Shown: piece after piece, positions 1 through 64,000 of the stretch
How the letters are laid out: each line of letters starts with the position of its first letter
Position numbering within the stretch: position 1 is the first letter of the stretch
Origin: Brevundimonas sp. NIBR11
Lineage (GTDB): Bacteria; Pseudomonadota; Alphaproteobacteria; Caulobacterales; Caulobacteraceae
DNA: 64,000 nt
Assembly: GCF_027912535.1 (NCBI RefSeq)
Contig: NZ_CP115465.1
Location: 3,080,001-3,144,000 of the forward strand
Direction: 5' to 3'
Program-made: the position numbers and the translations under genes
Notes under the pieces: generated by a model
Databases searched by the model: none
The model's input: only the letters and a program-made list of their open reading frames with translations
Told to the model about the DNA's origin: nothing

Positions 1-1377
1 ACGGCGGCCATCGTCGAGACCGAAGGCCTGACCACGCCCGAAGTGATCGAGCCGGAAGTCCCCGCCGTTCGGCCCGCCGACGACCTGACGCGGCGCGTTT
101 TCGAGGCCGCATCCAGCGCCCTTGTGGTCGTCTCCGCCCACGGCGTCGTCCGCGAGGCCAACGCCCAGGCCCTGGCCCTGTTCGGCCGCGGGCAGGACGT
201 CATCGGCGCCGATTTCGCCGACCAGTTTCTGGGCGAGTCCGAGCGTGTCGAAGGCCGCCAGACACTGCGCGCCGCGATCAACGCCGCGCCCGGTGAGGCC
301 GATTCGATCGTGTCCGGTCAGGGCGGAGCCAACGGCGTGACCTGGCGCATCCTGTCGCTCAGCACCCCGGGTGAGCCCGTCGACGCCCTGCTTCTGGCCG
401 GCGATCCCGTGGCGCAGACGATGGAGATCGAAGCGGAACCTGTCGTTGCGATCGGGGCGCTCGCGGAGCCTGCTATCGACCCGAAAACCGAGGAAACGGA
501 GGACGTCGCCCTGGTCGAGCCGATCGTCGACCTCGCGCCCCAACTCGAGGCCGCCGCCGCGCGCGAGGCTCAGCTGCAGGCGGAACTCGACGCCGCCCGC
601 ACCCAGATCGAAACCGAACGCGCCCAGGCCGAACGGGCGGCGGAGGCCGCACGCGCCGAGGTTCTGTCCCAGGTCGAGACCGGCAATGCGGCCTCGCGTC
701 GTCTGGAGAGAGTGGGCCGCCTGACCGGCGGCGTGGCCCAAGATTTCAACGCCCTGCTCGCGGTCATGACCAGCGCGCTCGACATGATGCTGAAGACCGC
801 CGACGATCCCGCGCGGGTCAGACGTCTGGGTCAGGCGGCCCTGGCCGCCGGCCAGCGCGGCGAGGCCCTGACCCGTCGCCTCTCGGCCTTCTCCCAGGGC
901 GAGGACGCTCATGCCCAGGTGCTGGACGCCGGCGTCATGCTGCGCGCCATGGAAAGCCGTCTGCGAGCCCTGGCGGGACCCGGCGTCGACCTGATGATCG
1001 AGGGACCGTCGGGCGAAGCCCAGGTGCGGGTCGATCCCGTCGGCTTCGAGGGCGCGGTGCAGGCCCTGGTCCGCAATGCGGTCGAGGCCCAGGATGGCGC
1101 CGGATCGGTCGCCGTGCGGCTGGAGGCTCTCGCGGACGGCGGGGCGCGGCTGACGGTGCGCGACACCGGTCCGGGGCTGGACGCGACGACAGCGGCGCGG
1201 GCGATGGAGCCCTTCTTCACCACCCGCGACGGGGCGGCCGGTCTGGGTCTGGCCCAGGTCCATGCCTTCGCCCGCCAGTCGGGCGGCGTCCTGACCCTGA
1301 CCGGCGCGGAAGGCGAGGGCGCGGAGGCGACCCTGACCCTGCCGGCCGCCGGGCAGCGGATTGAAAGCGCGGCCTGA
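1..1377 (+). CDS. PAS/histidine-kinase-like protein, 5' end outside window; phospho-acceptor His replaced by Gln
   Basis: The frame is open to the first base, so the GTG at 43 is probably not the true start. An N-terminal PAS-like region is followed by a Glu/Ala-rich coiled coil (roughly residues 165-225 counted from 43), then an H-box region and an HATPase_c domain. The H-box reads LTGGVAQDFNALL: the normally phosphorylated His is Gln233 (CAA at 739-741) and the usual NN is NA. The ATPase part looks intact, with an N-box (RNAVEAQ), a G1 box (DTGPGL) and a GLGLAQV G2 box. It resembles CckA-type hybrid kinases in its core, but no receiver domain follows. Autophosphorylation at the usual site should be impossible, so it may be a sensor pseudokinase. 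It lies about 690 bp upstream of lpd on the same strand. Confidence 0.8.
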   Translation, partial: TAAIVETEGLTTPEVIEPEVPAVRPADDLTRRVFEAASSALVVVSAHGVVREANAQALALFGRGQDVIGADFADQFLGESERVEGRQTLRAAINAAPGEADSIVSGQGGANGVTWRILSLSTPGEPVDALLLAGDPVAQTMEIEAEPVVAIGALAEPAIDPKTEETEDVALVEPIVDLAPQLEAAAAREAQLQAELDAARTQIETERAQAERAAEAARAEVLSQVETGNAASRRLERVGRLTGGVAQDFNALLAVMTSALDMMLKTADDPARVRRLGQAALAAGQRGEALTRRLSAFSQGEDAHAQVLDAGVMLRAMESRLRALAGPGVDLMIEGPSGEAQVRVDPVGFEGAVQALVRNAVEAQDGAGSVAVRLEALADGGARLTVRDTGPGLDATTAARAMEPFFTTRDGAAGLGLAQVHAFARQSGGVLTLTGAEGEGAEATLTLPAAGQRIESAA

Positions 1378-1439
1378 TCGCTTGGCTTGGCCAAGGGGCA
1401 TGATAGGTTAACGAACGTCGTTTCGTTCGGAGGCTGGAC

Positions 1440-1946
1440 TTGAAGATCCTGCGGTTCGTTCTGGTTCTGGCCGTCATCGGCTATGCGGGCTGGCTGGCCT
1501 GGCCCTTCATTTCCCCCTTCTTCGAGGGCGCCGATCCCTCGGTCGCGACGGAGCGGGCCTCCGCCACGGTCGAGGCCGGCGGCGGCATCCCCCAGGCCGC
1601 GTTATGGATCGGCGCGGTGGTCCTCTATCTGGTCGCGGCCTTCATGCTGGGTTCGGGCAACCCAAGAGCGGCCGTAGCCTACTTCCTCGGCTTCCTCGCC
1701 GACGCCGCCCTGCGTCTTGCCATCGACCGGTCCAGCGGCGGGGGACCGGCCAGCGCCTCGATCCAGGCCGATACCTATGCGGGCGGCGGCGCGATCGCCC
1801 AGCGATCGGCCGAAGCCGTTCCCGCCGGTCTGGCCGTCGACCCGACCTGGCTGATCCTCGGAGTCCTGCTGGTCGTGGGGGTCATCATCGTGGCGGTGTT
1901 GCGACGGAGACGTCGGCAACGACAGGCCGGTCATCTCACCGTCTGA
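1440..1946 (+). CDS. Small multi-pass membrane protein of unknown function
   Basis: 168 aa from a TTG start, chosen because cGGAGG lies 7 bp upstream (1428-1432) and the frame has no better ATG. Hydrophobic segments are at about residues 4-28, 53-75, 77-90 and 137-155, and the C-terminus is short and very basic (RRRRRQRQ). The middle is Ala/Gly-rich and low in complexity. I do not recognise the family. It lies between the kinase-like gene and lpd, with 62 and 115 bp gaps, so a shared transcript is possible. Confidence 0.7.
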   Translation: MKILRFVLVLAVIGYAGWLAWPFISPFFEGADPSVATERASATVEAGGGIPQAALWIGAVVLYLVAAFMLGSGNPRAAVAYFLGFLADAALRLAIDRSSGGGPASASIQADTYAGGGAIAQRSAEAVPAGLAVDPTWLILGVLLVVGVIIVAVLRRRRRQRQAGHLTV

Positions 1947-2061
1947 ACGCCCCTCGCCAGACGAGGCGAGGGTTCCCATATCCGCCGCAGCGGTTGACCG
2001 GAACGGGTCAGGCGCTAGGACAGCGGCCGACTCCCCGTCCGCGACCGATACAGAGGTTTCC

Positions 2062-3486
2062 ATGGCCGACGCCGCCCCCGCCGCAACCGCTTCCTACGAT
2101 GTCGTCGTGATCGGCGGCGGACCCGGCGGCTACAACGCCGCGATCCGGGCCGGGCAGTTGGGGCTGAAGGTCGCCTGCGTCGAGAAGAACGTCACCCTCG
2201 GCGGCACCTGCCTGAACGTCGGCTGCATGCCGTCAAAGGCCCTGCTGCACGCCTCGGAGCTGTTCGAGATCGCCAACAAGGAGTTCGGCACGCTCGGCAT
2301 TGAGGTCGGGACGCCCAAGGTCAACCTGCCGCAGATGATGAAGCAGAAGGCCGAGAGCGTCACCGCCCTGACCAAGGGCATCGAGTTCCTGTTCAAGAAG
2401 AACAAGGCCGACTGGATCAAGGGCGCGGGCAAGATCGTCGGGACCGGCAAGGTCGAGGTGACCGCCGCCGACGGAACCGTCACCACCCTGACGGCCAAGG
2501 ACATCGTCATCGCCACGGGTTCGGAGCCCACCCCCCTGCCGGGCGTGGACTTCGTCGAGGGCAAGATCGTCGATTCCACCGGGGCCCTTTCGCTTCCGGC
2601 CATCCCCAAGAAGCTGATCGTCATCGGCGCGGGCGTGATCGGGCTAGAACTGGGCTCGGTCTGGCGTCGCCTGGGCGCCGAGGTCGTGGTCGTGGAATTC
2701 CTCGACAAGGTCGGCGCTGGCATGGACGCCGAGGTCGCCACAGCCTTCCAGCGCGGCCTGACCAAACAGGGCATGACCTTCAAGATGGGCACGAAGGTCA
2801 CCTCGGCGAAGGCGGCCAAGGACGGCGTGGTCCTGACGCTGGAGCCTGCCGCGGGCGGCGCCGCCGAGACCCTGACCGGCGACGTGGTCCTGGTGGCCAT
2901 TGGCCGTCGCCCCTACACGGCGGGCCTAGGACTGGAATCGGTCGGCATCGAGACCGACAAGCGGGGCTTCCTGGTCAACGACCACCTGAAGACCGGCAAG
3001 GACGGCGTCTGGGTCATCGGCGACGTGACCCACGGGCCGATGCTGGCCCACAAGGCGGAAGAAGAAGCCGTCGCCGTCATCGAATACATCGCCGGCAAGG
3101 CGGGCCATGTCGACTACGACCTGGTCCCCAGCGTCATCTACACTGGACCCGAGGTGGCCTGGGTCGGCAAGACGGAAGAGCAGCTGAAAGCCGCCGGGGT
3201 CGAGTTCAAGAAGGGTAAATTCCCGTTCACCGCCAACTCGCGCGCCAAGATCAACCACGAGACCGAGGGCTTCGTGAAGGTCCTGGCCGATGCGGCGACC
3301 GACAAGGTGTTGGGCGTGCACATCTTCGGCCCGTCCGCGGGCGAACTGATCGCCGAGGCCTGTGTCGCCATGGCCTTCGGCGGCTCGTCGGAGGATATCG
3401 CGCGCACCTGCCACGCCCACCCGACCCGCTCCGAAGCCGTCAAGCAGGCGGCCATGGGCGTCGAGGGCTGGACGATGCAGGCTTAA
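2062..3486 (+). CDS. lpd: Dihydrolipoyl dehydrogenase (E3)
   Basis: 474 aa, full family length. This flavoprotein reoxidises dihydrolipoamide in 2-oxo-acid dehydrogenase complexes using NAD+. Visible signatures are the FAD Rossmann motif GGGPGG at residues 18-23, the redox disulfide in GGTCLNVGC (Cys50 and Cys55), the NAD-binding GAGVIGLE motif near 190, the IGRRP/GDV FAD segments, and the C-terminal HAHPTRSE motif (His453, Glu458) that acts as base in the partner subunit. No E1 or E2 genes are adjacent. The SDR gene starts 2 bp after its stop. Confidence 0.97.
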   Translation: MADAAPAATASYDVVVIGGGPGGYNAAIRAGQLGLKVACVEKNVTLGGTCLNVGCMPSKALLHASELFEIANKEFGTLGIEVGTPKVNLPQMMKQKAESVTALTKGIEFLFKKNKADWIKGAGKIVGTGKVEVTAADGTVTTLTAKDIVIATGSEPTPLPGVDFVEGKIVDSTGALSLPAIPKKLIVIGAGVIGLELGSVWRRLGAEVVVVEFLDKVGAGMDAEVATAFQRGLTKQGMTFKMGTKVTSAKAAKDGVVLTLEPAAGGAAETLTGDVVLVAIGRRPYTAGLGLESVGIETDKRGFLVNDHLKTGKDGVWVIGDVTHGPMLAHKAEEEAVAVIEYIAGKAGHVDYDLVPSVIYTGPEVAWVGKTEEQLKAAGVEFKKGKFPFTANSRAKINHETEGFVKVLADAATDKVLGVHIFGPSAGELIAEACVAMAFGGSSEDIARTCHAHPTRSEAVKQAAMGVEGWTMQA

Positions 3487-3488
3487 GG

Positions 3489-4280
3489 GTGGATCTCCAC
3501 CTCGCCGGCAAGCGCGCCCTGATCTGCGGCGGCTCCAGCGGCCTCGGCCGCGCGGTCGCCGAGGCCCTGGCGGCGGAGGGCGCGCACGTCGCCCTGCTGT
3601 CTCGGGACGCCGCAAAGCTGCAGGTCGTCGCCGACGGCATCAATGCGACGGCGACCGCCAAGGCCGTGATCGTCACCGCCGACCTGGCCGATCACGCCTC
3701 GCTGCTGGCGGCCGTGGATACGGCCGAGGGACTGCTGGGCGGACCAACCGAGATCCTGCTGAACAACACGGGCGGGCCGCCGCCCTCGGGCGTGGCCGGG
3801 CTGGACCCCGAGCTGTGGCGGACGCAGTTCGAGGCCATGGTTCTGTCGGTCTTCCGCCTGACAGACCGGGTCCTCCCGGGCATGAAGGCCGCCGGATGGG
3901 GGCGGATCCTGAACGTGGCGTCCTCCAGCGTGGTCGAGCCGATCGCCAATCTCGGCGTGTCCACGGCGCTGCGGTCCTCGGTCGCCGGCTGGGCCAAGAC
4001 CCTGTCGATCGAGGTCGCGGCCGACGGGATCACCGTCAACACCCTTTTGCCCGGCCGCATCGACACGCCCCGCATCGAAAGCCTCGACAAAGCGACGGCC
4101 GAGCGGCGAGGCGTCACGCCGGCCGAGGCGCGGGCGGAGTCGATCAAGACCATCCCCGTCGGCCGGATCGGCACGACGGAGGAGTTCGGCGCCGTGGCCG
4201 CCTTCCTGGCCAGCCCGAAGGCCGCCTATGTCACCGGCTCCCTGATCCGCATCGACGGCGGGGCGATCCGGGCGATCTAG
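3489..4280 (+). CDS. Atypical short-chain dehydrogenase/reductase without the YxxxK catalytic pair
   Basis: 263 aa, GTG start 2 bp after the lpd stop, so it is likely co-transcribed with lpd. The Rossmann motif is GGSSGLG near residues 11-17, and the NNTGG motif replaces the usual NNAG. Where classical SDRs have YxxxK this protein has VSTALRSS, so neither the catalytic Tyr nor Lys is present. The tail (GRIDTP, GSLIRIDGG) is otherwise normal. This matches the BKR-like SDR subgroup known to lack the full catalytic tetrad. Substrate unknown. Its TAG stop shares the palindrome CTAG (4277-4280) with the convergent protease gene. Confidence 0.88.
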   Translation: MDLHLAGKRALICGGSSGLGRAVAEALAAEGAHVALLSRDAAKLQVVADGINATATAKAVIVTADLADHASLLAAVDTAEGLLGGPTEILLNNTGGPPPSGVAGLDPELWRTQFEAMVLSVFRLTDRVLPGMKAAGWGRILNVASSSVVEPIANLGVSTALRSSVAGWAKTLSIEVAADGITVNTLLPGRIDTPRIESLDKATAERRGVTPAEARAESIKTIPVGRIGTTEEFGAVAAFLASPKAAYVTGSLIRIDGGAIRAI

Positions 4281-5281
4281 ACTCCCAGCCCGGAGGACGC
4301 GCTGCGCGGCCGGAGCGCGCTGAACCCCATGCGGCGCGCACCATAGTCCAGCTGGATCCGGCGGAAGCGGAACAGGATGTCGGCGCCCAGCAACAGCGCC
4401 GGTCGGTCGCTCAGACCCAGGGCGTCGAAGGCGTGCAGGTCTGCGAACAACAGGGACGCGGGCCCCAGGTCATGAGGACCGATCCGCAGGTCGTTCAGAG
4501 CGCCGACCCGGGCGTCGATGGTCTGGCCCGTGACGCCGTAGAGGGGGATGGGTCGGCCCGTGATCCGACCGCCGATGGCCCTCAGCAGGGCCGAGTTGCC
4601 GATCGAATACTGGGCCCCGCTGTCGACGAAGGACTGGACCGGGACGCCGTCCGCCGTGGCATCGGTCAGGATCAGCTGACCGGAGACGTCGACGCGGGCT
4701 CCGATGCCTCCGACAAGGCGCGTCGGGATCACCGAGACGGCGCCCCGGGTGTAGTAGGCCGACCGCGTGTCCGTCATCGTGACCGTGCGGCGGACGAGAT
4801 CCATCGACAGGCGGAACTGCGACAGGACGTCGAGGCCGAGCAGGCCGTCGGCCGCCAGCATCGACCGATCGAACACCGGCAGGATCAGGTTGCGAAAGCG
4901 CCGCCGCCCGAAGCTCATCCGCTCGACCCGGGCCGTTGGCGTGGCCTCGGCCGAGGTGACGCCATGCACCACGACGTTCGGCCCCGGCTCCAGACCCAGG
5001 CTCTCGGCCACGTCGCGCGCGATGGAGGTTCTCTCGGCGCCGGTGTCGATCACGAACAGGAAGGACCGGCCCTGGAGCCGGATGAGGGCGGCCATCCGGG
5101 TCAGGAGATTGGCGGACAGGGCCAGGGCGTCCGGAGGGGGAACAGGAAGGGCCGGCGCGTTCTGGGCCCGGGCCAGACCGGCGCCGAGAGACAGACAGAC
5201 AAGGGCGCCGCCGAGCATCTGCCGACGGTCGAGGCCTTCGCGCCGGGGCTTGTCCCTGGTCTGCGTCGTCCGCTGGATCAT
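4277..5281 (-). CDS. Exported retropepsin-like aspartyl protease with two catalytic motifs
   Basis: 334 aa. The N-terminus carries a twin-arginine-like export signal (RRQMLGGALVCLSLG, residues 19-33, cleavage likely after ARA at about 39). Two aspartyl protease half-domains are on one chain: DTG at residues 79-81 (FVIDTGAERTS) and DSG at 220-222 (FVDSGAQYS), each followed by a hydrophobic psi-loop stretch (GLLGLDVLSQF, LLLGADILFRF). This is the layout of bacterial periplasmic or secreted retroviral-type proteases. The substrate cannot be inferred. It is convergent with the SDR gene, sharing 4 bp. Confidence 0.87.
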   Translation of the reverse strand: MIQRTTQTRDKPRREGLDRRQMLGGALVCLSLGAGLARAQNAPALPVPPPDALALSANLLTRMAALIRLQGRSFLFVIDTGAERTSIARDVAESLGLEPGPNVVVHGVTSAEATPTARVERMSFGRRRFRNLILPVFDRSMLAADGLLGLDVLSQFRLSMDLVRRTVTMTDTRSAYYTRGAVSVIPTRLVGGIGARVDVSGQLILTDATADGVPVQSFVDSGAQYSIGNSALLRAIGGRITGRPIPLYGVTGQTIDARVGALNDLRIGPHDLGPASLLFADLHAFDALGLSDRPALLLGADILFRFRRIQLDYGARRMGFSALRPRSASSGLGV

Positions 5282-5412
5282 GGCCGCCTCCCCGCGGCGT
5301 TTGCCGAAGCCTATGCCCGGGGCGACGTCACGCCAAGGGGCGGCGGGTTACGGATTCGTCATGCCCGTTGCAGCCGGAAGGTGTATGATGGCGGTGTGAA
5401 TGGAGGTTCCCG

Positions 5413-5730
5413 ATGCTGTCGATGCTGCTCCTTCTGGCCGCTGCGCCCCAGTCGGCGATCCCGCCGATGCCGCCCGCCCCGGTCCCGGGCGCGCAAGGGA
5501 CGATGCGGGTCGTGGGCCAGACGCTCCCCGCCTGCGCCCCTGTCACGACGCCGATCAACGACCCGACCACTGGAAATGGGCTTCTCTGGCGCGGAGGACA
5601 GGACAGCGTCGCCCTCTATCGCCTGCTGGAGCGTCGGGTGAACGGCTGTCCGGCGCCGATCATCGTCAACTACCGCGTGCCCGGCTCGAACGCCGTCGGC
5701 CGCGAGGTGGGACCGGCGCCCCGCCGCTAG
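5413..5730 (+). CDS. Small secreted protein of unknown function
   Basis: 105 aa with a short hydrophobic N-terminal signal (MLSMLLLLAAAP) followed by a Pro-rich linker and a compact C-terminal part containing two Cys (CAP, NGCP) that could form a disulfide in the periplasm. GGAGG lies 6 bp before the ATG. I do not recognise the family. Its TAG stop overlaps the xerC stop in a second shared CTAG (5727-5730). Confidence 0.7.
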   Translation: MLSMLLLLAAAPQSAIPPMPPAPVPGAQGTMRVVGQTLPACAPVTTPINDPTTGNGLLWRGGQDSVALYRLLERRVNGCPAPIIVNYRVPGSNAVGREVGPAPRR

Positions 5731-6656
5731 GCGCGCGGATGGGCCGAGGCGTAGACGCCAAGAAGGTGGGCGGCGTCGACGGCGGTGTATTTCTGGGTCG
5801 TCGACAGGCTGGCATGACCCAGCAGTTCCTGAATGCTGCGCAGGTCCGCGCCCGCGCCCAGCAGATGGGTCGCGAAACTGTGCCGTAGGGCATGGGGCGT
5901 GGCGCTGGCGGGCAGGCCGAGGCGGCCGCGCAGCTTCTGGGCCGTCGCCTGCACATGACGGGCGCTGAGCGGGCCGCCACGACGGGCGCGGAACAGGGCG
6001 TCGGTCGGCTCGAGCGGGAAGGGCTGGGCGGCGAGGGCCGCGTCCACCGCCGAGCGGACGGCGGGCAGGACCGGGACGATCCGGGTCTTTCCGCCCTTGC
6101 CGGTGATGCGCAGGCTCTCGGGCAGGGGAGAGTGCCCCCGGGTCAGGCTCAGCGCCTCCGAAATCCGCAGACCGCAGCCGTACAGCAGGCTGAGCACCGC
6201 CGTGTCGCGGAGCGCCTCCCAGGGTTCGGCGTCGGGATCGAGGCCGGGTTCGGCCAGCATGCCCATGGCCTGATCGGCGCTGATCGGTCGGGGCAGGCAC
6301 GGCTTCACGCGCGGTCCGCGCACCAGGGCGAGCTGGGGCGCTGGCGTGTCGCAGCGGCGGTCGAGGAAGACGTGGAAGGTGCGGATCGCCGACAGGGTCT
6401 GGCTGAGCGAGCGGGCGTTCAGGGGGTGGTCGCCGGAGCGACGCTCGGCCAGGTGGGCGCGGAGTTCGGCGGCGGTAATCGTGCAGAGATCGGCCAGGCT
6501 CAGCGGGGCGCCGCGATGCCGTTCGAGGAAGGCGAGGTAGAGGCGGCCGATGTGGCCGTAGGCTTCCAGCGTCCGGGGCGACAGGCGACGTTCGTGCGCC
6601 AGATGCTCGAGCCAGGCGAAGAGGGCTTGGGGCGCGGTCAGTTCAGGATGGGCCAA
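5727..6656 (-). CDS. xerC: Tyrosine recombinase XerC
   Basis: 309 aa. With XerD it resolves chromosome dimers at dif. The N-terminal SAM-like core-binding domain spans residues 5-105. The catalytic domain shows Arg164 (GCGLRISEAL), a Lys in TGKGGK (187-190), His255-x-x-Arg258 (HALRHSFATHLL), His281 (GHASLSTT) and the nucleophile Tyr290 (QKYT). All essential residues are present. The start overlaps the end of the DUF484 gene by 19 bp, so translation is probably coupled. Xer proteins next to DUF484 are a known pairing. No dif-like sequence was seen nearby. Confidence 0.95.
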   Translation of the reverse strand: MAHPELTAPQALFAWLEHLAHERRLSPRTLEAYGHIGRLYLAFLERHRGAPLSLADLCTITAAELRAHLAERRSGDHPLNARSLSQTLSAIRTFHVFLDRRCDTPAPQLALVRGPRVKPCLPRPISADQAMGMLAEPGLDPDAEPWEALRDTAVLSLLYGCGLRISEALSLTRGHSPLPESLRITGKGGKTRIVPVLPAVRSAVDAALAAQPFPLEPTDALFRARRGGPLSARHVQATAQKLRGRLGLPASATPHALRHSFATHLLGAGADLRSIQELLGHASLSTTQKYTAVDAAHLLGVYASAHPRA

Positions 6657-7363
6657 CGTTCCGCCGTGCGTTCGACGACCCGGGCGATGAAGGCCACCAG
6701 TTCGCAGCCCATGCCGGGGGTGAAACCCTCTTCCTCGGAAGAGGCGAAGGCGCAGAGGGCCGGGCGGGCGTCCTCCGCGCGCTCGCCGCCGAGGTGGGGA
6801 GCCATGCGGATGAGGGCGACGGACTTCGCCTGTTCCGTCGCGGGGCCGAACAGGTCGAGGCCGTCGAACATGGGTCCAAGCCAGGTCAGGCCGTGGTCGC
6901 CGAGCAGGCCGTCGACGCCGCCGGTCTCCAGCCCACGCCAGCCGAAAGGCACGCCGCCGGGCTTCTCCAGAGCGATGGCGGCGCCGGCGAGACCGAACCG
7001 GCCCTGCGCCACCGCATCCAGGCGTCGGGCCAGGTCGGAGTGATTGCGCGATTCCATCAGGTCGAGGGCCGCGACATGGGTCTGGGTCTGGGCGGCGAAG
7101 TTCGCGCGGGCGACCGATTCGATACGCTTCCTGGCATCGGCCTCGCGCTCGGCGGCCTCTTCGAGGCGGGTCAAGGCGGCGCGGCCGAACTCGACGACGT
7201 TTCGGCCATGAGGCTTCAGCCCGATCTCTTCCAGCAGCGAGCGGTCGTCGAGCAGGGTCTGGGGGTTGGCCTGCAGCCAGAAGCGGACGTCGGGCCAGTG
7301 GAGATCAGCCATGCCGTGGCCTGGGTCGGCGAACAGGTCTGCGGTCTTGTCCCTGGACGTCAC
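6638..7363 (-). CDS. DUF484 family protein
   Basis: 241 aa. The arrangement fits DUF484: an N-terminal segment with WLQANPQ.LLDD, a helical linker (residues 55-85, Glu/Ala-rich), and a GAF-like C-terminal domain. In many proteobacteria this family is encoded directly upstream of xerC, as here with a 19 bp overlap. Its molecular role is not established; a link with recombination or cell division rests only on gene neighbourhood. The aldolase gene ends 33 bp upstream, suggesting a three-gene transcript. Confidence 0.85.
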   Translation of the reverse strand: MTSRDKTADLFADPGHGMADLHWPDVRFWLQANPQTLLDDRSLLEEIGLKPHGRNVVEFGRAALTRLEEAAEREADARKRIESVARANFAAQTQTHVAALDLMESRNHSDLARRLDAVAQGRFGLAGAAIALEKPGGVPFGWRGLETGGVDGLLGDHGLTWLGPMFDGLDLFGPATEQAKSVALIRMAPHLGGERAEDARPALCAFASSEEEGFTPGMGCELVAFIARVVERTAERWPILN

Positions 7364-7396
7364 GTCGGCGCTCCTCCCGGAACGCCGGGTCGTAAA

Positions 7397-8050
7397 CTAC
7401 AGAATGGACTGGCCGGTCTTGCCCCAATCGGCCAGGAAGGCATCAAGCCCCCTGTCGGTTAACGGGTGCTTGATCAGGGCCTTGAAAGTGTCGGCCGGCA
7501 GGGTGGCGGCGTCCGAACCGGCGAGGGCGGCGGCGGTCACGTGGGCCGGATGGCGCAGGCTGGCGGCGAGAATCTGAGTCTCGAAGCCGTGGATGTCATA
7601 GAGCGCCCGGATCTCTTCCAGCAGCTCCGATCCGACCGCGCCGTGGTCGTCCAGGCGACCGACGAAGGGCGACACGTAGGTGGCGCCGGCCTTGGCGGCC
7701 AGCAGGGCCTGGGCGGCGGAGAAGCACAGGGTGACGTTGGTCTGGACGCCCTTGTCGGCGAAGGCGCGGGCGGCGCGCAGGCCGTCCCAGGTCAGGGGCA
7801 GCTTCACCACGACGTTGGGGGCGATGGCGGCGAGCTTGTCGCCTTCCTTGACCATCGTCTCGAAATCGGTGGCGACGGCCTCGGCGGAGATCGGGCCCTC
7901 GACCAGGGCGCAGATTTCGGCGATGACCTCGGCGATGTTGCGACCCGACTTGGCGATCAGAGACGGATTGGTGGTCACGCCGTCCACCATCCCGGTGGGC
8001 AGCATGTCCTTGATGACGGCGACGTCGGCGGTGTCGAGGAAGAGTTTCAT
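7397..8050 (-). CDS. fsa: Fructose-6-phosphate aldolase / transaldolase-like protein (TalC/FsaA family)
   Basis: 217 aa, the length of the short transaldolase family. It begins [10 protein letters not shown] and has [12 protein letters not shown], the Schiff-base lysine Lys83 in [21 protein letters not shown] and [11 protein letters not shown]. The family performs transaldolase or fructose-6-phosphate aldolase reactions in the cytoplasm, and sequence alone does not decide which. The ATG at 8048-8050 gives the canonical N-terminus; the frame stays open for 1.8 kb further but that part is antisense to priA. Only 30 bp separate it from the divergent priA. Confidence 0.93.
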
Positions 8051-8080
8051 GAGGCGGGTTCTAGCTGAGCGGGGGCCTGC

Positions 8081-10243
8081 GTGAAAGTCGCCTCCGTCCT
8101 CATTCCCCTGCCGGTTCACGAAGCCTTCGACTACGAAGTCGGCGAGGGCATGGATCTGGCGCGGGGCGATCAGGTGGCGGTGCCCCTGGGGCCGCGCCTG
8201 ATGCGGGGCGTCGTGGCCGAGGTGCGGGAGACGACGGGATCCAACCGGCGGCTGAAGGCGGTGGAGAGCCGACTGGATGATCCTGCGCTGCCGCCGGGCA
8301 CGGTGGACTTCGTGGAGTGGGCCGCGCGCTGGACGCTGAGCCCGCCGGGAGAGATGGCGGCGACGGCGCTGAAGGGGCTGCGGGCGCCTCGGCCCAAGCC
8401 GGAGCGGAGACTGCGGCGGGTCGGGGATCGGACGCCGGGAAGGCCCACGGCCGGGCGGACGGCGGTGCTGGAGGCGATCGGCGAACGGGCCATGCCGGGG
8501 GCCGAACTGGCGCGGGCGGCGGGCGTGTCCTCTGCGGTCGTGAAGGGGCTGGTCGACGAGGGGGTGCTGGAGGCGTTCGAGGTGGAGGCCGTGGCGGCCT
8601 TCGATCGGCCCGATCCGGATCACCGGCCGGCGGTCCTGAACGCGGATCAGGGGGCGGCGGCGGAGGCCCTGGCGACGGCGACGGCGGCGGGCGGGTTCAA
8701 ACCGTTTCTGCTGGACGGGGTCACCGGGTCGGGCAAGACCGAGGCCTATCTGGAGGCCGTGGCGCGGACGCTGAAGGCCGATCCGGAGGCGCAGGTGCTG
8801 ATCCTGCTGCCCGAGATCGCCCTGACCCAGGCTCTGATCGAACGGATCACGAGGCGGTTCGGGGCGGCCCCGGCGGAATGGCATTCCGGCGTGACCCCGC
8901 CGCGTCGACGGATGGTGTGGGAGGCGGTGGTCGCCGGCCGCTGCAACATCGTGGTCGGGGCGCGGTCGGCCCTGTTCCTGCCCTTCCCGAACCTGAGGCT
9001 GATCGTGGTCGACGAGGAGCACGACGGGTCGTTCAAGCAGGAGGACGGGCTCGTCTATCACGGCCGGGACCTGGCCGTGGCGCGGGCGAGGATCGAAGGG
9101 GCGACGGTGGTCCTGGCCTCGGCGACGCCGTCTCTGGAAACCCTGTGGAACGCCCATCATGGGCGGTATGGCTGGCTGAAGCTGGCGACCCGGCATGGCG
9201 CGTCTGTGTTGCCGGAGATCAGCCTGCTGGATCTGAGGCAGAGCCCGCCCGATCCCCAGACCTGGCTGTCGCAGCCGCTGAGGGAGGCGATCGCCGAGAC
9301 CCTGATGGCGGGGGAGCAGACCCTGCTGTTCCTCAATCGGCGGGGCTATGCGCCGGTGGTGCTGTGCCGGGCCTGCGGGCATCGGATGACCTCGCCGGAC
9401 ACCGACAGCTGGCTGGTGGAGCATCGCTACACCGGGCGGCTGGTCTGCCATCTGACCGGCTTCTCGATGGTGCGGCCGAAGGTGTGTCCGTCCTGCGGGG
9501 CCGAGGACAGTCTGGTCTCGGTCGGGCCGGGCGTCGAACGGGTCGAGGAGGAGGTGCGCCAGCTCTTCCCCGAGGCGCGGACGGCTGTGTTCTCCTCCGA
9601 CACCATCCCCGATCCCAGGGCGATGCGGGCGATGATCCAGCGGATGACCGACGGGGAGATCGACATCCTGGTGGCCACCCAGGCGGCGGCCAAGGGGCAC
9701 AACTTCCCGGGCCTCACGCTGGTGGGCGTCGTGGATGCGGACCTGGGCCTGCGCGGCGGGGACCTGAGGGCCGCCGAGCGGACCTTCCAGCTGCTGACGC
9801 AGGCGACGGGGCGGGCGGGGCGAGCGGACAAGCCCGGTCGGGCGATCCTGCAGACCTGGACGCCCGAGCATCCGGTGCTGATGGCGCTGGCGGCGGGAGA
9901 CCGGGACGCCTTCGTCGAGGCCGAGATGGCGGAGCGGGAGGCAGCGTCATTGCCGCCGCACGGGCGGCTGGCGGCTTTGATCCTGTCGAGCGAAGACGCC
10001 TCAGCCGTGGAGCGCGTCGCCAGCGAACTGGCGGCGTCGATCCCGAATGCGGAACGGCTAGAGGTCTATGGCCCTGCCGACGCGCCGCTGGGGCTGATCC
10101 GGGGGCGGAGGCGGAAGCGCCTGCTGGTGCGAGCGGATCGCGATGTGGATCTGCAGGGGTTTCTGCGGTCGTGGCTGTCCCGGCTGAAGATCCCGGGGTC
10201 GGTTCGGCTGACGGTGGACGTGGATCCCTACAGCTTCCTCTAG
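8081..10243 (+). CDS. priA: Primosomal replication restart helicase PriA with one degraded zinc site
   Basis: 720 aa from a GTG start. This 3'-5' helicase reloads the replisome at stalled forks. Visible are the N-terminal DNA-binding region, Walker [11 protein letters not shown] (about residue 212), DEEHD Walker B (about 312), SATPSLE, and helicase motifs V/VI ([18 protein letters not shown]). In the zinc region, pairs 1 and 4 are intact (Cys429/Cys432 and Cys469/Cys472). Three of the four positions forming the second site are replaced: Ser438 and Thr441 instead of both Cys of pair 2, and Thr459 instead of the second Cys of pair 3 (Cys456 is kept). Spacing to the E. coli cysteines is exact, so this is substitution and not misalignment. 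Confidence 0.96.
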
Positions 10244-10250
10244 GCAGCGG

Positions 10251-10318
10251 TTTCGTCCGGTCTGTCACGGTTCGTCATGACAGGAATAGCGTGACGAAAC
10301 GTGACGAAACGGACGAAA
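10251..10318. repeat. Large imperfect inverted repeat downstream of priA
   Basis: Two 27-nt arms (10251-10277 and 10292-10318) are separated by a 14-nt loop and match at 23 of 27 positions. The outer 9 bp (TTTCGTCCG/CGGACGAAA), middle 6 bp (GTCACG/CGTGAC) and inner 7 bp (TTCGTCA/TGACGAA) are perfect. The 3' arm also contains a 10-bp direct repeat (GTGACGAAAC twice). No T-run follows, so it is not a typical intrinsic terminator. The rest of the 10244-10524 gap holds no gene that I can support. Confidence 0.85.
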
Positions 10319-10524
10319 GGCGGGTCGGACGGGGGTTCGGAATCGGGATGTCAAAGACCGATCCTGGAGGTGGGATCGGCTGCTGGCGGAGGCAAGGAGC
10401 CGGTAAGAAAAAATTCCTTATCACCCTCGTTTATCCGTGCGCTCCAGCGAAGGCTGAAGTCCAGAGCCCGGATCGAGGGGGCCGTGATGGCGCACCGGTC
10501 CAGCTCCACGGATGGGGTTGGGCG

Positions 10525-11355
10525 TCAGTACGCCTCGGTCAGACGGACCTCGAACATCTTCGGCCAGTTCTTGCCGGTGACGAACAGGCGGCGGTTCTCG
10601 GCGTCCCAGGCGATGCCGTTGAGGACGTCGTCGGCCGGGTTGGCGACCGGGTCGGGGAGCAGGCCGGTCAGGTCGATGACGCCCTTTACCACACCAGTCG
10701 CCGGGTCGATGCGGACGATGTAGTTGGTCTGCCACACGTTGGCCCAGACCTCGCCCTCGATGAACTCGAGCTCGTTCAGCCGCTCCAGAGGGCGGCCCAT
10801 GTAGGTGACCGGGACCGAGCCCGTCTGTTGCAGGGTCACGGGGTCGAGGAAGCGCAGCGAAGGCGAACCGTCCGACAGGATGACGCGCGTGTCGTCATGG
10901 GTCAGACCCCAGCCTTCGCCCGCGTAGGAGAAGGTCCCGGCCGGTTCCAGATCGTCGGCGTCCCAGACGAAGCCGTGGCCGCCCTGCCAGGTCAGGGTCA
11001 GGACGCGGTCCCCGATGGCGGTCAGGCCCTCGCCGAAGAACTGGTTGTCCAGCTCGCGCTTCTGAAGCACCTCGCCGGACTCGATAGCGACGCGGCGGAC
11101 GCTGGAGGGGTGGCGGCCGGTGCTCTCTAGAAACTCGCCGTCGTGGATCTCCAGCCCCTGGGTGAAGGCGGCCGGGTCGTGGGGGTAGATGTTGACGACT
11201 TCATAGCCATAGCGCGGCGGCCGGACCGGCTGGGGCGCCGCCTGGGCCGCAGCGACCTGGGCCTGTTGCTCGGGCGTCGGGGTCTGGGCGGCGACCGGTG
11301 CAGCCGCCAGGGCGACGGCGGCGACCAGTCCGAGGAAGGCGACCCGATGCGACAT
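10525..11355 (-). CDS. Glutaminyl-peptide cyclotransferase, exported
   Basis: 276 aa. A Sec signal peptide ([24 protein letters not shown]) is followed by a Gln/Ala-rich linker and a five-bladed propeller-type glutamine cyclotransferase domain (YPHDPAAFTQGLE, ELDNQFFGEGLT, LSDGSPSLRFLDP, LNELEFIEGEVWANVW, LNGIAWD, LFVTGKNWP). It forms N-terminal pyroglutamate on periplasmic proteins. The ATG overlaps the TGA of the upstream TerC gene by one base (TGATG), implying translational coupling. The frame is open further upstream, but that part is antisense-like to terC. Confidence 0.92.
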   Translation of the reverse strand: MSHRVAFLGLVAAVALAAAPVAAQTPTPEQQAQVAAAQAAPQPVRPPRYGYEVVNIYPHDPAAFTQGLEIHDGEFLESTGRHPSSVRRVAIESGEVLQKRELDNQFFGEGLTAIGDRVLTLTWQGGHGFVWDADDLEPAGTFSYAGEGWGLTHDDTRVILSDGSPSLRFLDPVTLQQTGSVPVTYMGRPLERLNELEFIEGEVWANVWQTNYIVRIDPATGVVKGVIDLTGLLPDPVANPADDVLNGIAWDAENRRLFVTGKNWPKMFEVRLTEAY

Positions 11356-12197
11356 CAGACCCCCGGTTCTGCGGTTTCGCGCTTGTTCAGCTCGGCCTGA
11401 TGGGCGGCCGCTGCGGCAGCCTTCTTCTCGGACGACTTGCGACTGGCCATGTTCAATCCCTCGACCAGGGCCGAGAAGGCCATGGCGGCGTAGATATAGC
11501 CCTTGGGAACGTGGACGCCGAATCCGTCCGCAATGAGGACGGCGCCGATCATCAGAAGGAAGCCGAGGGCCAGCATGACCACGGTTGGATTCTTGTCGAT
11601 GAAATTGGCCAAGGGGTCCGAGGCCAGCAGCATGACGGTCACGGCCACGATGACGGCGACCATCATGATCGGCACGTGATCGGTCATGCCCACGGCGGTC
11701 AGGATCGAGTCGACCGAGAAGACCAGGTCCAGAAGGATGATCTGGAAGATGGCGGCGCCGGCGTTGTTGATGACCGCATTCTTGACGTCGAGCGCATCGT
11801 GGGTCGGGGCCGGATCGACCGTGTGGTGGATCTCCTTGGTCGCCTTCCACAGCAGGAACAGGCCGCCGGCGATCAGGATCAGGTCACGCCAGGAGAAGGC
11901 CGTCTCGAAGCCCGGCTCGCCGTGGGCGCCCATCGGACCCGCGATGCCGAGGTCGAAGACCGGGGCGGTCAGGCCGACGATCCACCCGATCGTCGCCAGG
12001 AGGCCCAGGCGCATGATCAGGGCCAGGCCGATGCCGATGCGGCGAACGCGCGTGCGGTGTTCGGGGGGCAGCTTGTTCGACAGGATCGAGATGAAGACCA
12101 GGTTGTCGATGCCGAGCACGACCTCCATCACGATCAGGGTGATGAGGGCGGCCCAGGCGGCGGGATCGGCGATCAGATGGGCGACGCTGTCGAACAT
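11355..12197 (-). CDS. TerC/YkoY-family integral membrane protein
   Basis: 280 aa with about seven membrane segments. The two internal repeats each carry the family's acidic signature: EVVLGIDN near residue 26 and DLVFSVDS near 160. TerC proteins export or handle metal ions, notably manganese, often during protein secretion. A charged, Lys/Ala-rich cytoplasmic tail follows the last segment. It is co-transcribed with the cyclotransferase (1-nt overlap), and a cation diffusion facilitator is 60 bp upstream on the same strand, so a metal-homeostasis role for the group is a reasonable inference. Confidence 0.93.
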
Positions 12198-12257
12198 TGT
12201 TTCTCTCGGTGGATTCCCCCCTGTAGCGCACGGCCTGCTGCAGAGTTCAAGGCGACG

Positions 12258-13262
12258 CTAGGGCGCAGCCTGCGACGAAACGACCTCCGGGACCTGATCG
12301 ACGAGGGCGCCCGCTCCGCCGCCGGCGATGACGGCGGCGCGGACGGCGGCGTGGCTGGCCGCGCTCTGGGCCTCGACATAGATGCGGCCGGCCTGGGGGT
12401 AGGCGGCGCGGATGCGATGTTCGAGCCGGGCGACCGTGTCCTCGACCTGGGCGGCGGTCAGGTCGTCGTGGAAATCGAGGCTCATGCAGACGAGGATCTC
12501 GTTGGGGCCGAAATGCATGGTGCGGGCGTCGTTCAGGCCGATGACGCCGGGCTCGGCGCGGGCGATGCCCTCGATGCCCTCGCGGGTGGCCGGATCAGCG
12601 GCTTCTCCGGTCAGCAGGCTCTGGCTCTCGAAGGCGAGGAAGCCGGCGGTCAGGGCCAGAATGACGCCGATGATCACCGAGGCGACGCCGTCCAACACGG
12701 GCAGGTCGAACATCTGACTGGCGACCACGCCGACGAGGGCCACTACGAGGCCCAGAAGGGCGGCGGTGTCCTCGAACAGGACGGTGAAGACGGTCGGGTC
12801 CTTGGACGAGCGGATGACGCCGAAGAAGGGACGGCCCTCCCGCTCCTTGTTGAAGGCCTTCAGCGCGACCAGCCAGGAGGCGCCCTCGAACAGGACCGAC
12901 AGGCCCAAGACGATGTAATTGACCCAGGGGTTCTCGATCGGCTCGGGCGACTGGATGCGCTCGATCCCGTGGGTGATGGAGATGACCGCCCCGACCCCGA
13001 AGATCAGGACCGCGACGACGAAGGTGTAGAAGTAGAGCTGAAGCCCGTGGCCGAACGGGTGGCTGGCCGTGGCGGGCCGGGCCGCGCGCTTGAGCCCGAT
13101 CAGGAGGATGATCTGGTTGCCGGTGTCGACGGCCGAGTGGATGGCCTCCGACATCATGGCGGCCGACCCGGTGAACAGGGCCGCGCCCAGCTTGGTCGCC
13201 GCGATCGCGAGGTTGCCCGCCAGGGCGGCGAAGATGACGTTCTTTGAGGTGGAGGCTGCCAT
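12258..13262 (-). CDS. Cation diffusion facilitator (ZnT9-like CDF)
   Basis: 334 aa. There are six predicted membrane segments, with the metal-site motif SEAIHSAVDTGNQ in TM2 and FEDTAALLG...LDGVAS in TM5, the HPFGHG loop, and a C-terminal cytoplasmic domain (MHFGPNEILVCMSLDFHDDLTAAQVE). The HSAVDTGNQ pattern resembles the SLC30A9-like branch more than the FieF branch. Predicted to export a divalent metal (Zn, Mn or similar) against protons. It is divergent from the atp operon with a 212 bp shared upstream region. Confidence 0.92.
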   Translation of the reverse strand: MAASTSKNVIFAALAGNLAIAATKLGAALFTGSAAMMSEAIHSAVDTGNQIILLIGLKRAARPATASHPFGHGLQLYFYTFVVAVLIFGVGAVISITHGIERIQSPEPIENPWVNYIVLGLSVLFEGASWLVALKAFNKEREGRPFFGVIRSSKDPTVFTVLFEDTAALLGLVVALVGVVASQMFDLPVLDGVASVIIGVILALTAGFLAFESQSLLTGEAADPATREGIEGIARAEPGVIGLNDARTMHFGPNEILVCMSLDFHDDLTAAQVEDTVARLEHRIRAAYPQAGRIYVEAQSAASHAAVRAAVIAGGGAGALVDQVPEVVSSQAAP

Positions 13263-13312
13263 AATGTCGCAGGGGTGAAAGCGGGTGCGACCGTATCGTT
13301 CCCCGGCTTCGG

Positions 13313-13341
13313 TTGCGACAGCGAAAAGCCCATGCTATCAG
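13313..13341 (+). promoter_or_regulatory. Candidate housekeeping promoter of the atp operon
   Basis: TTGCGA at 13313-13318 and TATCAG at 13336-13341 are 17 bp apart. The -10 lies within GCTATC, which fits the GCTANAWC -10 described for the alphaproteobacterial vegetative sigma factor. It lies about 130 bp upstream of the atpH start, inside the only space available for an atp promoter. Confidence 0.4.
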
Positions 13342-13474
13342 GCGCCCGGCTTCCAGGGGGCGTTTCGATAGAGACGGCCCTTGGCGTGCTTTCCTTAAGC
13401 ATTTCAAGCCTTTGACCGGCGCGAGGTTCGCGAGCGGTCCTTTTGAACAGATACGCACAGCGGACGGACAGGCC

Positions 13475-14029
13475 TTGGCTGACGATTTCAGAACGACGGA
13501 AGTCGGTGGGCGCTATGCACAGGCGCTGTTCGACCTGGCCCTGGAAACCGGCCGCCTAGAGGCCGTTCGCGCCGACCTGAAGTCGCTGAAGGCCGCCTGG
13601 CACGAGAGCGCCGACCTGCGCCGCCTCGCCAACTCGCCGGTCATCGCCGCCGAAGACCAGCAGAAGGGCCTCGTCGCCATCGCCGACAAGGCGAGGTTCG
13701 ACGGAACCACCAAGAACTTCCTCGGCCTGCTGGCCCAGAACGGCCGCGCCCGCGACCTGGGCGCCGTGATCACCGGCTTCGAGGCCCTGTACTCGGCCCA
13801 CACCGGCGTCGTGGCCGCCGAGGTCGTCTCGGCCGTGGCCCTGACGACGGCCCAGACGACCCACATCCGCTCGGCCCTGATGCAGGCGCTGGGCAAGGCT
13901 CCCGAAATGACCGCTCGCGTCGATCCGTCGATCCTAGGCGGACTCAAGGTCAAGGTCGGCTCGAAGCTGTTCGACGCCTCGCTGAAGACCAAGCTCGACC
14001 AGATGAAATTCGCCCTGAAAAGGGCCTGA
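13475..14029 (+). CDS. atpH: ATP synthase subunit delta (F1)
   Basis: 184 aa from a TTG start (TTG GCT GAC GAT TTC). This start gives the usual N-terminus and has a purine-rich GGACAGG just upstream; the frame runs open further up but that part is unlike any AtpH. Conserved features are GGRYAQALFDLA, NSPVIAAEDQQKGL, FLGLLAQNGR and the C-terminal KVGSKLFDASLKTKLDQMK. The subunit links the F1 head to the peripheral stalk. It is the first gene of atpHAGDC, with F0 genes elsewhere as usual in this class. Confidence 0.95.
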   Translation: MADDFRTTEVGGRYAQALFDLALETGRLEAVRADLKSLKAAWHESADLRRLANSPVIAAEDQQKGLVAIADKARFDGTTKNFLGLLAQNGRARDLGAVITGFEALYSAHTGVVAAEVVSAVALTTAQTTHIRSALMQALGKAPEMTARVDPSILGGLKVKVGSKLFDASLKTKLDQMKFALKRA

Positions 14030-14034
14030 CGTAA

Positions 14035-15681
<1,647 letters not shown>

Positions 15682-15714
15682 GTCTGACCCGGTAAGCTGA
15701 AAGAGTAGCGCCCG

Positions 15715-18193
<2,479 letters not shown>

Positions 18194-18195
18194 GC

Positions 18196-18465
18196 ATGGC
18201 CGGGAAACTCTCCTTCTCGCTGGTGTCGCCTGAGCGCGAGGTCTTCAATGGCCTCGTGGATCAGGTCGACGCGCCGGGCGTCGAGGGCGACTTCGGCGTG
18301 CTCGCCGACCACGCGCCCTTCATGACCGCGCTCCGCGAAGGTCCGGTCGTCGTGTTCGACGGCTCGGCCAAGCGCACTTTCGAGGTCAAGGGCGGCTTCG
18401 CCGACGTGACCCCGTCGGGCCTGACCATCCTGGCCGAGGCGGCGACGGAAGTCGCGGCCGCCTGA
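18196..18465 (+). CDS. atpC: ATP synthase subunit epsilon (F1), beta-sandwich domain only
   Basis: 89 aa, against about 130-140 in E. coli or Bacillus. The sequence covers the N-terminal beta-sandwich (LVSPEREVFNG, DQVDAPGVEGDFGVLADHAPFM, GGFADVTPSGLTILAE) and stops where the two C-terminal helices would begin. Those helices carry out epsilon inhibition and ATP sensing in other bacteria, so this enzyme probably lacks that brake. In several alphaproteobacteria a separate zeta subunit inhibits the enzyme; no zeta gene is seen in this window. The stop is clean and the next gene follows after 15 bp, so it does not look like a frameshift. Confidence 0.95.
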   Translation: MAGKLSFSLVSPEREVFNGLVDQVDAPGVEGDFGVLADHAPFMTALREGPVVVFDGSAKRTFEVKGGFADVTPSGLTILAEAATEVAAA

Positions 18466-18480
18466 GGCTACGGCGTCGTC

Positions 18481-18801
18481 GTGACGGCGCTGATCTATCT
18501 GCTGGCAGCCGGCGCGGAAATCGCCGGCTGTTTTGCGTTCTGGGCCGTGCTGAGACTGGGCCGGTCGCCGCTGTGGCTGGCGCCGGGCGTGGCGTCGCTC
18601 GTGCTGTTCGCCTGGCTGTTAACACGGGTCGAGGCGGATGCGGCGGGGCGGGCCTATGCGGCCTATGGCGGGGTCTATATCGCCGCGTCGCTGCTGTGGC
18701 TCTGGCTGGTCGAGCACCGGGCGCCGGACCGGTGGGACCTGATCGGGGCTTTCGTCTGTCTGGTCGGGGCGGCGATCATCCTGCTCGGGCCGCGTGGTTG
18801 A
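18481..18801 (+). CDS. ynfA: YnfA family (UPF0060) membrane protein
   Basis: 106 aa from a GTG start. Four membrane segments and the family-typical N-terminus with [13 protein letters not shown], then [18 protein letters not shown] and [17 protein letters not shown]. YnfA belongs to the drug/metabolite exporter superfamily, close to SMR proteins. It starts 15 bp after atpC, so it may be read through from the atp operon, but function is unrelated as far as can be seen. A real SMR gene follows. Confidence 0.9.
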
Positions 18802-18838
18802 AGCCCACCCCCCGTTGTCCTAGATGATCGCCGCAAGA

Positions 18839-18895
18839 CGAGGCCACGCCCTCGCCCCGACGCTCCGGCAGCGGGCCAAGCCCGGGACGGCCCGG
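18839..18895 (+). promoter_or_regulatory. Candidate guanidine-II-like (mini-ykkC) leader of the SMR gene
   Basis: Two short hairpins precede the Shine-Dalgarno of a Gdx/SugE-like exporter. Hairpin 1: CGAGG 18839-18843 pairs with CCTCG 18850-18854 around the loop CCACGC. Hairpin 2: CCGGG 18882-18886 pairs with CCCGG 18891-18895 around the loop ACGG. Guanidine-II riboswitches are two hairpins with ACGR loops placed just before the ribosome binding site. Hairpin 2 fits; hairpin 1 keeps only the ACG core in a longer loop. GC-rich DNA makes chance hairpins common, so this stays tentative. Confidence 0.3.
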
Positions 18896-18919
18896 CTCTT
18901 CGCAAGGAGGGCCGTATCC

Positions 18920-19249
18920 GTGGCCTGGGTTTCTCTTCTCATCGCCGGCCTGTTCGAGATCGTATGGGCCTATTTCATGAAGCAGTCACACGGCTTCACG
19001 CGCCTGTGGCCGAGCGTGGCGACGATCGCCTTCATGGGCGTCAGCTTCGCCCTATTGGCCCATGCGATGAAGTCGTTGCCGATGGGCACGGCCTATGTGA
19101 TCTGGACCGGCATCGGGGCGGTCGGGGCGTTCGTGGTCGGGGTCGTCCTGCTAGGCGAAGGCCTGTCGTGGATGCGGGTGCTGGCGGCGGTGCTGGTGGT
19201 GTCGGGGCTGGTTCTGTTCCGCCTCGCGCCGGGCGGAGAGGCGCACTGA
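18920..19249 (+). CDS. SMR family exporter, Gdx/SugE-like (guanidinium or quaternary ammonium)
   Basis: 109 aa with four membrane helices. The GTG at 18920 is chosen because AAGGAGG (18904-18910) lies 9 bp upstream and yields the family N-terminus (VAWVSLLIAGLFEIVWAYFM) with the essential Glu13 in TM1. HGFTRLWPS and MGTAYVIWTGIGAVG resemble the Gdx/SugE branch more than EmrE. Members of that branch export guanidinium with proton exchange. An upstream pair of hairpins may be a guanidine-responsive leader. Confidence 0.88.
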   Translation: MAWVSLLIAGLFEIVWAYFMKQSHGFTRLWPSVATIAFMGVSFALLAHAMKSLPMGTAYVIWTGIGAVGAFVVGVVLLGEGLSWMRVLAAVLVVSGLVLFRLAPGGEAH

Positions 19250-19326
19250 AGCGGAAGCCCCAGCCAGCCCGTGACGCCACAGCGCCTTCGCTGCTAGGCT
19301 GAGCCCGTCTGCACAAAGGTCCACCG

Positions 19327-19785
19327 ATGTCGAACCTTGCCTTGCTCGTCTCCCTTGCCCTGACGACCCAGCCGGAGGACGTGGTCGCGTTCGACCGGCT
19401 GAAGGCGCTTGCGGGCGACTGGCGCGAGGTCGGGAGCGAACGTCCGATGACCGTAGCCTACCGGGTGATCTCCAACGGTTCGGCGATGCTGGAGACCTGG
19501 CGTACACCCTCGGGGCGCGAGACCCTCACCGTCTATGTGCAGGACGGCGACCGGGTTCTCGCCACCCATTACTGCGCCCAGGGCAATCAGCCGACCCTGA
19601 CGTTGACCGGAGTCGCACCGGCCTTGGAGTTTCAGATGACTTCCGTCACGGGCCTGGACGCGGGCGAGGATCACCTCGACCACCTCAGCCTGAGACTCGA
19701 ACAGGACACGCTGCATCACAGCGAGACCTATCGAGGGGACGCGGGCGAGGAGACGACCGAATGGCTGTTCAGCCGGGCGCCTTAG
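19327..19785 (+). CDS. Hypothetical protein, possibly exported, DUF1579-like
   Basis: 152 aa. A weak hydrophobic N-terminus (MSNLALLVSLALTTQP) may be a signal peptide. The body reads LKALAGDWREVG...TVAYRVISNGSAMLETW, which recalls the beta-barrel DUF1579/lipocalin-like proteins that begin with a LAGxW motif. I cannot assign a function. Its 3' end overlaps the convergent rppH by 17 bp. Confidence 0.65.
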   Translation: MSNLALLVSLALTTQPEDVVAFDRLKALAGDWREVGSERPMTVAYRVISNGSAMLETWRTPSGRETLTVYVQDGDRVLATHYCAQGNQPTLTLTGVAPALEFQMTSVTGLDAGEDHLDHLSLRLEQDTLHHSETYRGDAGEETTEWLFSRAP

Positions 19786-20260
19786 CGAAGCCGGAGAAGG
19801 CCGCCACAACCTGCTCGTAGGCGGCGCGCTTGAACGGGACGATCAGGTCGCAGGCCTCCGAGAGGTCGCCCCAGCGCCAGGCGTCGAACTCGATCTCTTC
19901 GTGCTGGTCGAGGCGGATTTCGGCCTCCTCGCCGGTGAAGCGGAAGGCGAACCAGACCTGTTTCTGACCGTCCCAGGGTTTCCTGCCGTCCCGCTTGTGC
20001 TGGGCCTTCAGGGCTTCGGGGAAGTCGTAGATGATCCAGCCTTCGGTGCGTCCCAGGAGGTCGGCGGAGACGACGCCCGTCTCCTCCTCCAGTTCGCGGC
20101 GGGCGGCGGCCTCGAGGTCCTCGCCCTTGTCGACGCCGCCTTGCGGGAACTGCCACGAATGCGAGCTTGTCTGGCCCGCGCGGTGGCCGAACCAGACCTG
20201 GCCGCTCTGGTTGAACAGGACGACGCCGACGTTGGGGCGGTGGGTGGGGTGGTCTGCCAT
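19769..20260 (-). CDS. rppH: RNA pyrophosphohydrolase
   Basis: 163 aa Nudix hydrolase. It removes pyrophosphate from 5'-triphosphate mRNA and so triggers decay. The N-terminus is HRPNVGVVLFNQSGQVWFGHRA, the Nudix box GGVDKGEDLEAAARRELEEETG spans about residues 38-59, and the tail KQVWFAFRF and EFDAWRWGDL fits RppH. Start placed at 20260; the frame continues upstream only through a 7-bp tandem repeat. No Shine-Dalgarno is visible because that repeat directly precedes the ATG. Confidence 0.94.
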   Translation of the reverse strand: MADHPTHRPNVGVVLFNQSGQVWFGHRAGQTSSHSWQFPQGGVDKGEDLEAAARRELEEETGVVSADLLGRTEGWIIYDFPEALKAQHKRDGRKPWDGQKQVWFAFRFTGEEAEIRLDQHEEIEFDAWRWGDLSEACDLIVPFKRAAYEQVVAAFSGFAKAPG

Positions 20261-20263
20261 GGA

Positions 20264-20350
20264 GGCAATAGGCAATAGGCAATAGGCAATAGGAAGCAAG
20301 ACGGGCGGGTCAGAGGGTTCGCTATTGCCTGATGCCTAGTGCCTGTCGCC
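20264..20350. repeat. Heptad inverted-repeat element A
   Basis: The left arm (20264-20291) is four perfect copies of GGCAATA. The right arm (20323-20350) is four copies of TNNNGCC, whose reverse complements are GGCAATA, GGCATCA, GGCACTA and GGCGACA. Arms are 28 bp (4 x 7), match at 23 of 28 positions and are separated by 31 bp. It fills the space between the deacetylase stop and the rppH start and would form a long hairpin in the rppH leader. Confidence 0.9.
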
Positions 20351-20356
20351 TCGCAT

Positions 20357-21610
20357 TCAGCGCCCCGGCCTTTGCGTCATCGACGACGCCGGGGCCAGCT
20401 GAAGCCCGCGCGCGTCCAGACCGGCGGTCCAGCGGGCGGCGGCCTCGACGGTGACGGGGTAGGCGAAGCCTGTGCCGAGCGCGGCGCCGCGCGTCTTGGC
20501 CGCCGCTTCTAGCGCGTTCAGGCGACCGATGATGGCGGCGGGGGTCTGGGTCTCGTCGACGATCGTATCGGCGCTGGCGCGGGCCCAGGCGCCCGGACGG
20601 CGACGGGCGAGGCCGTCATCCATGAAGGCGACGCCGCGCTGGCGCAGGATGCCGAGAAAGGCGGCCATGCCGGTGTCCGAGGTCACGAACCGGTCGCCCA
20701 GATAGTTGGTGACGCCGAAATAGCCGGTGGCGCGGCCGAGCAGCCAGTTCATCTTGGCCGTCACGTCGTCGGGCGTGGCGTTGGCCAGAAGGGTGTAGGG
20801 GCCGGGATCGTTGTTGGGATAGCCGGTCGGCTCCATCGGGATCTCGATCATGACCTCGTGGCCCTGTGCGCGGGCGAGGTCGATCCAGCCCTGCAGACCC
20901 TGGGCGTAGGGCACGAACGACAGGGTCACGTCGGCCGGCAGGCGTTCAATGGCGGCGCGCGTGGTCACAGCGTTCAGGCCGAGACCGCCGACGATCAGGG
21001 CGACGCGCGGCTTGCCGTTCGGCTGGAACGGGCGGGCGTAGGCCTGGGCCGGGACGCGACCGTCGGTGGCGATGACGGGCAGGGCGCCTTGCGGACCCGG
21101 CTGGCTGAGGCCTGCGATGGGGGCCTCGGGCAGGGGGGAGGCGGGTTGGGTCGGAGCGGCGATGGCCGAGCCGCCGGCCACGGTCGCGCCGTCGGGCAGG
21201 GTGATCAGGGCGTCGCCGCCGGCCGCGCCGGAGGGGTCGGTCATGGGATCGGCGCCCAGACCCTGCCAGGCGGCGAACCCGCCCATGGAGAAGGCTTCGA
21301 GGCCGGAGGGGGCGGGCGCCTCGACGGGCGCCTCACGGTGCAGGGCGACGCGAGCGGTGGGCGTCCCGGCGCGGGGATCGCCGAGGACGGTCAGGAACAG
21401 GGCGACGGCGCCCAGCAGCAGCAGGCCTGCGCCGCCGACCATGACGGGCGGCTTCTTCAGAACGGCGACGGCCGACTTGAGGTCGAGCTTCGACATCCGG
21501 CCCGAGGGCGGGGCGCCGGCCGTGGCGGCGAGGGCGGACTGACGCTTGGCGAACATGGACGACGGACGCTCTGCAATCTGGCGACCGGACGGATTCCGGA
21601 CGACGATCAT
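20357..21610 (-). CDS. Divergent polysaccharide deacetylase family protein (YibQ-like), membrane anchored
   Basis: 417 aa. A basic N-terminus and one membrane segment (about residues 56-75, VMVGGAGLLLLGAVALFL) are followed by an Ala/Pro-rich linker to residue 200. The C-terminal domain has the family pattern: RVALIVGGLGLNAVTTRAAIERLP, VTLSFVPYAQGLQGWIDLARAQGHEVMIEIPMEPTG.PNNDPGP, FGVTNYLGDRF, and VAFMDDGLA. Related genes often sit beside ctpA and envC homologs in alphaproteobacteria, as here, pointing to envelope or peptidoglycan work. Enzymatic activity is unproven. An internal ATG (MFAKRQ) is a possible alternative start. Confidence 0.88.
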   Translation of the reverse strand: MIVVRNPSGRQIAERPSSMFAKRQSALAATAGAPPSGRMSKLDLKSAVAVLKKPPVMVGGAGLLLLGAVALFLTVLGDPRAGTPTARVALHREAPVEAPAPSGLEAFSMGGFAAWQGLGADPMTDPSGAAGGDALITLPDGATVAGGSAIAAPTQPASPLPEAPIAGLSQPGPQGALPVIATDGRVPAQAYARPFQPNGKPRVALIVGGLGLNAVTTRAAIERLPADVTLSFVPYAQGLQGWIDLARAQGHEVMIEIPMEPTGYPNNDPGPYTLLANATPDDVTAKMNWLLGRATGYFGVTNYLGDRFVTSDTGMAAFLGILRQRGVAFMDDGLARRRPGAWARASADTIVDETQTPAAIIGRLNALEAAAKTRGAALGTGFAYPVTVEAAARWTAGLDARGLQLAPASSMTQRPGR

Positions 21611-21758
21611 CGCGGGCGACTATGGACGGGCGGCGGTTAAGAAAGCCTAACGCGTCGTTATGGATGTTCGTTAGCGATCGCCTCCGGCGGCCGGTCGCGC
21701 GGAACCCTTCGCGACGGCAGCGCTTGAACAGACCTTGCTGTCTTTGGAAGGGCTATTC

Positions 21759-22478
21759 ATGACCGACTATTCCATTCGGGATTCCCACGACCACCCGGCG
21801 CATGTGCTGGTGTCCTGGCCCGCGGTGATCGCCGGCGCCGTTGTCGGCGTGGCGGTCGGGGCGATGCTGAACCTGCTCGGCGTCGCGCTGGGGGCAGGCG
21901 CGTTCAATCCCTATGACCTCGATGGGGGCGATGCCGAGGGCTTCGCTGCGGCGGCCGGGATGTGGGCCGTCGTGGCCAATTCGATCGCCCTGTTCGTCGG
22001 GGGTGCGGTGGCCAGCCGCGCGGCCAAATATTCCGATCATCACAAGGGGGCGCTGCACGGCCTCAGCGTCTGGGCGATCGCCTTCCTGCTTGCGATCCTG
22101 ATCGCCTCGGGAACCGCCGCCGTGAACACCGCCAGCGTCGCGGGCGGCGAGGCGACCCGCATCAATGCCGGCGAGACGGTCGTCGGCGACGCCCTGACGC
22201 CCGACTCCCGCGTGGTCGAGGGAACGCTGATCATTCCGCCGACCCAACGGGTCGAGGCGGAGAATACCGCAGACAACACCGCCACCCTGGCGCTCTGGGG
22301 CTTCCTGACCATGCTGCTCAGCGGCGCCGCGGCCGTGTTTGGCGGTCTGTACGGCACACGCAACCACCGCTGGCTCTCCAAGGCCGGGCTGGACGGTCGT
22401 GTCGAAGCGGACGCCTCGCGGGACACGACGATCGAGCCGCGCGAGCCGCACAAGGTCTATCCGACGCCCCGGAGCTAG
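21759..22478 (+). CDS. Multi-pass membrane protein of unknown function
   Basis: 239 aa. The ATG at 21759 has GGAAGGG 6 bp upstream; the open frame begins 24 bp earlier but without a better site. Membrane segments are at about residues 20-45, 67-87, 99-120 and 187-210, with glycine-rich helices (GAVVGVAVGAMLNLLGVALGAG). Between the last two is a roughly 65-residue stretch that is probably exposed. The C-terminal tail is acidic then basic. I do not recognise the family. It is divergent from the deacetylase. Confidence 0.75.
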   Translation: MTDYSIRDSHDHPAHVLVSWPAVIAGAVVGVAVGAMLNLLGVALGAGAFNPYDLDGGDAEGFAAAAGMWAVVANSIALFVGGAVASRAAKYSDHHKGALHGLSVWAIAFLLAILIASGTAAVNTASVAGGEATRINAGETVVGDALTPDSRVVEGTLIIPPTQRVEAENTADNTATLALWGFLTMLLSGAAAVFGGLYGTRNHRWLSKAGLDGRVEADASRDTTIEPREPHKVYPTPRS

Positions 22479-22536
22479 GCGTCCCGCGCCGTGCTGCGAA
22501 GGCCGGCCGCGATGCTGCCGGCCTTCGTGTGTCCGC

Positions 22537-23901
22537 CTATTCCTCTTCCGTCGTGTCCTCGGCGGCAGGGGGCGGGGTGGTCCCGTCGCTGACGACGATG
22601 CCGGCGGGCGGGGCGACGAGACGGCTGAGGTCCCCGCCGGCGCGCAGCACGTCGAGTGCGCGCTGCAGCTGGTAGTCGGCGTCCTTGTCGTAGTCTTCGC
22701 CGGGCGCCTCGTGAGGGGTGTGGGCGCCCTTGCGTTCGGCGCCGATCGAGGCGTCCAGAGCCGTGGCGTAGGCGGCTTCGGAGTAGATGAAGCTGGAGCG
22801 GGACACGATCCGGGCCTCGGCCTGGGTGCGGGCGACCTCCAGATCGGGCTCGATGCCGATCTTCTGGATCGAGGCGCCGGAGGGGGTGTAGTAGCGCGCC
22901 GTCGTGATCGACAGGGCGCCGTCGCGGCCGCCGTTCATTGGGATGACCGTCTGGACCGACCCCTTGCCGAAGGAGGTCAGGCCGACCAGCACCGCCCGCT
23001 CCTGGTCCTTCAGGGCACCGGCGACGATCTCGGACGCCGAGGCCGAGCCGTAGTTGATCAAAACCACCAGGGGCAGGCCGCCGGTCAGGTCGCCGGGACG
23101 GGCGGCGTAGCGTTCGATCTGTTCGGGCTTGCGCCCCCGCTGGCTGACGATCTCGCCGCGCTCGAGGAAGGCGTCGGACACGTCGATGGCCGCCGTCAGC
23201 AGCCCGCCGCCGTTGTTGCGCAGGTCGAGGACGAAGCCCTTCACGTCCGGGTGGTCGCGCTTGATCTTCTCGATGGCGCTGGTCAGCTCGCGGCCGGTGT
23301 TCTCGTTAAAGGTCGAGATCCGCAGATAGCCGAAGTCGCCCTCCATGCGGCTGGTGACGCTCTCGACCTTGATGACCTCGCGGGTCAGGGTCACCTCGCG
23401 CGGCTCCTCGCCGTCGCGCAGGAAGGTGACGGTGACCGTGGTGCCCATGGCGCCGCGCAGCTTCTCCGAGACCTGGGTCACGGTCAGGCCGGCGGCGTTC
23501 TGGCCTTCGATGGCGGAGATGACGTCGCCGGCCTGGACGCCGGCGCGCGCGGCGGGACTGTCGTCCATCGGCGAAATCACCTTCACCAGGCCGCCCTCTG
23601 CCGTGATGGTCAGGCCGACGCCCGAGTATTCGCCCGAGGTCCGCTCCTGCAGGTCCTCGTAACCCTGGGGCGGAAGGTAGTTGGAGTGGGGATCCAGCGC
23701 GGTCATCATGCCCGCCAGCGCCGCCTCGATCAGCTTCTTGTTGTCGACGGGGACGACATAGGCCTGTTCGATCACCGCCAGCACGTCGCCGAACAGCTGC
23801 AGCATGCGGAAGGTTTCATTGCGCGGCGTCTGGGACGCCACGGTCATGCCGCTGAGGCCAAGGGCCGCCACGGCGGCGCCGGCGATGAGCAGTTTACGCA
23901 T
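22537..23901 (-). CDS. ctpA: C-terminal processing peptidase (S41 family)
   Basis: 454 aa. The signal peptide (MRKLLIAGAAVAALGLSGMTVAS) leads to an N-terminal helical domain, a PDZ domain (about residues 92-165, GVGLTITAEGGLVKVISPM), and the S41 core. The catalytic Ser lies in GSASASE (285-291) and the catalytic Lys is Lys313 in FGKGSVQ. The C-terminus is low-complexity and Glu-rich. It cleaves periplasmic proteins at their C-termini. The order envC-ctpA is conserved in this class; here the two are separated by a 193 bp repeat-bearing gap. Confidence 0.95.
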   Translation of the reverse strand: MRKLLIAGAAVAALGLSGMTVASQTPRNETFRMLQLFGDVLAVIEQAYVVPVDNKKLIEAALAGMMTALDPHSNYLPPQGYEDLQERTSGEYSGVGLTITAEGGLVKVISPMDDSPAARAGVQAGDVISAIEGQNAAGLTVTQVSEKLRGAMGTTVTVTFLRDGEEPREVTLTREVIKVESVTSRMEGDFGYLRISTFNENTGRELTSAIEKIKRDHPDVKGFVLDLRNNGGGLLTAAIDVSDAFLERGEIVSQRGRKPEQIERYAARPGDLTGGLPLVVLINYGSASASEIVAGALKDQERAVLVGLTSFGKGSVQTVIPMNGGRDGALSITTARYYTPSGASIQKIGIEPDLEVARTQAEARIVSRSSFIYSEAAYATALDASIGAERKGAHTPHEAPGEDYDKDADYQLQRALDVLRAGGDLSRLVAPPAGIVVSDGTTPPPAAEDTTEEE

Positions 23902-23930
23902 TCGGTCTCTTTCGGGCCGCCCAAGGGCGG

Positions 23931-24097
23931 AGGGCTTAGTGAGCAGGGCTGGTGGTAGGTCTTAGTGAGTAGGGCTTAGGGCTTGGGACCACACGCGCAA
24001 ATCGTGGCGGTCACGCGTTCACCGGATAAAATCAGTGTCATGGAGGCTTGGGAAGCGGTTTCGCCCCAAGACCCAAGCCCTACCTCCCGAGCCCTCA
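23931..24097. repeat. Heptad inverted-repeat element B
   Basis: The left arm (23931-23990) is a degenerate 7-bp array (units like GGCTTAG and GGCTTGG). The right arm (24066-24097) is the complementary type: CCAAGAC, CCAAGCC, CTACCTC, CCGAGCC. A 75 bp spacer separates them. The right arm is clearly related to that of element C at 40205-40233. The element fills the envC-ctpA gap and just reaches into the envC stop codon. Confidence 0.8.
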
Positions 24098-25144
24098 AAG
24101 ATACGGTGTCGGATCCACCGCCCGTTCGTCGCGGCGGAGTTCGAAATAGACCTCGCCGCCGCGTTCGGCCGAGCCCAGGGCCTGGCCGTCGGCGACGCGC
24201 TGGCCGGTTTCCACGGTTACGGCGTCGAGGCCGGCGACGACCGCGCGCCAGCCGCCGCCGAGATCGAGAATGATCACCTCGCCCCAGCCGCTGAGCGGGC
24301 CGGCGTGATCGACGCGGGCGCCGGCGGGGGAGGCGACGGGACCGGCGGGAGCGGCCCAGAGTACGCCCTGTCCCGACTTCGTCGCGGCGCCGCCGACCGG
24401 AGCCGTCAGGCGCGCGCGGCCGCCGGGCAGGCGGGTGGCCGGCGTCGGCGCGTCGGCGGCGGAGGCGGGGCGACCGCCGAGGTTGCGGATGCGGGTCTCA
24501 AGCGCGGCGGCGGCGCGCTCGGCCCGGGCGGCGTCGGCGCGGAGTACGGTCAGGAGGGCGGTTCGGCGCGTGGTCAGGTCCTCGATCTCGGCGCGGCGGT
24601 CGCCTTGCGCGCTCTCGGTCGTCAAGAGGCGTTCGGAGGACAGGACGGCCAGACGGCGGATGCGGACGACCTCCGCCTGACGGTCGGCGAAGGTCGCGGC
24701 GCGGCGCTGCATTTCCGGGGCCATGGCCTTCATCAGGATGGCGGCGCGGACGGTGTCGACGGCCTCGTCCGCCGGGATCAGGAGCGGCGGCGGGGGCTTG
24801 CGGCTCATCATCTGCAGCGCCGAGAGCAGGCGGCCCTGACCGTCGCGGGCGCGGGCCAGTTCGGCGATGATCGCGGCCTCGCGCTGGCTCAACTCACGCA
24901 GACGCTGGCGCTGGGACGCGATCTGCATGTCGTCGGCGGACTGATCGGTGCGGAGCGTCGCCAGTTCGCGGTCCAGGGCCGTGATCTCGGCCTGGGCGTC
25001 GCGGGCGTCGGCGCGCAGACGCCGGGCGCGGACCTGTTCGTCGCGGTACTGGGCCTGAAGCGAGGACAGGTCGTCCTGAACCGACGCGGAGGCGGGCAGA
25101 GCCGCGAGAGCGATCAGGACGGCGGTGGCGGCGGCGCGGTTCAT
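24095..25144 (-). CDS. envC: EnvC-like murein hydrolase activator (degenerate LytM domain)
   Basis: 349 aa. A signal peptide (to about residue 20) is followed by a long coiled coil (about 22-105 and 155-210, rich in Arg, Glu, Gln) and a C-terminal LytM/M23-like domain. The zinc-binding HxxxD and HxH residues of active M23 enzymes are missing (VVAGLDAVTVETGQ, GEVYFELRR). This is the expected state for activators that stimulate amidases at the division site. The ATG overlaps the rlmH stop by one base (TGATG). Confidence 0.9.
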   Translation of the reverse strand: MNRAAATAVLIALAALPASASVQDDLSSLQAQYRDEQVRARRLRADARDAQAEITALDRELATLRTDQSADDMQIASQRQRLRELSQREAAIIAELARARDGQGRLLSALQMMSRKPPPPLLIPADEAVDTVRAAILMKAMAPEMQRRAATFADRQAEVVRIRRLAVLSSERLLTTESAQGDRRAEIEDLTTRRTALLTVLRADAARAERAAAALETRIRNLGGRPASAADAPTPATRLPGGRARLTAPVGGAATKSGQGVLWAAPAGPVASPAGARVDHAGPLSGWGEVIILDLGGGWRAVVAGLDAVTVETGQRVADGQALGSAERGGEVYFELRRDERAVDPTPYL

Positions 25145-25608
25145 CAGTCGCGATGATAAGGTGATCCGTTCAGGATCGTCACGGCGCGATAGAGCTGTTC
25201 GGCCAGCATCGCCCGGGCCAGGGCGTGGGGCCAGGTCTGGGGACCGAAGGCCAGGGTCGATCCGGCGGCAGCGAGGACGCTGGCGTCCAGCCCGTCGGCC
25301 CCGCCGATGACGAAGACCAGCCGCCGCTCGCCCCGGTCGCGCAGCGCGGCGATATGGTCGGCGAAGGCGCGGCTGGAGTAGGTCCTGCCGCGCTCGTCGC
25401 AGGCGATCAGGTGCGCGCCCTCGGCGGCGGCCAGCAGGAGTTCGGCCTCGGAGGCCTTGCCGGACTTGCGGGGCTCGAGATCGATCAGGTCGAGCGGGCC
25501 GAGGCCCAGTGCGCGACCGGCGGCCGTGGCGCGGGCGGCATAGTCGGCGGCGAGAGCGGCCTCGGGGCCACGGCCCGGCTTGCCGATGGCGGCGATGGCG
25601 AGTTTCAA
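25144..25608 (-). CDS. rlmH: 23S rRNA (pseudouridine1915-N3)-methyltransferase
   Basis: 154 aa SPOUT methyltransferase. It begins MKLAIAAIGKPGRGPE and contains the SAM-binding knot VFVIGGADGLDASVL and the C-terminal LSLSRMT-like segment TWPHALARAMLAEQLYRAVTILNGSPYHRD. It modifies helix 69 of the ribosome. It is coupled to envC by a 1-nt stop/start overlap. Upstream, the 159 bp gap to rsfS holds an element with 30-bp inverted ends. Confidence 0.96.
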   Translation of the reverse strand: MKLAIAAIGKPGRGPEAALAADYAARATAAGRALGLGPLDLIDLEPRKSGKASEAELLLAAAEGAHLIACDERGRTYSSRAFADHIAALRDRGERRLVFVIGGADGLDASVLAAAGSTLAFGPQTWPHALARAMLAEQLYRAVTILNGSPYHRD

Positions 25609-25616
25609 CCCTTCAC

Positions 25617-25758
25617 CCGCTCATCCCCGCGAAAGCGGGGATCCAGTGCTTTGGGCGATAAACTCATGCGAGGAGCGATACCTGCGACCAGCGCACGATC
25701 AGATGACCGACCGTGCCTCACGAAAGACCTGGGTCCCCGCTTTCGCGGGGATGAGCGG
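25617..25758. repeat. Intergenic element with 30-bp terminal inverted repeats
   Basis: The left end (25617-25646) and right end (25729-25758) are inverted repeats identical at 29 of 30 positions. Each end is itself a hairpin, CCCCGC-GAAA-GCGGGG. The 82 bp interior has no ORF. Short palindromic sequences of this type (TCATCCCCGCGAAAGCGGGG) are common intergenic repeats in many alphaproteobacteria. There is no transposase, so it could only move in trans, if at all. Confidence 0.9.
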
Positions 25759-25767
25759 ACGTGGGTG

Positions 25768-26376
25768 TCAGACCGACGCCGGCGTGCGGTGGGCGCTGTC
25801 GACGGCCCAGATCTTCTCGATGTTGTAGAAGACGCGGACCTCGGGGCGGAACAGGTGGATGATCACGTCGCCGGCGTCGATCAGGACCCAGTCGCAGTGC
25901 GGCAGCCCCTCGACCTTCGAGCGACCCAGCCCGTTGTCCTTCAGCGTGCGCAGCAGGTGGTCGGCCAAGGCGCCGACGTGACGGTGCGAACGGCCGGAAG
26001 CCACGATCATGCTGTCGGCCATCGGGGATTTGCCCTTCAGGTCGATCAGGACAATGTCCTGGGCCTTGTCGTCGTCCAGCTTGGCCAGGAGGGCGATCTC
26101 GAGCGGCGTCGTGCCGGTCGGGACGACGCCCTGGCGGTCGAAATTCGTCTCGTCGTCTTCGCCGTCATCCTCGCTGAACAGCGGGAAGTCTTCGGCGGAA
26201 TCGTCGGAGAGGTCCTCGTCGTCGCCGTCTTCGGCGTGGATCGGCGCGATCGGGTCCATCTCGTGGGCCGTGTTGGAGACGGCCCCCTCTTTGATGGGAG
26301 TGTCTTGCGCATCGTGCGCGGGCGGGGGGGTCAGCGGAGAGCTCCGGGCGGGTTCACTAAACACGTTCCCTACCAC
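25768..26376 (-). CDS. rsfS: Ribosomal silencing factor RsfS with acidic N-terminal extension
   Basis: 202 aa from a GTG start, clearly longer than the usual 105-150. The C-terminal 115 residues are a normal RsfS/DUF143 domain (IVLIDLKGKSPMADSMIVASGRSHRHVGALADHLLRTLK, LPHCDWVLIDAGDVIIHLF). The first 80 or so residues are Asp/Glu-rich (DGDDEDLSDDSAEDF) and look unstructured. Start is uncertain: GTG 26376, GTG 26364 and ATG 26259 are all possible. RsfS binds uL14 and blocks subunit joining in starvation. It lies 28 bp after nadD. Confidence 0.9.
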   Translation of the reverse strand: MVGNVFSEPARSSPLTPPPAHDAQDTPIKEGAVSNTAHEMDPIAPIHAEDGDDEDLSDDSAEDFPLFSEDDGEDDETNFDRQGVVPTGTTPLEIALLAKLDDDKAQDIVLIDLKGKSPMADSMIVASGRSHRHVGALADHLLRTLKDNGLGRSKVEGLPHCDWVLIDAGDVIIHLFRPEVRVFYNIEKIWAVDSAHRTPASV

Positions 26377-26404
26377 GGACAGGTCGAAACGTCACGCAAC
26401 CGGG

Positions 26405-27058
26405 TCAAGGCCTTTTCTGGGCGCGCAGGGCCGTGGACGAACTGGGGTTCAGCGGCGCCGTCAGATAGGTCCACGCCGGGGCCTTCATGGTCGGCAGCAG
26501 GCGAGCCTCGTTGGACGAGACGCGGTTGCCGGCGAAGCGCCTTGCGGCCGGGGCGGCGCGGCTTTCCAGCAGGCTGCCGGGGCGAGCGATCACGGCCACG
26601 GGCATCATCCGCATGATGTCGGTCCAGCCGCGCCAGCGATGGAAATTCTCCAGATTGTCCGATCCCATCAGCCATACGAAACGCACGCCGGGATGACGCG
26701 CCTTGAGCGCCCGCAGGGTGTCGATGGTCCAGGTCGTGCCGACGCGGGTCTCGAAGTCCGAGACGATCATCTGGGGACCGCGCGCGAAGGACCGGGCCGA
26801 GGCCATCCGCTCGGCCAGGGGCGCGGTCTGGCGGCTGTCCTTCAGCGGGTTCTGGGGCGAGACCAGCCAGACGACGCGGTCGAGGTCGAGGCGCTGAACC
26901 GCCGTCTCGGCGACATGGGCGTGGCCGTCGTGGGCGGGATTGAAGGAGCCGCCGAAGAGGCCGACCTTCATCCCTGCGGTCAGGTTCAGCCCGTCCCGCA
27001 GCGCCCCGGATCGGGGGCCTGTCGCCTGGGGCGCGGGTCCGGCGTGGAAGAAGGACAA
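26405..27058 (-). CDS. nadD: Nicotinate-nucleotide adenylyltransferase
   Basis: 217 aa from a TTG start. It converts nicotinate mononucleotide and ATP to deamido-NAD. The nucleotidyltransferase motif is GLFGGSFNPAHDGHAHVA, and the second motif is WLMGSDNLENFHRW. The conserved core begins at Met30 (26971), but the preceding residues (RSGALRDGLNLTAG) look coding and the frame has no stop, so the longer start is kept with moderate certainty. nadD-rsfS-rlmH is a common bacterial order. Confidence 0.93.
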   Translation of the reverse strand: MSFFHAGPAPQATGPRSGALRDGLNLTAGMKVGLFGGSFNPAHDGHAHVAETAVQRLDLDRVVWLVSPQNPLKDSRQTAPLAERMASARSFARGPQMIVSDFETRVGTTWTIDTLRALKARHPGVRFVWLMGSDNLENFHRWRGWTDIMRMMPVAVIARPGSLLESRAAPAARRFAGNRVSSNEARLLPTMKAPAWTYLTAPLNPSSSTALRAQKRP

Positions 27059-27137
27059 GGCGGAGCGCGCTCGGGCTTATGCTCACGGTTGAGCAAACGA
27101 AAGCCCAGCTAACACGTCCGCGCGGGACTTGTCGCGT

Positions 27138-27320
27138 TCAGCCGCCCGTCTTCTTGAAAGTCTCGCCGATGACCCCGGCGTCCGGGCCGTCGGGGCCGGC
27201 GGCCTGACGGGCGCGCTCGCCGGTCTTCTTCACCTCGGCGGACGAGGTCGAGGCGTCGGGCTTGCCCGCCGGATGGGCGCCGTTCTTCTCGCGGCCTTCG
27301 GTCTGGTCTCGGTCGGTCAT
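27138..27320 (-). CDS. Small hydrophilic protein of unknown function
   Basis: 60 aa, very polar (Lys, Asp, Glu, Gly), no hydrophobic segment, probably disordered. An AAGGGAG Shine-Dalgarno lies at suitable spacing upstream of the ATG, which supports expression. The frame lies between obgE (51 bp upstream) and nadD (80 bp downstream) on the same strand. I do not recognise it; composition recalls small stress-related proteins, but that is only a resemblance. Confidence 0.6.
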   Translation of the reverse strand: MTDRDQTEGREKNGAHPAGKPDASTSSAEVKKTGERARQAAGPDGPDAGVIGETFKKTGG

Positions 27321-27371
27321 CGCGGTCTCCCTTTCGGGATCAGCGGACGGGCGCGACCATCGGTTCCCTGA

Positions 27372-28482
<1,111 letters not shown>

Positions 28483-28586
28483 CGGCCTATAGCCCAAGAG
28501 AGCGGCGATTTACAGGCGGGACCGCTTAAGCGGGTCGGTAGCGAGCGCCGGAGATTTCGGGTTCGCCAAGGGGGGTGACGGCCTGA

Positions 28587-28793
28587 CCCTTCCCCCTTGC
28601 GGGAGAAGGAGGCGGCGCACGAGAGCGTAGCGATCGTCCTTGCGCCGGCGGGTGAGGAGTCACGCCGGCGGTTATAGCTGGGTTGTGCGAACCCGGTCAG
28701 GGCCCGTGTCACCCCTCACCCGATTTCGCCGGAACGACGGCTGCGCCGGCGTGCAAAATCTCCCTCTCCCGCAGGGGGAGAGGGAGAGTGAAG
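28587..28793. repeat. GC-rich intergenic hairpin element between obgE and ald
   Basis: The left part (28587-28660) holds the hairpin CCCTTCCCCCTTGCGGGAG and then GCGGGTGAGG. The right part (28711-28790) holds CCTCACCCG and the hairpin CTCTCCCGCAGGGGGAGAGG. The two ends are in inverted orientation. It belongs to the same type as the 32.2 kb element. No gene was found in 28425-28793 apart from this and the 43-bp repeat. Confidence 0.7.
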
Positions 28794-29912
<1,119 letters not shown>

Positions 29913-30061
29913 CAGATCTCTCCGGTTCAGACGAGCCCCGCGAGACCAACGGCTTGCGGAAGCGGTTGACTGCATCTTCTAGCGGCGACGCCTGTGCAGG
30001 TTCCTGTTCTTTTCGCTGGGTGATCGACGTAAAGTCGCAGAACCTTGCGTCTGGAGTCGAC

Positions 30062-30538
30062 ATGAAGACCGTTTCCGCCGTCACATTGGATGCGACTGAC
30101 AGAAAGATGCTCCGCGCCCTGCAACAGGACGGGCGCATGACGAACGCCGATCTGGCCAAGACGGTCGCCCTGTCCGAGAGCGCCTGCCTTCGTCGATTGA
30201 GGGCGCTGGAGGGGGCGGGGGTGATCAGCCGCTACGCCGCCATCATCAACGAGCGCGCCGTGGGCCTGCCGATCTCGGTTTTCGTCACCGTGACCCTGTC
30301 GTCCCAGGCCGAAAGCGCCCTGACGGCGTTCGAGACGGCCATAACCTCCGTGCCCGAGGTGGTGGAATGCTATCTGATGACCGGCGGGTCCGACTATCTG
30401 CTTCGGTTGGTGGTGCGGGATGTCGATGATCTGGAGCGGGTCCACGCCAAGGCCCTGACCACCATTCCGGGGGTGACGCGGGTGTCGTCCAGCGTCGCCA
30501 TGCGCACGGTGGTCAAGCGTGGGGCCTTGCCCGTCTGA
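30062..30538 (+). CDS. Lrp/AsnC family transcriptional regulator, likely regulator of ald
   Basis: 158 aa. An N-terminal winged helix (LDATDRKMLRALQQDGRMTNADLAKTVALSESACLRRLRALE) is followed by a RAM/ActD ligand-binding domain (VPEVVECYLMTGGSDYLLRLVVRDV). Divergent placement beside ald, with 149 bp between, is the known arrangement of alanine- or leucine-responsive activators of ald, so AldR-like control is likely but inferred. The ATG at 30062 is used; the open frame begins further upstream inside the ald promoter. Confidence 0.92.
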   Translation: MKTVSAVTLDATDRKMLRALQQDGRMTNADLAKTVALSESACLRRLRALEGAGVISRYAAIINERAVGLPISVFVTVTLSSQAESALTAFETAITSVPEVVECYLMTGGSDYLLRLVVRDVDDLERVHAKALTTIPGVTRVSSSVAMRTVVKRGALPV

Positions 30539-30725
30539 AAACGCGGACCAGACCGAAGATCAGCCAGACGACCGCGATCAGCAGCACCAGATCGCTGACC
30601 AGCTTGACCATCCCGTAAAGGGTCACGGTTTCGACCGACCGCGCCATCGCCTCGGACAGAAGCGCCGTGAGGCCGCCCGCTATGAGGAGGGCGAACGGCC
30701 AGACGAGCGGCTCGAGGCGTTTCAC
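30513..30725 (-). CDS. Small two-helix membrane protein
   Basis: 70 aa from a GTG start that overlaps the gabD stop by 4 bp (GTGA), so it is likely translated by coupling with gabD. Two hydrophobic helices (about residues 8-28 and 38-62) and a basic C-terminus. Unknown function. Its 3' end overlaps the convergent Lrp gene by 26 bp. Confidence 0.65.
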   Translation of the reverse strand: MKRLEPLVWPFALLIAGGLTALLSEAMARSVETVTLYGMVKLVSDLVLLIAVVWLIFGLVRVFRRARPHA

Positions 30726-32176
30726 TTGAGCGCCAGGGTGATCTGTTTGATGTCGACATATTCCTCGATGCCGTGGGTCGAGCCCTCGCGGCCGTAGCCG
30801 GACTGCTTGACCCCGCCGAAGGGGGCGACGGCGGTGGAGATCAGGCCGGTGTTGACCCCGATCATGCCCGCCTCGATACGGCGGCCGATGCGCATAGCGC
30901 GGTCGAGGTCCCTGGTGAACAGGTAGGAGGCGAGACCGAACTCGCTGTCATTGGCTTTGGTCAGCGCCTCTTCTTCCGTGTCGAATGAGAAAACAGGGAT
31001 CAGGGGGCCGAAGGTCTCCTCGTGGCGGAACAGTTCGTCGTCGCCGCCAAGCGTGACAGTCGGCTGGAAGAAGCGGCCGCCCAGTTCGTGACGCGCCCCG
31101 CCGGTCAGGACCTTGCCGCCCGAGGCCTGGACGCGTTTCAGGTGGTCCTCGACCTTGGCGATGGCCTTGTCCTCGATCAGGGGGCCGACCTTGACGCCAT
31201 CCTCGAAGGCGGGCCCGACGGGAATCTTCGCGACCTCGGCGGCGAGCTTCCGGGCGTACGCCTCGGCGACCGAGGCCTGGACGTAAACGCGGTTGGGACA
31301 GACGCAGGTCTGGCCGGAGTTCCTGAACTTGCCCTTGATCGTCTCGGCCACGGCGAGATCGAGGTCGGCGTCCTCGAACACCATCAGGGGTGCGGCGCCG
31401 CCCAGCTCCATCGACACCCGTTTCAGGGTCGGGGCGGACTGTTCGGCCAGCTTGCGACCGACCGGGGTCGAGCCGGTGAAGGACAGTTTGCGGATCAGGG
31501 GCGAGGCGGTCAGGACCCCGCCGATAGTCGCCGCGTCGCCGGTGACGACGCTCAGCGCACCCTTGGGCAGACCGGCCTTGTAGGCGAGCTCGGCGAGCGC
31601 AATGGCGGTGAAGGGGGTCTGGCTGGCCGGCTTGACCACGGCCGTGCAGCCGGCGGCGAACGCGGGGCCGAGCTTGCGCGTCAGCATGGCCGCCGGGAAG
31701 TTCCAGGGGGTGATGAGGGCGCAGGGGCCGACCGCCTCGCGGAACGTCAGGATCACGTGACCGAGAGGGCTGTCCTGCGTCTCGCCGATCAGGCGTTCGG
31801 CCTCTCCGGCGAACCATTTGATGAAGCCGTTGGCGTAGGTGACCTCGCCCTTGGCCTCCTCGAACGGCTTGCCGTTCTCCAGCGCCATCAGGGCGCCGAG
31901 GCCCTCGGTGTTCTCCTCGATCAGGCGGGCCCATTCGCGCAGGAAGGCGGCGCGCTTGTGCGGGTCGGAGCGGGACCACTCGGGGAAGGCGTCGTGGGCC
32001 GCCTGGATGGCGCGTTCGGTCTCGGGCGCGCCGAGGTCGGGGATGTGACCGATGATCTCGCCCGTCGCGGGGTCGTCGACGGCGATGCCCTTTGAGCCGG
32101 CGGGGATGGCCTCTCCGGCGATGAAAGCGTGTTCGCGCAGGAGCTTCAATCCGGCGTCGCGGGCGGCGGTGTTCAT
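30722..32176 (-). CDS. gabD: NAD(P)-dependent succinate-semialdehyde dehydrogenase
   Basis: 484 aa aldehyde dehydrogenase. Motifs are TPWNFPAAMLTRKLGPAFAAGCTAVVKPA, FTGSTPVGRKL, the catalytic Glu in MELGGAAPLMVFEDAD, the catalytic Cys in RNSGQTCVCPNRVYV and the end FGGVKQSGYGREGS.HGIEEY. The C.C pair and overall pattern fit GabD. It oxidises succinate semialdehyde to succinate, as in GABA breakdown. No gabT is nearby. The start at 32176 gives the family N-terminus; upstream codons come from a GC-rich repeat. Confidence 0.93.
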   Translation of the reverse strand: MNTAARDAGLKLLREHAFIAGEAIPAGSKGIAVDDPATGEIIGHIPDLGAPETERAIQAAHDAFPEWSRSDPHKRAAFLREWARLIEENTEGLGALMALENGKPFEEAKGEVTYANGFIKWFAGEAERLIGETQDSPLGHVILTFREAVGPCALITPWNFPAAMLTRKLGPAFAAGCTAVVKPASQTPFTAIALAELAYKAGLPKGALSVVTGDAATIGGVLTASPLIRKLSFTGSTPVGRKLAEQSAPTLKRVSMELGGAAPLMVFEDADLDLAVAETIKGKFRNSGQTCVCPNRVYVQASVAEAYARKLAAEVAKIPVGPAFEDGVKVGPLIEDKAIAKVEDHLKRVQASGGKVLTGGARHELGGRFFQPTVTLGGDDELFRHEETFGPLIPVFSFDTEEEALTKANDSEFGLASYLFTRDLDRAMRIGRRIEAGMIGVNTGLISTAVAPFGGVKQSGYGREGSTHGIEEYVDIKQITLALK

Positions 32177-32193
32177 GGGAAGACCTTCAGCGT

Positions 32194-32340
32194 CTCCCTC
32201 CCCCTGCGGGGAGGGTGGTCGCGCAGCGACCGGGTGGGAGGGCAAGGCGATGCAACGACGGATATAGGGGCTGGGTTGCCTTGCCGCCCCCACCCGGTCT
32301 CCGCTTCGCTACGAACACTCTCCTCCGCACGGGAAGGGAG
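32194..32340. repeat. GC-rich intergenic hairpin element between gabD and the MFS gene
   Basis: The left part begins with the hairpin CTCCCTCCCCCTGCGGGGAG, followed by CGACCGGGTGGG and GAGGGCAAGGC. The right part mirrors this with GCCTTGCCGCC, CCCACCCGGTC and a closing G/C-rich hairpin near 32320-32340. It is thus a long inverted structure with hairpins at each end. It occupies nearly the whole 178 bp gap. Confidence 0.8.
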
Positions 32341-32354
32341 AAATCAGGAACGCC

Positions 32355-34019
32355 TCACTCGCCGATCGTATGCAGGTCGCGGCCCTTGGTTTCCGGCAGG
32401 AAGATCAAGGCGACGATCGCCGCGACCGCCGTGAAGGCGACCGAGTACCAAAGGCCGAAGTAGATGTTTCCCGACCAGGCCACGAGGGCGAAGCTGGCGG
32501 CGGGCAGCAGGCCTCCCACCCACCCCGTTCCGATATTGTAGGGCAGGCTCATCGCTGTGTAGCGCACCCGCGTCGGGAACAACTCGACCAGCGCGGCCGC
32601 CTGGGGGCCGTAGACGGCGGTGGCGGCGACCATGAAGACCATCAGGATGGCGAAGGCGGCCGGCCAGTTCAGCCGCTTCGGGTCCGCCCTGGTCGGATAG
32701 CCGGCCTCGGTCAGGGCCGCTTTCACGCTGGTCTCGACATCGGCGCGGGCGGCCTTGAGGGCGTCGGTGTCGAGGCCGGTTCCCTCGACCGAGGCGATCT
32801 CGACCGTGCCGATACGGACGGCGGCGACCGAACCCGGCTCGGCGGCGAGGTTGTCATAGCTGACGCCCGCGTTCGACAGGACGGTCTTGGCAAGGTCGCA
32901 GGAGGAGGCGAAGGCGCCCTTGCCCACCGGATCGAACTGGACCGCGCACGCAGCCGGGTCGGCGATGACGGTGACGGGGGCGTTCGTCTGGGCCTCGGCC
33001 AGGGCCGGGTTGGCGGCCTGGGTCAGGGCGTGGAAGCCGGGGAAGAGGGCGATCAGGAACAGGACCATGCCGCCGATCATGACGGGCTTGCGCCCGACCC
33101 GGTCCGACAGCCAGCCGAAGAAGACATAGAGGAAGGCCGACGCGACGGTGATGGCCAGGATCAGGCCGTCGACGGTCGAGACCTCCACCTTCAGGACCCG
33201 CTCCATGAAGAACCGGGTGTAGAAATAGCCGCAGTACCAGACGGCTCCTTGGGCGAACATGATGCCGACCAGGGCGATCAGGACGAAGCGGCCGTTCTTC
33301 CAGGTCAGGAAGCTTTCCTTGAAGGGCGCCTGACGGACCTTGCTCTCGGCCGCCATCTTCACGAAGGCGGGGCTTTCGTGCAGGCGGACGCGGATCCACA
33401 GCGATACGCCGAGCAGGAGGGCCGAGAGCCAGAAGGGGATGCGCCAGCCCCACGCGTCGAAGGCCTCGGTCCCGACGATCATCCGGGTCGTGAGGATGAC
33501 GACGAGGGCGCCGATCAGGCCGAGAGCGGCGGTGGTGTTGATGTAGGAGGTCAGAAGGCCCCGCTTCTTGGGCGGCGCGTGCTCGGCGACATAGATGGCC
33601 GCGCCCCCATATTCGCCGCCCAGCGCGAAGCCCTGGATGATCCGCATCAGGATCAGCAGTATCGGAGCCAGGATCCCGGCCTGGGAATAGTCGGGCAAGA
33701 GACCGATGGCGACCGTGGCGACACCCATCAGGGTGATGGTGACCAGGAAGGTGGTCTTGCGGCCCGTCCGGTCGCCGAACCAGCCGAAGGCCAGGGCGCC
33801 CAGAGGCCGCACCACGAAGCCGACGCCGAAGGTCAGCAGCGCAAGGATGTAGGCCGTCGCCTCGCCCACCTCCGCGTAGAAGTGGCGGGCGATGATCGTC
33901 GCCAGTGAGCCGAAGATGAAAAAGTCGTACCACTCGAACGCAGTGCCTGCGGCCGAGGCGCCGACGACGGTGCCGAGACCGGGGCCCCTGTCGTCGTGTT
34001 CGGTGGTCGCGTCGGTCAT
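32355..34019 (-). CDS. MFS transporter, metabolite:H+ symporter type, with large extramembrane insert
   Basis: 554 aa, about 110 more than typical MHS (ProP/KgtP-like) proteins. The N-terminal half shows GTAFEWYDFFIFGSLA, GFVVRPLGALAFGWFGDRTGRK and GFALGGEYGGAAIYVAEHAP. After TM8 (LFLIALFPGFHAL) comes a soluble segment of about 115 residues (roughly 330-445) containing two Cys, before NWPAAFAILMVFMVAATAVYGPQAAALVELFPTRVRYTA. The topology places the insert outside the membrane, probably in the periplasm. Substrate is not known; the group transports small carboxylates, betaine or shikimate. Confidence 0.9.
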   Translation of the reverse strand: MTDATTEHDDRGPGLGTVVGASAAGTAFEWYDFFIFGSLATIIARHFYAEVGEATAYILALLTFGVGFVVRPLGALAFGWFGDRTGRKTTFLVTITLMGVATVAIGLLPDYSQAGILAPILLILMRIIQGFALGGEYGGAAIYVAEHAPPKKRGLLTSYINTTAALGLIGALVVILTTRMIVGTEAFDAWGWRIPFWLSALLLGVSLWIRVRLHESPAFVKMAAESKVRQAPFKESFLTWKNGRFVLIALVGIMFAQGAVWYCGYFYTRFFMERVLKVEVSTVDGLILAITVASAFLYVFFGWLSDRVGRKPVMIGGMVLFLIALFPGFHALTQAANPALAEAQTNAPVTVIADPAACAVQFDPVGKGAFASSCDLAKTVLSNAGVSYDNLAAEPGSVAAVRIGTVEIASVEGTGLDTDALKAARADVETSVKAALTEAGYPTRADPKRLNWPAAFAILMVFMVAATAVYGPQAAALVELFPTRVRYTAMSLPYNIGTGWVGGLLPAASFALVAWSGNIYFGLWYSVAFTAVAAIVALIFLPETKGRDLHTIGE

Positions 34020-34096
34020 GATCTTCCCCAGAGACGGGCGTCTCTGCGGACGCCTCGCGATCAGCCTAGCGACGCCTGCGAAGAGGGCAAGCGAAA

Positions 34097-34122
34097 GCCC
34101 CGCCGGCGGACCGACGGGGCTG
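34097..34122 (-). terminator. Candidate terminator of the entericidin gene
   Basis: On the minus strand AGCCCCG and CGGGGCT form a 7-bp stem around a 12-nt loop, followed by TTTCGC. It lies 25 bp after the entericidin stop codon. The T-run is short, so strength is uncertain. Confidence 0.5.
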
Positions 34123-34146
34123 ACGTAAAGATAACGGCCCGGAGCC

Positions 34147-34284
34147 TTAGTTCTTGGCTTCCTCGGCGGCGCCGGTGACGGCGTTGCCGGCGGCGGCGGT
34201 GTCGCGGCCCACGCCCGAGATGGTGTTGCAGGCGGCCGTGGTCAGGGCGGCGGCGGCGGCGATCAGAACGAAAACCTTGCGCAT
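34147..34284 (-). CDS. Entericidin-type small lipoprotein
   Basis: 45 aa. MRKVFVLIAAAAALTTAAC is a lipoprotein signal, and the mature part begins CNTISGVGRDTAAAGNAVTGAAEEAKN. This CNT..G.GRD..AAG pattern is the entericidin A/B family, known as stress-induced bacteriolytic or membrane lipoproteins. GGAGC precedes the ATG. A perfect EcfG-type promoter (34339-34363) lies 55 bp upstream inside the 3' end of the sensor kinase gene, so it is a predicted member of the general stress regulon. Confidence 0.87.
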   Translation of the reverse strand: MRKVFVLIAAAAALTTAACNTISGVGRDTAAAGNAVTGAAEEAKN

Positions 34285-34336
34285 GGGAGCTCCAATAAAC
34301 TTCGGGGGGCGAGGGGAGGTCCCGCCTTGTGGAGGA

Positions 34337-36184
34337 TCAACGCGATGTGCGGCTGAGGGTTCCGGGACGGACCTTTTCCGCGCTGGGCTTCAGATCGTCC
34401 GGATTGATCGGCACGACGGCCTCCGGGGTGGCGAAGACCATCCGGGCGATGGTGCCGCCGCCGGGGGCGGTCAGAAGCTCGACCTCGCCGCGCAGCTGTT
34501 TGGCGAAGGCGCCCATCAGGGTGCGGCCCACGCCGGCGCGGACGGCCTCGTCGGATGAGCCCGGCCCGTCGTCCTGGACTTCCAGCGTGCTCCGGTCGCC
34601 ATGAACGCGGAAGCGGACCTGAAGCGCGCCGCCCCGACCGGCGAAGGCGTGCTTCTGGGCGTTGGTGATGGCCTCCACCAGCCAAAGCGCCAGCGGCGCC
34701 AGCTTGTCGGGATCGACCACGAGACTGTCGGCATCGACGGAGGAGGTGACGGCGTAGCCGCGTCCGGCTTCGGAGGCGACCATCTGGCCCACCAGTTCGG
34801 TCAGGAAGACCTGGGCGTCGGCGTAGCGGATGTCGTCGGACTGGTAGAGGGTGCGGTAGATGAGGGCGAGGGCCGATATGCGCTGGCGCGTGTCGCCCAG
34901 CGCGGCCTTGGCCGGTTCGTCCTTCAGGGCCCTCTGCTGCATCGACAGCAGCGACGAGATGATCTGCAGGTTGTTCTTCACCCTGTGGTGGATCTCGCGC
35001 ATCAGCGCGTCCTTCTCCGACAGGCTCTCGTTCAGGGACTTGTCGCGGGTGGCGATGGCCTCGGCCAGTCCATCCAGCGTCTGGGCCAGAAGGCGGATTT
35101 CGGCGGGGGCATGGGCGGCCTGGACCGGACGCACCGAATAGCGGCCGCGCGCATAGAGGGCGGCGATCCGTTCCAGATAGTCGAGCCAGCGCACCACGAT
35201 GCGCTCGGACACCAGCATGACGGCGGCGAAGGCCGTGACCCAGGCCGCCAGCGGCAGAAGAAGCACGCCGATGGGGTTCAGCCGCGCCCAGGACAGCAGG
35301 CCAGGCGAAGGAGCGGAAATGACGACATAGACGTCGCGTCCGGCCAGGGCGGCGCCGGCATAGTCCCGGTGCTCTCCCGAGGCGTTGTCGGCGTCGAAGA
35401 CCGACGACTGTCCGCTCCGCGCGCGTTCGACCCAGCCGAGCAGACCGTGGCCTTCGCCTTCCTGGAAGGTGAAGGCGTCGCCGTCGGTGGAGACAAGCAC
35501 CCGCCCTTGCGCGTCGGTCAGGGCGGCCTGGGCGTCGTCGGGCAGGGCGGGGTCGTTGATGTCGGGCTGCAGCTCACTCAGCGGCAGGACGGCGGCCATG
35601 GCGCCGGCGAAGACGCCGCGCGGTCGTTCCCATCGGACGCCGATGACCAGGGCGGGCGTGTCGGTCAGATCGCCGGAGGCGCGGGCCAGGGCGACGTCCT
35701 CGCCCGACTTCAGCCGCTGGAACCAGGGTTCGTCGGCGAAGACCGAACCGCTACCGACCTGAGCCGTGGGGCGGGAATCGCAGACGCTCTGGCCGCCCGC
35801 GCCGATCCGGTAGAGGGCGCCGTAGTCGTCGAGGCGCTGGACGAGGTCGGCCAGGCGCGGGCCGCAGATCGGGGCGGACGCCTCCGGCGCGAGCGCGGAC
35901 AGCAGGACGGCGGCGGCGTCGAGCCGAAATCTCGCCGCCTCGGCCGTGCGCTCGGCGGCGAATTGCAGGTCGGCCCGGCGGTCCTCGGCCTGACGCCGAA
36001 ACTCGACCTGGGCCTGGAAGGCGCCCAGCAGCAGGATGGGCAGAAGGGCGATGGCCATGGCCAGGCCCAGCCGGAAGCGGATGCCCTGGACGCGGGGGGT
36101 CGACACGCCCCGCGCCCAGAATCGGCTGAAGGTGGAGGCCGCGCGCCGGGTGATGCGACCCCGCGCGGGCCTAGCGGACTCCAT
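34337..36184 (-). CDS. HisKA_2/HWE-type sensor kinase of the general stress response (PhyK-like)
   Basis: 615 aa. Two membrane segments (about residues 38-58 and 303-326) enclose a periplasmic sensor region of about 245 residues, then a HAMP-like linker. The phospho-acceptor region is ALMREIHHRVKNNLQIISSLLSMQ (His399/His400), typical of HisKA_2 kinases, and is followed by an HATPase domain (LVEAITNAQKHAF, LEVQDDGPGS). It starts 2 bp after ecfG in the nepR-ecfG operon. By position and type it should phosphorylate PhyR; that is inference from the family. Confidence 0.92.
   Translation of the reverse strand: MESARPARGRITRRAASTFSRFWARGVSTPRVQGIRFRLGLAMAIALLPILLLGAFQAQVEFRRQAEDRRADLQFAAERTAEAARFRLDAAAVLLSALAPEASAPICGPRLADLVQRLDDYGALYRIGAGGQSVCDSRPTAQVGSGSVFADEPWFQRLKSGEDVALARASGDLTDTPALVIGVRWERPRGVFAGAMAAVLPLSELQPDINDPALPDDAQAALTDAQGRVLVSTDGDAFTFQEGEGHGLLGWVERARSGQSSVFDADNASGEHRDYAGAALAGRDVYVVISAPSPGLLSWARLNPIGVLLLPLAAWVTAFAAVMLVSERIVVRWLDYLERIAALYARGRYSVRPVQAAHAPAEIRLLAQTLDGLAEAIATRDKSLNESLSEKDALMREIHHRVKNNLQIISSLLSMQQRALKDEPAKAALGDTRQRISALALIYRTLYQSDDIRYADAQVFLTELVGQMVASEAGRGYAVTSSVDADSLVVDPDKLAPLALWLVEAITNAQKHAFAGRGGALQVRFRVHGDRSTLEVQDDGPGSSDEAVRAGVGRTLMGAFAKQLRGEVELLTAPGGGTIARMVFATPEAVVPINPDDLKPSAEKVRPGTLSRTSR
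34339..34363 (-). promoter_or_regulatory. EcfG-type promoter for the entericidin gene
   Basis: On the minus strand GGAAC (34363-34359) is followed after exactly 16 bp by CGTT (34342-34339), a full match to the EcfG/SigT consensus. Predicted start of transcription is near 34332, about 48 nt before the ATG. It overlaps the stop-codon end of the sensor kinase gene. Confidence 0.8.
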
Positions 36185-36186
36185 GA

Positions 36187-36807
36187 TCAGCCTTGTTGTC
36201 GCGCGCCGCTCAGGCGGTCGGCGTCGGCCAGGATCGATCGCATCGCGTCGCCCGCCGCCCGGCCGTCACGACCGTAGCCGCCGCGTTCGAGCGTGGCCTG
36301 AAGCGCCTTTCGAGCCCGGCTGACGCGGCTCTTCACCGTGCCGACGGCGCAGTTGCAGATCTCGGCCGCCTCTTCGTAGGCGAAGCCTCCCGCGCCGACC
36401 AGGATCAGCGCTTCGCGTTGTTCCTCGGGCAGGGTGTTCAGCGCCTGACGCAGTTCGTCCAGGGCGACGGGCGCCTCGGGATCGTCGACGGCGACCAGGG
36501 TCCGTTCGGCGGCTTCCTGATCCAGCTGAGACGACCGCCAGGAGCGACGCTTTTCCGAATAGAACTGGTTGCGCAAAATCATGAAGGTCCAGGCCTTCAT
36601 GTTCGTCCCCATCTGATACGAGGCGCGGGCGTCCCAGGCCTTCATCATGGCGTCCTGCGCCAGATCGTCGGCGGCGGTCGGATCGCCGGTCAGTGTGCGG
36701 GCGAAGGCGCGCAGATGCGGGATCAGCTGGACCAGTTCACGCTTGAAGCCTTCGTCGTCGGCGGAAGGCGGCTTGGGCGCGGTCGAGCGGCCAGACGACG
36801 CGCTCAC
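36187..36807 (-). CDS. ecfG: General stress sigma factor EcfG (SigT)
   Basis: 206 aa ECF sigma factor. Region 2 is LIPHLRAFARTLTGDPTAADDLAQDAMMKAW with TNMKAWTFMILRNQFYSEKRRS, the typical EcfG signature. Region 4 is ALNTLPEEQREALILVGAGGFAYEEAAEICNCAVGTVKSRVSRARK. GTG start overlaps the nepR stop (GTGA). Held inactive by NepR until phosphorylated PhyR binds NepR. It recognises GGAAC/CGTT promoters, several of which are in this window. Confidence 0.95.
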   Translation of the reverse strand: MSASSGRSTAPKPPSADDEGFKRELVQLIPHLRAFARTLTGDPTAADDLAQDAMMKAWDARASYQMGTNMKAWTFMILRNQFYSEKRRSWRSSQLDQEAAERTLVAVDDPEAPVALDELRQALNTLPEEQREALILVGAGGFAYEEAAEICNCAVGTVKSRVSRARKALQATLERGGYGRDGRAAGDAMRSILADADRLSGARQQG

Positions 36808-37007
36808 GCCTTGTTCTCGTCGGCGGCGCGTTGGTCGGCGCGACGCAGGATGTCCAGAAACTCGTCCGGCACAGGTTCGTTGACGACCTCGTCGAACATG
36901 TGGCGCAGCTTCACGCCGATGGCCTGCTGGCGCAGACGCGCTTCTTCCAGCGGCGGTTCACCGCTCGCAGACTTGGGCTTGCGCCCGGACTCCGAGGAAT
37001 CGATCAT
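36804..37007 (-). CDS. nepR: Anti-sigma factor NepR
   Basis: 67 aa from the ATG at 37007. The core LRQQAIGVKLRHMFDEVVNEPVPDEFLDILRRAD is the NepR helix pair that binds EcfG or PhyR. The open frame starts 10 codons earlier, but the ATG gives the family's usual length. Overlaps ecfG by 4 bp, ensuring coupled, near-equal synthesis. An EcfG-type promoter at 37091-37115 gives autoregulation. Confidence 0.93.
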   Translation of the reverse strand: MIDSSESGRKPKSASGEPPLEEARLRQQAIGVKLRHMFDEVVNEPVPDEFLDILRRADQRAADENKA

Positions 37008-37090
37008 TAAATATGAGCCGCCAACCGTTGATCTCATTCACGCGAACACGCCGGCGCTTGTACGCGCCTGGCTTCATCGTTCAGGCCGTC

Positions 37091-37115
37091 AACGTCGTTC
37101 CACCATCAGGGTTCC
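37091..37115 (-). promoter_or_regulatory. EcfG-type promoter for nepR-ecfG-kinase
   Basis: On the minus strand GGAAC (37115-37111), a 16 bp spacer, then CGTT (37094-37091). It lies about 85 bp upstream of nepR. It implies a positive loop in which EcfG transcribes its own operon, as known for this system in other alphaproteobacteria. Confidence 0.85.
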
Positions 37116-37157
37116 CACCGACGTCCATTTTATGGTGAAGCTAAAACGCGACGGTAT

Positions 37158-37182
37158 GGAACCGTGGCCATAGTGCGACGTT
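37158..37182 (+). promoter_or_regulatory. EcfG-type promoter for phyR
   Basis: GGAAC at 37158-37162, 16 bp spacer, CGTT at 37179-37182. About 60 bp upstream of the phyR ATG. It is divergent from the nepR promoter, with 42 bp between the two -35 boxes. Confidence 0.85.
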
Positions 37183-37244
37183 TCAATCCAGAAGCCGCTC
37201 CACGCATTAGGCGCGGCCACGTCGATTTGTCGGGGAATACCTAA

Positions 37245-37979
37245 ATGAGCCTTCTGGCCAGACTTGCGCCGCACCTGCCCTATGTCCGTCGCTACGCGCG
37301 GGCCCTGACCGGAGACCAGGCGACGGGCGACAACTATGTGCGCGTCGCCCTCTACCACGTCTTCCACACCATCTGGTCCACGACCGGCGCCCAGCTCGAA
37401 GACGGCAGCGGCATTGAGTCTCAAGGCGACGCCTCCAGCCGACTGATGCGGATCGCCCCGCGCTCGCGTCAGGCCTTCCTTCTGACCGCGCTCGAAGGCT
37501 TCACGCCTTCGGAGGCCGCCCAGATTCTGTCCGCCGACGCCCATTCGGTCGAGCGGCTGATCGGCGACGCACAGGCCGAGATCGACGCCGAACTGGCCAC
37601 CGACGTCCTGATCATCGAGGACGAGGCCATCATTTCCGCCGACATCGAGAGCCTGGTGAAGGAGCTGGGCCACAACGTCAGCGCCACGGCGACCACCCAT
37701 GACGAGGCCGTCGACGCCGTCGCGCGTCACAAGCCGGGCTTGGTCCTGGCCGATATCCAGCTGGCCGACGGCTCGTCGGGCATCGATGCGGTCAAGGACA
37801 TCCTCAAGAAGTTCGACGTGCCGGTGATCTTCATCACCGCCTTCCCCGAGCGTCTGCTGACCGGCGAGCGCCCGGAGCCGACCTTCCTCATCACCAAGCC
37901 CTTCCAGCCGGAGACGGTGAAGGCGGCGATCTCGCAGGCCCTGTTCTTCCACCCGACCCGCCAGAAGGAAGCCGCCTGA
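37245..37979 (+). CDS. phyR: General stress response regulator PhyR with shortened sigma-like domain
   Basis: 244 aa, about 20 fewer than most PhyR proteins. The N-terminal sigma-like part has LLARLAPHLPYVRRYARALTGDQ, IAPRSRQAFLLTALEGF and SEAAQIL. The C-terminal receiver has acidic residues Glu125/Asp126, phospho-acceptor Asp170 (LVLADIQL), Thr198 and Lys218. Between GDNYV and RVALYHVF (residues 28-40) about 20 residues seem to be missing compared with the PhyR sequences I remember. When phosphorylated, the sigma-like domain sequesters NepR. Divergent from nepR; followed by a strong terminator. Confidence 0.94.
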   Translation: MSLLARLAPHLPYVRRYARALTGDQATGDNYVRVALYHVFHTIWSTTGAQLEDGSGIESQGDASSRLMRIAPRSRQAFLLTALEGFTPSEAAQILSADAHSVERLIGDAQAEIDAELATDVLIIEDEAIISADIESLVKELGHNVSATATTHDEAVDAVARHKPGLVLADIQLADGSSGIDAVKDILKKFDVPVIFITAFPERLLTGERPEPTFLITKPFQPETVKAAISQALFFHPTRQKEAA

Positions 37980-38005
37980 TCCCAGGCGGTCTCCTCTGAC
38001 CCATG

Positions 38006-38040
38006 AAAAGCCCCGCCGGATCGCTCCGGCGGGGCTTTTT
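38006..38040 (+). terminator. Intrinsic terminator of phyR
   Basis: AAAAGCCCCGCCGGA pairs perfectly with TCCGGCGGGGCTTTT around TCGC, ending in a T-run. The hairpin begins 26 bp after the phyR stop codon. Because the A-run and T-run are symmetric, it may also serve the convergent gene ending at 38056. Confidence 0.9.
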
Positions 38041-38055
38041 GGTTCCGATGACCGG

Positions 38056-38391
38056 TCAGTTGGCCGGAGGGTTGACGTTCGGCTCAGTCCCGGCCGGCGT
38101 CGGAGCGGGCTCGCCCGTCGCATTGGTCGGCGCGTCCGGTGTCGGCGGGCCAGAGTTGTCGAAGGCGGCGGCGTCCACCGTCTGGGCGCCCGTGTTGGCG
38201 TTCTGCGAAGCGAAGCCGCCGTTGGAAAGGAACCACATTCCGAGCAGCAGGATCGCCGCGGCTCCGGCAGAAACGATCAGCAGGACGAGGATGCGCTTTC
38301 CGGGCCGGGCGCCGCGCACATACTGGGCGTCGACGGGGCGGCCTTCGTGGACCGCGTCGGCCGCTTCGGAATGGGGATCGTGATGGGTCAT
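38056..38391 (-). CDS. Single-pass membrane protein with Pro-rich tail, predicted stress regulon member
   Basis: 111 aa. A His/Asp-rich cytoplasmic N-terminus (MTHHDPHSEA), basic segment, one membrane helix (about residues 33-54, ILVLLIVSAGAAAILLLGMWFL) and a low-complexity Pro/Ala/Thr/Asn-rich tail, probably periplasmic. Start at 38391 is favoured over 38430 because the EcfG promoter at 38429-38453 would begin transcription near 38421. No recognised domain. Position beside phyR and its promoter suggest a role in the general stress response. Confidence 0.78.
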   Translation of the reverse strand: MTHHDPHSEAADAVHEGRPVDAQYVRGARPGKRILVLLIVSAGAAAILLLGMWFLSNGGFASQNANTGAQTVDAAAFDNSGPPTPDAPTNATGEPAPTPAGTEPNVNPPAN

Positions 38392-38428
38392 GGCGGCATC
38401 CTTCCGACGGAAAATCTCAGGTCGAGAC

Positions 38429-38453
38429 AACGCCGGGTCAGCGTGGCCGTTCC
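38429..38453 (-). promoter_or_regulatory. EcfG-type promoter for the single-pass membrane protein
   Basis: On the minus strand GGAAC (38453-38449), 16 bp spacer, CGTT (38432-38429). About 38 bp upstream of the ATG at 38391. Divergent from the small-RNA promoter, with 45 bp between the two -35 elements. Confidence 0.83.
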
Positions 38454-38498
38454 TTTCGCGTCAGATTTCGAGACAAGCGAAAAAGTTCGCCGGATCGG

Positions 38499-38523
38499 GG
38501 AACGGTTATCGAATGACGCCGTT
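38499..38523 (+). promoter_or_regulatory. EcfG-type promoter for the candidate small RNA
   Basis: GGAAC at 38499-38503, 16 bp spacer, CGTT at 38520-38523. No ORF starts within 180 bp; instead a structured sequence and a terminator follow. Predicted transcription start is near 38530. Confidence 0.83.
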
Positions 38524-38529
38524 CTCAAT

Positions 38530-38649
38530 CTGCGGAGGCGGCGACGCCCCCCCCGACTTGGACCGGCCACAGCCGGTCCTGCCGCCTCCGCGCCTCATTC
38601 TCGATGATGCCACTAGGCCGGTTCCTTCAGGGAGCCGGCTTTTTCTTTT
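38530..38649 (+). ncRNA. Candidate general-stress small RNA (GsrN-like)
   Basis: A roughly 120-nt transcript is bounded by an EcfG promoter and an intrinsic terminator. It contains no plausible ORF. Its 5' half folds strongly: a perfect 11-bp outer stem (38532-38542 with 38581-38591) encloses an unpaired 17-nt 5' bulge with eight consecutive C (38547-38554) and a perfect 8-bp inner hairpin (38560-38567 with 38572-38579, loop CACA). In Caulobacter the stress sigma factor transcribes a small RNA, GsrN, whose exposed C-rich 5' region base-pairs with target mRNAs such as katG. As I recall, its homologs often lie near the nepR/ecfG/phyR genes. The match here is in promoter, position and structure; sequence homology was not tested. 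Confidence 0.72.
38617..38649 (+). terminator. Intrinsic terminator of the candidate small RNA
   Basis: GCCGGTTCC (38617-38625) pairs over all 9 bp (one G-U) with GGAGCCGGC (38631-38639) around TTCAG, followed by TTTTTCTTTT. It separates the small RNA from the MDR gene that starts at 38713. Confidence 0.92.
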
Positions 38650-38712
38650 GCCTTGGTCGTCGGCTTGGTCATGATGAGGGTCTGCAAAAGAAACCAACCG
38701 GAGACGATGACC

Positions 38713-39744
38713 ATGGCCCCCAGTTCTGGAAATACGAATCGCCAATGGGTGCTGCGCCAGCGGCCGCAGGGCCTGATCAAGGACGGCGATCTGGAACTGG
38801 TCTCCAATGTCGTGCCGGACCTGAAGGACGGCGAGGTTCTGGTCCGCACCATCTATCTGTCGCTGGACCCGACCAACCGAACCTGGATGAACGACGCGGT
38901 GGGCTATCTCCCCCCGGTAGGCCTGGGCGAGGTCATGCGCGGCCTGACGCTGGGCGTGATCGAAGACTCGAAATCCCAGAAGTTCGCGGTCGGGGACTTG
39001 GTCACCACAGCGATGGGCGGCTGGTCCGACTACGGAGTGGTGCCGGACACGGGCGTGTCGCGCGTCCACCGCGCGCCGGGGCTGCCACTGACGGCCAACA
39101 TGTCGGTGCTCGGCATGACGGGCCTGACCGCCTGGGCGGGCGTCACCGACGTCCTGCGTCCGGAGCCCGGTCAGGTCATGGTCATCTCGGCCGCCGCCGG
39201 CGCCGTCGGCTCCATCGCCGGTCAGATCGCCAAGCAGAAGGGCGCCCATGTCATCGGCATCGCCGGCGGCCCGGAGAAATGCCGCTGGCTGACCGAGGAC
39301 CTCGGGTTCGACGCCGCCATCGACTACAAAAACGAGGACGTCGGCGAGGCGCTGGACCGTCTGGCCCCGAACGGCGTCGACCTCAATTTCGAGAACGTCG
39401 GCGGCGACATCATGGTGGCGGTCTGGAACCGGCTGAACATCCACGCCCGCATGGCCGTCTGCGGCATGGTTTCGGCCTACAACGCCACGAAGCGCCCGCC
39501 CTCGCCAGACCTCAGCCGCCTGATTACCCACAGAATGACGATGCAGGGCTTCCTGGTCATGGACTATTCGCCGCGCGCCAAAGAGTTCGTGGCCGAGGTC
39601 GGTCCGTGGCTGGCCTCGGGCAAGGTCCAGTGGAAGGTTCACGTCGACAACGGTCTGGAAGGCGCGCTGACGTCGCTGAACCGCCTGTTCACGGGCGACC
39701 ACGACGGCAAGCTTCTGGTACGGGTGTCCGAAGAACCCGCCTGA
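38713..39744 (+). CDS. Zinc-independent MDR family NADP-dependent oxidoreductase (CurA/LTB4DH-like)
   Basis: 343 aa. The sequence QWVLRQRPQGLIKDGDLELV...GEVLVRTIYLSLDPTNRTWMND, the nucleotide fold VISAAAGAVGSIAGQIAKQKGAHVIGIAGG, FENVGGDIMVAVW and QGFLVMDYSPRAKEF are typical of the leukotriene B4 12-hydroxydehydrogenase / CurA group, which reduces alkenals and enones. There are no zinc ligands. ATG 38713 has GGAG 9 bp upstream; ATG 38707 is the other option. An EcfG promoter lies upstream, but a terminator intervenes. Confidence 0.92.
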   Translation: MAPSSGNTNRQWVLRQRPQGLIKDGDLELVSNVVPDLKDGEVLVRTIYLSLDPTNRTWMNDAVGYLPPVGLGEVMRGLTLGVIEDSKSQKFAVGDLVTTAMGGWSDYGVVPDTGVSRVHRAPGLPLTANMSVLGMTGLTAWAGVTDVLRPEPGQVMVISAAAGAVGSIAGQIAKQKGAHVIGIAGGPEKCRWLTEDLGFDAAIDYKNEDVGEALDRLAPNGVDLNFENVGGDIMVAVWNRLNIHARMAVCGMVSAYNATKRPPSPDLSRLITHRMTMQGFLVMDYSPRAKEFVAEVGPWLASGKVQWKVHVDNGLEGALTSLNRLFTGDHDGKLLVRVSEEPA

Positions 39745-39761
39745 ACCCATAGGGACAGACC

Positions 39762-40169
39762 ATGGCCGATCCGCTTCACGTCCATTTCGAGGATCTCGAG
39801 ACCGGTCAGGTGCTGCAACTCGGCGCCTGTGCGGTGGATGAGGCGGCGATCGAACTGTTCGTGGCGAACTTCGCGCCGGGGTGGGATGTCGCCTACGGCG
39901 CGCCCGACGCCCTCGTCTATGCGCTGTGGAGCCGGCTGGCGTCCGACAAGGCCGCCGGTTGGGCCCAGTCCAAGCTGCTGGCCGTCGACGGCCTGCGCTT
40001 CATGCGCAACCCGCCCGCAGGCGAGCTGCTGCGCGGGCGGATGACGGTGATGGGCAAGGACCCCGTGGGCGACGACAAGGGCATCGTCATCGCCCAGCAC
40101 GACCTGCTCGACGAAGGCGGCCGGCTGGTCTTTTCGTGCCTGACGCGGGGCGTGTTCGTTCGCAGGTAG
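39762..40169 (+). CDS. Hypothetical protein, possibly MaoC-like hotdog fold
   Basis: 135 aa, 17 bp after the MDR gene, so likely the same operon. HFEDLETGQVLQLGACAVDEAAIELFVANFAP resembles the start of MaoC-type dehydratases, and GELLRGRMTVMGKDPVGDDKGIVIAQHDLLDEGGRLVFSCLTRGVF resembles their C-terminal strands. The classical catalytic Asp/His pair is not clear, so an enzymatic role is doubtful. Followed by heptad repeat element C. Confidence 0.65.
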   Translation: MADPLHVHFEDLETGQVLQLGACAVDEAAIELFVANFAPGWDVAYGAPDALVYALWSRLASDKAAGWAQSKLLAVDGLRFMRNPPAGELLRGRMTVMGKDPVGDDKGIVIAQHDLLDEGGRLVFSCLTRGVFVRR

Positions 40170-40233
40170 GTCGTAGGGCTTGGGGCTTAGCAAGCGACGC
40201 GCTTCTAAGACCCACGCCCTACACACCGAGCCC
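40167..40233. repeat. Heptad inverted-repeat element C
   Basis: The left arm (40167-40194) has the units TAGGTCG, TAGGGCT, TGGGGCT, TAGCAAG. The right arm (40205-40233) has CTAAGAC, CCACGCC, CTACACA, CCGAGCC and CTA. The right arm is closely similar to that of element B. It fills the 68 bp between two convergent genes, starts on the stop codon at 40167-40169, and may act as a bidirectional terminator-like hairpin. Confidence 0.85.
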
Positions 40234-40237
40234 TAGA

Positions 40238-41038
40238 TCAGGCGTTACCCGCCGCGGCTTCGCCTTCGTTGACGCGCTGGAAGGCCAGGGCGATCAGGCG
40301 GTCCCAACCCAGCAGCGACACCAGGTGGGCGTAGATCTGGCCGAGCGCGCCGTTGTCGCGCAGTTCGGCGAGCTTCTCGGCCGGCAGGGCTTTCAGCTTG
40401 TCTTCCGAGACGGCGAAATAGTCGGCCAGCTTCTGGGGCTCGCCGGGCTCGCCGCGCTCGTTGCGGGGCGTGAAGACGGCTTCACGCACGTCAAACAGGT
40501 CCATGTCGGTCAGCAGCTTGACGAAGCTGTCCGTACGCTGGCGTTCCTGTTCGAAGTTATTGCAGAACTCCATCGCCTGGTTGACGTAGTCCGAGGGCTT
40601 GCCGTCGTTGAACAGCGGCGACTGGCCGCCTTCGACAACGAACGGGGCGTCGCGGTCGATGCACAGGATCAGGCGCTGGTTCTGCGGATCGTTGGCGAAG
40701 ACGAAGGGATAGCGACGGACGTAGGCCGGGATGTAGGCCTCGGGGCGGAAGTCGCCCTTGGCATTGACGTACAGGTTTTCAGACTGACGCAGGCCCATGA
40801 CGGCGACCGGCTGCTTGTTGTCGCCCAGGAAGACGACCGGATACGACAGGGCGGCCGGGGCGAACTCGGTGACGGTCAGCGGCACGACGTGCGACTGGGC
40901 CACGAAGGCGTAGGGCTTCTCGACCGGGTTGACGCCCAGCTTGGCGTGCAGGTCGCTCGAGAGCGGCTCGGGCTTGCTGTAGAACAGGACCTTGCCGTCG
41001 AGGTCGCCGGAGTTTTGGGGGGCCGTGGTGTCGGTCAT
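40238..41038 (-). CDS. SapC family protein
   Basis: 266 aa. LFYSKPEPLSSDLHAKLGVNP, FLGDNKQPVAVMGLRQSENLYVNAKGDFRPEAYIPAYVRRYPFVF, LCIDRDAPFVVEGGQSPLFNDGKPS and the C-terminal LNDNGALGQIYAHLVSL-like segment are the SapC family signature. SapC was named from an S-layer locus, but its function is unclear and many genomes have it without S-layer genes. No S-layer gene is seen here. The protein has no signal peptide. Confidence 0.88.
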   Translation of the reverse strand: MTDTTAPQNSGDLDGKVLFYSKPEPLSSDLHAKLGVNPVEKPYAFVAQSHVVPLTVTEFAPAALSYPVVFLGDNKQPVAVMGLRQSENLYVNAKGDFRPEAYIPAYVRRYPFVFANDPQNQRLILCIDRDAPFVVEGGQSPLFNDGKPSDYVNQAMEFCNNFEQERQRTDSFVKLLTDMDLFDVREAVFTPRNERGEPGEPQKLADYFAVSEDKLKALPAEKLAELRDNGALGQIYAHLVSLLGWDRLIALAFQRVNEGEAAAGNA

Positions 41039-41121
41039 GGACGCGAGAGCTCTGGAATGTCGGAAAGGCGGGCCTTCTAGCGGAACCGGCCCGCCGCCGC
41101 AAACCGAGGCTCCTGTAGCGG

Positions 41122-43143
41122 TTAGAAGCGATAGGTGACGCCGACGCGCAGGTTCCTGCCGGGCTGGGGCGCGATGTCCTTCAAAAAGGACGCGTGCTCG
41201 CGGGCTTCCTCGTCGGTGATGTTGTGAGCCTCGGCGAAGACGGTGACGTTGCGGTCGGCGAACGGCCGGATCGATCCCGAAAGGTTGATCATCGTATAGC
41301 TGTCAGTCGGCAGTTCGAAGGCGGCGACCTCGTCCTGTTCTCCGACGTGGCGGACTTCCAACTGGGCGTCCCACTTGGCGTCGGTCCAGGTCACACGCCC
41401 GGTCAGGGAGTAGGGCGGGATGCGCGCGGCCGGACCCAGGTCGGTATCGGCCTTCACATAGTCCGCGGCGGCGCCGAGCTTCAGGCTGCGCTCGCCGGAC
41501 TCCCAGAGGGCGTAATCGCCCTCCAGCTCGAAGCCGGTGAAGGTGGCGTCAGTCTGGACGTAGGCGAAGATGGGAAAAGGCTCGCCGTCGAAGTCGAAAT
41601 CGGCGCCGGTCGGGCGCTGGTCGATGAAGCCATCGTATCTGGCGCGATAGACATGCAGGTCGCCTTCGAGCGGGCCGTGCGCGAGGTGGACCGTGCCCTC
41701 GAGGGTCAGGACCTTCTCGGAATCGAGGGTCGGGTCGCCCAGTTCGTAGGCGGCGGTGGCGACGTGGACGCCGTCGGAGAAGAGTTCGACCTCGCTGGGG
41801 GCGCGCTCGCTCGACGACAGGCTGAAACCGAGGAACAACCCTTGCGCCGGCTTGACGAAGACCGAACCGGAGGCTGACCAGTTGTCGAAATCGCGGGCGA
41901 CTTCGGACGCGCCGCCGATGGGGGTGGCGGCCAGTTCGCGGCGGTCGTAGCGAAGGCCGCCCTCGAAGCCGTAGCCGCCCAGATCGACGCGCTGAACGGT
42001 GTAGAGGCCGGTTTCCTTGATCGTGGTGGCTGGGACGAAAGCCTCCTCGCCGATGGCGTCGAAGTCGCGGTCCAGCACCTGGACCCCGACCACGCCCTGC
42101 CAGCCGTCGTGTTCGCGCTGGATCAGCTCGGCCCGGCCCTCATAGCCCGAGGACTGGAAGATGGTGCCGACTTCGGGCCCTTCGAACTCGGTGTGCTCGT
42201 AGTCGGCGTAGCCGGCCGACAGGTTGAGCCGCTCGAACCAGGTCGTGTCGAGGTCGCGCTGGGCCCGAAAGTCGTAGCGGGTCTGTTCGAGGTCGATGGA
42301 GACTTCCGGCTCCGCCACGGTGCCGTAGTTGGACTGGGTGTTCTTGATCGAGACGCCGACGAATCCGCGGTCGTCGACGTAGGAAGCGCCGGCGCCGACC
42401 TGCTGGATTTCGGCGAAGGAGTTGACCACGGTCCCGGCGTTGTCGCGGGCGATCCCTTCCTGGGTCGCCAGACGCTGGGAAATGGCCGAGCCGGGGATGT
42501 CGTAGTCGTCGCTGTCGCGCTTGAAGCCATCGACCGTCAGGACGAACGATCCGACGTTGGCCGCCAAGCGGGCGCCGAGGCCATAGCCGTCGTCGACGCT
42601 GGAATACTGGGTGGAGACATGGCCGTCGACGCCGCCCTCGGCCGCATGGGTCGGGATGCGCTCATCCAGGATATTGACCACCCCGCCGATGGCCGAGCCG
42701 CCGAAGGTCAGGGTCGAGGGACCGCGCACGGTCTCGATCCGGTTGGCTTCGGCCGGGTCCACGGCGACCTGGTGGTCCGGCGACACGGCGCTGGCGTCGA
42801 TCATGCCCAGACCGTTGGTCAGGACCTGGACGCGCGGACCGGACAGGCCCCGGATCACCGGACGGCTGGCGCCGGGGGCGAAGCTGGAGGAGCGCACGCC
42901 CGGCAGGCCGGCGACCAGATCGCCGAGCGTCTGCACCGGGGCGACGGCCAGGGCCTGTTCGTCCAGCACGTCCACGGCGATCAGGCTGGCGTTGTCGGTG
43001 ACGCCGAACGGCCGGCCCGTGACGATGACGTCGTCGACCGAGTCTTCCTGCGCCGGCGCCGTCTGCGCGTGGGCGGCGCCGGCCATGGCGGCCACGGAGA
43101 CGGCGAGACGGAGGGCGGAACGGGACACGGAAACAGGACGCAT
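41122..43143 (-). CDS. TonB-dependent receptor, probable zinc uptake (ZnuD-like)
   Basis: 673 aa. Signal peptide (MRPVSVSRSALRLAVSVAAMAGAAHA), a TonB box-like DDVIVTGRP, a plug domain (LGDLVAGLPGVRSSSFAPGASRPVIRGLSGPRVQVLTNG, RIETVRGPSTLTFGGSAIGGVVNILDERIP), and a 22-strand barrel ending in NLRVGVTYRF with terminal Phe. A Zur-box-like palindrome lies 31 bp upstream of its ATG and the zur gene is divergent, so zinc is the likely substrate. It imports metal or a metallophore across the outer membrane using TonB energy. Confidence 0.92.
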   Translation of the reverse strand: MRPVSVSRSALRLAVSVAAMAGAAHAQTAPAQEDSVDDVIVTGRPFGVTDNASLIAVDVLDEQALAVAPVQTLGDLVAGLPGVRSSSFAPGASRPVIRGLSGPRVQVLTNGLGMIDASAVSPDHQVAVDPAEANRIETVRGPSTLTFGGSAIGGVVNILDERIPTHAAEGGVDGHVSTQYSSVDDGYGLGARLAANVGSFVLTVDGFKRDSDDYDIPGSAISQRLATQEGIARDNAGTVVNSFAEIQQVGAGASYVDDRGFVGVSIKNTQSNYGTVAEPEVSIDLEQTRYDFRAQRDLDTTWFERLNLSAGYADYEHTEFEGPEVGTIFQSSGYEGRAELIQREHDGWQGVVGVQVLDRDFDAIGEEAFVPATTIKETGLYTVQRVDLGGYGFEGGLRYDRRELAATPIGGASEVARDFDNWSASGSVFVKPAQGLFLGFSLSSSERAPSEVELFSDGVHVATAAYELGDPTLDSEKVLTLEGTVHLAHGPLEGDLHVYRARYDGFIDQRPTGADFDFDGEPFPIFAYVQTDATFTGFELEGDYALWESGERSLKLGAAADYVKADTDLGPAARIPPYSLTGRVTWTDAKWDAQLEVRHVGEQDEVAAFELPTDSYTMINLSGSIRPFADRNVTVFAEAHNITDEEAREHASFLKDIAPQPGRNLRVGVTYRF

Positions 43144-43173
43144 GGCGATCTTTCAGCGAAGGAAGAGCGAGAG

Positions 43174-43188
43174 TGTTATGAGATAACA
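43174..43188. promoter_or_regulatory. Zur-box-like operator between the TonB receptor and zur
   Basis: A perfect 6-3-6 palindrome TGTTAT-GAG-ATAACA, which matches the core of the alphaproteobacterial Zur box (TGTTATA.TATAACA). It lies 31 bp before the receptor ATG and 60 bp before the zur ATG, so it could control both genes. Confidence 0.8.
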
Positions 43189-43247
43189 TCACGAACCGTC
43201 AAGTGGCCATGGTTGCGGTGCGCCTCCGGGCGGCTTAGCTCTGGGGC

Positions 43248-43733
43248 ATGGGATCCCACTGCGGCCACGACCATCACGACACCGGCCTCAGCACGGTCGA
43301 GATCGCCCGCGCCCTGAGTGCGGCCGAGGCGCGCTGCGTGGATCAGGGCGAGCGGATGACCGCGCCGCGTCGTCGGGTGCTGGAACTGCTGCTGCAGGCC
43401 GGCGAGGCGGTGAAGGCCTACGACCTGATCGCCCGCTATGGCGCGGACGGGGTCGCGGCCAAGCCGCCGACCGTCTATCGCGCGCTGGAGTTTCTCGAAA
43501 AGACAGGCATGGCGCACCGGATCGCCTCGATCAGCGCCTATGTGGCCTGTTCGGTCGGGGACCGGGCCCACGCCGCCGCCTTCCTGATCTGCGACTGCTG
43601 TGGCGCGACCGAGGAGGTCACCCCGCCCGAGGGCGAGGCCCTGACCCGCGCCGCCGAGACCGCCGGCTACGTCATCGAACACACGACGATCGAGGCGCAC
43701 GGCAGATGCCCGGTCTGCCGGGTCTCGGCATAG
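43248..43733 (+). CDS. zur: Zinc uptake regulator, Fur family
   Basis: 161 aa. A His/Cys-rich N-terminus (MGSHCGHDHHDTG), a winged helix (QGERMTAPRRRVLELLLQAGEAVKAYDLIARYG...KPPTVYRALEFLEKTGMAHRI), a metal-binding part (HAAAFLICDCCGATEEV) and the structural CPVC near the C-terminus. The pattern fits Zur more than Fur, supported by the adjacent operator and receptor. Represses zinc uptake genes when zinc is sufficient. Confidence 0.92.
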   Translation: MGSHCGHDHHDTGLSTVEIARALSAAEARCVDQGERMTAPRRRVLELLLQAGEAVKAYDLIARYGADGVAAKPPTVYRALEFLEKTGMAHRIASISAYVACSVGDRAHAAAFLICDCCGATEEVTPPEGEALTRAAETAGYVIEHTTIEAHGRCPVCRVSA

Positions 43734-43780
43734 GCCGATCAAGGCTGGCGTCGGGGCGTTCGGCTCACTAGGTTCGATCC

Positions 43781-44668
43781 ATGGACGCCGCCCGGCTCTC
43801 CCCGCCTCGCCGCCTGACCGTGCCCATCGACAATCGATGGGGCGCGGGCGATCTGTCGGTGCTGGACTTCGGCGATCCCAAGCGGCCGGTCGATCTCGTC
43901 TTCTGTCACGCCAACGGTTTCAACGCCCAGGCCTACCGTTCCATCCTCGCGCCATTGGCCTCGTCCCTGCGCATCCTCGCGCCCGACCTGCGCGGGCACG
44001 GCGCCACGACCCTGCCCCTGCCAGCGAAACGCAAGGGGTGGCAGGATCATCGCGACGACCTGGTCGCCCTGCTCGACAGCATCGACGGACCTCCGGTGGT
44101 CTTGGCCGGCCATTCGATGGGCGCGACCAGCGCCCTTCTGGCGACGGCGGAGCGGCCGGAAAAGGTCTCGCAGGTCGTCGCCTTCGACCCCGTCATCTGG
44201 AAACGCTGGGCCGTCGCGGCCCTGAAGCTGCCGCTGATCGACCGCCTGCCGGGTCATATCCCGCTGGTAAAGGGGGCGCTCAGACGCCGGGCGCGGTTCG
44301 ACAGCCGGGAACAGGCTCTAGCCGCCTATCGCAACCGGGGGGCCTTCAGGGGCTGGTCCGACGTCATGGTGGTCGACTACCTCGGCTCAGGGCTGAAGGC
44401 GGAGGGAGACGGCTTTGTCCTGACATGCCCGCCGACATGGGAAGCCTCCAACTACGCGGCCCAAGGCCACGATCCGTGGAAGGCCATGCGCGACGCCGGC
44501 CGTCCGGTCCGAATCCTGAAGGCGGAGAACGGATCCACCTGCGCGGTCGAACCCTCGCCGCGCGGCCTGCCTCTGGTGACGGTCGAGACCGTGGCGGAGG
44601 GCACGCATTTCTTCCCGATGCTGCGCCCCGATATCGCCCGCGACGCCCTGTTCGACGCGGCGGTTTGA
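43781..44668 (+). CDS. Alpha/beta hydrolase
   Basis: 295 aa. VFCHANGFNAQAYRSILAPLASSLRILAPDLRGHG is the oxyanion-side start, the nucleophile Ser lies in LAGHSMGATSAL, and the terminal catalytic His is in EGTHFFPM; the acid is not certain. No signal peptide. Substrate unknown. The HANGFN motif recurs in a broad group of uncharacterised hydrolases. 47 bp follow zur and it may be co-transcribed. Confidence 0.88.
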   Translation: MDAARLSPPRRLTVPIDNRWGAGDLSVLDFGDPKRPVDLVFCHANGFNAQAYRSILAPLASSLRILAPDLRGHGATTLPLPAKRKGWQDHRDDLVALLDSIDGPPVVLAGHSMGATSALLATAERPEKVSQVVAFDPVIWKRWAVAALKLPLIDRLPGHIPLVKGALRRRARFDSREQALAAYRNRGAFRGWSDVMVVDYLGSGLKAEGDGFVLTCPPTWEASNYAAQGHDPWKAMRDAGRPVRILKAENGSTCAVEPSPRGLPLVTVETVAEGTHFFPMLRPDIARDALFDAAV

Positions 44669-44672
44669 AAGA

Positions 44673-45014
44673 TCAGCGCCCGGTCTTGGCGGCGTAGTCG
44701 GCGCGGTCCCGCTCGGTGGCGGCGGCGCGGGCGGCCTTCTCGGCGGCCAGACGATCCTCGATCTGGAGCAGTTCGCGGTTCTGTTCGTCCGAGGCCTGGG
44801 CCCGCGTCACGCCCGCCGGGCGGCCGGTGATGTCGGGCAGGTAGATCGGCTGCACGCACTCCCGACCTTCCTCGTACCACCAGCGCCCGCTTCGGGTGCA
44901 GGCGTCTTCCGGCGCGACATAGAACCGCTGGTAGGCCACGGCGCCGAGGGCCAGAACGGCGAACAGCGCGCCGAACAGGATCGACAGGCGACGCATGGTC
45001 AGGAAGCGGTTCAT
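44673..45014 (-). CDS. Membrane-anchored protein with a Cys pair, unknown function
   Basis: 113 aa. One N-terminal membrane helix (about residues 9-27), then a short external domain with Cys in EDACTRSGRWWYEEGRECVQPIYLPDITGRP, likely a disulfide, and a C-terminal Ala/Glu/Arg-rich helix. I do not recognise the family. Convergent with the hydrolase gene, 4 bp apart. Confidence 0.7.
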   Translation of the reverse strand: MNRFLTMRRLSILFGALFAVLALGAVAYQRFYVAPEDACTRSGRWWYEEGRECVQPIYLPDITGRPAGVTRAQASDEQNRELLQIEDRLAAEKAARAAATERDRADYAAKTGR

Positions 45015-45059
45015 CGAAATCTCATCCCCGGCGACGACCGAAGTTCACGTCGCGTTACG

Positions 45060-45065
45060 TTGACA
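45060..45065 (+). promoter_or_regulatory. Candidate -35 element for etfBA
   Basis: A perfect TTGACA is found 62 bp before the etfB ATG in the only space upstream of the operon. No convincing -10 was found at 16-18 bp, so only the -35 is marked. Confidence 0.3.
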
Positions 45066-45126
45066 GGCTGTTTCGCCCGTTCCATTCCCTGCCGCAACAT
45101 TTCGGCGATCCTAAGGACTGGCGCAC

Positions 45127-45891
45127 ATGAAGGTTCTCGTCCCCGTCAAACGGGTGATCGACTATAACGTCAAGGCCCGCGTGAAGGCGGATCAGACCGG
45201 CGTCGATCTGGCCAACGTCAAGATGAGCATGAACCCCTTCGACGAAATCGCCGTCGAGGAGGCCGTTCGCCTGAAAGAGGGCAAGGAGCATCACGCGGCC
45301 GGGACGGTCGACGAGATCGTGGTCGTCTCCATCGGCGTGACCCAGGCCCAGGAAACCATCCGCACGGCCCTGGCCATGGGCGCCGATCGCGGCATCCTGA
45401 TCCAGTCGGACGCCGACCTGGAGCCGCTGGCCGTCGCAAAGCTTCTGAAGGCGGTGGTCGACGAGGAGAAGCCGGACCTGGTCCTGATGGGCAAGCAGTC
45501 CATCGACGGCGACAACAACGCCGTGGGCCAGATGCTGGCCGCCCTCTTGGACTGGCCCCAGGCCACCTTCGCCGCCAAGATCGAGATCGCCGACGGCAAG
45601 GCGACCGTGACTCGCGAAGTCGACGGCGGCATCCAGACCCTGGCCGCGCCGCTTCCGGCCGTGGTCACCGTGGACCTGCGCCTCAACACCCCGCGCTATG
45701 CGTCTCTGCCGAACATCATGAAGGCCAAGAAGAAGGAGATCGCCATGAAGGCGGTCGCCGACTACGGCGTCGATGTCGCCGACCGTCTGAAGGTCCTCAA
45801 GGTCACCGCCCCGCCGACCCGCTCGGCCGGGATCAAGGTGGCTGACGCCGCCGAACTCGTCTCGAAACTCAAGACCGCGGGAGCGCTGTAA
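45127..45891 (+). CDS. etfB: Electron transfer flavoprotein beta subunit
   Basis: 254 aa. [60 protein letters not shown] and the recognition loop region [19 protein letters not shown] are all family-typical. With EtfA it carries electrons from acyl-CoA and related dehydrogenases to ETF-ubiquinone oxidoreductase. Directly abuts etfA. Confidence 0.97.
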
Positions 45892-46821
45892 ATGGCCGTC
45901 CTCGTCATCGCCGATCACGACGGTTCGGCCGTCCGCGACAGCACCCACAAGACCGTGACCGCCGCAGCCGCCCTGGGCGGCGACGTCGACATCCTGGTCG
46001 TCGGTTCGGGCGCCCAGGCCGCCGCCGACTCGGCCGCCAAGATCGCCAACGTCCGCAAGGTCCTGCTGGCCGAAAGCGGCGAGCTGGGTCACCAGCTGGC
46101 CGAGGCCGTGACAGCGACCGTCGTCGGCCTGGCCGGCGGCTACGACGCGATCCTGTCGCCCGCCACCATGGACGGCAAGAACTTCATGCCGCGCATCGCC
46201 GCCAAGCTGGACGTCGCCCCGATCTCGGACATCGTCGAGGTCGTCTCGGCCGACACCTTCGTGCGCCCGATCTACGCCGGCAACGCGCTGGAGACGGTCC
46301 AGTCGTCGGACGCCAAGAAGGTCATCACCGTCCGCGCCACCAGCTTCCCCCCCGCCGCCGAGGGCGGCTCGGCCCCGGTCGAGACCGTCGCCGGTTCGGA
46401 CGCCGGCAAGGCCGCCTTCGTCGGCGAGGAGATGGTCAAGTCGGACCGTCCCGAACTGGGCGCCGCCAAGATCGTCGTCTCGGGCGGTCGCGCCCTGGGC
46501 TCGGCCGAGGAGTTCCACGCGGTGATCGAGCCCCTGGCCGACAAGCTGGGCGCCGCCGTCGGCGCCTCGCGCGCGGCCGTGGACGCGGGCTACGCCCCCA
46601 ACGACTACCAGGTCGGCCAGACCGGCAAGGTCGTCGCCCCGGCCCTCTACATCGCCGTCGGCATCTCGGGCGCCATCCAGCACCTGGCCGGGATGAAGGA
46701 CTCCAAGATCATCGTCGCCATCAACAAGGACGCCGACGCCCCGATCTTCCAGGTCGCCGACTACGGCATCGTCGGCGACTACAAGACCGTCGTGCCGGAA
46801 CTGATGGCCGCTCTCGGCTGA
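45892..46821 (+). CDS. etfA: Electron transfer flavoprotein alpha subunit
   Basis: 309 aa. The FAD-binding C-terminal domain has [74 protein letters not shown], all canonical. The start codon follows the etfB stop with no gap. A strong terminator follows at 46845-46878. Confidence 0.98.
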
Positions 46822-46844
46822 GCGCAACGACCGACTTCGAACGA

Positions 46845-46878
46845 GGGCGCGGGTCGCAGGGTCCGCGTCCTTTTTTTT
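46845..46878 (+). terminator. Intrinsic terminator of etfBA
   Basis: GGGCGCGG (46845-46852) pairs with CCGCGTCC (46863-46870, one G-U) around a 10-nt loop, followed by eight T. It lies 24 bp after the etfA stop codon. Confidence 0.85.
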
Positions 46879-46884
46879 GGCTGC

Positions 46885-46916
46885 TTGACTCATTTCGACG
46901 TTTAGCTAATTGTCGA
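46885..46916 (+). promoter_or_regulatory. Promoter and overlapping dyad operator of the arsR-like gene
   Basis: The -35 TTGACT (46885-46890) is followed after 16 bp by TAATTG (46907-46912). A 22 bp inverted repeat (46895-46916; outer TCGAC/GTCGA, inner TTAGCTAA) covers the spacer and -10. It ends 3 bp before the ATG, so the predicted transcript would have almost no leader. Confidence 0.55.
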
Positions 46917-46919
46917 TTC

Positions 46920-47216
46920 ATGAGCTCGGTGTTCAAGGCCCTGTCCGATCCGACCCGCCGCAAGGTGCTTCAGCTCCTGCGTCAGGGGCCGATGACGGCC
47001 GGCGATCTGTCCGACCGGTTCGACGTCTCCAAGCCGACCATGTCGGCCCATTTCGCCGTCCTGAAGGAGGCCGATCTGGTCCACGCGGAGAAGGCGGGGA
47101 AGTCGGTCGTCTACCACCTGAAGCTCTCGGTGCTCGAAGAGGCCCTTCTGGGCTTCGTCCATTCATTCGGCCTCGACGCGGAAACGCCGACGCCCTCAGA
47201 GGAGCCTGCGAAATGA
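46920..47216 (+). CDS. ArsR family transcriptional regulator (SdpR-like), probably autoregulated
   Basis: 98 aa. [67 protein letters not shown] is a clean winged helix of the SdpR/autorepressor type without metal-binding Cys. No Shine-Dalgarno precedes the ATG, and the likely promoter ends right at it. The next gene overlaps by 4 bp (ATGA), a typical regulator/membrane-partner pair. Confidence 0.9.
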
Positions 47217-47587
47217 CCAAAGACCTGACCAACAGCGTGGCCTGGGGTGGCGGCATCGTCGTTCTCGCCCTGGCCTGCGCTCTCGCCCGCGCCCTCGGCT
47301 ATATCGATCAGGAGACGACGCTGCGGATCGTGCTCGGCGCGACCGGCCTGATGATCGCCTCGTTCGGCAACCGCATCCCCAAACGGTTCGTATCCGGCGC
47401 CGGAGCCCGTAAAGCCCAGCGGGTCACGGCCTGGTCGATGGTGATCAGCGGTCTCGCCTACGCCGCCGCCTTCGTCTTCTTTCCGATCGAAACGGCGGTT
47501 CCGGTCGGCGTCGGCGCGATCCTTTTGGGCATGGCGACCGCGTTCGGCTACTGCCTGTCGCTCAGGAACAAGGCAAAAACGGCCTGA
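47213..47587 (+). CDS. Membrane protein paired with the ArsR-type regulator
   Basis: 124 aa with four hydrophobic segments (about residues 10-28, 37-55, 68-88, 93-115) and a Lys-rich end. [15 protein letters not shown] in the second loop is the most distinctive part. Start overlaps the regulator stop, so they are translated together. The arrangement recalls the SdpR/SdpI pair (repressor plus membrane partner), but similarity to SdpI itself is not evident. Confidence 0.75.
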
Positions 47588-47697
47588 TCGCTGCGTCTTA
47601 CAGGAATGTAATGTTTCCGCCTTTGACGGAGGGCTTGCGACGCTCTTGTAATCCGCCCCGATCCGCGCCGCCCGGCGCGACAGGAGGGGTTTTGCGA

Positions 47698-49182
47698 ATG
47701 ATCCGTCACGCCTTGCGGGGGCCCAGCCTCGCCGTCGTCGCCTGCGCGCTCGCGCTTTCAGCCTGCGCCACTACGGACGGCCCTGCCGCCTCCGCCGATG
47801 ACGGCGCGTCCAGCCCGCCGCGCGAACGGACCCTGGCGCGCGGCCTCGACTACGCCGCCAACCCCGATCCCTATCCCTCGACCTACCAGCCCCTGCCGCG
47901 CGACAACGTCGCCATCGTCGGCGGCACGGTCCTGACCGGCACGGATCAGCGCATCGAGAACGGCATGGTCCTGATGTCGGACGGCAAGGTCGAGGCTGTC
48001 GGTCCGGCATCGACGCCCGTCCCCGCCGGCTACCGCGTCGTCGATGCGCGCGGCCGCTACGTGACCCCCGGCATCATCGACGTCCACTCCCACCTCGGCG
48101 TCTATCCGTCCCCGGGCGTGCAGGGCATGTCGGACGGCAACGAGGCGACCAGCCCGAACACCGCCCAGGTCTGGGCCGAGCATTCCCTGTGGCCCCAGGA
48201 TCCCGGATTCAACACCGCCCGGGCGGGCGGCGTCACCACCCTCCAGATCCTGCCCGGCTCGGCCAACCTGTTCGGCGGCCGGTCGGTGACTGTGCGGAAC
48301 GTCCCTTCGATCTCGATGCAGGGGATGAAATTCCCGGGCGCCCCCTACGGCGTGAAGATGGCCTGCGGCGAGAACCCGTCGCGCGTCTATGGCGGCCGCA
48401 ACCAGTCGCCGGCCACGGGCATGGGCAATGTCGCCGGCTACCGCGCCGCCTTCATCGCCGCCCAGGACTATCGCGACAAGTGGGACAAGTGGCGCGAGAC
48501 CGGTGAGGGCTCGCCCCCGACCCGCAACCTGCAGAACGAGACCCTGGCGGGCGTTCTGGACGGCTCGATCATGGTGCAGAACCACTGCTACCGCGCCGAC
48601 GAGATGATGGTGATGCTCGATATCGCCAATGAGTTCGGCTACCGCGTCACCGCCTTCCACCACGCCATCGAGGCCTACAAGATCGCGCCCCAACTGGCCG
48701 CCGCCGGCGTCTGCGCCGACATGTGGACCGGCTGGTGGGGCTTCAAGATGGAGGCGCTCGACGCGGTCGAGGAGAACGCCGCCCTCGTCGACGCCCCCGA
48801 AGGCTCCTGCGCCGTCATCCACTCCGACGACGCCCAGCTGACCCAGCGCCTCAATCAGGAGGCCGCCGCGGCCCTCGCCGCCGGTCGTCGCGCCGGGCTG
48901 AACATCAGTGACGAGCACGCCATCAGCTGGATCACCTCCAACGCCGCCCGCTCCATCGGTATCGGCGACGAAACCGGCTCGCTGGAGACCGGCAAGCGCG
49001 GCGACGTGGTGATCTGGAGCGCCAGCCCGTTCTCGATCTACGCCCGCGCCGATCAGGTCTTCATCGACGGGGCCCTGACCTTCGACCGTTTCGACCCGCG
49101 CTATCAGCCCGTGTCCGACTTCGAGCTGGGCCAGCCCGGCTTCGGCATCGCCGCCGCCAACATCGCTCCGGGAGCCCGCTGA
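47698..49182 (+). CDS. Amidohydrolase family lipoprotein
   Basis: 494 aa. The ATG at 47698 has AGGAGG 10 bp upstream and gives a lipoprotein signal (CALALSACATTDG). The amidohydrolase core has VDARGRYVTPGIIDVHSHLGVYPSP with the HxH metal motif, further His in TAFHHAIEAYK, the Asp in VIHSDDAQL, and the end ETGSLETGKRGDVVIWSASPF. It is close to imidazolonepropionase-like exported hydrolases of unknown substrate. Stop and start overlap by one base with the next gene (TGATG). Confidence 0.9.
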   Translation: MIRHALRGPSLAVVACALALSACATTDGPAASADDGASSPPRERTLARGLDYAANPDPYPSTYQPLPRDNVAIVGGTVLTGTDQRIENGMVLMSDGKVEAVGPASTPVPAGYRVVDARGRYVTPGIIDVHSHLGVYPSPGVQGMSDGNEATSPNTAQVWAEHSLWPQDPGFNTARAGGVTTLQILPGSANLFGGRSVTVRNVPSISMQGMKFPGAPYGVKMACGENPSRVYGGRNQSPATGMGNVAGYRAAFIAAQDYRDKWDKWRETGEGSPPTRNLQNETLAGVLDGSIMVQNHCYRADEMMVMLDIANEFGYRVTAFHHAIEAYKIAPQLAAAGVCADMWTGWWGFKMEALDAVEENAALVDAPEGSCAVIHSDDAQLTQRLNQEAAAALAAGRRAGLNISDEHAISWITSNAARSIGIGDETGSLETGKRGDVVIWSASPFSIYARADQVFIDGALTFDRFDPRYQPVSDFELGQPGFGIAAANIAPGAR

Positions 49183-50534
49183 TGCGCCGTCTCGCAATCG
49201 TCTCGCTGACCGCCCTCGCGCTGTCGGCCATGCCCGCTCTGGCTCAAGTGACGGCCATCACGGGCGGCCGCGTCCTGACCGGAACCTCGGTCATCGAGAA
49301 CGGCACGGTCGTCATCGACGGCGGCCGCATCGTCTCGGTCGGGACCGGCGCGGCTCCGTCCGGCGCCCGCGTCATCGATGCGCGCGGCAAGGTCGTCACC
49401 CCCGGCTTCGTCGCGGTCGATAGCGGCCTCGGCCTGACCGAGATCTCCTCGGTCGGCGGCTCGGAAGACCAGTCCAACGGCGCCAACACCATCTCGGCCT
49501 CGTTTGACGTCTCCTATGGCCTCGACCCCTGGTCCATCGCCATTCCGGTGGCGCGTCTGGGCGGCATCACCCGCGCCATCGTCGTGCCGAACCATCCCGG
49601 CGGCTCGGGCGGGCATGAGCATCAGGATGACAGCGACTTCGCCGGCGCCGGCGAGGGCGGCTTCCAGACGCCCGGCCTGTTCGCCGGCACGGCCTCGGTG
49701 ATCCATCTGGCCGCCGGGACCGACGTCCTGGTCCAGCCGCGCGTGGCCATGGTCGCCCCATTCGGCGAGGCCGGCGCGGGCGTCGCCGGCGGCGCGCGGG
49801 GCGCCGAGTTCACCCTGTTCAAGGAAACACTGGCCGAGGTGCGTCTCTATGCCCGCAACAAGGCCGCCTACGACCGCGCGGCCCTGCGTGACCTGTCGAT
49901 CTCGCGCGCCGATCTGGAGGCCCTGATCCCGGTCGCCAACGGGGAGATGCCCCTGATCGTCACCGTGCACCGCGCCGCCGATATCCAGCAGGTCCTGCGT
50001 CTCGGCCGCGAGGAAGGGGTCAAGCTGATCCTGGACGGCGCCGAGGAAGGCTGGCTGGTCGCCGCCGACATCGCCGCCGCAAACGTGCCGGTGCTGCTGA
50101 ACCCCATCTCCAACCTGCCGGGCAATCTCGAGATGCGGGCGGCGCGGATGGAAAACGCGGCGGCCTTGAACGCGGCCGGCGTGGTCATCGCCATCAAGGG
50201 CAACGAAGGTTCGGTCCACCGCGCCCGCGAGGCTCGCTACAACGCCGGCAACGCCGTCTCGCACGGCCTGCCGTTCGAGGCGGCCATCGCGGCCCTGACC
50301 GTGAACCCGGCGCGCATCTTCGGCATGGGCGGCCAGTTCGGCGAGCTGCGGGCGGGCGCGGCGGCGGATGTGGTCGTCTGGTCCGGCGATCCTCTGGAGC
50401 CTCTGTCGTCGGTGACGGCGGAGTTCATCAACGGCCAGGAACAGTCCCTGACCAGCCGCCAGATCCTGCTGCGCGATCGTTACCGCAACGGCGGCCGTGT
50501 CGGCGGGGGGATGCCGGTGGCGTACGGGCAGTAA
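49182..50534 (+). CDS. Amidohydrolase-like exported protein without the HxH metal motif
   Basis: 450 aa. Signal peptide MRRLAIVSLTALALSAMPALAQ. The ends of the fold match its neighbour (ITGGRVLTGTSVIENGTVVIDGGRIVSVG...VIDARGKVVTPGF, ELRAGAAADVVVWSGDPLEP), but where the upstream protein has DVHSH this one has AVDSGLG, and the later catalytic Asp region is IKGNEGSVH. It is therefore probably not a metal-dependent hydrolase itself. Coupled to the upstream gene by a 1-nt overlap, it may be a partner subunit. Confidence 0.88.
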   Translation: MRRLAIVSLTALALSAMPALAQVTAITGGRVLTGTSVIENGTVVIDGGRIVSVGTGAAPSGARVIDARGKVVTPGFVAVDSGLGLTEISSVGGSEDQSNGANTISASFDVSYGLDPWSIAIPVARLGGITRAIVVPNHPGGSGGHEHQDDSDFAGAGEGGFQTPGLFAGTASVIHLAAGTDVLVQPRVAMVAPFGEAGAGVAGGARGAEFTLFKETLAEVRLYARNKAAYDRAALRDLSISRADLEALIPVANGEMPLIVTVHRAADIQQVLRLGREEGVKLILDGAEEGWLVAADIAAANVPVLLNPISNLPGNLEMRAARMENAAALNAAGVVIAIKGNEGSVHRAREARYNAGNAVSHGLPFEAAIAALTVNPARIFGMGGQFGELRAGAAADVVVWSGDPLEPLSSVTAEFINGQEQSLTSRQILLRDRYRNGGRVGGGMPVAYGQ

Positions 50535-50539
50535 CAGCA

Positions 50540-50563
50540 CTCCCTCCCCCTCGGGGGAGGGAG
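50540..50563. repeat. Perfect GC hairpin overlapping the ribosome binding site of yaiI
   Basis: CTCCCTCCCCC (50540-50550) pairs perfectly with GGGGGAGGGAG (50553-50563) around TC. The right arm contains GGAGG, the only Shine-Dalgarno for the ATG at 50564. It resembles the short ends of the GC-rich elements at 28.6 and 32.2 kb. Confidence 0.85.
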
Positions 50564-51040
50564 ATGTATACCGACACCATGCCCACCCCCCGCATCTTCA
50601 TCGACGCCGACGCCTGTCCGGTGAAGGACGAGGTCTATCGCGTGGCCGAACGCTACGGGTTGAAGGTGTTCGTCGTCTCGAACGGCTGGATCAACACCCG
50701 CCGCGACGCCTTCATCGAACAGGCCGTGGTCGACGCCGGGCCTGACATCGCCGACGACTGGATCGCCGAACGCGCCGGTCCCGGCGACATCGTCATCACC
50801 CAGGACATCCCCCTGGCCGACCGCTGCCTGAAATCCGGCGCCCAGGCGCTGAAGTCGAACGGGGCCCCCTTCACGGCCGACTCCATCGGTTCGGCGCTGG
50901 CGGGGCGGATGGTGGGCGAACATCTGCGCTCCATGGGGGTCGCCACCTCCGGCCCGCCGCCGTTCGGACCCAAGGACCGCTCCGCCTTCCTCCAGGCGCT
51001 GGACCGGGCCGTCGTCATGGCCAAACGGGTCGCGCCGTGA
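50564..51040 (+). CDS. yaiI: YaiI/YqxD family (UPF0178) protein
   Basis: 158 aa. IFIDADACPVKDEVYRVAERYGLKVFVVSNGW and IADDWIAERAGPGDIVITQDIPLADRCLKSGAQALKSNGAPFT are the family signature; the Asp residues suggest a PIN/NYN-like nuclease fold. Biochemical role unknown. ATG 50564 is 3 bp from GGAGG; ATG 50579 is the other option and gives the more usual N-terminus. The arfB start overlaps its stop by 4 bp. Confidence 0.88.
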   Translation: MYTDTMPTPRIFIDADACPVKDEVYRVAERYGLKVFVVSNGWINTRRDAFIEQAVVDAGPDIADDWIAERAGPGDIVITQDIPLADRCLKSGAQALKSNGAPFTADSIGSALAGRMVGEHLRSMGVATSGPPPFGPKDRSAFLQALDRAVVMAKRVAP

Positions 51041-51438
51041 CCGTCATCCCCGAAAGCGAACTGGAGTTCCGCTTCTTCCGCGCGGGCGGTCCGGGCGGCC
51101 AGAACGTCAACAAGGTCTCGACCTCGGTTCAGATGCGGTTCGATGCGAAGAACTCGCCCTCCCTGCGCGATCCCGTCCGCGAGCGGCTGATGAAGCTGGC
51201 GGGCAGTCGGCTGACGCTCGACGGAGTCATCGCCATCACCGCCGTCCGCTATCGCACCCAGGAGCGCAACCGCGCCGACGCCATCGAGCGGCTGCAGGAA
51301 CTGGTCGACAAGGCCTCCATCGCCCCGACCTATCGCGTGCCGACCAGGCCGACCCGCGCCTCCAAGGAACGCCGCCTTCAGGCCAAGTCGGGACGGTCCG
51401 CGATCAAGAGCGGCCGCGGCAAGCCCTCGCTGGATTAG
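51037..51438 (+). CDS. arfB: Alternative ribosome-rescue factor / peptidyl-tRNA hydrolase ArfB
   Basis: 133 aa. It holds the catalytic GGQ in RAGGPGGQNVNKVSTSVQMRFD and a Lys/Arg-rich C-terminal tail (RPTRASKERRLQAKSGRSAIKSGRGK) that would enter the empty mRNA channel of stalled ribosomes. The length and lack of a codon-recognition domain distinguish it from RF1/RF2. GTG start in the overlap GTGA with yaiI. Confidence 0.93.
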   Translation: MTVIPESELEFRFFRAGGPGGQNVNKVSTSVQMRFDAKNSPSLRDPVRERLMKLAGSRLTLDGVIAITAVRYRTQERNRADAIERLQELVDKASIAPTYRVPTRPTRASKERRLQAKSGRSAIKSGRGKPSLD

Positions 51439-52166
51439 CCGGGCGCGTGGTCCATCATCTGCTGCAACGGCGTGCGCGGCAGGGTGGCCAGGGTCAGGGC
51501 GCCGTCGCGGTCGGTGTCGAGAGCGACGAACCAGCGCTCGGTCGCCTGAGCCCATTCCTGGGCGGTGACCGTCTGGTTGGTGTCGGTGTCGGCGGCCTTC
51601 ACCGGTTGCGGATAGTTGAAGAAGCCGGCGGCGGCGATGGGTCCATAGGCCAATGGACCGGTCGGTGCGCGCTGACGCTGGCGGCGTCCCGCTTCCTGCG
51701 GAGGGTTGCCCAGACCCAACTGACGGTCGCCGCCGAAGCCTTCCAGCCGGCGTCCCGGCGCTCTCGGCCCGCCCTGCATGCCGGGCAGACGCGCGCGGGC
51801 GGCGGCCAAGGCCTCCTCGTATACGGCGATCTCGTCGGGCGTCAGCCGGCCGTCGCGATCGGTGTCGAGCGCCGTGAATTGACGCCGACCGTCGGCGGTG
51901 AACTCATCGGCCGTCACGCGTCCGTCGCCGTCCGTATCGGCGCCCGAGAACCAGACAGCGACCGGCCAGGGCTCCCCCGGACGCGAGAAGAACAGCTCTC
52001 CGAACGGGCTGACGAAGAGACCGGGTCGCGGTCCCTGCGGGCCGCCGGGACCACCTGGGCCGTGCGGACCTCCGGGGCCTCGCGGACCGGGATCCGAGGC
52101 GCAGCCGGTCAGGACGACGCCGCCGAGAGCGCCCACTCCGAGGAGGATGGCGGCGATACGCTTCAT
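51435..52166 (-). CDS. EF-hand lipoprotein with Gly-Pro-rich segment
   Basis: 243 aa. A lipoprotein signal (ALGGVVLTGC) is followed by a collagen-like Gly/Pro stretch (about residues 26-48) and four EF-hand-like loops: DTDGDGRVTADEF and DTDRDGRLTPDEI close together, then DTDTNQTVTAQEW and DTDRDGALTLATL near the C-terminus. The first two look fully competent for calcium; the last lacks the final Glu. Probably an envelope calcium-binding protein. It converges with arfB, sharing TTAG. Confidence 0.85.
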   Translation of the reverse strand: MKRIAAILLGVGALGGVVLTGCASDPGPRGPGGPHGPGGPGGPQGPRPGLFVSPFGELFFSRPGEPWPVAVWFSGADTDGDGRVTADEFTADGRRQFTALDTDRDGRLTPDEIAVYEEALAAARARLPGMQGGPRAPGRRLEGFGGDRQLGLGNPPQEAGRRQRQRAPTGPLAYGPIAAAGFFNYPQPVKAADTDTNQTVTAQEWAQATERWFVALDTDRDGALTLATLPRTPLQQMMDHAPG

Positions 52167-52199
52167 GGAAAGGTCCGGGGGAGGAGGCGGGAGGGGGGG

Positions 52200-52763
52200 T
52201 CAGGCGCCGGGCGCAGCCGACGTGGCCGGCGCGGCGGCCGGATCGGACGATTCGGGAGGGGCCTCGCGGAAGCGAAGCGCGGCGACCAGACCGCCGTCCT
52301 CCAGCCCGACCTGCCACTGGGTCGCGGCGTTGTCGAAGATGACGAGGAACTGGCCCACGCCGTTGGCGGCGCCCTGAGGCTCGATCGACTGGACCGCGCC
52401 ATAGCCTCGGATAAGGCGGGAATAGTTGGGCAGCTGGGCGTTCAGCTGGGTCGCCACGCCGGGGGTGAACAGGCGCTCGTCGATGTCGGCGGCCCGGAAC
52501 TGGTCGATCACGGAGCGCAGTGCGGCTTCGGCCATCTGGGCGTCCGAGACCTGGGGCGCGGGCGCGGGTTCCGGCGCCGGCCGGGGCAGGGTCGGCGCGG
52601 CGGGCGCGTCGAAGGTGTTGGGAAGGGTGGCCGCGGCCCCGCTGGACGACGGCGCCAGCGAGCGGCTGCGGTTCAGGTCCTGCGTCGCCTGCTGGGCGAG
52701 CACGGGTCCGGCGCAGGCGGTCAGGGCGAGGACGAGGGCGGCGGTCTTGATCGAGACGGTCAT
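52200..52763 (-). CDS. Exported protein of unknown function
   Basis: 187 aa. A signal peptide (MTVSIKTAALVLALTACAGPVLAQ) is followed by a Pro/Ala-rich linker and a domain with ALRSVIDQFRAADIDERLFTPGVATQLNAQL, IRGYGAVQSIEPQG and FLVIFDNAATQWQVGLEDGGLVAALRFR, which looks like a DUF3887/NTF2-like periplasmic fold. Assignment is weak. The ATG at 52763 gives the signal peptide; the open frame upstream does not look coding. Confidence 0.75.
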   Translation of the reverse strand: MTVSIKTAALVLALTACAGPVLAQQATQDLNRSRSLAPSSSGAAATLPNTFDAPAAPTLPRPAPEPAPAPQVSDAQMAEAALRSVIDQFRAADIDERLFTPGVATQLNAQLPNYSRLIRGYGAVQSIEPQGAANGVGQFLVIFDNAATQWQVGLEDGGLVAALRFREAPPESSDPAAAPATSAAPGA

Positions 52764-52779
52764 GCGGACTCCGACGGTG

Positions 52780-54345
52780 TCAGCCCACCATCCGGGGCCA
52801 AAGCGACACAATGAGGGCGGCGGCGGACAGGCATGTTGCGGCGATGACGCAAACCGCCAGCCAGACCGGCGTCTTGACCCGTTCGACGACAACGGTCTGA
52901 GGCGCGGGCGGATCCTGCACCAGCCGAGACAGGGCGCGGGCCCCGCCCAGCAGCTCGCGCAGACCGTCGCGGACCTGGGCCCTGGGCCCGAGCTCGCGGG
53001 TGATCCACCGCTCAACCACAGGCTGGGATGCCGCCCACAGATCGTGGTCGGGGTTCAGGCGCCGCGCCACCCCCTCGACCGAGACCATGGTCTTCTGGAG
53101 CAGGATCAGCTCGGGCCGCAGGTGCATGTCGAACAAGGCCGTGATCTCGAACAGCTGGCCCAGCAGGCGGCCCATCGACACCTGCGACGCCGCCCGGCCG
53201 ATCACCGGCTCGCCCACGGCCCGCAACGCCTGGGCGAAGGCCTCGACGCTGTGATGCGGCGGCACGTAACCGGCCTCGAAATGGACCCGGGCAATGCGCG
53301 GATAGTCCCGCGTCAGGAAGCCCCACAGGATTTCGGCGAGGTATCTCCGCTCGCCCGGGTTCAGCCGGCCGATGATGCCGAAATCCACGGCCGTCAGCTC
53401 CGCCGGCGCCGAGGCGAACAGGTTTCCCTCGTGCAGGTCGGCGTGGAAGGTCCCGTAGTCTAACGCCTGAACGAGGAAGGCGCGCACCACGTTGTCGGCG
53501 AGCGTGTTGACGTCCAGCCCCGGCTGTTCAACCGCCGCCGGATCGGTCATGGGCAGGCCGGGCGCCCATTCCAGCGTCAGCACCCGCTTGCCGACCCCGT
53601 CCCAGACCACCTTGGGCGCTGACATATGGCCGCCGTCGGCGCGGGCCTTGTCCATGATGTCGTGCAGCTCGGAGGCGGCGGCGGCCTCCAGCCGCATGTC
53701 GAGTTCGAGGTACATGGATCGGGCCACGGTTTCGACGAAGGCCTCGGGCTCCAGCCGCCGCGCAGCCGGGACCATCCGGTGCACCAGACCGGCCGCCAGC
53801 CGCATGGCGTCCAGACCCTGCACCACCCGCCGCTCGACGCCGGGCCGCAGCACCTTGACCGCGACCTTGCGCCCATCGGCCAGCCAGGCGGGATGCGCCT
53901 GGGCGAGGGACGCCGCCCCGATGGGATCGCCGAAGTCGGAGAACAGGCTCTCGACCGGACGGCCCAGCGACCGCTCGATCTCGCGGCGCGCCTCTTCGGT
54001 CGGGAAGGGCGGCAGCTTGTCCTTCAACCGTCCCAGATCGCGCGCGAACTCGATGCCGAAGATGTCGGCCCGCGTCGCCATGACCTGACCGAGCTTGATC
54101 GCCACCGGGCCCAGGGTCTCGAAGGCCCGGCCCAGACGCTGGCCCGGCCGTCCGTCCCGCCCCTCGCGCCCGGCGAACAGATGGACGAGCCCGGCGGCGA
54201 GCCGCGCCCAGCCGGGCAGCAGGGGCGTGATCTCGCGCGGCATGAGGGCGTCGTGTTTCGCCAGGGCCGCGCCCCAGCGGATCAGCCGCCAGGTCGCGCC
54301 GAGGGGATCGCGCACGGGCACGGTCGGCGGGGCTGCGGGCGCCAC
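52780..54345 (-). CDS. ubiB: UbiB: ABC1/ADCK atypical kinase for ubiquinone synthesis
   Basis: 521 aa with a GTG start 20 bp after ubiE; the frame continues upstream over ubiE but that is shadow. KLGQVMATRADIFG is the family KxGQ motif, with AQAHPAWLADGRKVAVKVLRPG, HADLHEGNLF and AVDFGIIGRL as kinase-like loops, and a C-terminal pair of membrane helices (about residues 485-518). UbiB is needed for ubiquinone synthesis, probably by handling lipid intermediates. Directly downstream of ubiE. Confidence 0.94.
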   Translation of the reverse strand: MAPAAPPTVPVRDPLGATWRLIRWGAALAKHDALMPREITPLLPGWARLAAGLVHLFAGREGRDGRPGQRLGRAFETLGPVAIKLGQVMATRADIFGIEFARDLGRLKDKLPPFPTEEARREIERSLGRPVESLFSDFGDPIGAASLAQAHPAWLADGRKVAVKVLRPGVERRVVQGLDAMRLAAGLVHRMVPAARRLEPEAFVETVARSMYLELDMRLEAAAASELHDIMDKARADGGHMSAPKVVWDGVGKRVLTLEWAPGLPMTDPAAVEQPGLDVNTLADNVVRAFLVQALDYGTFHADLHEGNLFASAPAELTAVDFGIIGRLNPGERRYLAEILWGFLTRDYPRIARVHFEAGYVPPHHSVEAFAQALRAVGEPVIGRAASQVSMGRLLGQLFEITALFDMHLRPELILLQKTMVSVEGVARRLNPDHDLWAASQPVVERWITRELGPRAQVRDGLRELLGGARALSRLVQDPPAPQTVVVERVKTPVWLAVCVIAATCLSAAALIVSLWPRMVG

Positions 54346-54365
54346 GCGATATGACGGCGGAAAGC

Positions 54366-55151
54366 TCAGACCGCCCACCCGAAATGAATGGCCGCCACCC
54401 CGCCCGACAGGTTGGTCACGGCGACGCGGCTGAAGCCGGCGTCCTCGATCATGCCCTTGAAGATCGACTGGTCGGGGAAGCGGCGGATGCTCTCGACCAG
54501 ATACTGGTAGCTGTCGCGATCCTTGGCGACCCACTCGCCGATCTTCGGAATGGCGTGGAAGGACCAGGCGTCATAGGCCTTGCGGATCGCCTCGGCCGGC
54601 GGGCGCGAGAACTCCAGGCACAGGAACCGCCCGCCGGGCTTCAGCACACGCCGCGCCTCCTTCAGGGCCACCGAGATATCGGCGACGTTGCGGATGCCGA
54701 AGCTGATCGAATAGGCGTCTACCGAGGCGTCGGGGATGGGCAGGGCCATGGCGTCGCCTACGGTCCAGATCATCTCCGGCTCCCCGCCCTTGTGGACGCC
54801 CGCCAGGATCATCTCGGCATTGTAGTCCAGCACGATGACCGAGGCGTCCTCGCCCCCGCGCCGCTCCTGCGCCGCCCGCGCCATCTTCGAATAGCGCCGC
54901 GCCATGTCGCCGGTGCCGCCCGCGACATCCAGGATGGTTTCGCCCGGTCGGGGGTTCAGCTTGGCGGCCGCCGCGTCCTTCCACAGCCGGTGCACGCCCC
55001 CGCTCATCAGGTCATTCATCAGGTCGTAGTTCGACGCCACGCTGTCGAAGACGCCGCGCACCATCCGCACCTTCTCGCGCGCATCCACGTCGCGGAAACC
55101 GAAGGAGGAGGTGTCGCCCGACGAGTGCGGTCCGAATGAAGAGGCGGTCAT
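54366..55151 (-). CDS. ubiE: Demethylmenaquinone/ubiquinone C-methyltransferase UbiE
   Basis: 261 aa. SAM-binding motif [14 protein letters not shown], then [61 protein letters not shown] and [14 protein letters not shown] are canonical. Methylates the quinone ring. It is followed by ubiB on the same strand, so they form a small ubiquinone operon. Confidence 0.97.
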
Positions 55152-55160
55152 GGGCGCGGT

Positions 55161-55838
55161 CTAGCCCTTCGCGGGCGCGGCGTCATCCATGCGCTTGGAC
55201 GCATCGGGATCAAGCTTCGCCAGCGCCCGATCGTACAGGCTGACGAGCCCCTCCTCGCTGGCCACGACGTCCCCCAGATGCAACTGGCCGGTGACGATGG
55301 CCGCACGGACGCCAGTGCCGTTCTCCAGCGCTGACAAGACACCCGGCGTGCCCGCGATGAAGCCGTTGCTGAGATCGGCGAGGGTCGTCTGGGCCTTGTA
55401 GATATCGGCCAGCAGAAACAGGTCTTTGATCGGCATCTCCCCCAGAAGATCGCCGGTCTCGGCGCTACGCCATACAGCGTCTCGTAACGGCGGGACATGG
55501 ATTCCGCTCTGAAAGACCTGGCCATACGCGCGCATGGCTCCCGCCTGGGTCGCTTCGCCTTCGTTCGCCTCACCGAAGACCGACCGCAGACGGCGATGGT
55601 GGGGCAGAATGGGGTCGGAGACGAGGATGGCGCGGTTGGCGCGGATTTCCTCGATGAAATAGGCCCGGACCTCGGCGACTTCCGCCGCTGTCCGGCGACG
55701 GTCGGCCCAGTCGGCCAACATCAGGGCCAGCACGACCGAGAAGACGATCAGGACGCTCTCGAACGCCGCGCGGGGCAGCCAGCGCCGCCACCGAATGACG
55801 GCCTTTCTGACGGGGTGCGGTGGCTCGGTTTCGGTCAT
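55161..55838 (-). CDS. Single-pass membrane protein of unknown function
   Basis: 225 aa. One membrane helix near the N-terminus (RAAFESVLIVFSVVLALMLADW, about residues 24-45) followed by a long helical extramembrane part. The layout (E..LIV.SV.LAL..DW and then helices) recalls a common DUF6090-like family with no known role. It ends 10 bp before ubiE. Confidence 0.7.
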   Translation of the reverse strand: MTETEPPHPVRKAVIRWRRWLPRAAFESVLIVFSVVLALMLADWADRRRTAAEVAEVRAYFIEEIRANRAILVSDPILPHHRRLRSVFGEANEGEATQAGAMRAYGQVFQSGIHVPPLRDAVWRSAETGDLLGEMPIKDLFLLADIYKAQTTLADLSNGFIAGTPGVLSALENGTGVRAAIVTGQLHLGDVVASEEGLVSLYDRALAKLDPDASKRMDDAAPAKG

Positions 55839-55875
55839 GGGGTGACCGTGCTCCGAAACGGCGACGCTGAAAAGA

Positions 55876-56583
55876 TCAGGCGTCTGGCGCGCTCGGCCGT
55901 GGCACGCCCAAATCCTTCATGACGCCGCGCATGGCGCTGTAACACCCGCAGGACGCCGCCTCCAGACCCCCGCGATCCAGCACCTCGACCCAGCCGCGAC
56001 CCCGCCGGATCAGCGCCCTGTCTTCCAGCACGGACCCGACTTCCGACACCGTGGCCCGACGCACGCCGAGCATGCCGGCGATGTCGGACTGGGTCAGATC
56101 GAACCGGTCGGCATCGGCGCGATCATGCAGGGTCAGCAGCCACCGCGCCAGACGTTCGTCCAGCCGGTGCTGGGCGTTGCAGGCGGCCGCCTGCTGGATC
56201 TGGGCGAACAGACTCTCGGTGAACCGCGCCAGGGCGTTGCGCATTGACGCGCTCTTGCTCAGGGCATCGGCGAAGACTTCGCCGGGGCAGCACGCGGCCG
56301 ACCCCTCGATCTGGGCGATGGCGCGCGAGGAAGCGCGGGCATTCATCGGGCCGCAGGTGACCCCGACCAGACCTTCCCGACCGATAGCGGCGGTCTCGAC
56401 CATCTTGTCCTCGGGCAGGACGGTCATCAGGGACACGACGCCGTTCAAGGGGAACCAGACCTGATCGACGGCCTCGCCGGCATCGTACAGCATCTGGCCC
56501 TGCGCGAACGCCTTCTCCGCCAGGTGCGGTTCCAGCCGCTGGCGGTCGGCGGCGTCCAGTGAGGCGATCCAGAGATTATTCAA
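55876..56583 (-). CDS. Crp/Fnr family transcriptional regulator
   Basis: 235 aa from a TTG start, chosen for AGGAG 7 bp upstream. A cyclic-nucleotide-type beta-roll (LAEKAFAQGQMLYDAGEAVDQVWFPLNGVVSLMTVL) is followed by a helix-turn-helix (DLTQSDIAGMLGVRRATVSEVGSVLEDRALI). The FNR iron-sulfur Cys spacing is absent, so it probably senses something other than oxygen. An EcfG-like promoter with a 17 bp spacer lies upstream (56616-56641). Confidence 0.88.
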   Translation of the reverse strand: MNNLWIASLDAADRQRLEPHLAEKAFAQGQMLYDAGEAVDQVWFPLNGVVSLMTVLPEDKMVETAAIGREGLVGVTCGPMNARASSRAIAQIEGSAACCPGEVFADALSKSASMRNALARFTESLFAQIQQAAACNAQHRLDERLARWLLTLHDRADADRFDLTQSDIAGMLGVRRATVSEVGSVLEDRALIRRGRGWVEVLDRGGLEAASCGCYSAMRGVMKDLGVPRPSAPDA

Positions 56584-56615
56584 GACGATGCTCCTGCCCA
56601 ACGGCGACGCTTCCC

Positions 56616-56641
56616 AACGCACCGCGTTCGGTGTGCGTTCC
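56616..56641 (-). promoter_or_regulatory. Possible EcfG-type promoter for the Crp/Fnr gene
   Basis: On the minus strand GGAAC (56641-56637), 17 bp spacer, CGTT (56619-56616), ending 33 bp before the TTG start. The spacer is 1 bp longer than in the five matches near the stress locus, so confidence is lower. Confidence 0.5.
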
Positions 56642-56729
56642 CGTACCGAAATCCTGTGTCCAATAGCGAGCGCAACGGCGCCTTGCGGCCACGGAGCGAG
56701 ATCGCTACCCCCGGTCGCAGGAGACTTTC

Positions 56730-57032
56730 ATGGCCCGACCGACCCTCGACCCCGCCGACGCCCTGCCGAACCTGACCGGATGGTCGTTCCACGCCGGTGA
56801 CCGACCGGCCATCGAACGCGCGCTGAAGTTCCAGGATTTCAACACCGCCTTCGCCTTCATGACCCGTGTGGCGCTGAAGGCCGAGACGATGGACCATCAT
56901 CCGGAATGGTCGAACGTCTACAACCGGGTCACCGTCCTGTTGACGACCCACGACGCCGGGGGCGTCACCGAACTCGATACGACGATGGCGCGCTTCATCG
57001 ACGAAGCCGCGAAATCCCTGGGAGGAGAATGA
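56730..57032 (+). CDS. phhB: 4a-hydroxytetrahydrobiopterin dehydratase
   Basis: 100 aa. The family core [47 protein letters not shown] is intact, including the two His of the active site. It recycles the pterin cofactor of phenylalanine hydroxylase or a related enzyme. No phhA is nearby. The SDR gene begins just after its stop and is probably co-transcribed. Confidence 0.95.
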
Positions 57033-57034
57033 GA

Positions 57035-57823
57035 ATGACGAAGGCAGGACGCGTCGCCGGCAAGGCCGCTCTGATCACCGGCGGCTCCCAGGGGCTGGGC
57101 GAGGCCATCGCCTGGATGCTGGCGCGCGAGGGCTCCAAGGTCGCCCTGACCGACATCAACGGCGCGGGCGCGACCGCCCTGGCGGCGCGGATCAATGCCG
57201 AAATCCCGGGCGCCGCCTTTGCCTACACCCACGACGTGGCCTCCGAAGACCAGTGGGTCGAGGTGGTTGCCCAGGCCGCGGCCGACATGGGCGGGCTGTC
57301 GATCCTTGTGAACAACGCCGGCGTCGGCGACGTCCTCCTGTTCTCCGAGGACGACACCAGCGAGAACTGGCAGCGCCAGTACGAGATCAACCTCCGCTCG
57401 GTGATGTTCGGCTGCAAGCACGCCATGCCGCACCTGCGCGCCTCCGGCTCGGCCTCCATCGTCAACATCTCGTCGATCGCGGGCCTGGCCGGCGCCCCCG
57501 GCATGGGCGCCTACAACGCCACCAAGGCGGGGGTCTGGATGTACACCAAGACCGTGGCGCTCGAGGCCGCGAAGATGGACTGGAACGTCCGCGTCAACTC
57601 GGTCCACCCGGTCTTCATCAAAACCGCCATCCTCGATCCCTTCGTCGCCATGGCCAACGGCGATGAGGCCAAGGCCCACGAACGCCTCGCGCGCGGCATC
57701 CCGCTGAAGCGGATCGGCGAGCCGAACGACGTCGCCTACTGCGTCCTCTACCTGGCCTCGGACGAAGCCAAATTCGTCACCGGCGCCGAGTTCAAGATCG
57801 ACGGCGGCATGACGGCGCAGTGA
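57035..57823 (+). CDS. Classical short-chain dehydrogenase/reductase
   Basis: 262 aa. TGGSQGLG cofactor motif, NNAGVG, the Ser in NISSIAG, and the catalytic YNATK (Tyr-x-x-x-Lys). All catalytic residues are present, unlike the SDR at 3489. ATG 57035 is preferred because GGAGGAG ends 7 bp upstream; ATG 57029 would overlap phhB. The Asp at the end of beta2 (VALTDIN) suggests NAD preference. Substrate unknown. Confidence 0.92.
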   Translation: MTKAGRVAGKAALITGGSQGLGEAIAWMLAREGSKVALTDINGAGATALAARINAEIPGAAFAYTHDVASEDQWVEVVAQAAADMGGLSILVNNAGVGDVLLFSEDDTSENWQRQYEINLRSVMFGCKHAMPHLRASGSASIVNISSIAGLAGAPGMGAYNATKAGVWMYTKTVALEAAKMDWNVRVNSVHPVFIKTAILDPFVAMANGDEAKAHERLARGIPLKRIGEPNDVAYCVLYLASDEAKFVTGAEFKIDGGMTAQ

Positions 57824-57827
57824 TTTA

Positions 57828-57870
57828 GGGCGCTACCGCTCGACGCGGGGCGTCTTGCGGCTTGAGCGCG
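57828..57870. repeat. 43-bp palindromic dispersed repeat, copy 2
   Basis: It matches copy 1 (28440-28482) at 39 of 43 positions, and the differences lie outside the stems. GACGC-ggg-GCGTC is nested inside CGCTC...GAGCG. It lies between two convergent genes, 4 bp after the SDR stop, and fills nearly the whole 48 bp gap. Confidence 0.85.
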
Positions 57871-57871
57871 T

Positions 57872-59155
57872 TCAGTCGATGAGATCGACAGGCAGGATCT
57901 GGCTGGCCAGCAGCCGCTCCATCCCGATCCAGTGGCCCGGTCCCTGCCGCTCGACCCAGGCCTGCACCGTGTCGCGGCCGAGGCCGTAGTTGATGATGTA
58001 GCTGCGATAGGTCTCGATGAACCGCACCCGCTGGGCCGCGCGCTCGGGCGTCGTCAGCATGTATTTCGACAGCCGGGCGATCGTCTCCTCACGGCTCACA
58101 CGGCCCGCCAGATAGTCGTCGGCGATCGTGTACTCGGCGCGCGCCAGCTGACGCACCAGGGCGTTCAACTCGTCCTTCTCATGCACCGGCGCACCCTGCA
58201 GACCGGCCAGCGGCAGCAGCACCTCACGCTCGAACCGTTCGGCCTCGTCGCCGGGGAAGGCCAGGTCGATGCCGTAGTTGGCGCTGCCCTCGGCCACAAA
58301 GGACATCGGCGAATAGAGCGGATAGACGCTCATCTCGACCCAGCCGCGATCCACGACGAAGGTCTTCTCCAGAAGCGCGTTGTAGACGTGGTGGCCAGGG
58401 TAGCCCTCGTGGCAGCCCAAATCGATGGCCCGGTCCGTGAAGATCGGCTGGTCGGTGTTGATCTCGATCTTGGAAGCCGCCCCGCCCTGGAAATAGTTGT
58501 AGCCGGACCAGGGCTTGTCGGTGACGAAGGCCAGGGTAAAATTCTCGTTCGCCGGCAGGCGAATGTGCCGCAGGGTACGCGTTCGGCACTCCGCGATGGC
58601 GGCGTCCATGACGGCCTGCAGACGGTCGGTCGGGATCACGAACTGGTTGCGGAAGGTCGAGACCCGATCCGCCAGAGGGCCGGTCCCCGGAACCAGGGCG
58701 TCGATCCGCGCAAGGATCGGATCGTAAGCCGTCAGTGGTTTCAGCTCAGGCCGCACGCCGAAGAGGGCATAGGCCTCGTCGGCGAAGCTCATCCGCTCCC
58801 CGCTGATCATCCGCAGACGGGCCGAGGCCGCCGAGACGTGGGCCAGAAGATAGGCCTTGCGCTGACGCACCATCGGATCGGCCCGGCTCACGTCCAGCGC
58901 GTTCAGCCGCGCGGTCAGGGAGGCCGCGCCCTGGATCAAGGCGGGAACCTCGCGCGGGGCGGCTTTCGCTTCATCCGCCCATTCCTTCGGCCCGTAGTAG
59001 GCGTCGACATAGCCGGGCTCGCGCTCGCCGATCTCCAGGATCAGATGGACATAGTCCCCCGCCACCGCGTCCAGACTGTCGCCGGACGGGTCCGCCGCCG
59101 GGGCCGTGGCGCAGGCGCCCAGCAGACACAGAAGACCCAGAACCAGTGCGCGCAT
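57872..59155 (-). CDS. DUF885 family lipoprotein, probable metallopeptidase
   Basis: 427 aa. ATG 59155 is chosen for GGAGG 5 bp upstream; a slightly longer start exists. A lipoprotein signal (LGLLCLLGAC) leads to a helical protein with the gluzincin-like motif GCHEGYPGHHVYN (HExxxHH) and a downstream Glu in VAEGSANYG. This matches the DUF885 family, thought to be zinc peptidases. It is most likely periplasmic. Substrate unknown. Confidence 0.9.
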   Translation of the reverse strand: MRALVLGLLCLLGACATAPAADPSGDSLDAVAGDYVHLILEIGEREPGYVDAYYGPKEWADEAKAAPREVPALIQGAASLTARLNALDVSRADPMVRQRKAYLLAHVSAASARLRMISGERMSFADEAYALFGVRPELKPLTAYDPILARIDALVPGTGPLADRVSTFRNQFVIPTDRLQAVMDAAIAECRTRTLRHIRLPANENFTLAFVTDKPWSGYNYFQGGAASKIEINTDQPIFTDRAIDLGCHEGYPGHHVYNALLEKTFVVDRGWVEMSVYPLYSPMSFVAEGSANYGIDLAFPGDEAERFEREVLLPLAGLQGAPVHEKDELNALVRQLARAEYTIADDYLAGRVSREETIARLSKYMLTTPERAAQRVRFIETYRSYIINYGLGRDTVQAWVERQGPGHWIGMERLLASQILPVDLID

Positions 59156-59314
59156 CGCCACCTCCATCGAACAGCTGCGCGGACGCTAAACCAGCCCGCC
59201 GCCGGGGCAAGCCCGCAAATCATCCAGACTGTGCGGGTCGCGTTCGTCCATTCGGGATTGAGCCCCGCCCGCGCCTGCTGTAAGGCCCTTCGTCCGGCCG
59301 CAAGGCCCGCAGAC

Positions 59315-59391
59315 GCACCCGTAGCTCAGCTGGATAGAGTGCTGCCCTCCGAAGGCAGAGGTCACAGGTTCGAATCCTGTCGGGTGCGCCA
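59315..59391 (+). tRNA. tRNA-Arg (anticodon CCG)
   Basis: 77 nt including an encoded CCA. Acceptor stem GCACCCG/CGGGTGC, D-loop AGCTGGATA, anticodon stem CTGCC/GGCAG around CTCCGAA (anticodon CCG, reads CGG), variable loop AGGTC and T-arm ACAGG-TTCGAAT-CCTGT. All stems pair fully. It lies alone between the DUF885 gene and a small ORF. Confidence 0.97.
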
Positions 59392-59404
59392 TCTTTCCCT
59401 TTCG

Positions 59405-59668
59405 TCAATCCAGCCCGTCCTCGGTCACAACGAAGGTCCGGCCTTCGGCGTGGGCGGCGGCGGCCAGCTCGTTCTGGACCAGGTGCCAGCGACGCAGGCG
59501 TTCGAAATCGATGGTGTGCTCGGGCGCCGAGTCCAGCCATTCGGCGAAGGCCCGCTTCGCCTCGTTGTACTGAGGCATGGTCGGGTCCGGGACCGCGGGG
59601 ACCTTCGGCAACTGGGTGGCGACCTCCGGCGGGATGGGGAAGTCGCCAGAGCTCGTGGAGAGGATCAT
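59405..59668 (-). CDS. Small hypothetical protein
   Basis: 87 aa, soluble, with YNEAKRAFAEWLDSAPEHTIDFERLRRWHLVQNELAAAAHAEGRTFV as its most ordered portion. No signal, no recognised domain, and no clear Shine-Dalgarno before the ATG. Accepted because the composition is protein-like and no other gene covers the region. Confidence 0.55.
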   Translation of the reverse strand: MILSTSSGDFPIPPEVATQLPKVPAVPDPTMPQYNEAKRAFAEWLDSAPEHTIDFERLRRWHLVQNELAAAAHAEGRTFVVTEDGLD

Positions 59669-59822
59669 GGGGCGGACTCGCGGGGGAAGAGTGGGACTCC
59701 CCGTCTAGCGCAGGCTGGGGGCCGGGCGCCACCTTTGGGCTTGAACGGCGTTCCGAGAATGCGTCGCCCTGATATGGCCAAGCTCCTCAGGCTGGATCGC
59801 GGCGGGATCGAGAGGGAACGAG

Positions 59823-60302
59823 ATGATGATCAGGACCCTGGCCTTGGCGGCCTGTCTGGCGGTCATGGGCGCCGCGCCGGCTGGAGCGGCCCAGATGCGG
59901 AAGCCGCCGGCGGATCAGGCGGACCAGCTGCTGCCGGCCCAGCCCGCGCCTGGCAACGACGGCGAGGCCTACCATCGCGCCGACGACGCCGAGCAGGACC
60001 CGGCCGAGGTCCGCACCACCCGGGCTCTGAACGACGAGATCGCGGCGCAGAACGCCTTGGCCGAGAACCAGGAACGGGCGGATCGGGAGGCGTTCGAGGC
60101 CGAGCGGGCCAGGTACGAAGCCACGGTGACCGCCTCGACCCAGGCCCAGCTGGCCTATGAGGAGGACGTCCGCCGGTCCAACGCCGCCCAGAGCGACTGG
60201 CAGGCGGAACAGGCCCGCTGGCAGGCCGAGCGCGCCCGCTGGGAGGCCGATGTGGAGGCTTGCCGCCGGGGCGACCGGACCCGCTGCGCCCCCCCGCGCT
60301 AG
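59823..60302 (+). CDS. Exported coiled-coil protein of unknown function
   Basis: 159 aa. Signal peptide MMIRTLALAACLAVMGAAPAGAA, a Pro/Gln-rich linker, then a helical region (about residues 65-145) with strong Gln/Glu/Arg/Ala repetition including two WQAE-type repeats (SDWQAEQARWQAERARWEAD). The end has a Cys pair (ACRRGDRTRC). GAGGGAACGAG precedes the ATG. Its TAG shares CTAG (60299-60302) with the next gene. Confidence 0.75.
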   Translation: MMIRTLALAACLAVMGAAPAGAAQMRKPPADQADQLLPAQPAPGNDGEAYHRADDAEQDPAEVRTTRALNDEIAAQNALAENQERADREAFEAERARYEATVTASTQAQLAYEEDVRRSNAAQSDWQAEQARWQAERARWEADVEACRRGDRTRCAPPR

Positions 60303-61330
60303 GGGCCAACCAGCACCTCCTTGCGTGAGGCGGCGCTGCGCAGGCCCGCGTCCAGCACCGCCATCACCGAAAGCGCCTCCCGGGCCGTGACGGGCGGCGG
60401 CCCTTCGCCACGGAGGGCCGAGGCGATCCCGGCGTAGAATGCCTGGTAGCGGCCGGCGGGGCCGGGCGTGGTCTGACGCTCGCCCGCCTCGCCGTCGATG
60501 AAGGTTCCTGGTCGGAGGTCAAGGCCCCAGCCGGTCGCACCGACAGCCATCCCCGCCTTGGACTGGTCTTCCTGCACGTCGAGGCCGGACTTGAGCCAGC
60601 TGCCCTTCGTCCCGTGGACTGCGAAGCGGACATCAGGGGCGGCGCAGACCATGGCCGCGTTCAGCACGACCCGCTTGTCGGGATAGCGCAGGACGGCGTG
60701 GACCCAGTCGGGCGTCAGGCCGCCGGGGCGCTGGATGGCGAGGTCGCAACTGATCGCCTCGGGTCGGCCGAACAGGGTCAGGATCTGATCGACCAGATGG
60801 GGACCCAGATCCATCCAGACCCCGTCGCCGTCGTTCTCGCGCCAGCGGTCGCGGACCAGGGGGCGGTGGCGGTCGAAGCGGCTCTCAACCGTCACGACCT
60901 GACCCAGACGTCCCGAGGCGAGCTCGGCCTGGAGGGCGAGGAAGTCGGCGTCCCAGCGACGGTTCTGGAAGACCGACAGGAGAAGGCCCGTCGCCTCCGA
61001 CAGTTCGACCAGGCGGCGGGCGTCGGCTAGCGTCAGGGCAAAGGGCTTGTCGACGACGACCGGCTTGCCAGCCTTCAGCGCGGCCTCGGCCTGGAGCGCG
61101 TGGAGGGCGTCCGGGGTGGCCAGGACGATCAGGCCGACAGCCGGATCGGCCAGGACGTCCTCATAGGCGGGGACCACGCGGACGGCGGGCCAGGCGGCGT
61201 GGACCTCGTCGGGGCGGCTGGAGGCGATGGTATGGAGGGCGAGGCCCGCCTGGGCCGCCACCAGCGGGGCGTGGAAGGTCCTGCCTGCATTGCCGAAGCC
61301 GACGACGGCGACGTTGATCGGCTCCGGCAT
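60299..61330 (-). CDS. Gfo/Idh/MocA family oxidoreductase
   Basis: 343 aa. The Rossmann start NVAVVGFGNAGRTFHAPLV, LATPDALHALQAEAALKAGKPVVVDKPFALT (the EKP-like motif reads DKP), and the second domain with VESRFDRHRPLVRDRWREN are family-typical. It is likely a sugar- or inositol-type NAD(P) dehydrogenase. Substrate is unknown. It lies 7 bp downstream of nrdB on the same strand. Confidence 0.9.
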   Translation of the reverse strand: MPEPINVAVVGFGNAGRTFHAPLVAAQAGLALHTIASSRPDEVHAAWPAVRVVPAYEDVLADPAVGLIVLATPDALHALQAEAALKAGKPVVVDKPFALTLADARRLVELSEATGLLLSVFQNRRWDADFLALQAELASGRLGQVVTVESRFDRHRPLVRDRWRENDGDGVWMDLGPHLVDQILTLFGRPEAISCDLAIQRPGGLTPDWVHAVLRYPDKRVVLNAAMVCAAPDVRFAVHGTKGSWLKSGLDVQEDQSKAGMAVGATGWGLDLRPGTFIDGEAGERQTTPGPAGRYQAFYAGIASALRGEGPPPVTAREALSVMAVLDAGLRSAASRKEVLVGP

Positions 61331-61337
61331 TCTCGGG

Positions 61338-62384
61338 TCAGCCCGGCACGAGGCTCATGTCGCGGCGGGCCATCATCTTGTCGAACTCGCCCCAGACGCC
61401 GTCGGCGCCGTGCCAGGACCCCTGGGTGGCGGCCTTGGAATACTCGGTGGCGCGGGCCTCGAAGAAGTTGGCGTGCTCCACGCCCGACAGCAGGGACTGC
61501 AGCCAGGGCAGGGGGTTTTCCTTCACGCCGTAGAGCTCCGGCAGCTTCAGCTGGCGCAGGCGCCAGTCGGCGATGAAGCGGATGTATTGCTTGATGTCGT
61601 CCGGCGTCATGCCGTTCACCTCGCCGGCCTCGAAGGCCAGGTCGATGAACTTGTCTTCCAGACCGACCACGGTGCGGCAGCATTCGACGATGTCGTCGGC
61701 GACCGAGGGGGTCACACAGCCCGTCTCGGCGTTGAAGGCGTGGTAGAGCTTGATGATGCCGTCGCAGTGCAGGCTTTCGTCGCGCACCGACCAGGACACG
61801 ATCTGGCCCATGCCCTTCATCTTGTTCTGCCGTGGGAAGTTCATCAGCATCGCGAAGGAGGCGAACAGCTGAAGCCCCTCGGTGAAGCCGCCGAACATGG
61901 CGAGCGTCCGGGCGATGTCGGCGTCGGTCTCGACCCCGAACCGGCCCATGTAGTCATGCTTGTCCCGCATGGCCTCGTATTCCATGAAGGCGCCGAACTC
62001 GCTCTCGGGCATGCCGATGGTCTCGAGCAGCAGGGCGTAGGCCGCGATGTGGATCGTCTCCATGTTGGCGAAGGACGACAGCATCATCTTCACCTCGGTC
62101 GGTTTGAACACCCGACCGTATTTTTCCATGTAGTTGTCGGCGACCTCGATGTCCGACTGGGTGAAGAAGCGGAAGATCTGCGTCAGCAGGTTGCGCTCCT
62201 TGTCGTTCAGGTTCGCCGCCCAGTCCTTGCAGTCCTCGCCCAGCGGCACCTCTTCGGGCATCCAGTGGACCTGCTGCTGCTTCTTCCACATGTCGAAGGC
62301 CCACGGATAGCGGAACGGCTTGTAGGCGGCCGAGGGGGTCAGCAAGCCGGCTTTTGCAGGCGTGATGATCGTATGGGCGTTCAT
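61338..62384 (-). CDS. nrdB: Class Ia ribonucleotide reductase small subunit
   Basis: 348 aa. It contains the diiron ligand helices (TQIFRFFTQSDIEVADNYMEKY; SSFANMETIHIAAYALLLE; ARTLAMFGGFTEGLQLFASFAMLMNFPR; GMGQIVSWSVRDESLHCDGIIKLYHAF) and supplies the tyrosyl radical for deoxynucleotide synthesis. nrdA is not adjacent: the Gfo/Idh gene is downstream and a 397 bp gap is upstream. No clear Shine-Dalgarno before the ATG. Confidence 0.96.
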   Translation of the reverse strand: MNAHTIITPAKAGLLTPSAAYKPFRYPWAFDMWKKQQQVHWMPEEVPLGEDCKDWAANLNDKERNLLTQIFRFFTQSDIEVADNYMEKYGRVFKPTEVKMMLSSFANMETIHIAAYALLLETIGMPESEFGAFMEYEAMRDKHDYMGRFGVETDADIARTLAMFGGFTEGLQLFASFAMLMNFPRQNKMKGMGQIVSWSVRDESLHCDGIIKLYHAFNAETGCVTPSVADDIVECCRTVVGLEDKFIDLAFEAGEVNGMTPDDIKQYIRFIADWRLRQLKLPELYGVKENPLPWLQSLLSGVEHANFFEARATEYSKAATQGSWHGADGVWGEFDKMMARRDMSLVPG

Positions 62385-62507
62385 GGGACGGAACCGGACT
62401 CTGGGCGATGAAAAGGGTTGGGGCCAATGAACCCCAGAATCACGCAGAAAGCTACCGGTTGATGGTTAACGATCCCCAGCATCAACATCTTGTGCCGGAA
62501 CGGGGAT

Positions 62508-62534
62508 AGTTTGGTCCGTCCGGACATAAACTAC
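62508..62534. promoter_or_regulatory. Dyad upstream of nrdB
   Basis: TAGTTT (62508-62513) and AAACTA (62529-62534) flank TCCG...CGGA in inverted order, a 27-bp imperfect dyad about 125 bp upstream of nrdB. It does not match the NrdR box. The rest of 62385-62781 has no supportable gene and appears less GC-rich than its surroundings. Confidence 0.3.
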
Positions 62535-62781
62535 CGTGATCGGCGCTGCCGCATCGAGACTGGGGTCAACGTCGAGGCTGAACAGACTGCGCCCGACCAC
62601 TGCAACCCAATTCGATCTCGCTGAAGCCGGCTCCGCTGGCGGGGTAGTTATTGTCGCGGACCAAGGTCGATAAGAAGACGGACGGCCTGACCCCGGGGTT
62701 CAAGACCGCAACCGGAAATAGCGCGTGTTGGTCTTGGGACGCGAGAACTCTTAAGCTTCTGCGGTCGAGTGCGGGGCTGGA

Positions 62782-63843
62782 TCAGGTCGGTCCGCCGGTG
62801 CGCAGCCAGTCGATGAAGACATCGTGAGCGGCGAAGTCGAGGCGGGCGGCGCCGGCCTCGTTGAGGGCGGTCTGGACCGGCCTCCGGCGGGACGGCGCGA
62901 CCTCTCCCGGCGGAAAGCCGAAGCGGTCCCGGAACTCGCGTTCGAGCTGGGCGATCGAGGAGAAGCCGGTGCGGCCGACGACCTCGGCCAGGGCGCGGGG
63001 GTCGGCTTCGCCCGAGCGCAGGGCTGCGTACAGCCGATCAAGGCGGCGGTTGCGCAGATAGGTCCGGACCCCGCCCATGTCGTGGAAGGCGCGATAGAGG
63101 CTGGAGCGCGAAACGCCGACTGCAGTGGCGACCTGGCTCACGTCCGGGGTCTCTCCGCGCACCATGGCGATGTCGAACATCTGGATGGCGCGGCGGCGGA
63201 TGGTGCGCTGGATGGCGTCGTTCTGGAGCGGGGTGGGCCGGGTCTCGCCGCCCATGAACCGTTCGGCGATCACGAAGGTGGCGTCGACGGCGGCGATGCC
63301 CTGGTCCTCGGAAATCTCGTTCCCGACCAAGGCCAGGGTCTTCAGATGGGAAGCGATCAGGCGGCCGCCGGCGCTGTCACCCGCCAGAACCAGGCCGTGA
63401 AAGGAGCGGTTGAGGAACCAGCTCGGCACGATGTCGCGCGGGCAGATCAGGTTGAGGATGTCGACTTCGGTGGTCGATGAACGCGAGGGCCGGGCCAGGT
63501 CGCGGAACTGGACCGAGCCGCCCCCCATGACTGCGGACCGGCCGTCGAAATCGCCGACGCCGTCCGACAGGTTCACCACCACGCTGACGTGATCCAGGCC
63601 CGAGCGGCGGATGCGCTCGGCGTCGCGCGTGAACGTCTGACTCGCCGACCGCCCGCGTCCGAGGATGCTGGAGCCGAAGCGGAAGACGGTGGTGCGGTTC
63701 CAGAAGGCGACACCCGGCGTCTGATCGACGTCGCGGATCTCGTAAAGATCGCCGAGCGAGGCGCGATAGGTTTCCAGCGCCCCGGATTGGCGCTCGGCCG
63801 ATACGGACCACGCCACGGCGAGCGGGTGAGGGGATACTGCCAA
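62782..63843 (-). CDS. AraC family transcriptional regulator
   Basis: 353 aa. The C-terminal domain has two helix-turn-helix parts (TPDVSQVATAVGVSRSSLYRAFHDMGGVRTYLRNRRLDRLYAALR and ALAEVVGRTGFSSIAQLEREFRDRFGFPPGEV). The N-terminal part (VVVNLSDGVGDFDGRSAVMGGGSVQFRDLARP) resembles the AraC-binding-like domain that senses small molecules. Ligand and targets are unknown. Divergent from a gene that starts at the edge of the window. Confidence 0.9.
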   Translation of the reverse strand: MAVSPHPLAVAWSVSAERQSGALETYRASLGDLYEIRDVDQTPGVAFWNRTTVFRFGSSILGRGRSASQTFTRDAERIRRSGLDHVSVVVNLSDGVGDFDGRSAVMGGGSVQFRDLARPSRSSTTEVDILNLICPRDIVPSWFLNRSFHGLVLAGDSAGGRLIASHLKTLALVGNEISEDQGIAAVDATFVIAERFMGGETRPTPLQNDAIQRTIRRRAIQMFDIAMVRGETPDVSQVATAVGVSRSSLYRAFHDMGGVRTYLRNRRLDRLYAALRSGEADPRALAEVVGRTGFSSIAQLEREFRDRFGFPPGEVAPSRRRPVQTALNEAGAARLDFAAHDVFIDWLRTGGPT

Positions 63844-63974
63844 GATAAGCCGGCGCCGTCTGTTCTGTGGACCTTCACGTAGAGGCTGTTCGGGCTGCGA
63901 GGCAAGCGCTGCGGTCGCCGCAGGCCAGCATAGATGCTTGACGGTCCATGTCGGGCGGAGCGAGGCTGGCGGGC

Positions 63975-64000
63975 ATGAAACACACCCTCGCCATCGCGGC
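63975..64000 (+). CDS. Start of a possible exported protein, cut by window end
   Basis: ATG AAA CAC ACC CTC GCC ATC GCG begins like a signal peptide (MKHTLAIA), is divergent from the AraC gene, and runs to the end of the window. Too short to identify. Confidence 0.35.

Follow-up and report, generated by a model that had tools for sequence, protein, structure and literature searches.

The locus examined here raises the question of whether the structured stretch that follows an EcfG-type promoter beside phyR in a Brevundimonas genome encodes the small RNA GsrN and, if so, upon which messages that RNA acts. In the window, by which we mean the whole 64-kb stretch of DNA that was analysed, the initial annotation had placed an exact EcfG promoter at positions 38499-38523. 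A site of the form GGAAC-N16-CGTT is present on the forward strand at exactly these positions, with the -35 element GGAAC at 38499-38503, a 16-bp spacer and the -10 element CGTT at 38520-38523. The window holds five such sites, as against 0.39 +/- 0.68 expected (largest value 3) from 100 dinucleotide shuffles, and four of the five fall between 37091 and 38523, where they lie at nepR-ecfG, phyR, a divergent membrane-protein gene and the candidate RNA gene, hereafter gsrN. Across the whole genome, the pattern with a spacer of 16-17 occurs at 42 sites versus 23 for the reversed control.

The neighbouring genes form a general stress response (GSR) locus. On the reverse strand, nepR (36804-37037; PF18557 NepR) and ecfG (36187-36807; sigma-70 r2/r4 domains) stand behind an exact promoter match at 37091-37115, while phyR (37245-37979, forward strand; PF22233, PF22029 and PF00072) stands behind another at 37158-37182. 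A small membrane-protein gene next to gsrN (38056-38391, reverse strand), in which one hydrophobic stretch is discernible by eye and no Pfam family was matched, has an exact EcfG-type promoter of its own at 38429-38453 on the reverse strand, back to back with the gsrN promoter; in 23 of 39 genomes of the genus, too, an EcfG-like site on the opposite strand lies at most 160 nt from that of gsrN. The gsrN promoter starts approximately 520 bp past the end of phyR, a position near phyR/nepR/ecfG that is typical of GsrN without being obligatory, and the next gene, starting near 38707, encodes an oxidoreductase (PF16884/PF00107). As many as 14 Brevundimonas loci share the order phyR - small membrane protein - gsrN - oxidoreductase and, among the 47 gsrN loci with flanks of 1.5-2.5 kb, PhyR adjoins gsrN in 37. 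Homologs of gsrN are typically proximal to ecfG/nepR/phyR according to Tien et al. 2018 (PMC5869019, cited throughout from those portions of its text available to us), who describe the C. crescentus gene as distal, in contrast to the one in the window. A distal arrangement also occurs within Brevundimonas, in genome G192 (locus L261), where gsrN and nepR/phyR are far apart (1.42 vs 2.16 Mb), as the same paper says of C. crescentus.

The fifth exact EcfG-type promoter of the window lies elsewhere, at 34339-34363 on the reverse strand, at the end of a PhyK-like kinase gene (34337-36184, reverse strand) and approximately 320 bp upstream of an MFS/sugar transporter gene (32355-34019, reverse strand), which may be under stress control.

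Predicted transcript and its relation to GsrN

Matches to two covariance models, RF01529 of Rfam and our own R1, cover a predicted transcript of approximately 118 nt on the forward strand (38532-38649). Its putative +1 is G38532, placed by homology with Caulobacter GsrN, and its end would lie in the T-run. The 121 nt from 38529 to 38649 fold at -66.5 kcal/mol (z -6.06), and none of 200 shuffled sequences is equally stable. In this fold, an outer stem (5' strand 38532-38542, 3' strand 38581-38591) encloses an exposed loop, GACG-C8-GACUU (38543-38559), which the fold and the conservation of the C-run mark as the predicted mRNA-pairing segment, and an inner hairpin with a CACA loop (38560-38579), which is supported by covariation as well. 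There follow the 3' element CCUCAUUCUCGAUGAUGCCAC (38593-38613), a linker with a weak hairpin that is kept in most of the genus, and an intrinsic terminator (38615-38649), with its stem at 38615-38641 and its U tail at 38640-38649. These parts agree closely with what had been read from the letters alone: the 11-bp outer stem is recovered as 11 Watson-Crick pairs plus one G-U, the segment of 17 nt with eight C has that length if the G-U is left open, and the inner hairpin has the 8 bp proposed. The terminator stem is likewise present before UUUUUCUUUU, with its length in need of correction, as the fold allows 12 pairs (3 of them G-U) rather than 9. ORFs of at least 50 aa do cover the stretch in the ORF listing; because the RNA model and the relatives explain it, we read them as mechanical frames.

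RF01529 (CC3552) matches 38534-38638 on the forward strand with a score of 82.3 bits (cut-off 50), its single match in the genome; the control, Caulobacter vibrioides, was matched too. R1, a covariance model of the gsrN 5' domain made from 36 sequences, scores the window RNA at 68 bits, while the suhB/mmgR model (RF00519) stays below threshold on it, at 14 bits against a cut-off of 41. The literature searched yielded no name-to-name link between CC3552 and GsrN, and the two were connected through the RF01529 homolog of a Caulobacter-like genome, G077. Numbered from one +1, the G of GCGAAGG, which was chosen to fit the published landmarks (37, C53, T54, T64 and 106), this homolog has C at 53, T at 54 and 64, the hairpin-loop A at 37, a terminator-run T at 106 and a six-C loop. 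In the katG of the same genome (L148), GTCGGGG begins 39 nt before the presumed ATG and is the complement of CCCCGAC in the six-C loop; for katG mRNA, pairing with GsrN has been described for the first seven bases (PMC5869019). Since the landmarks, the six-C loop and the katG 7-mer of G077 all agree with the available text of PMC5869019, we take RF01529 to be the experimentally studied GsrN and the window RNA to be its ortholog. The initial annotation, which had proposed a GsrN homolog, is thereby borne out by a family match over cut-off at a GSR locus, together with conservation of the EcfG-type promoter and covariation in the structure.

Homologs of gsrN in Brevundimonas and Phenylobacterium had already been reported by BLASTn (Figure 9 of Tien et al. 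2018, PMC5869019). As far as the accessible text of that paper allows comparison, these are the same gene and differ in nothing essential from that of the window, which is a further Brevundimonas homolog of an RNA already recognized by Rfam and noted there. Caulobacter GsrN (ccna_R0081) likewise has an EcfG/SigT-type promoter and an intrinsic terminator, and shares with the Brevundimonas RNA the outer stem with a C-rich loop, the inner hairpin and the linker (PMC5869019). The differences lie in the loop, with C8 in the window RNA versus C6 in the G077 homolog, in the sequence of the inner hairpin and in the linker, which reads CCUCAUUCUCGAUGAUGCC in the former and CCCCUUUGUUGAUGCGA in the latter.

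Distribution and covariation in the family

Across 199 genomes of the family, RF01529 finds a match in 125 (119 of them over cut-off) and R1 finds gsrN in 127, representing 17 of the 22 sampled genera. Outside the family, R1 found nothing at E 0.001 with strict filters, either in an even sample of 385 genomes of the class, where its three matches are the window genome and two others of its genus, or in 200 genomes of the order, where all 36 matches fall within the family. The RNA tends to occur together with NepR: 125 of the 199 genomes have both, 2 the RNA only, 25 NepR only and 47 neither (p 1e-24, uncorrected for kinship). The 25 genomes with NepR and no R1 match comprise five of Brevundimonas and 20 of other genera, the latter examined for the promoter pattern only, and a laxer R1 search yielded only weak hits in them, none above 34 bits.

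For the homolog alignment, 94 loci were entered, of which 13 failed at E 1e-6 (nine of the B. diminuta type described below, L100, L102, L126 and L219), leaving 81 rows with four duplicates, that is, 77 distinct sequences. In this alignment, which was fitted to the tested structure and is therefore biased in its favour, 97.8% of pair cells are paired. Double-sided changes occur at 12 of 19 pairs, comprising all seven modelled pairs of the inner hairpin and 5 of 12 in the outer stem (helix 1). None of 500 shuffles reached the observed level, and structures slid along the alignment were at most 58.6% paired. The structure, whose lack in related genomes had been named at the outset as a refutation, is conserved there; two of the checks suggested for this locus, a covariance-model and a synteny search, gave the 82.3 bits and the 37 of 47 loci reported above.

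An EcfG-type promoter (GGAA[CT]-N15-18-[GA]TT) ends 7-8 nt before the model start in 80 of the 81 homologs, 63 of which have the strict form; for the exception, L224, the upstream sequence examined amounts to 25 nt. A C-run of 5-9 is present in all 81 and C4 followed by GAC in 80, and a T-run follows the RNA in most of them (74/81). Second RF01529 matches of 35-37 bits in G078, G151, G155 and G159 were considered as possible gsrN paralogs and rejected as false, because they have no promoter, show no C-run in the alignment and are not found by R1 at E 0.01. In G181, which belongs to another genus, an EcfG-type promoter in the phyR region (L119, reverse strand, near 3066) precedes an unrelated short stretch with a strong terminator, possibly another stress-controlled RNA.

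Target sites in katG and elsewhere

The window genome has katG, the message with which GsrN of Caulobacter pairs, as was pointed out when the locus was first described. Pairing of that kind finds no matching site in the katG leader here: in contrast to C. crescentus katG, the GUCGGGG site is missing, and not even CGGGG was found between 160 nt upstream and 30 nt downstream of the start. At best, the canonical loop pairs with this leader at -11.6 kcal/mol, which does not surpass the -12.7 kcal/mol of shuffles (p 0.63). A CGGGGG does occur approximately 195 nt before the katG start (L084:885-890), outside the stretch tested for duplexes, and may or may not be transcribed.

With one canonical loop, duplex tests against the leaders of 18 of 21 chosen katG loci gave a best p of 0.09; starts were picked by script, those of L133, L134 and L144 looking doubtful, and the three remaining loci, that of G077 included, had no start codon found. 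Scanning of the first 1900 bases of ten katG loci located GTCGGGG in two, namely L148 of G077 and L146, in which the site lies far upstream of a katG whose start is not fixed. Among 80 family genomes, some of them incomplete, 26 have both gsrN and katG, 18 gsrN only, 14 katG only and 22 neither, consistent with independent occurrence (p 0.12). We therefore do not regard katG as the general target of GsrN, and as a conserved target it is not supported for this genome: 18 of the 44 gsrN-positive genomes have no katG, and the leader site is missing here. That site characterizes C. crescentus rather than the RNA family and, because the katG leader of the present genome has no matching site, the main targets of its gsrN are probably other mRNAs. 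These data suggest that katG, the sole proven target, cannot be what keeps gsrN in the family, and that the conserved targets are still to be found.

A genome-wide search for G-rich complements of the C-run, proposed at the outset as a route to targets, did not yield an enrichment: the longest seed string used, CAAGTCGGGG, has nine sites, one of which is gsrN itself, versus 25 for the reversed control. One of the eight others (L248, G000:C1:1115213-1115222) begins 19 nt before the ATG of a 461-codon frame, the start of which looks SecY-like; one such leader site among eight is no more than chance would give.

Variant 5' domains and the 3' element in Brevundimonas

The C-rich loop is described as the most conserved part of GsrN (PMC5869019). 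In Brevundimonas, the 3' element is as widespread: among 40 genomes of the genus, sampled regardless of the 3' element, 35 have the C-loop domain and 36 have the 3' element in place. Two of the 35, G092 (-10 element TGTT) and G165 (C6-UGAC, one base off the loop pattern), were counted as C-loop by hand, and the total agrees with R1, which likewise has 35 matches within the genus. All five genomes without an R1 match are NepR-positive. In four of them, G107, G127, G180 and G198, the phyR region contains an EcfG-type promoter, behind which come an altered 5' domain, the same 3' element (UCGAUGAUGC) and a terminator; in the fifth, G186, no recognizable gsrN-like RNA was found beside phyR. A separate search by the 3' element, whose loci were excluded from the frequency count as having been chosen by that element, returned 88 stretches. 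Of the 80 that were classed, 58 are C-loop loci, 12 are unrelated and 10 have the promoter and fall outside the C-loop pattern, seven being of the B. diminuta type and three near-canonical.

G127 and G198 group with B. diminuta, B. naejangsanensis and B. guildfordensis. The 5' domain of this clade is compact, typically with a stem CGAGGGC/GCCCUCG and a loop containing UUCCCCC, a form that we did not meet in the literature searched, where PMC5869019 was the one paper on GsrN, nor in the available text of that paper. Nine such loci were collected (L101, L104, L158, L166, L185, L187, L209, L211 and L213); their longest C-run is 5 except in one locus, where it is 4. None of the nine is found by R1 at E 1e-6, and RF01529 has no match in G127 and G198, the genomes of this type that were scanned. 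When five of the RNAs were folded, the outer stem was part of the minimum-energy structure in four and absent in L187. In a PhyR tree whose bootstrap had not settled, the nine loci form one clade (100/99) that groups at 99/97 with B. bullata and two others, whose RNAs are canonical or near-canonical, and G107 and G180 (L100 and L102), the 5' part of which has no C-run, form a separate clade (100/100). Two labels on this tree are off, L126 being marked absent/other though R1 finds it (47.9 bits) and L219 canonical though its C-run is 4 and R1 misses it at E 1e-6; the numbers of changes for 'can' and 'absentother' are slightly inaccurate for this reason, and the clades 'dim' and 'noC' are unaffected by either.

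One genome, G092, clearly shows the reverse situation, in which the C-loop domain is kept and the 3' element is missing. Loss of the element in G083 and G174, which are also without a clear terminator there, was set aside as ambiguous, a similar word, CTC(A/G)ATGATGACC, occurring approximately 40 nt further down; this may be a displaced 3' element or part of the neighbouring gene.

Family model, covariation and synteny together support the view that, throughout Brevundimonas, one and the same RNA provides the post-transcriptional branch of the general stress response. By analogy with Caulobacter, PhyR would under stress sequester NepR and so release sigma-EcfG, which would transcribe gsrN from approximately 38532 to the terminator. 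The closed outer stem and the inner hairpin would hold the C8-GACUU loop open for pairing with G-rich stretches of mRNAs, whose translation or stability would be altered. Caulobacter GsrN depends on Hfq and is processed to a stable 5' isoform (PMC5869019), and Hfq and endonucleolytic processing may similarly shape the RNA of this genome into a stable 5' piece; the equivalent of the C53/T54 cleavage site described in that paper falls within 38581-38591, where cleavage would be expected.

Other accounts of the stretch fare less well against these observations. A mere terminator or attenuator in the intergenic spacer, without an independent transcript, would not be expected to contain a covarying internal hairpin, which belongs to no terminator, nor to stand at a fixed 7-8 nt from an EcfG-type promoter in 80 of 81 homologs, and we regard this account as scarcely credible. 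Convergence, in which an unrelated EcfG-driven RNA has arrived at a C-rich loop in a stem, could appeal to the C-rich motifs reported in several sRNA systems and to the GsrN-like RNAs of Rhizobiaceae (PMC5869019). The latter likewise have a GSR-locus position, an EcfG-type promoter and an exposed loop at the 5' end, are filed by expression, position and promoter rather than by sequence, and showed no sequence relation by R1 (385 class and 200 order genomes under strict filters, the sampled genera being unspecified). For the window RNA, however, convergence is extremely improbable and in effect refuted by the covariance-model score, the RF01529 match being far above cut-off and accompanied by synteny and by homologs in 17 of 22 sampled genera.

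A further alternative accepts the orthology and denies the mode of action: gsrN would act mainly through its 3' element CCUCAUUCUCGAUGAUG, and the C-loop would only stabilize the molecule. Of 40 genomes of the genus, 36 have the element in place, the four with rewritten 5' domains among them, katG pairing is absent here, and 27 predicted interactions of Caulobacter GsrN use the 3' exposed region (PMC5869019). Yet a C-run of at least 5 is kept in all 81 R1 homologs, at least one genome of the genus (G092) keeps the C-loop without the element, and the first 58 nt of Caulobacter GsrN suffice for peroxide survival (PMC5869019), and we consider this alternative unlikely. There is, in our view, very little doubt that the window RNA is the gsrN of Brevundimonas, an ortholog of Caulobacter GsrN acting by the mechanism outlined above.

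A broader reading of the variants can be offered tentatively, as a possibility that we would not yet favour. GsrN may be a two-module RNA whose halves evolve separately, the stress response swapping its mRNA targets by remodelling, with the Caulobacter link to katG as a local acquisition. On this reading, the pairing domain would have been rewritten at least twice in Brevundimonas under a kept promoter and 3' element, once to the compact C4-C5 loop of the B. diminuta clade and once to the form with no C-run in the two-genome lineage; the opposite would have happened in at least one lineage (G092), where the C-loop was retained and the 3' element lost. What would be added to the known picture of GsrN are the missing katG site in this genome and the separable halves, and the natural variants with rewritten 5' domains are a ready-made test of the role of each half.

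One contig carrying a compact locus, L209, is filed under a Bordetella metagenome-assembled genome; it bears a Brevundimonas-type phyR and gsrN and is probably misbinned.
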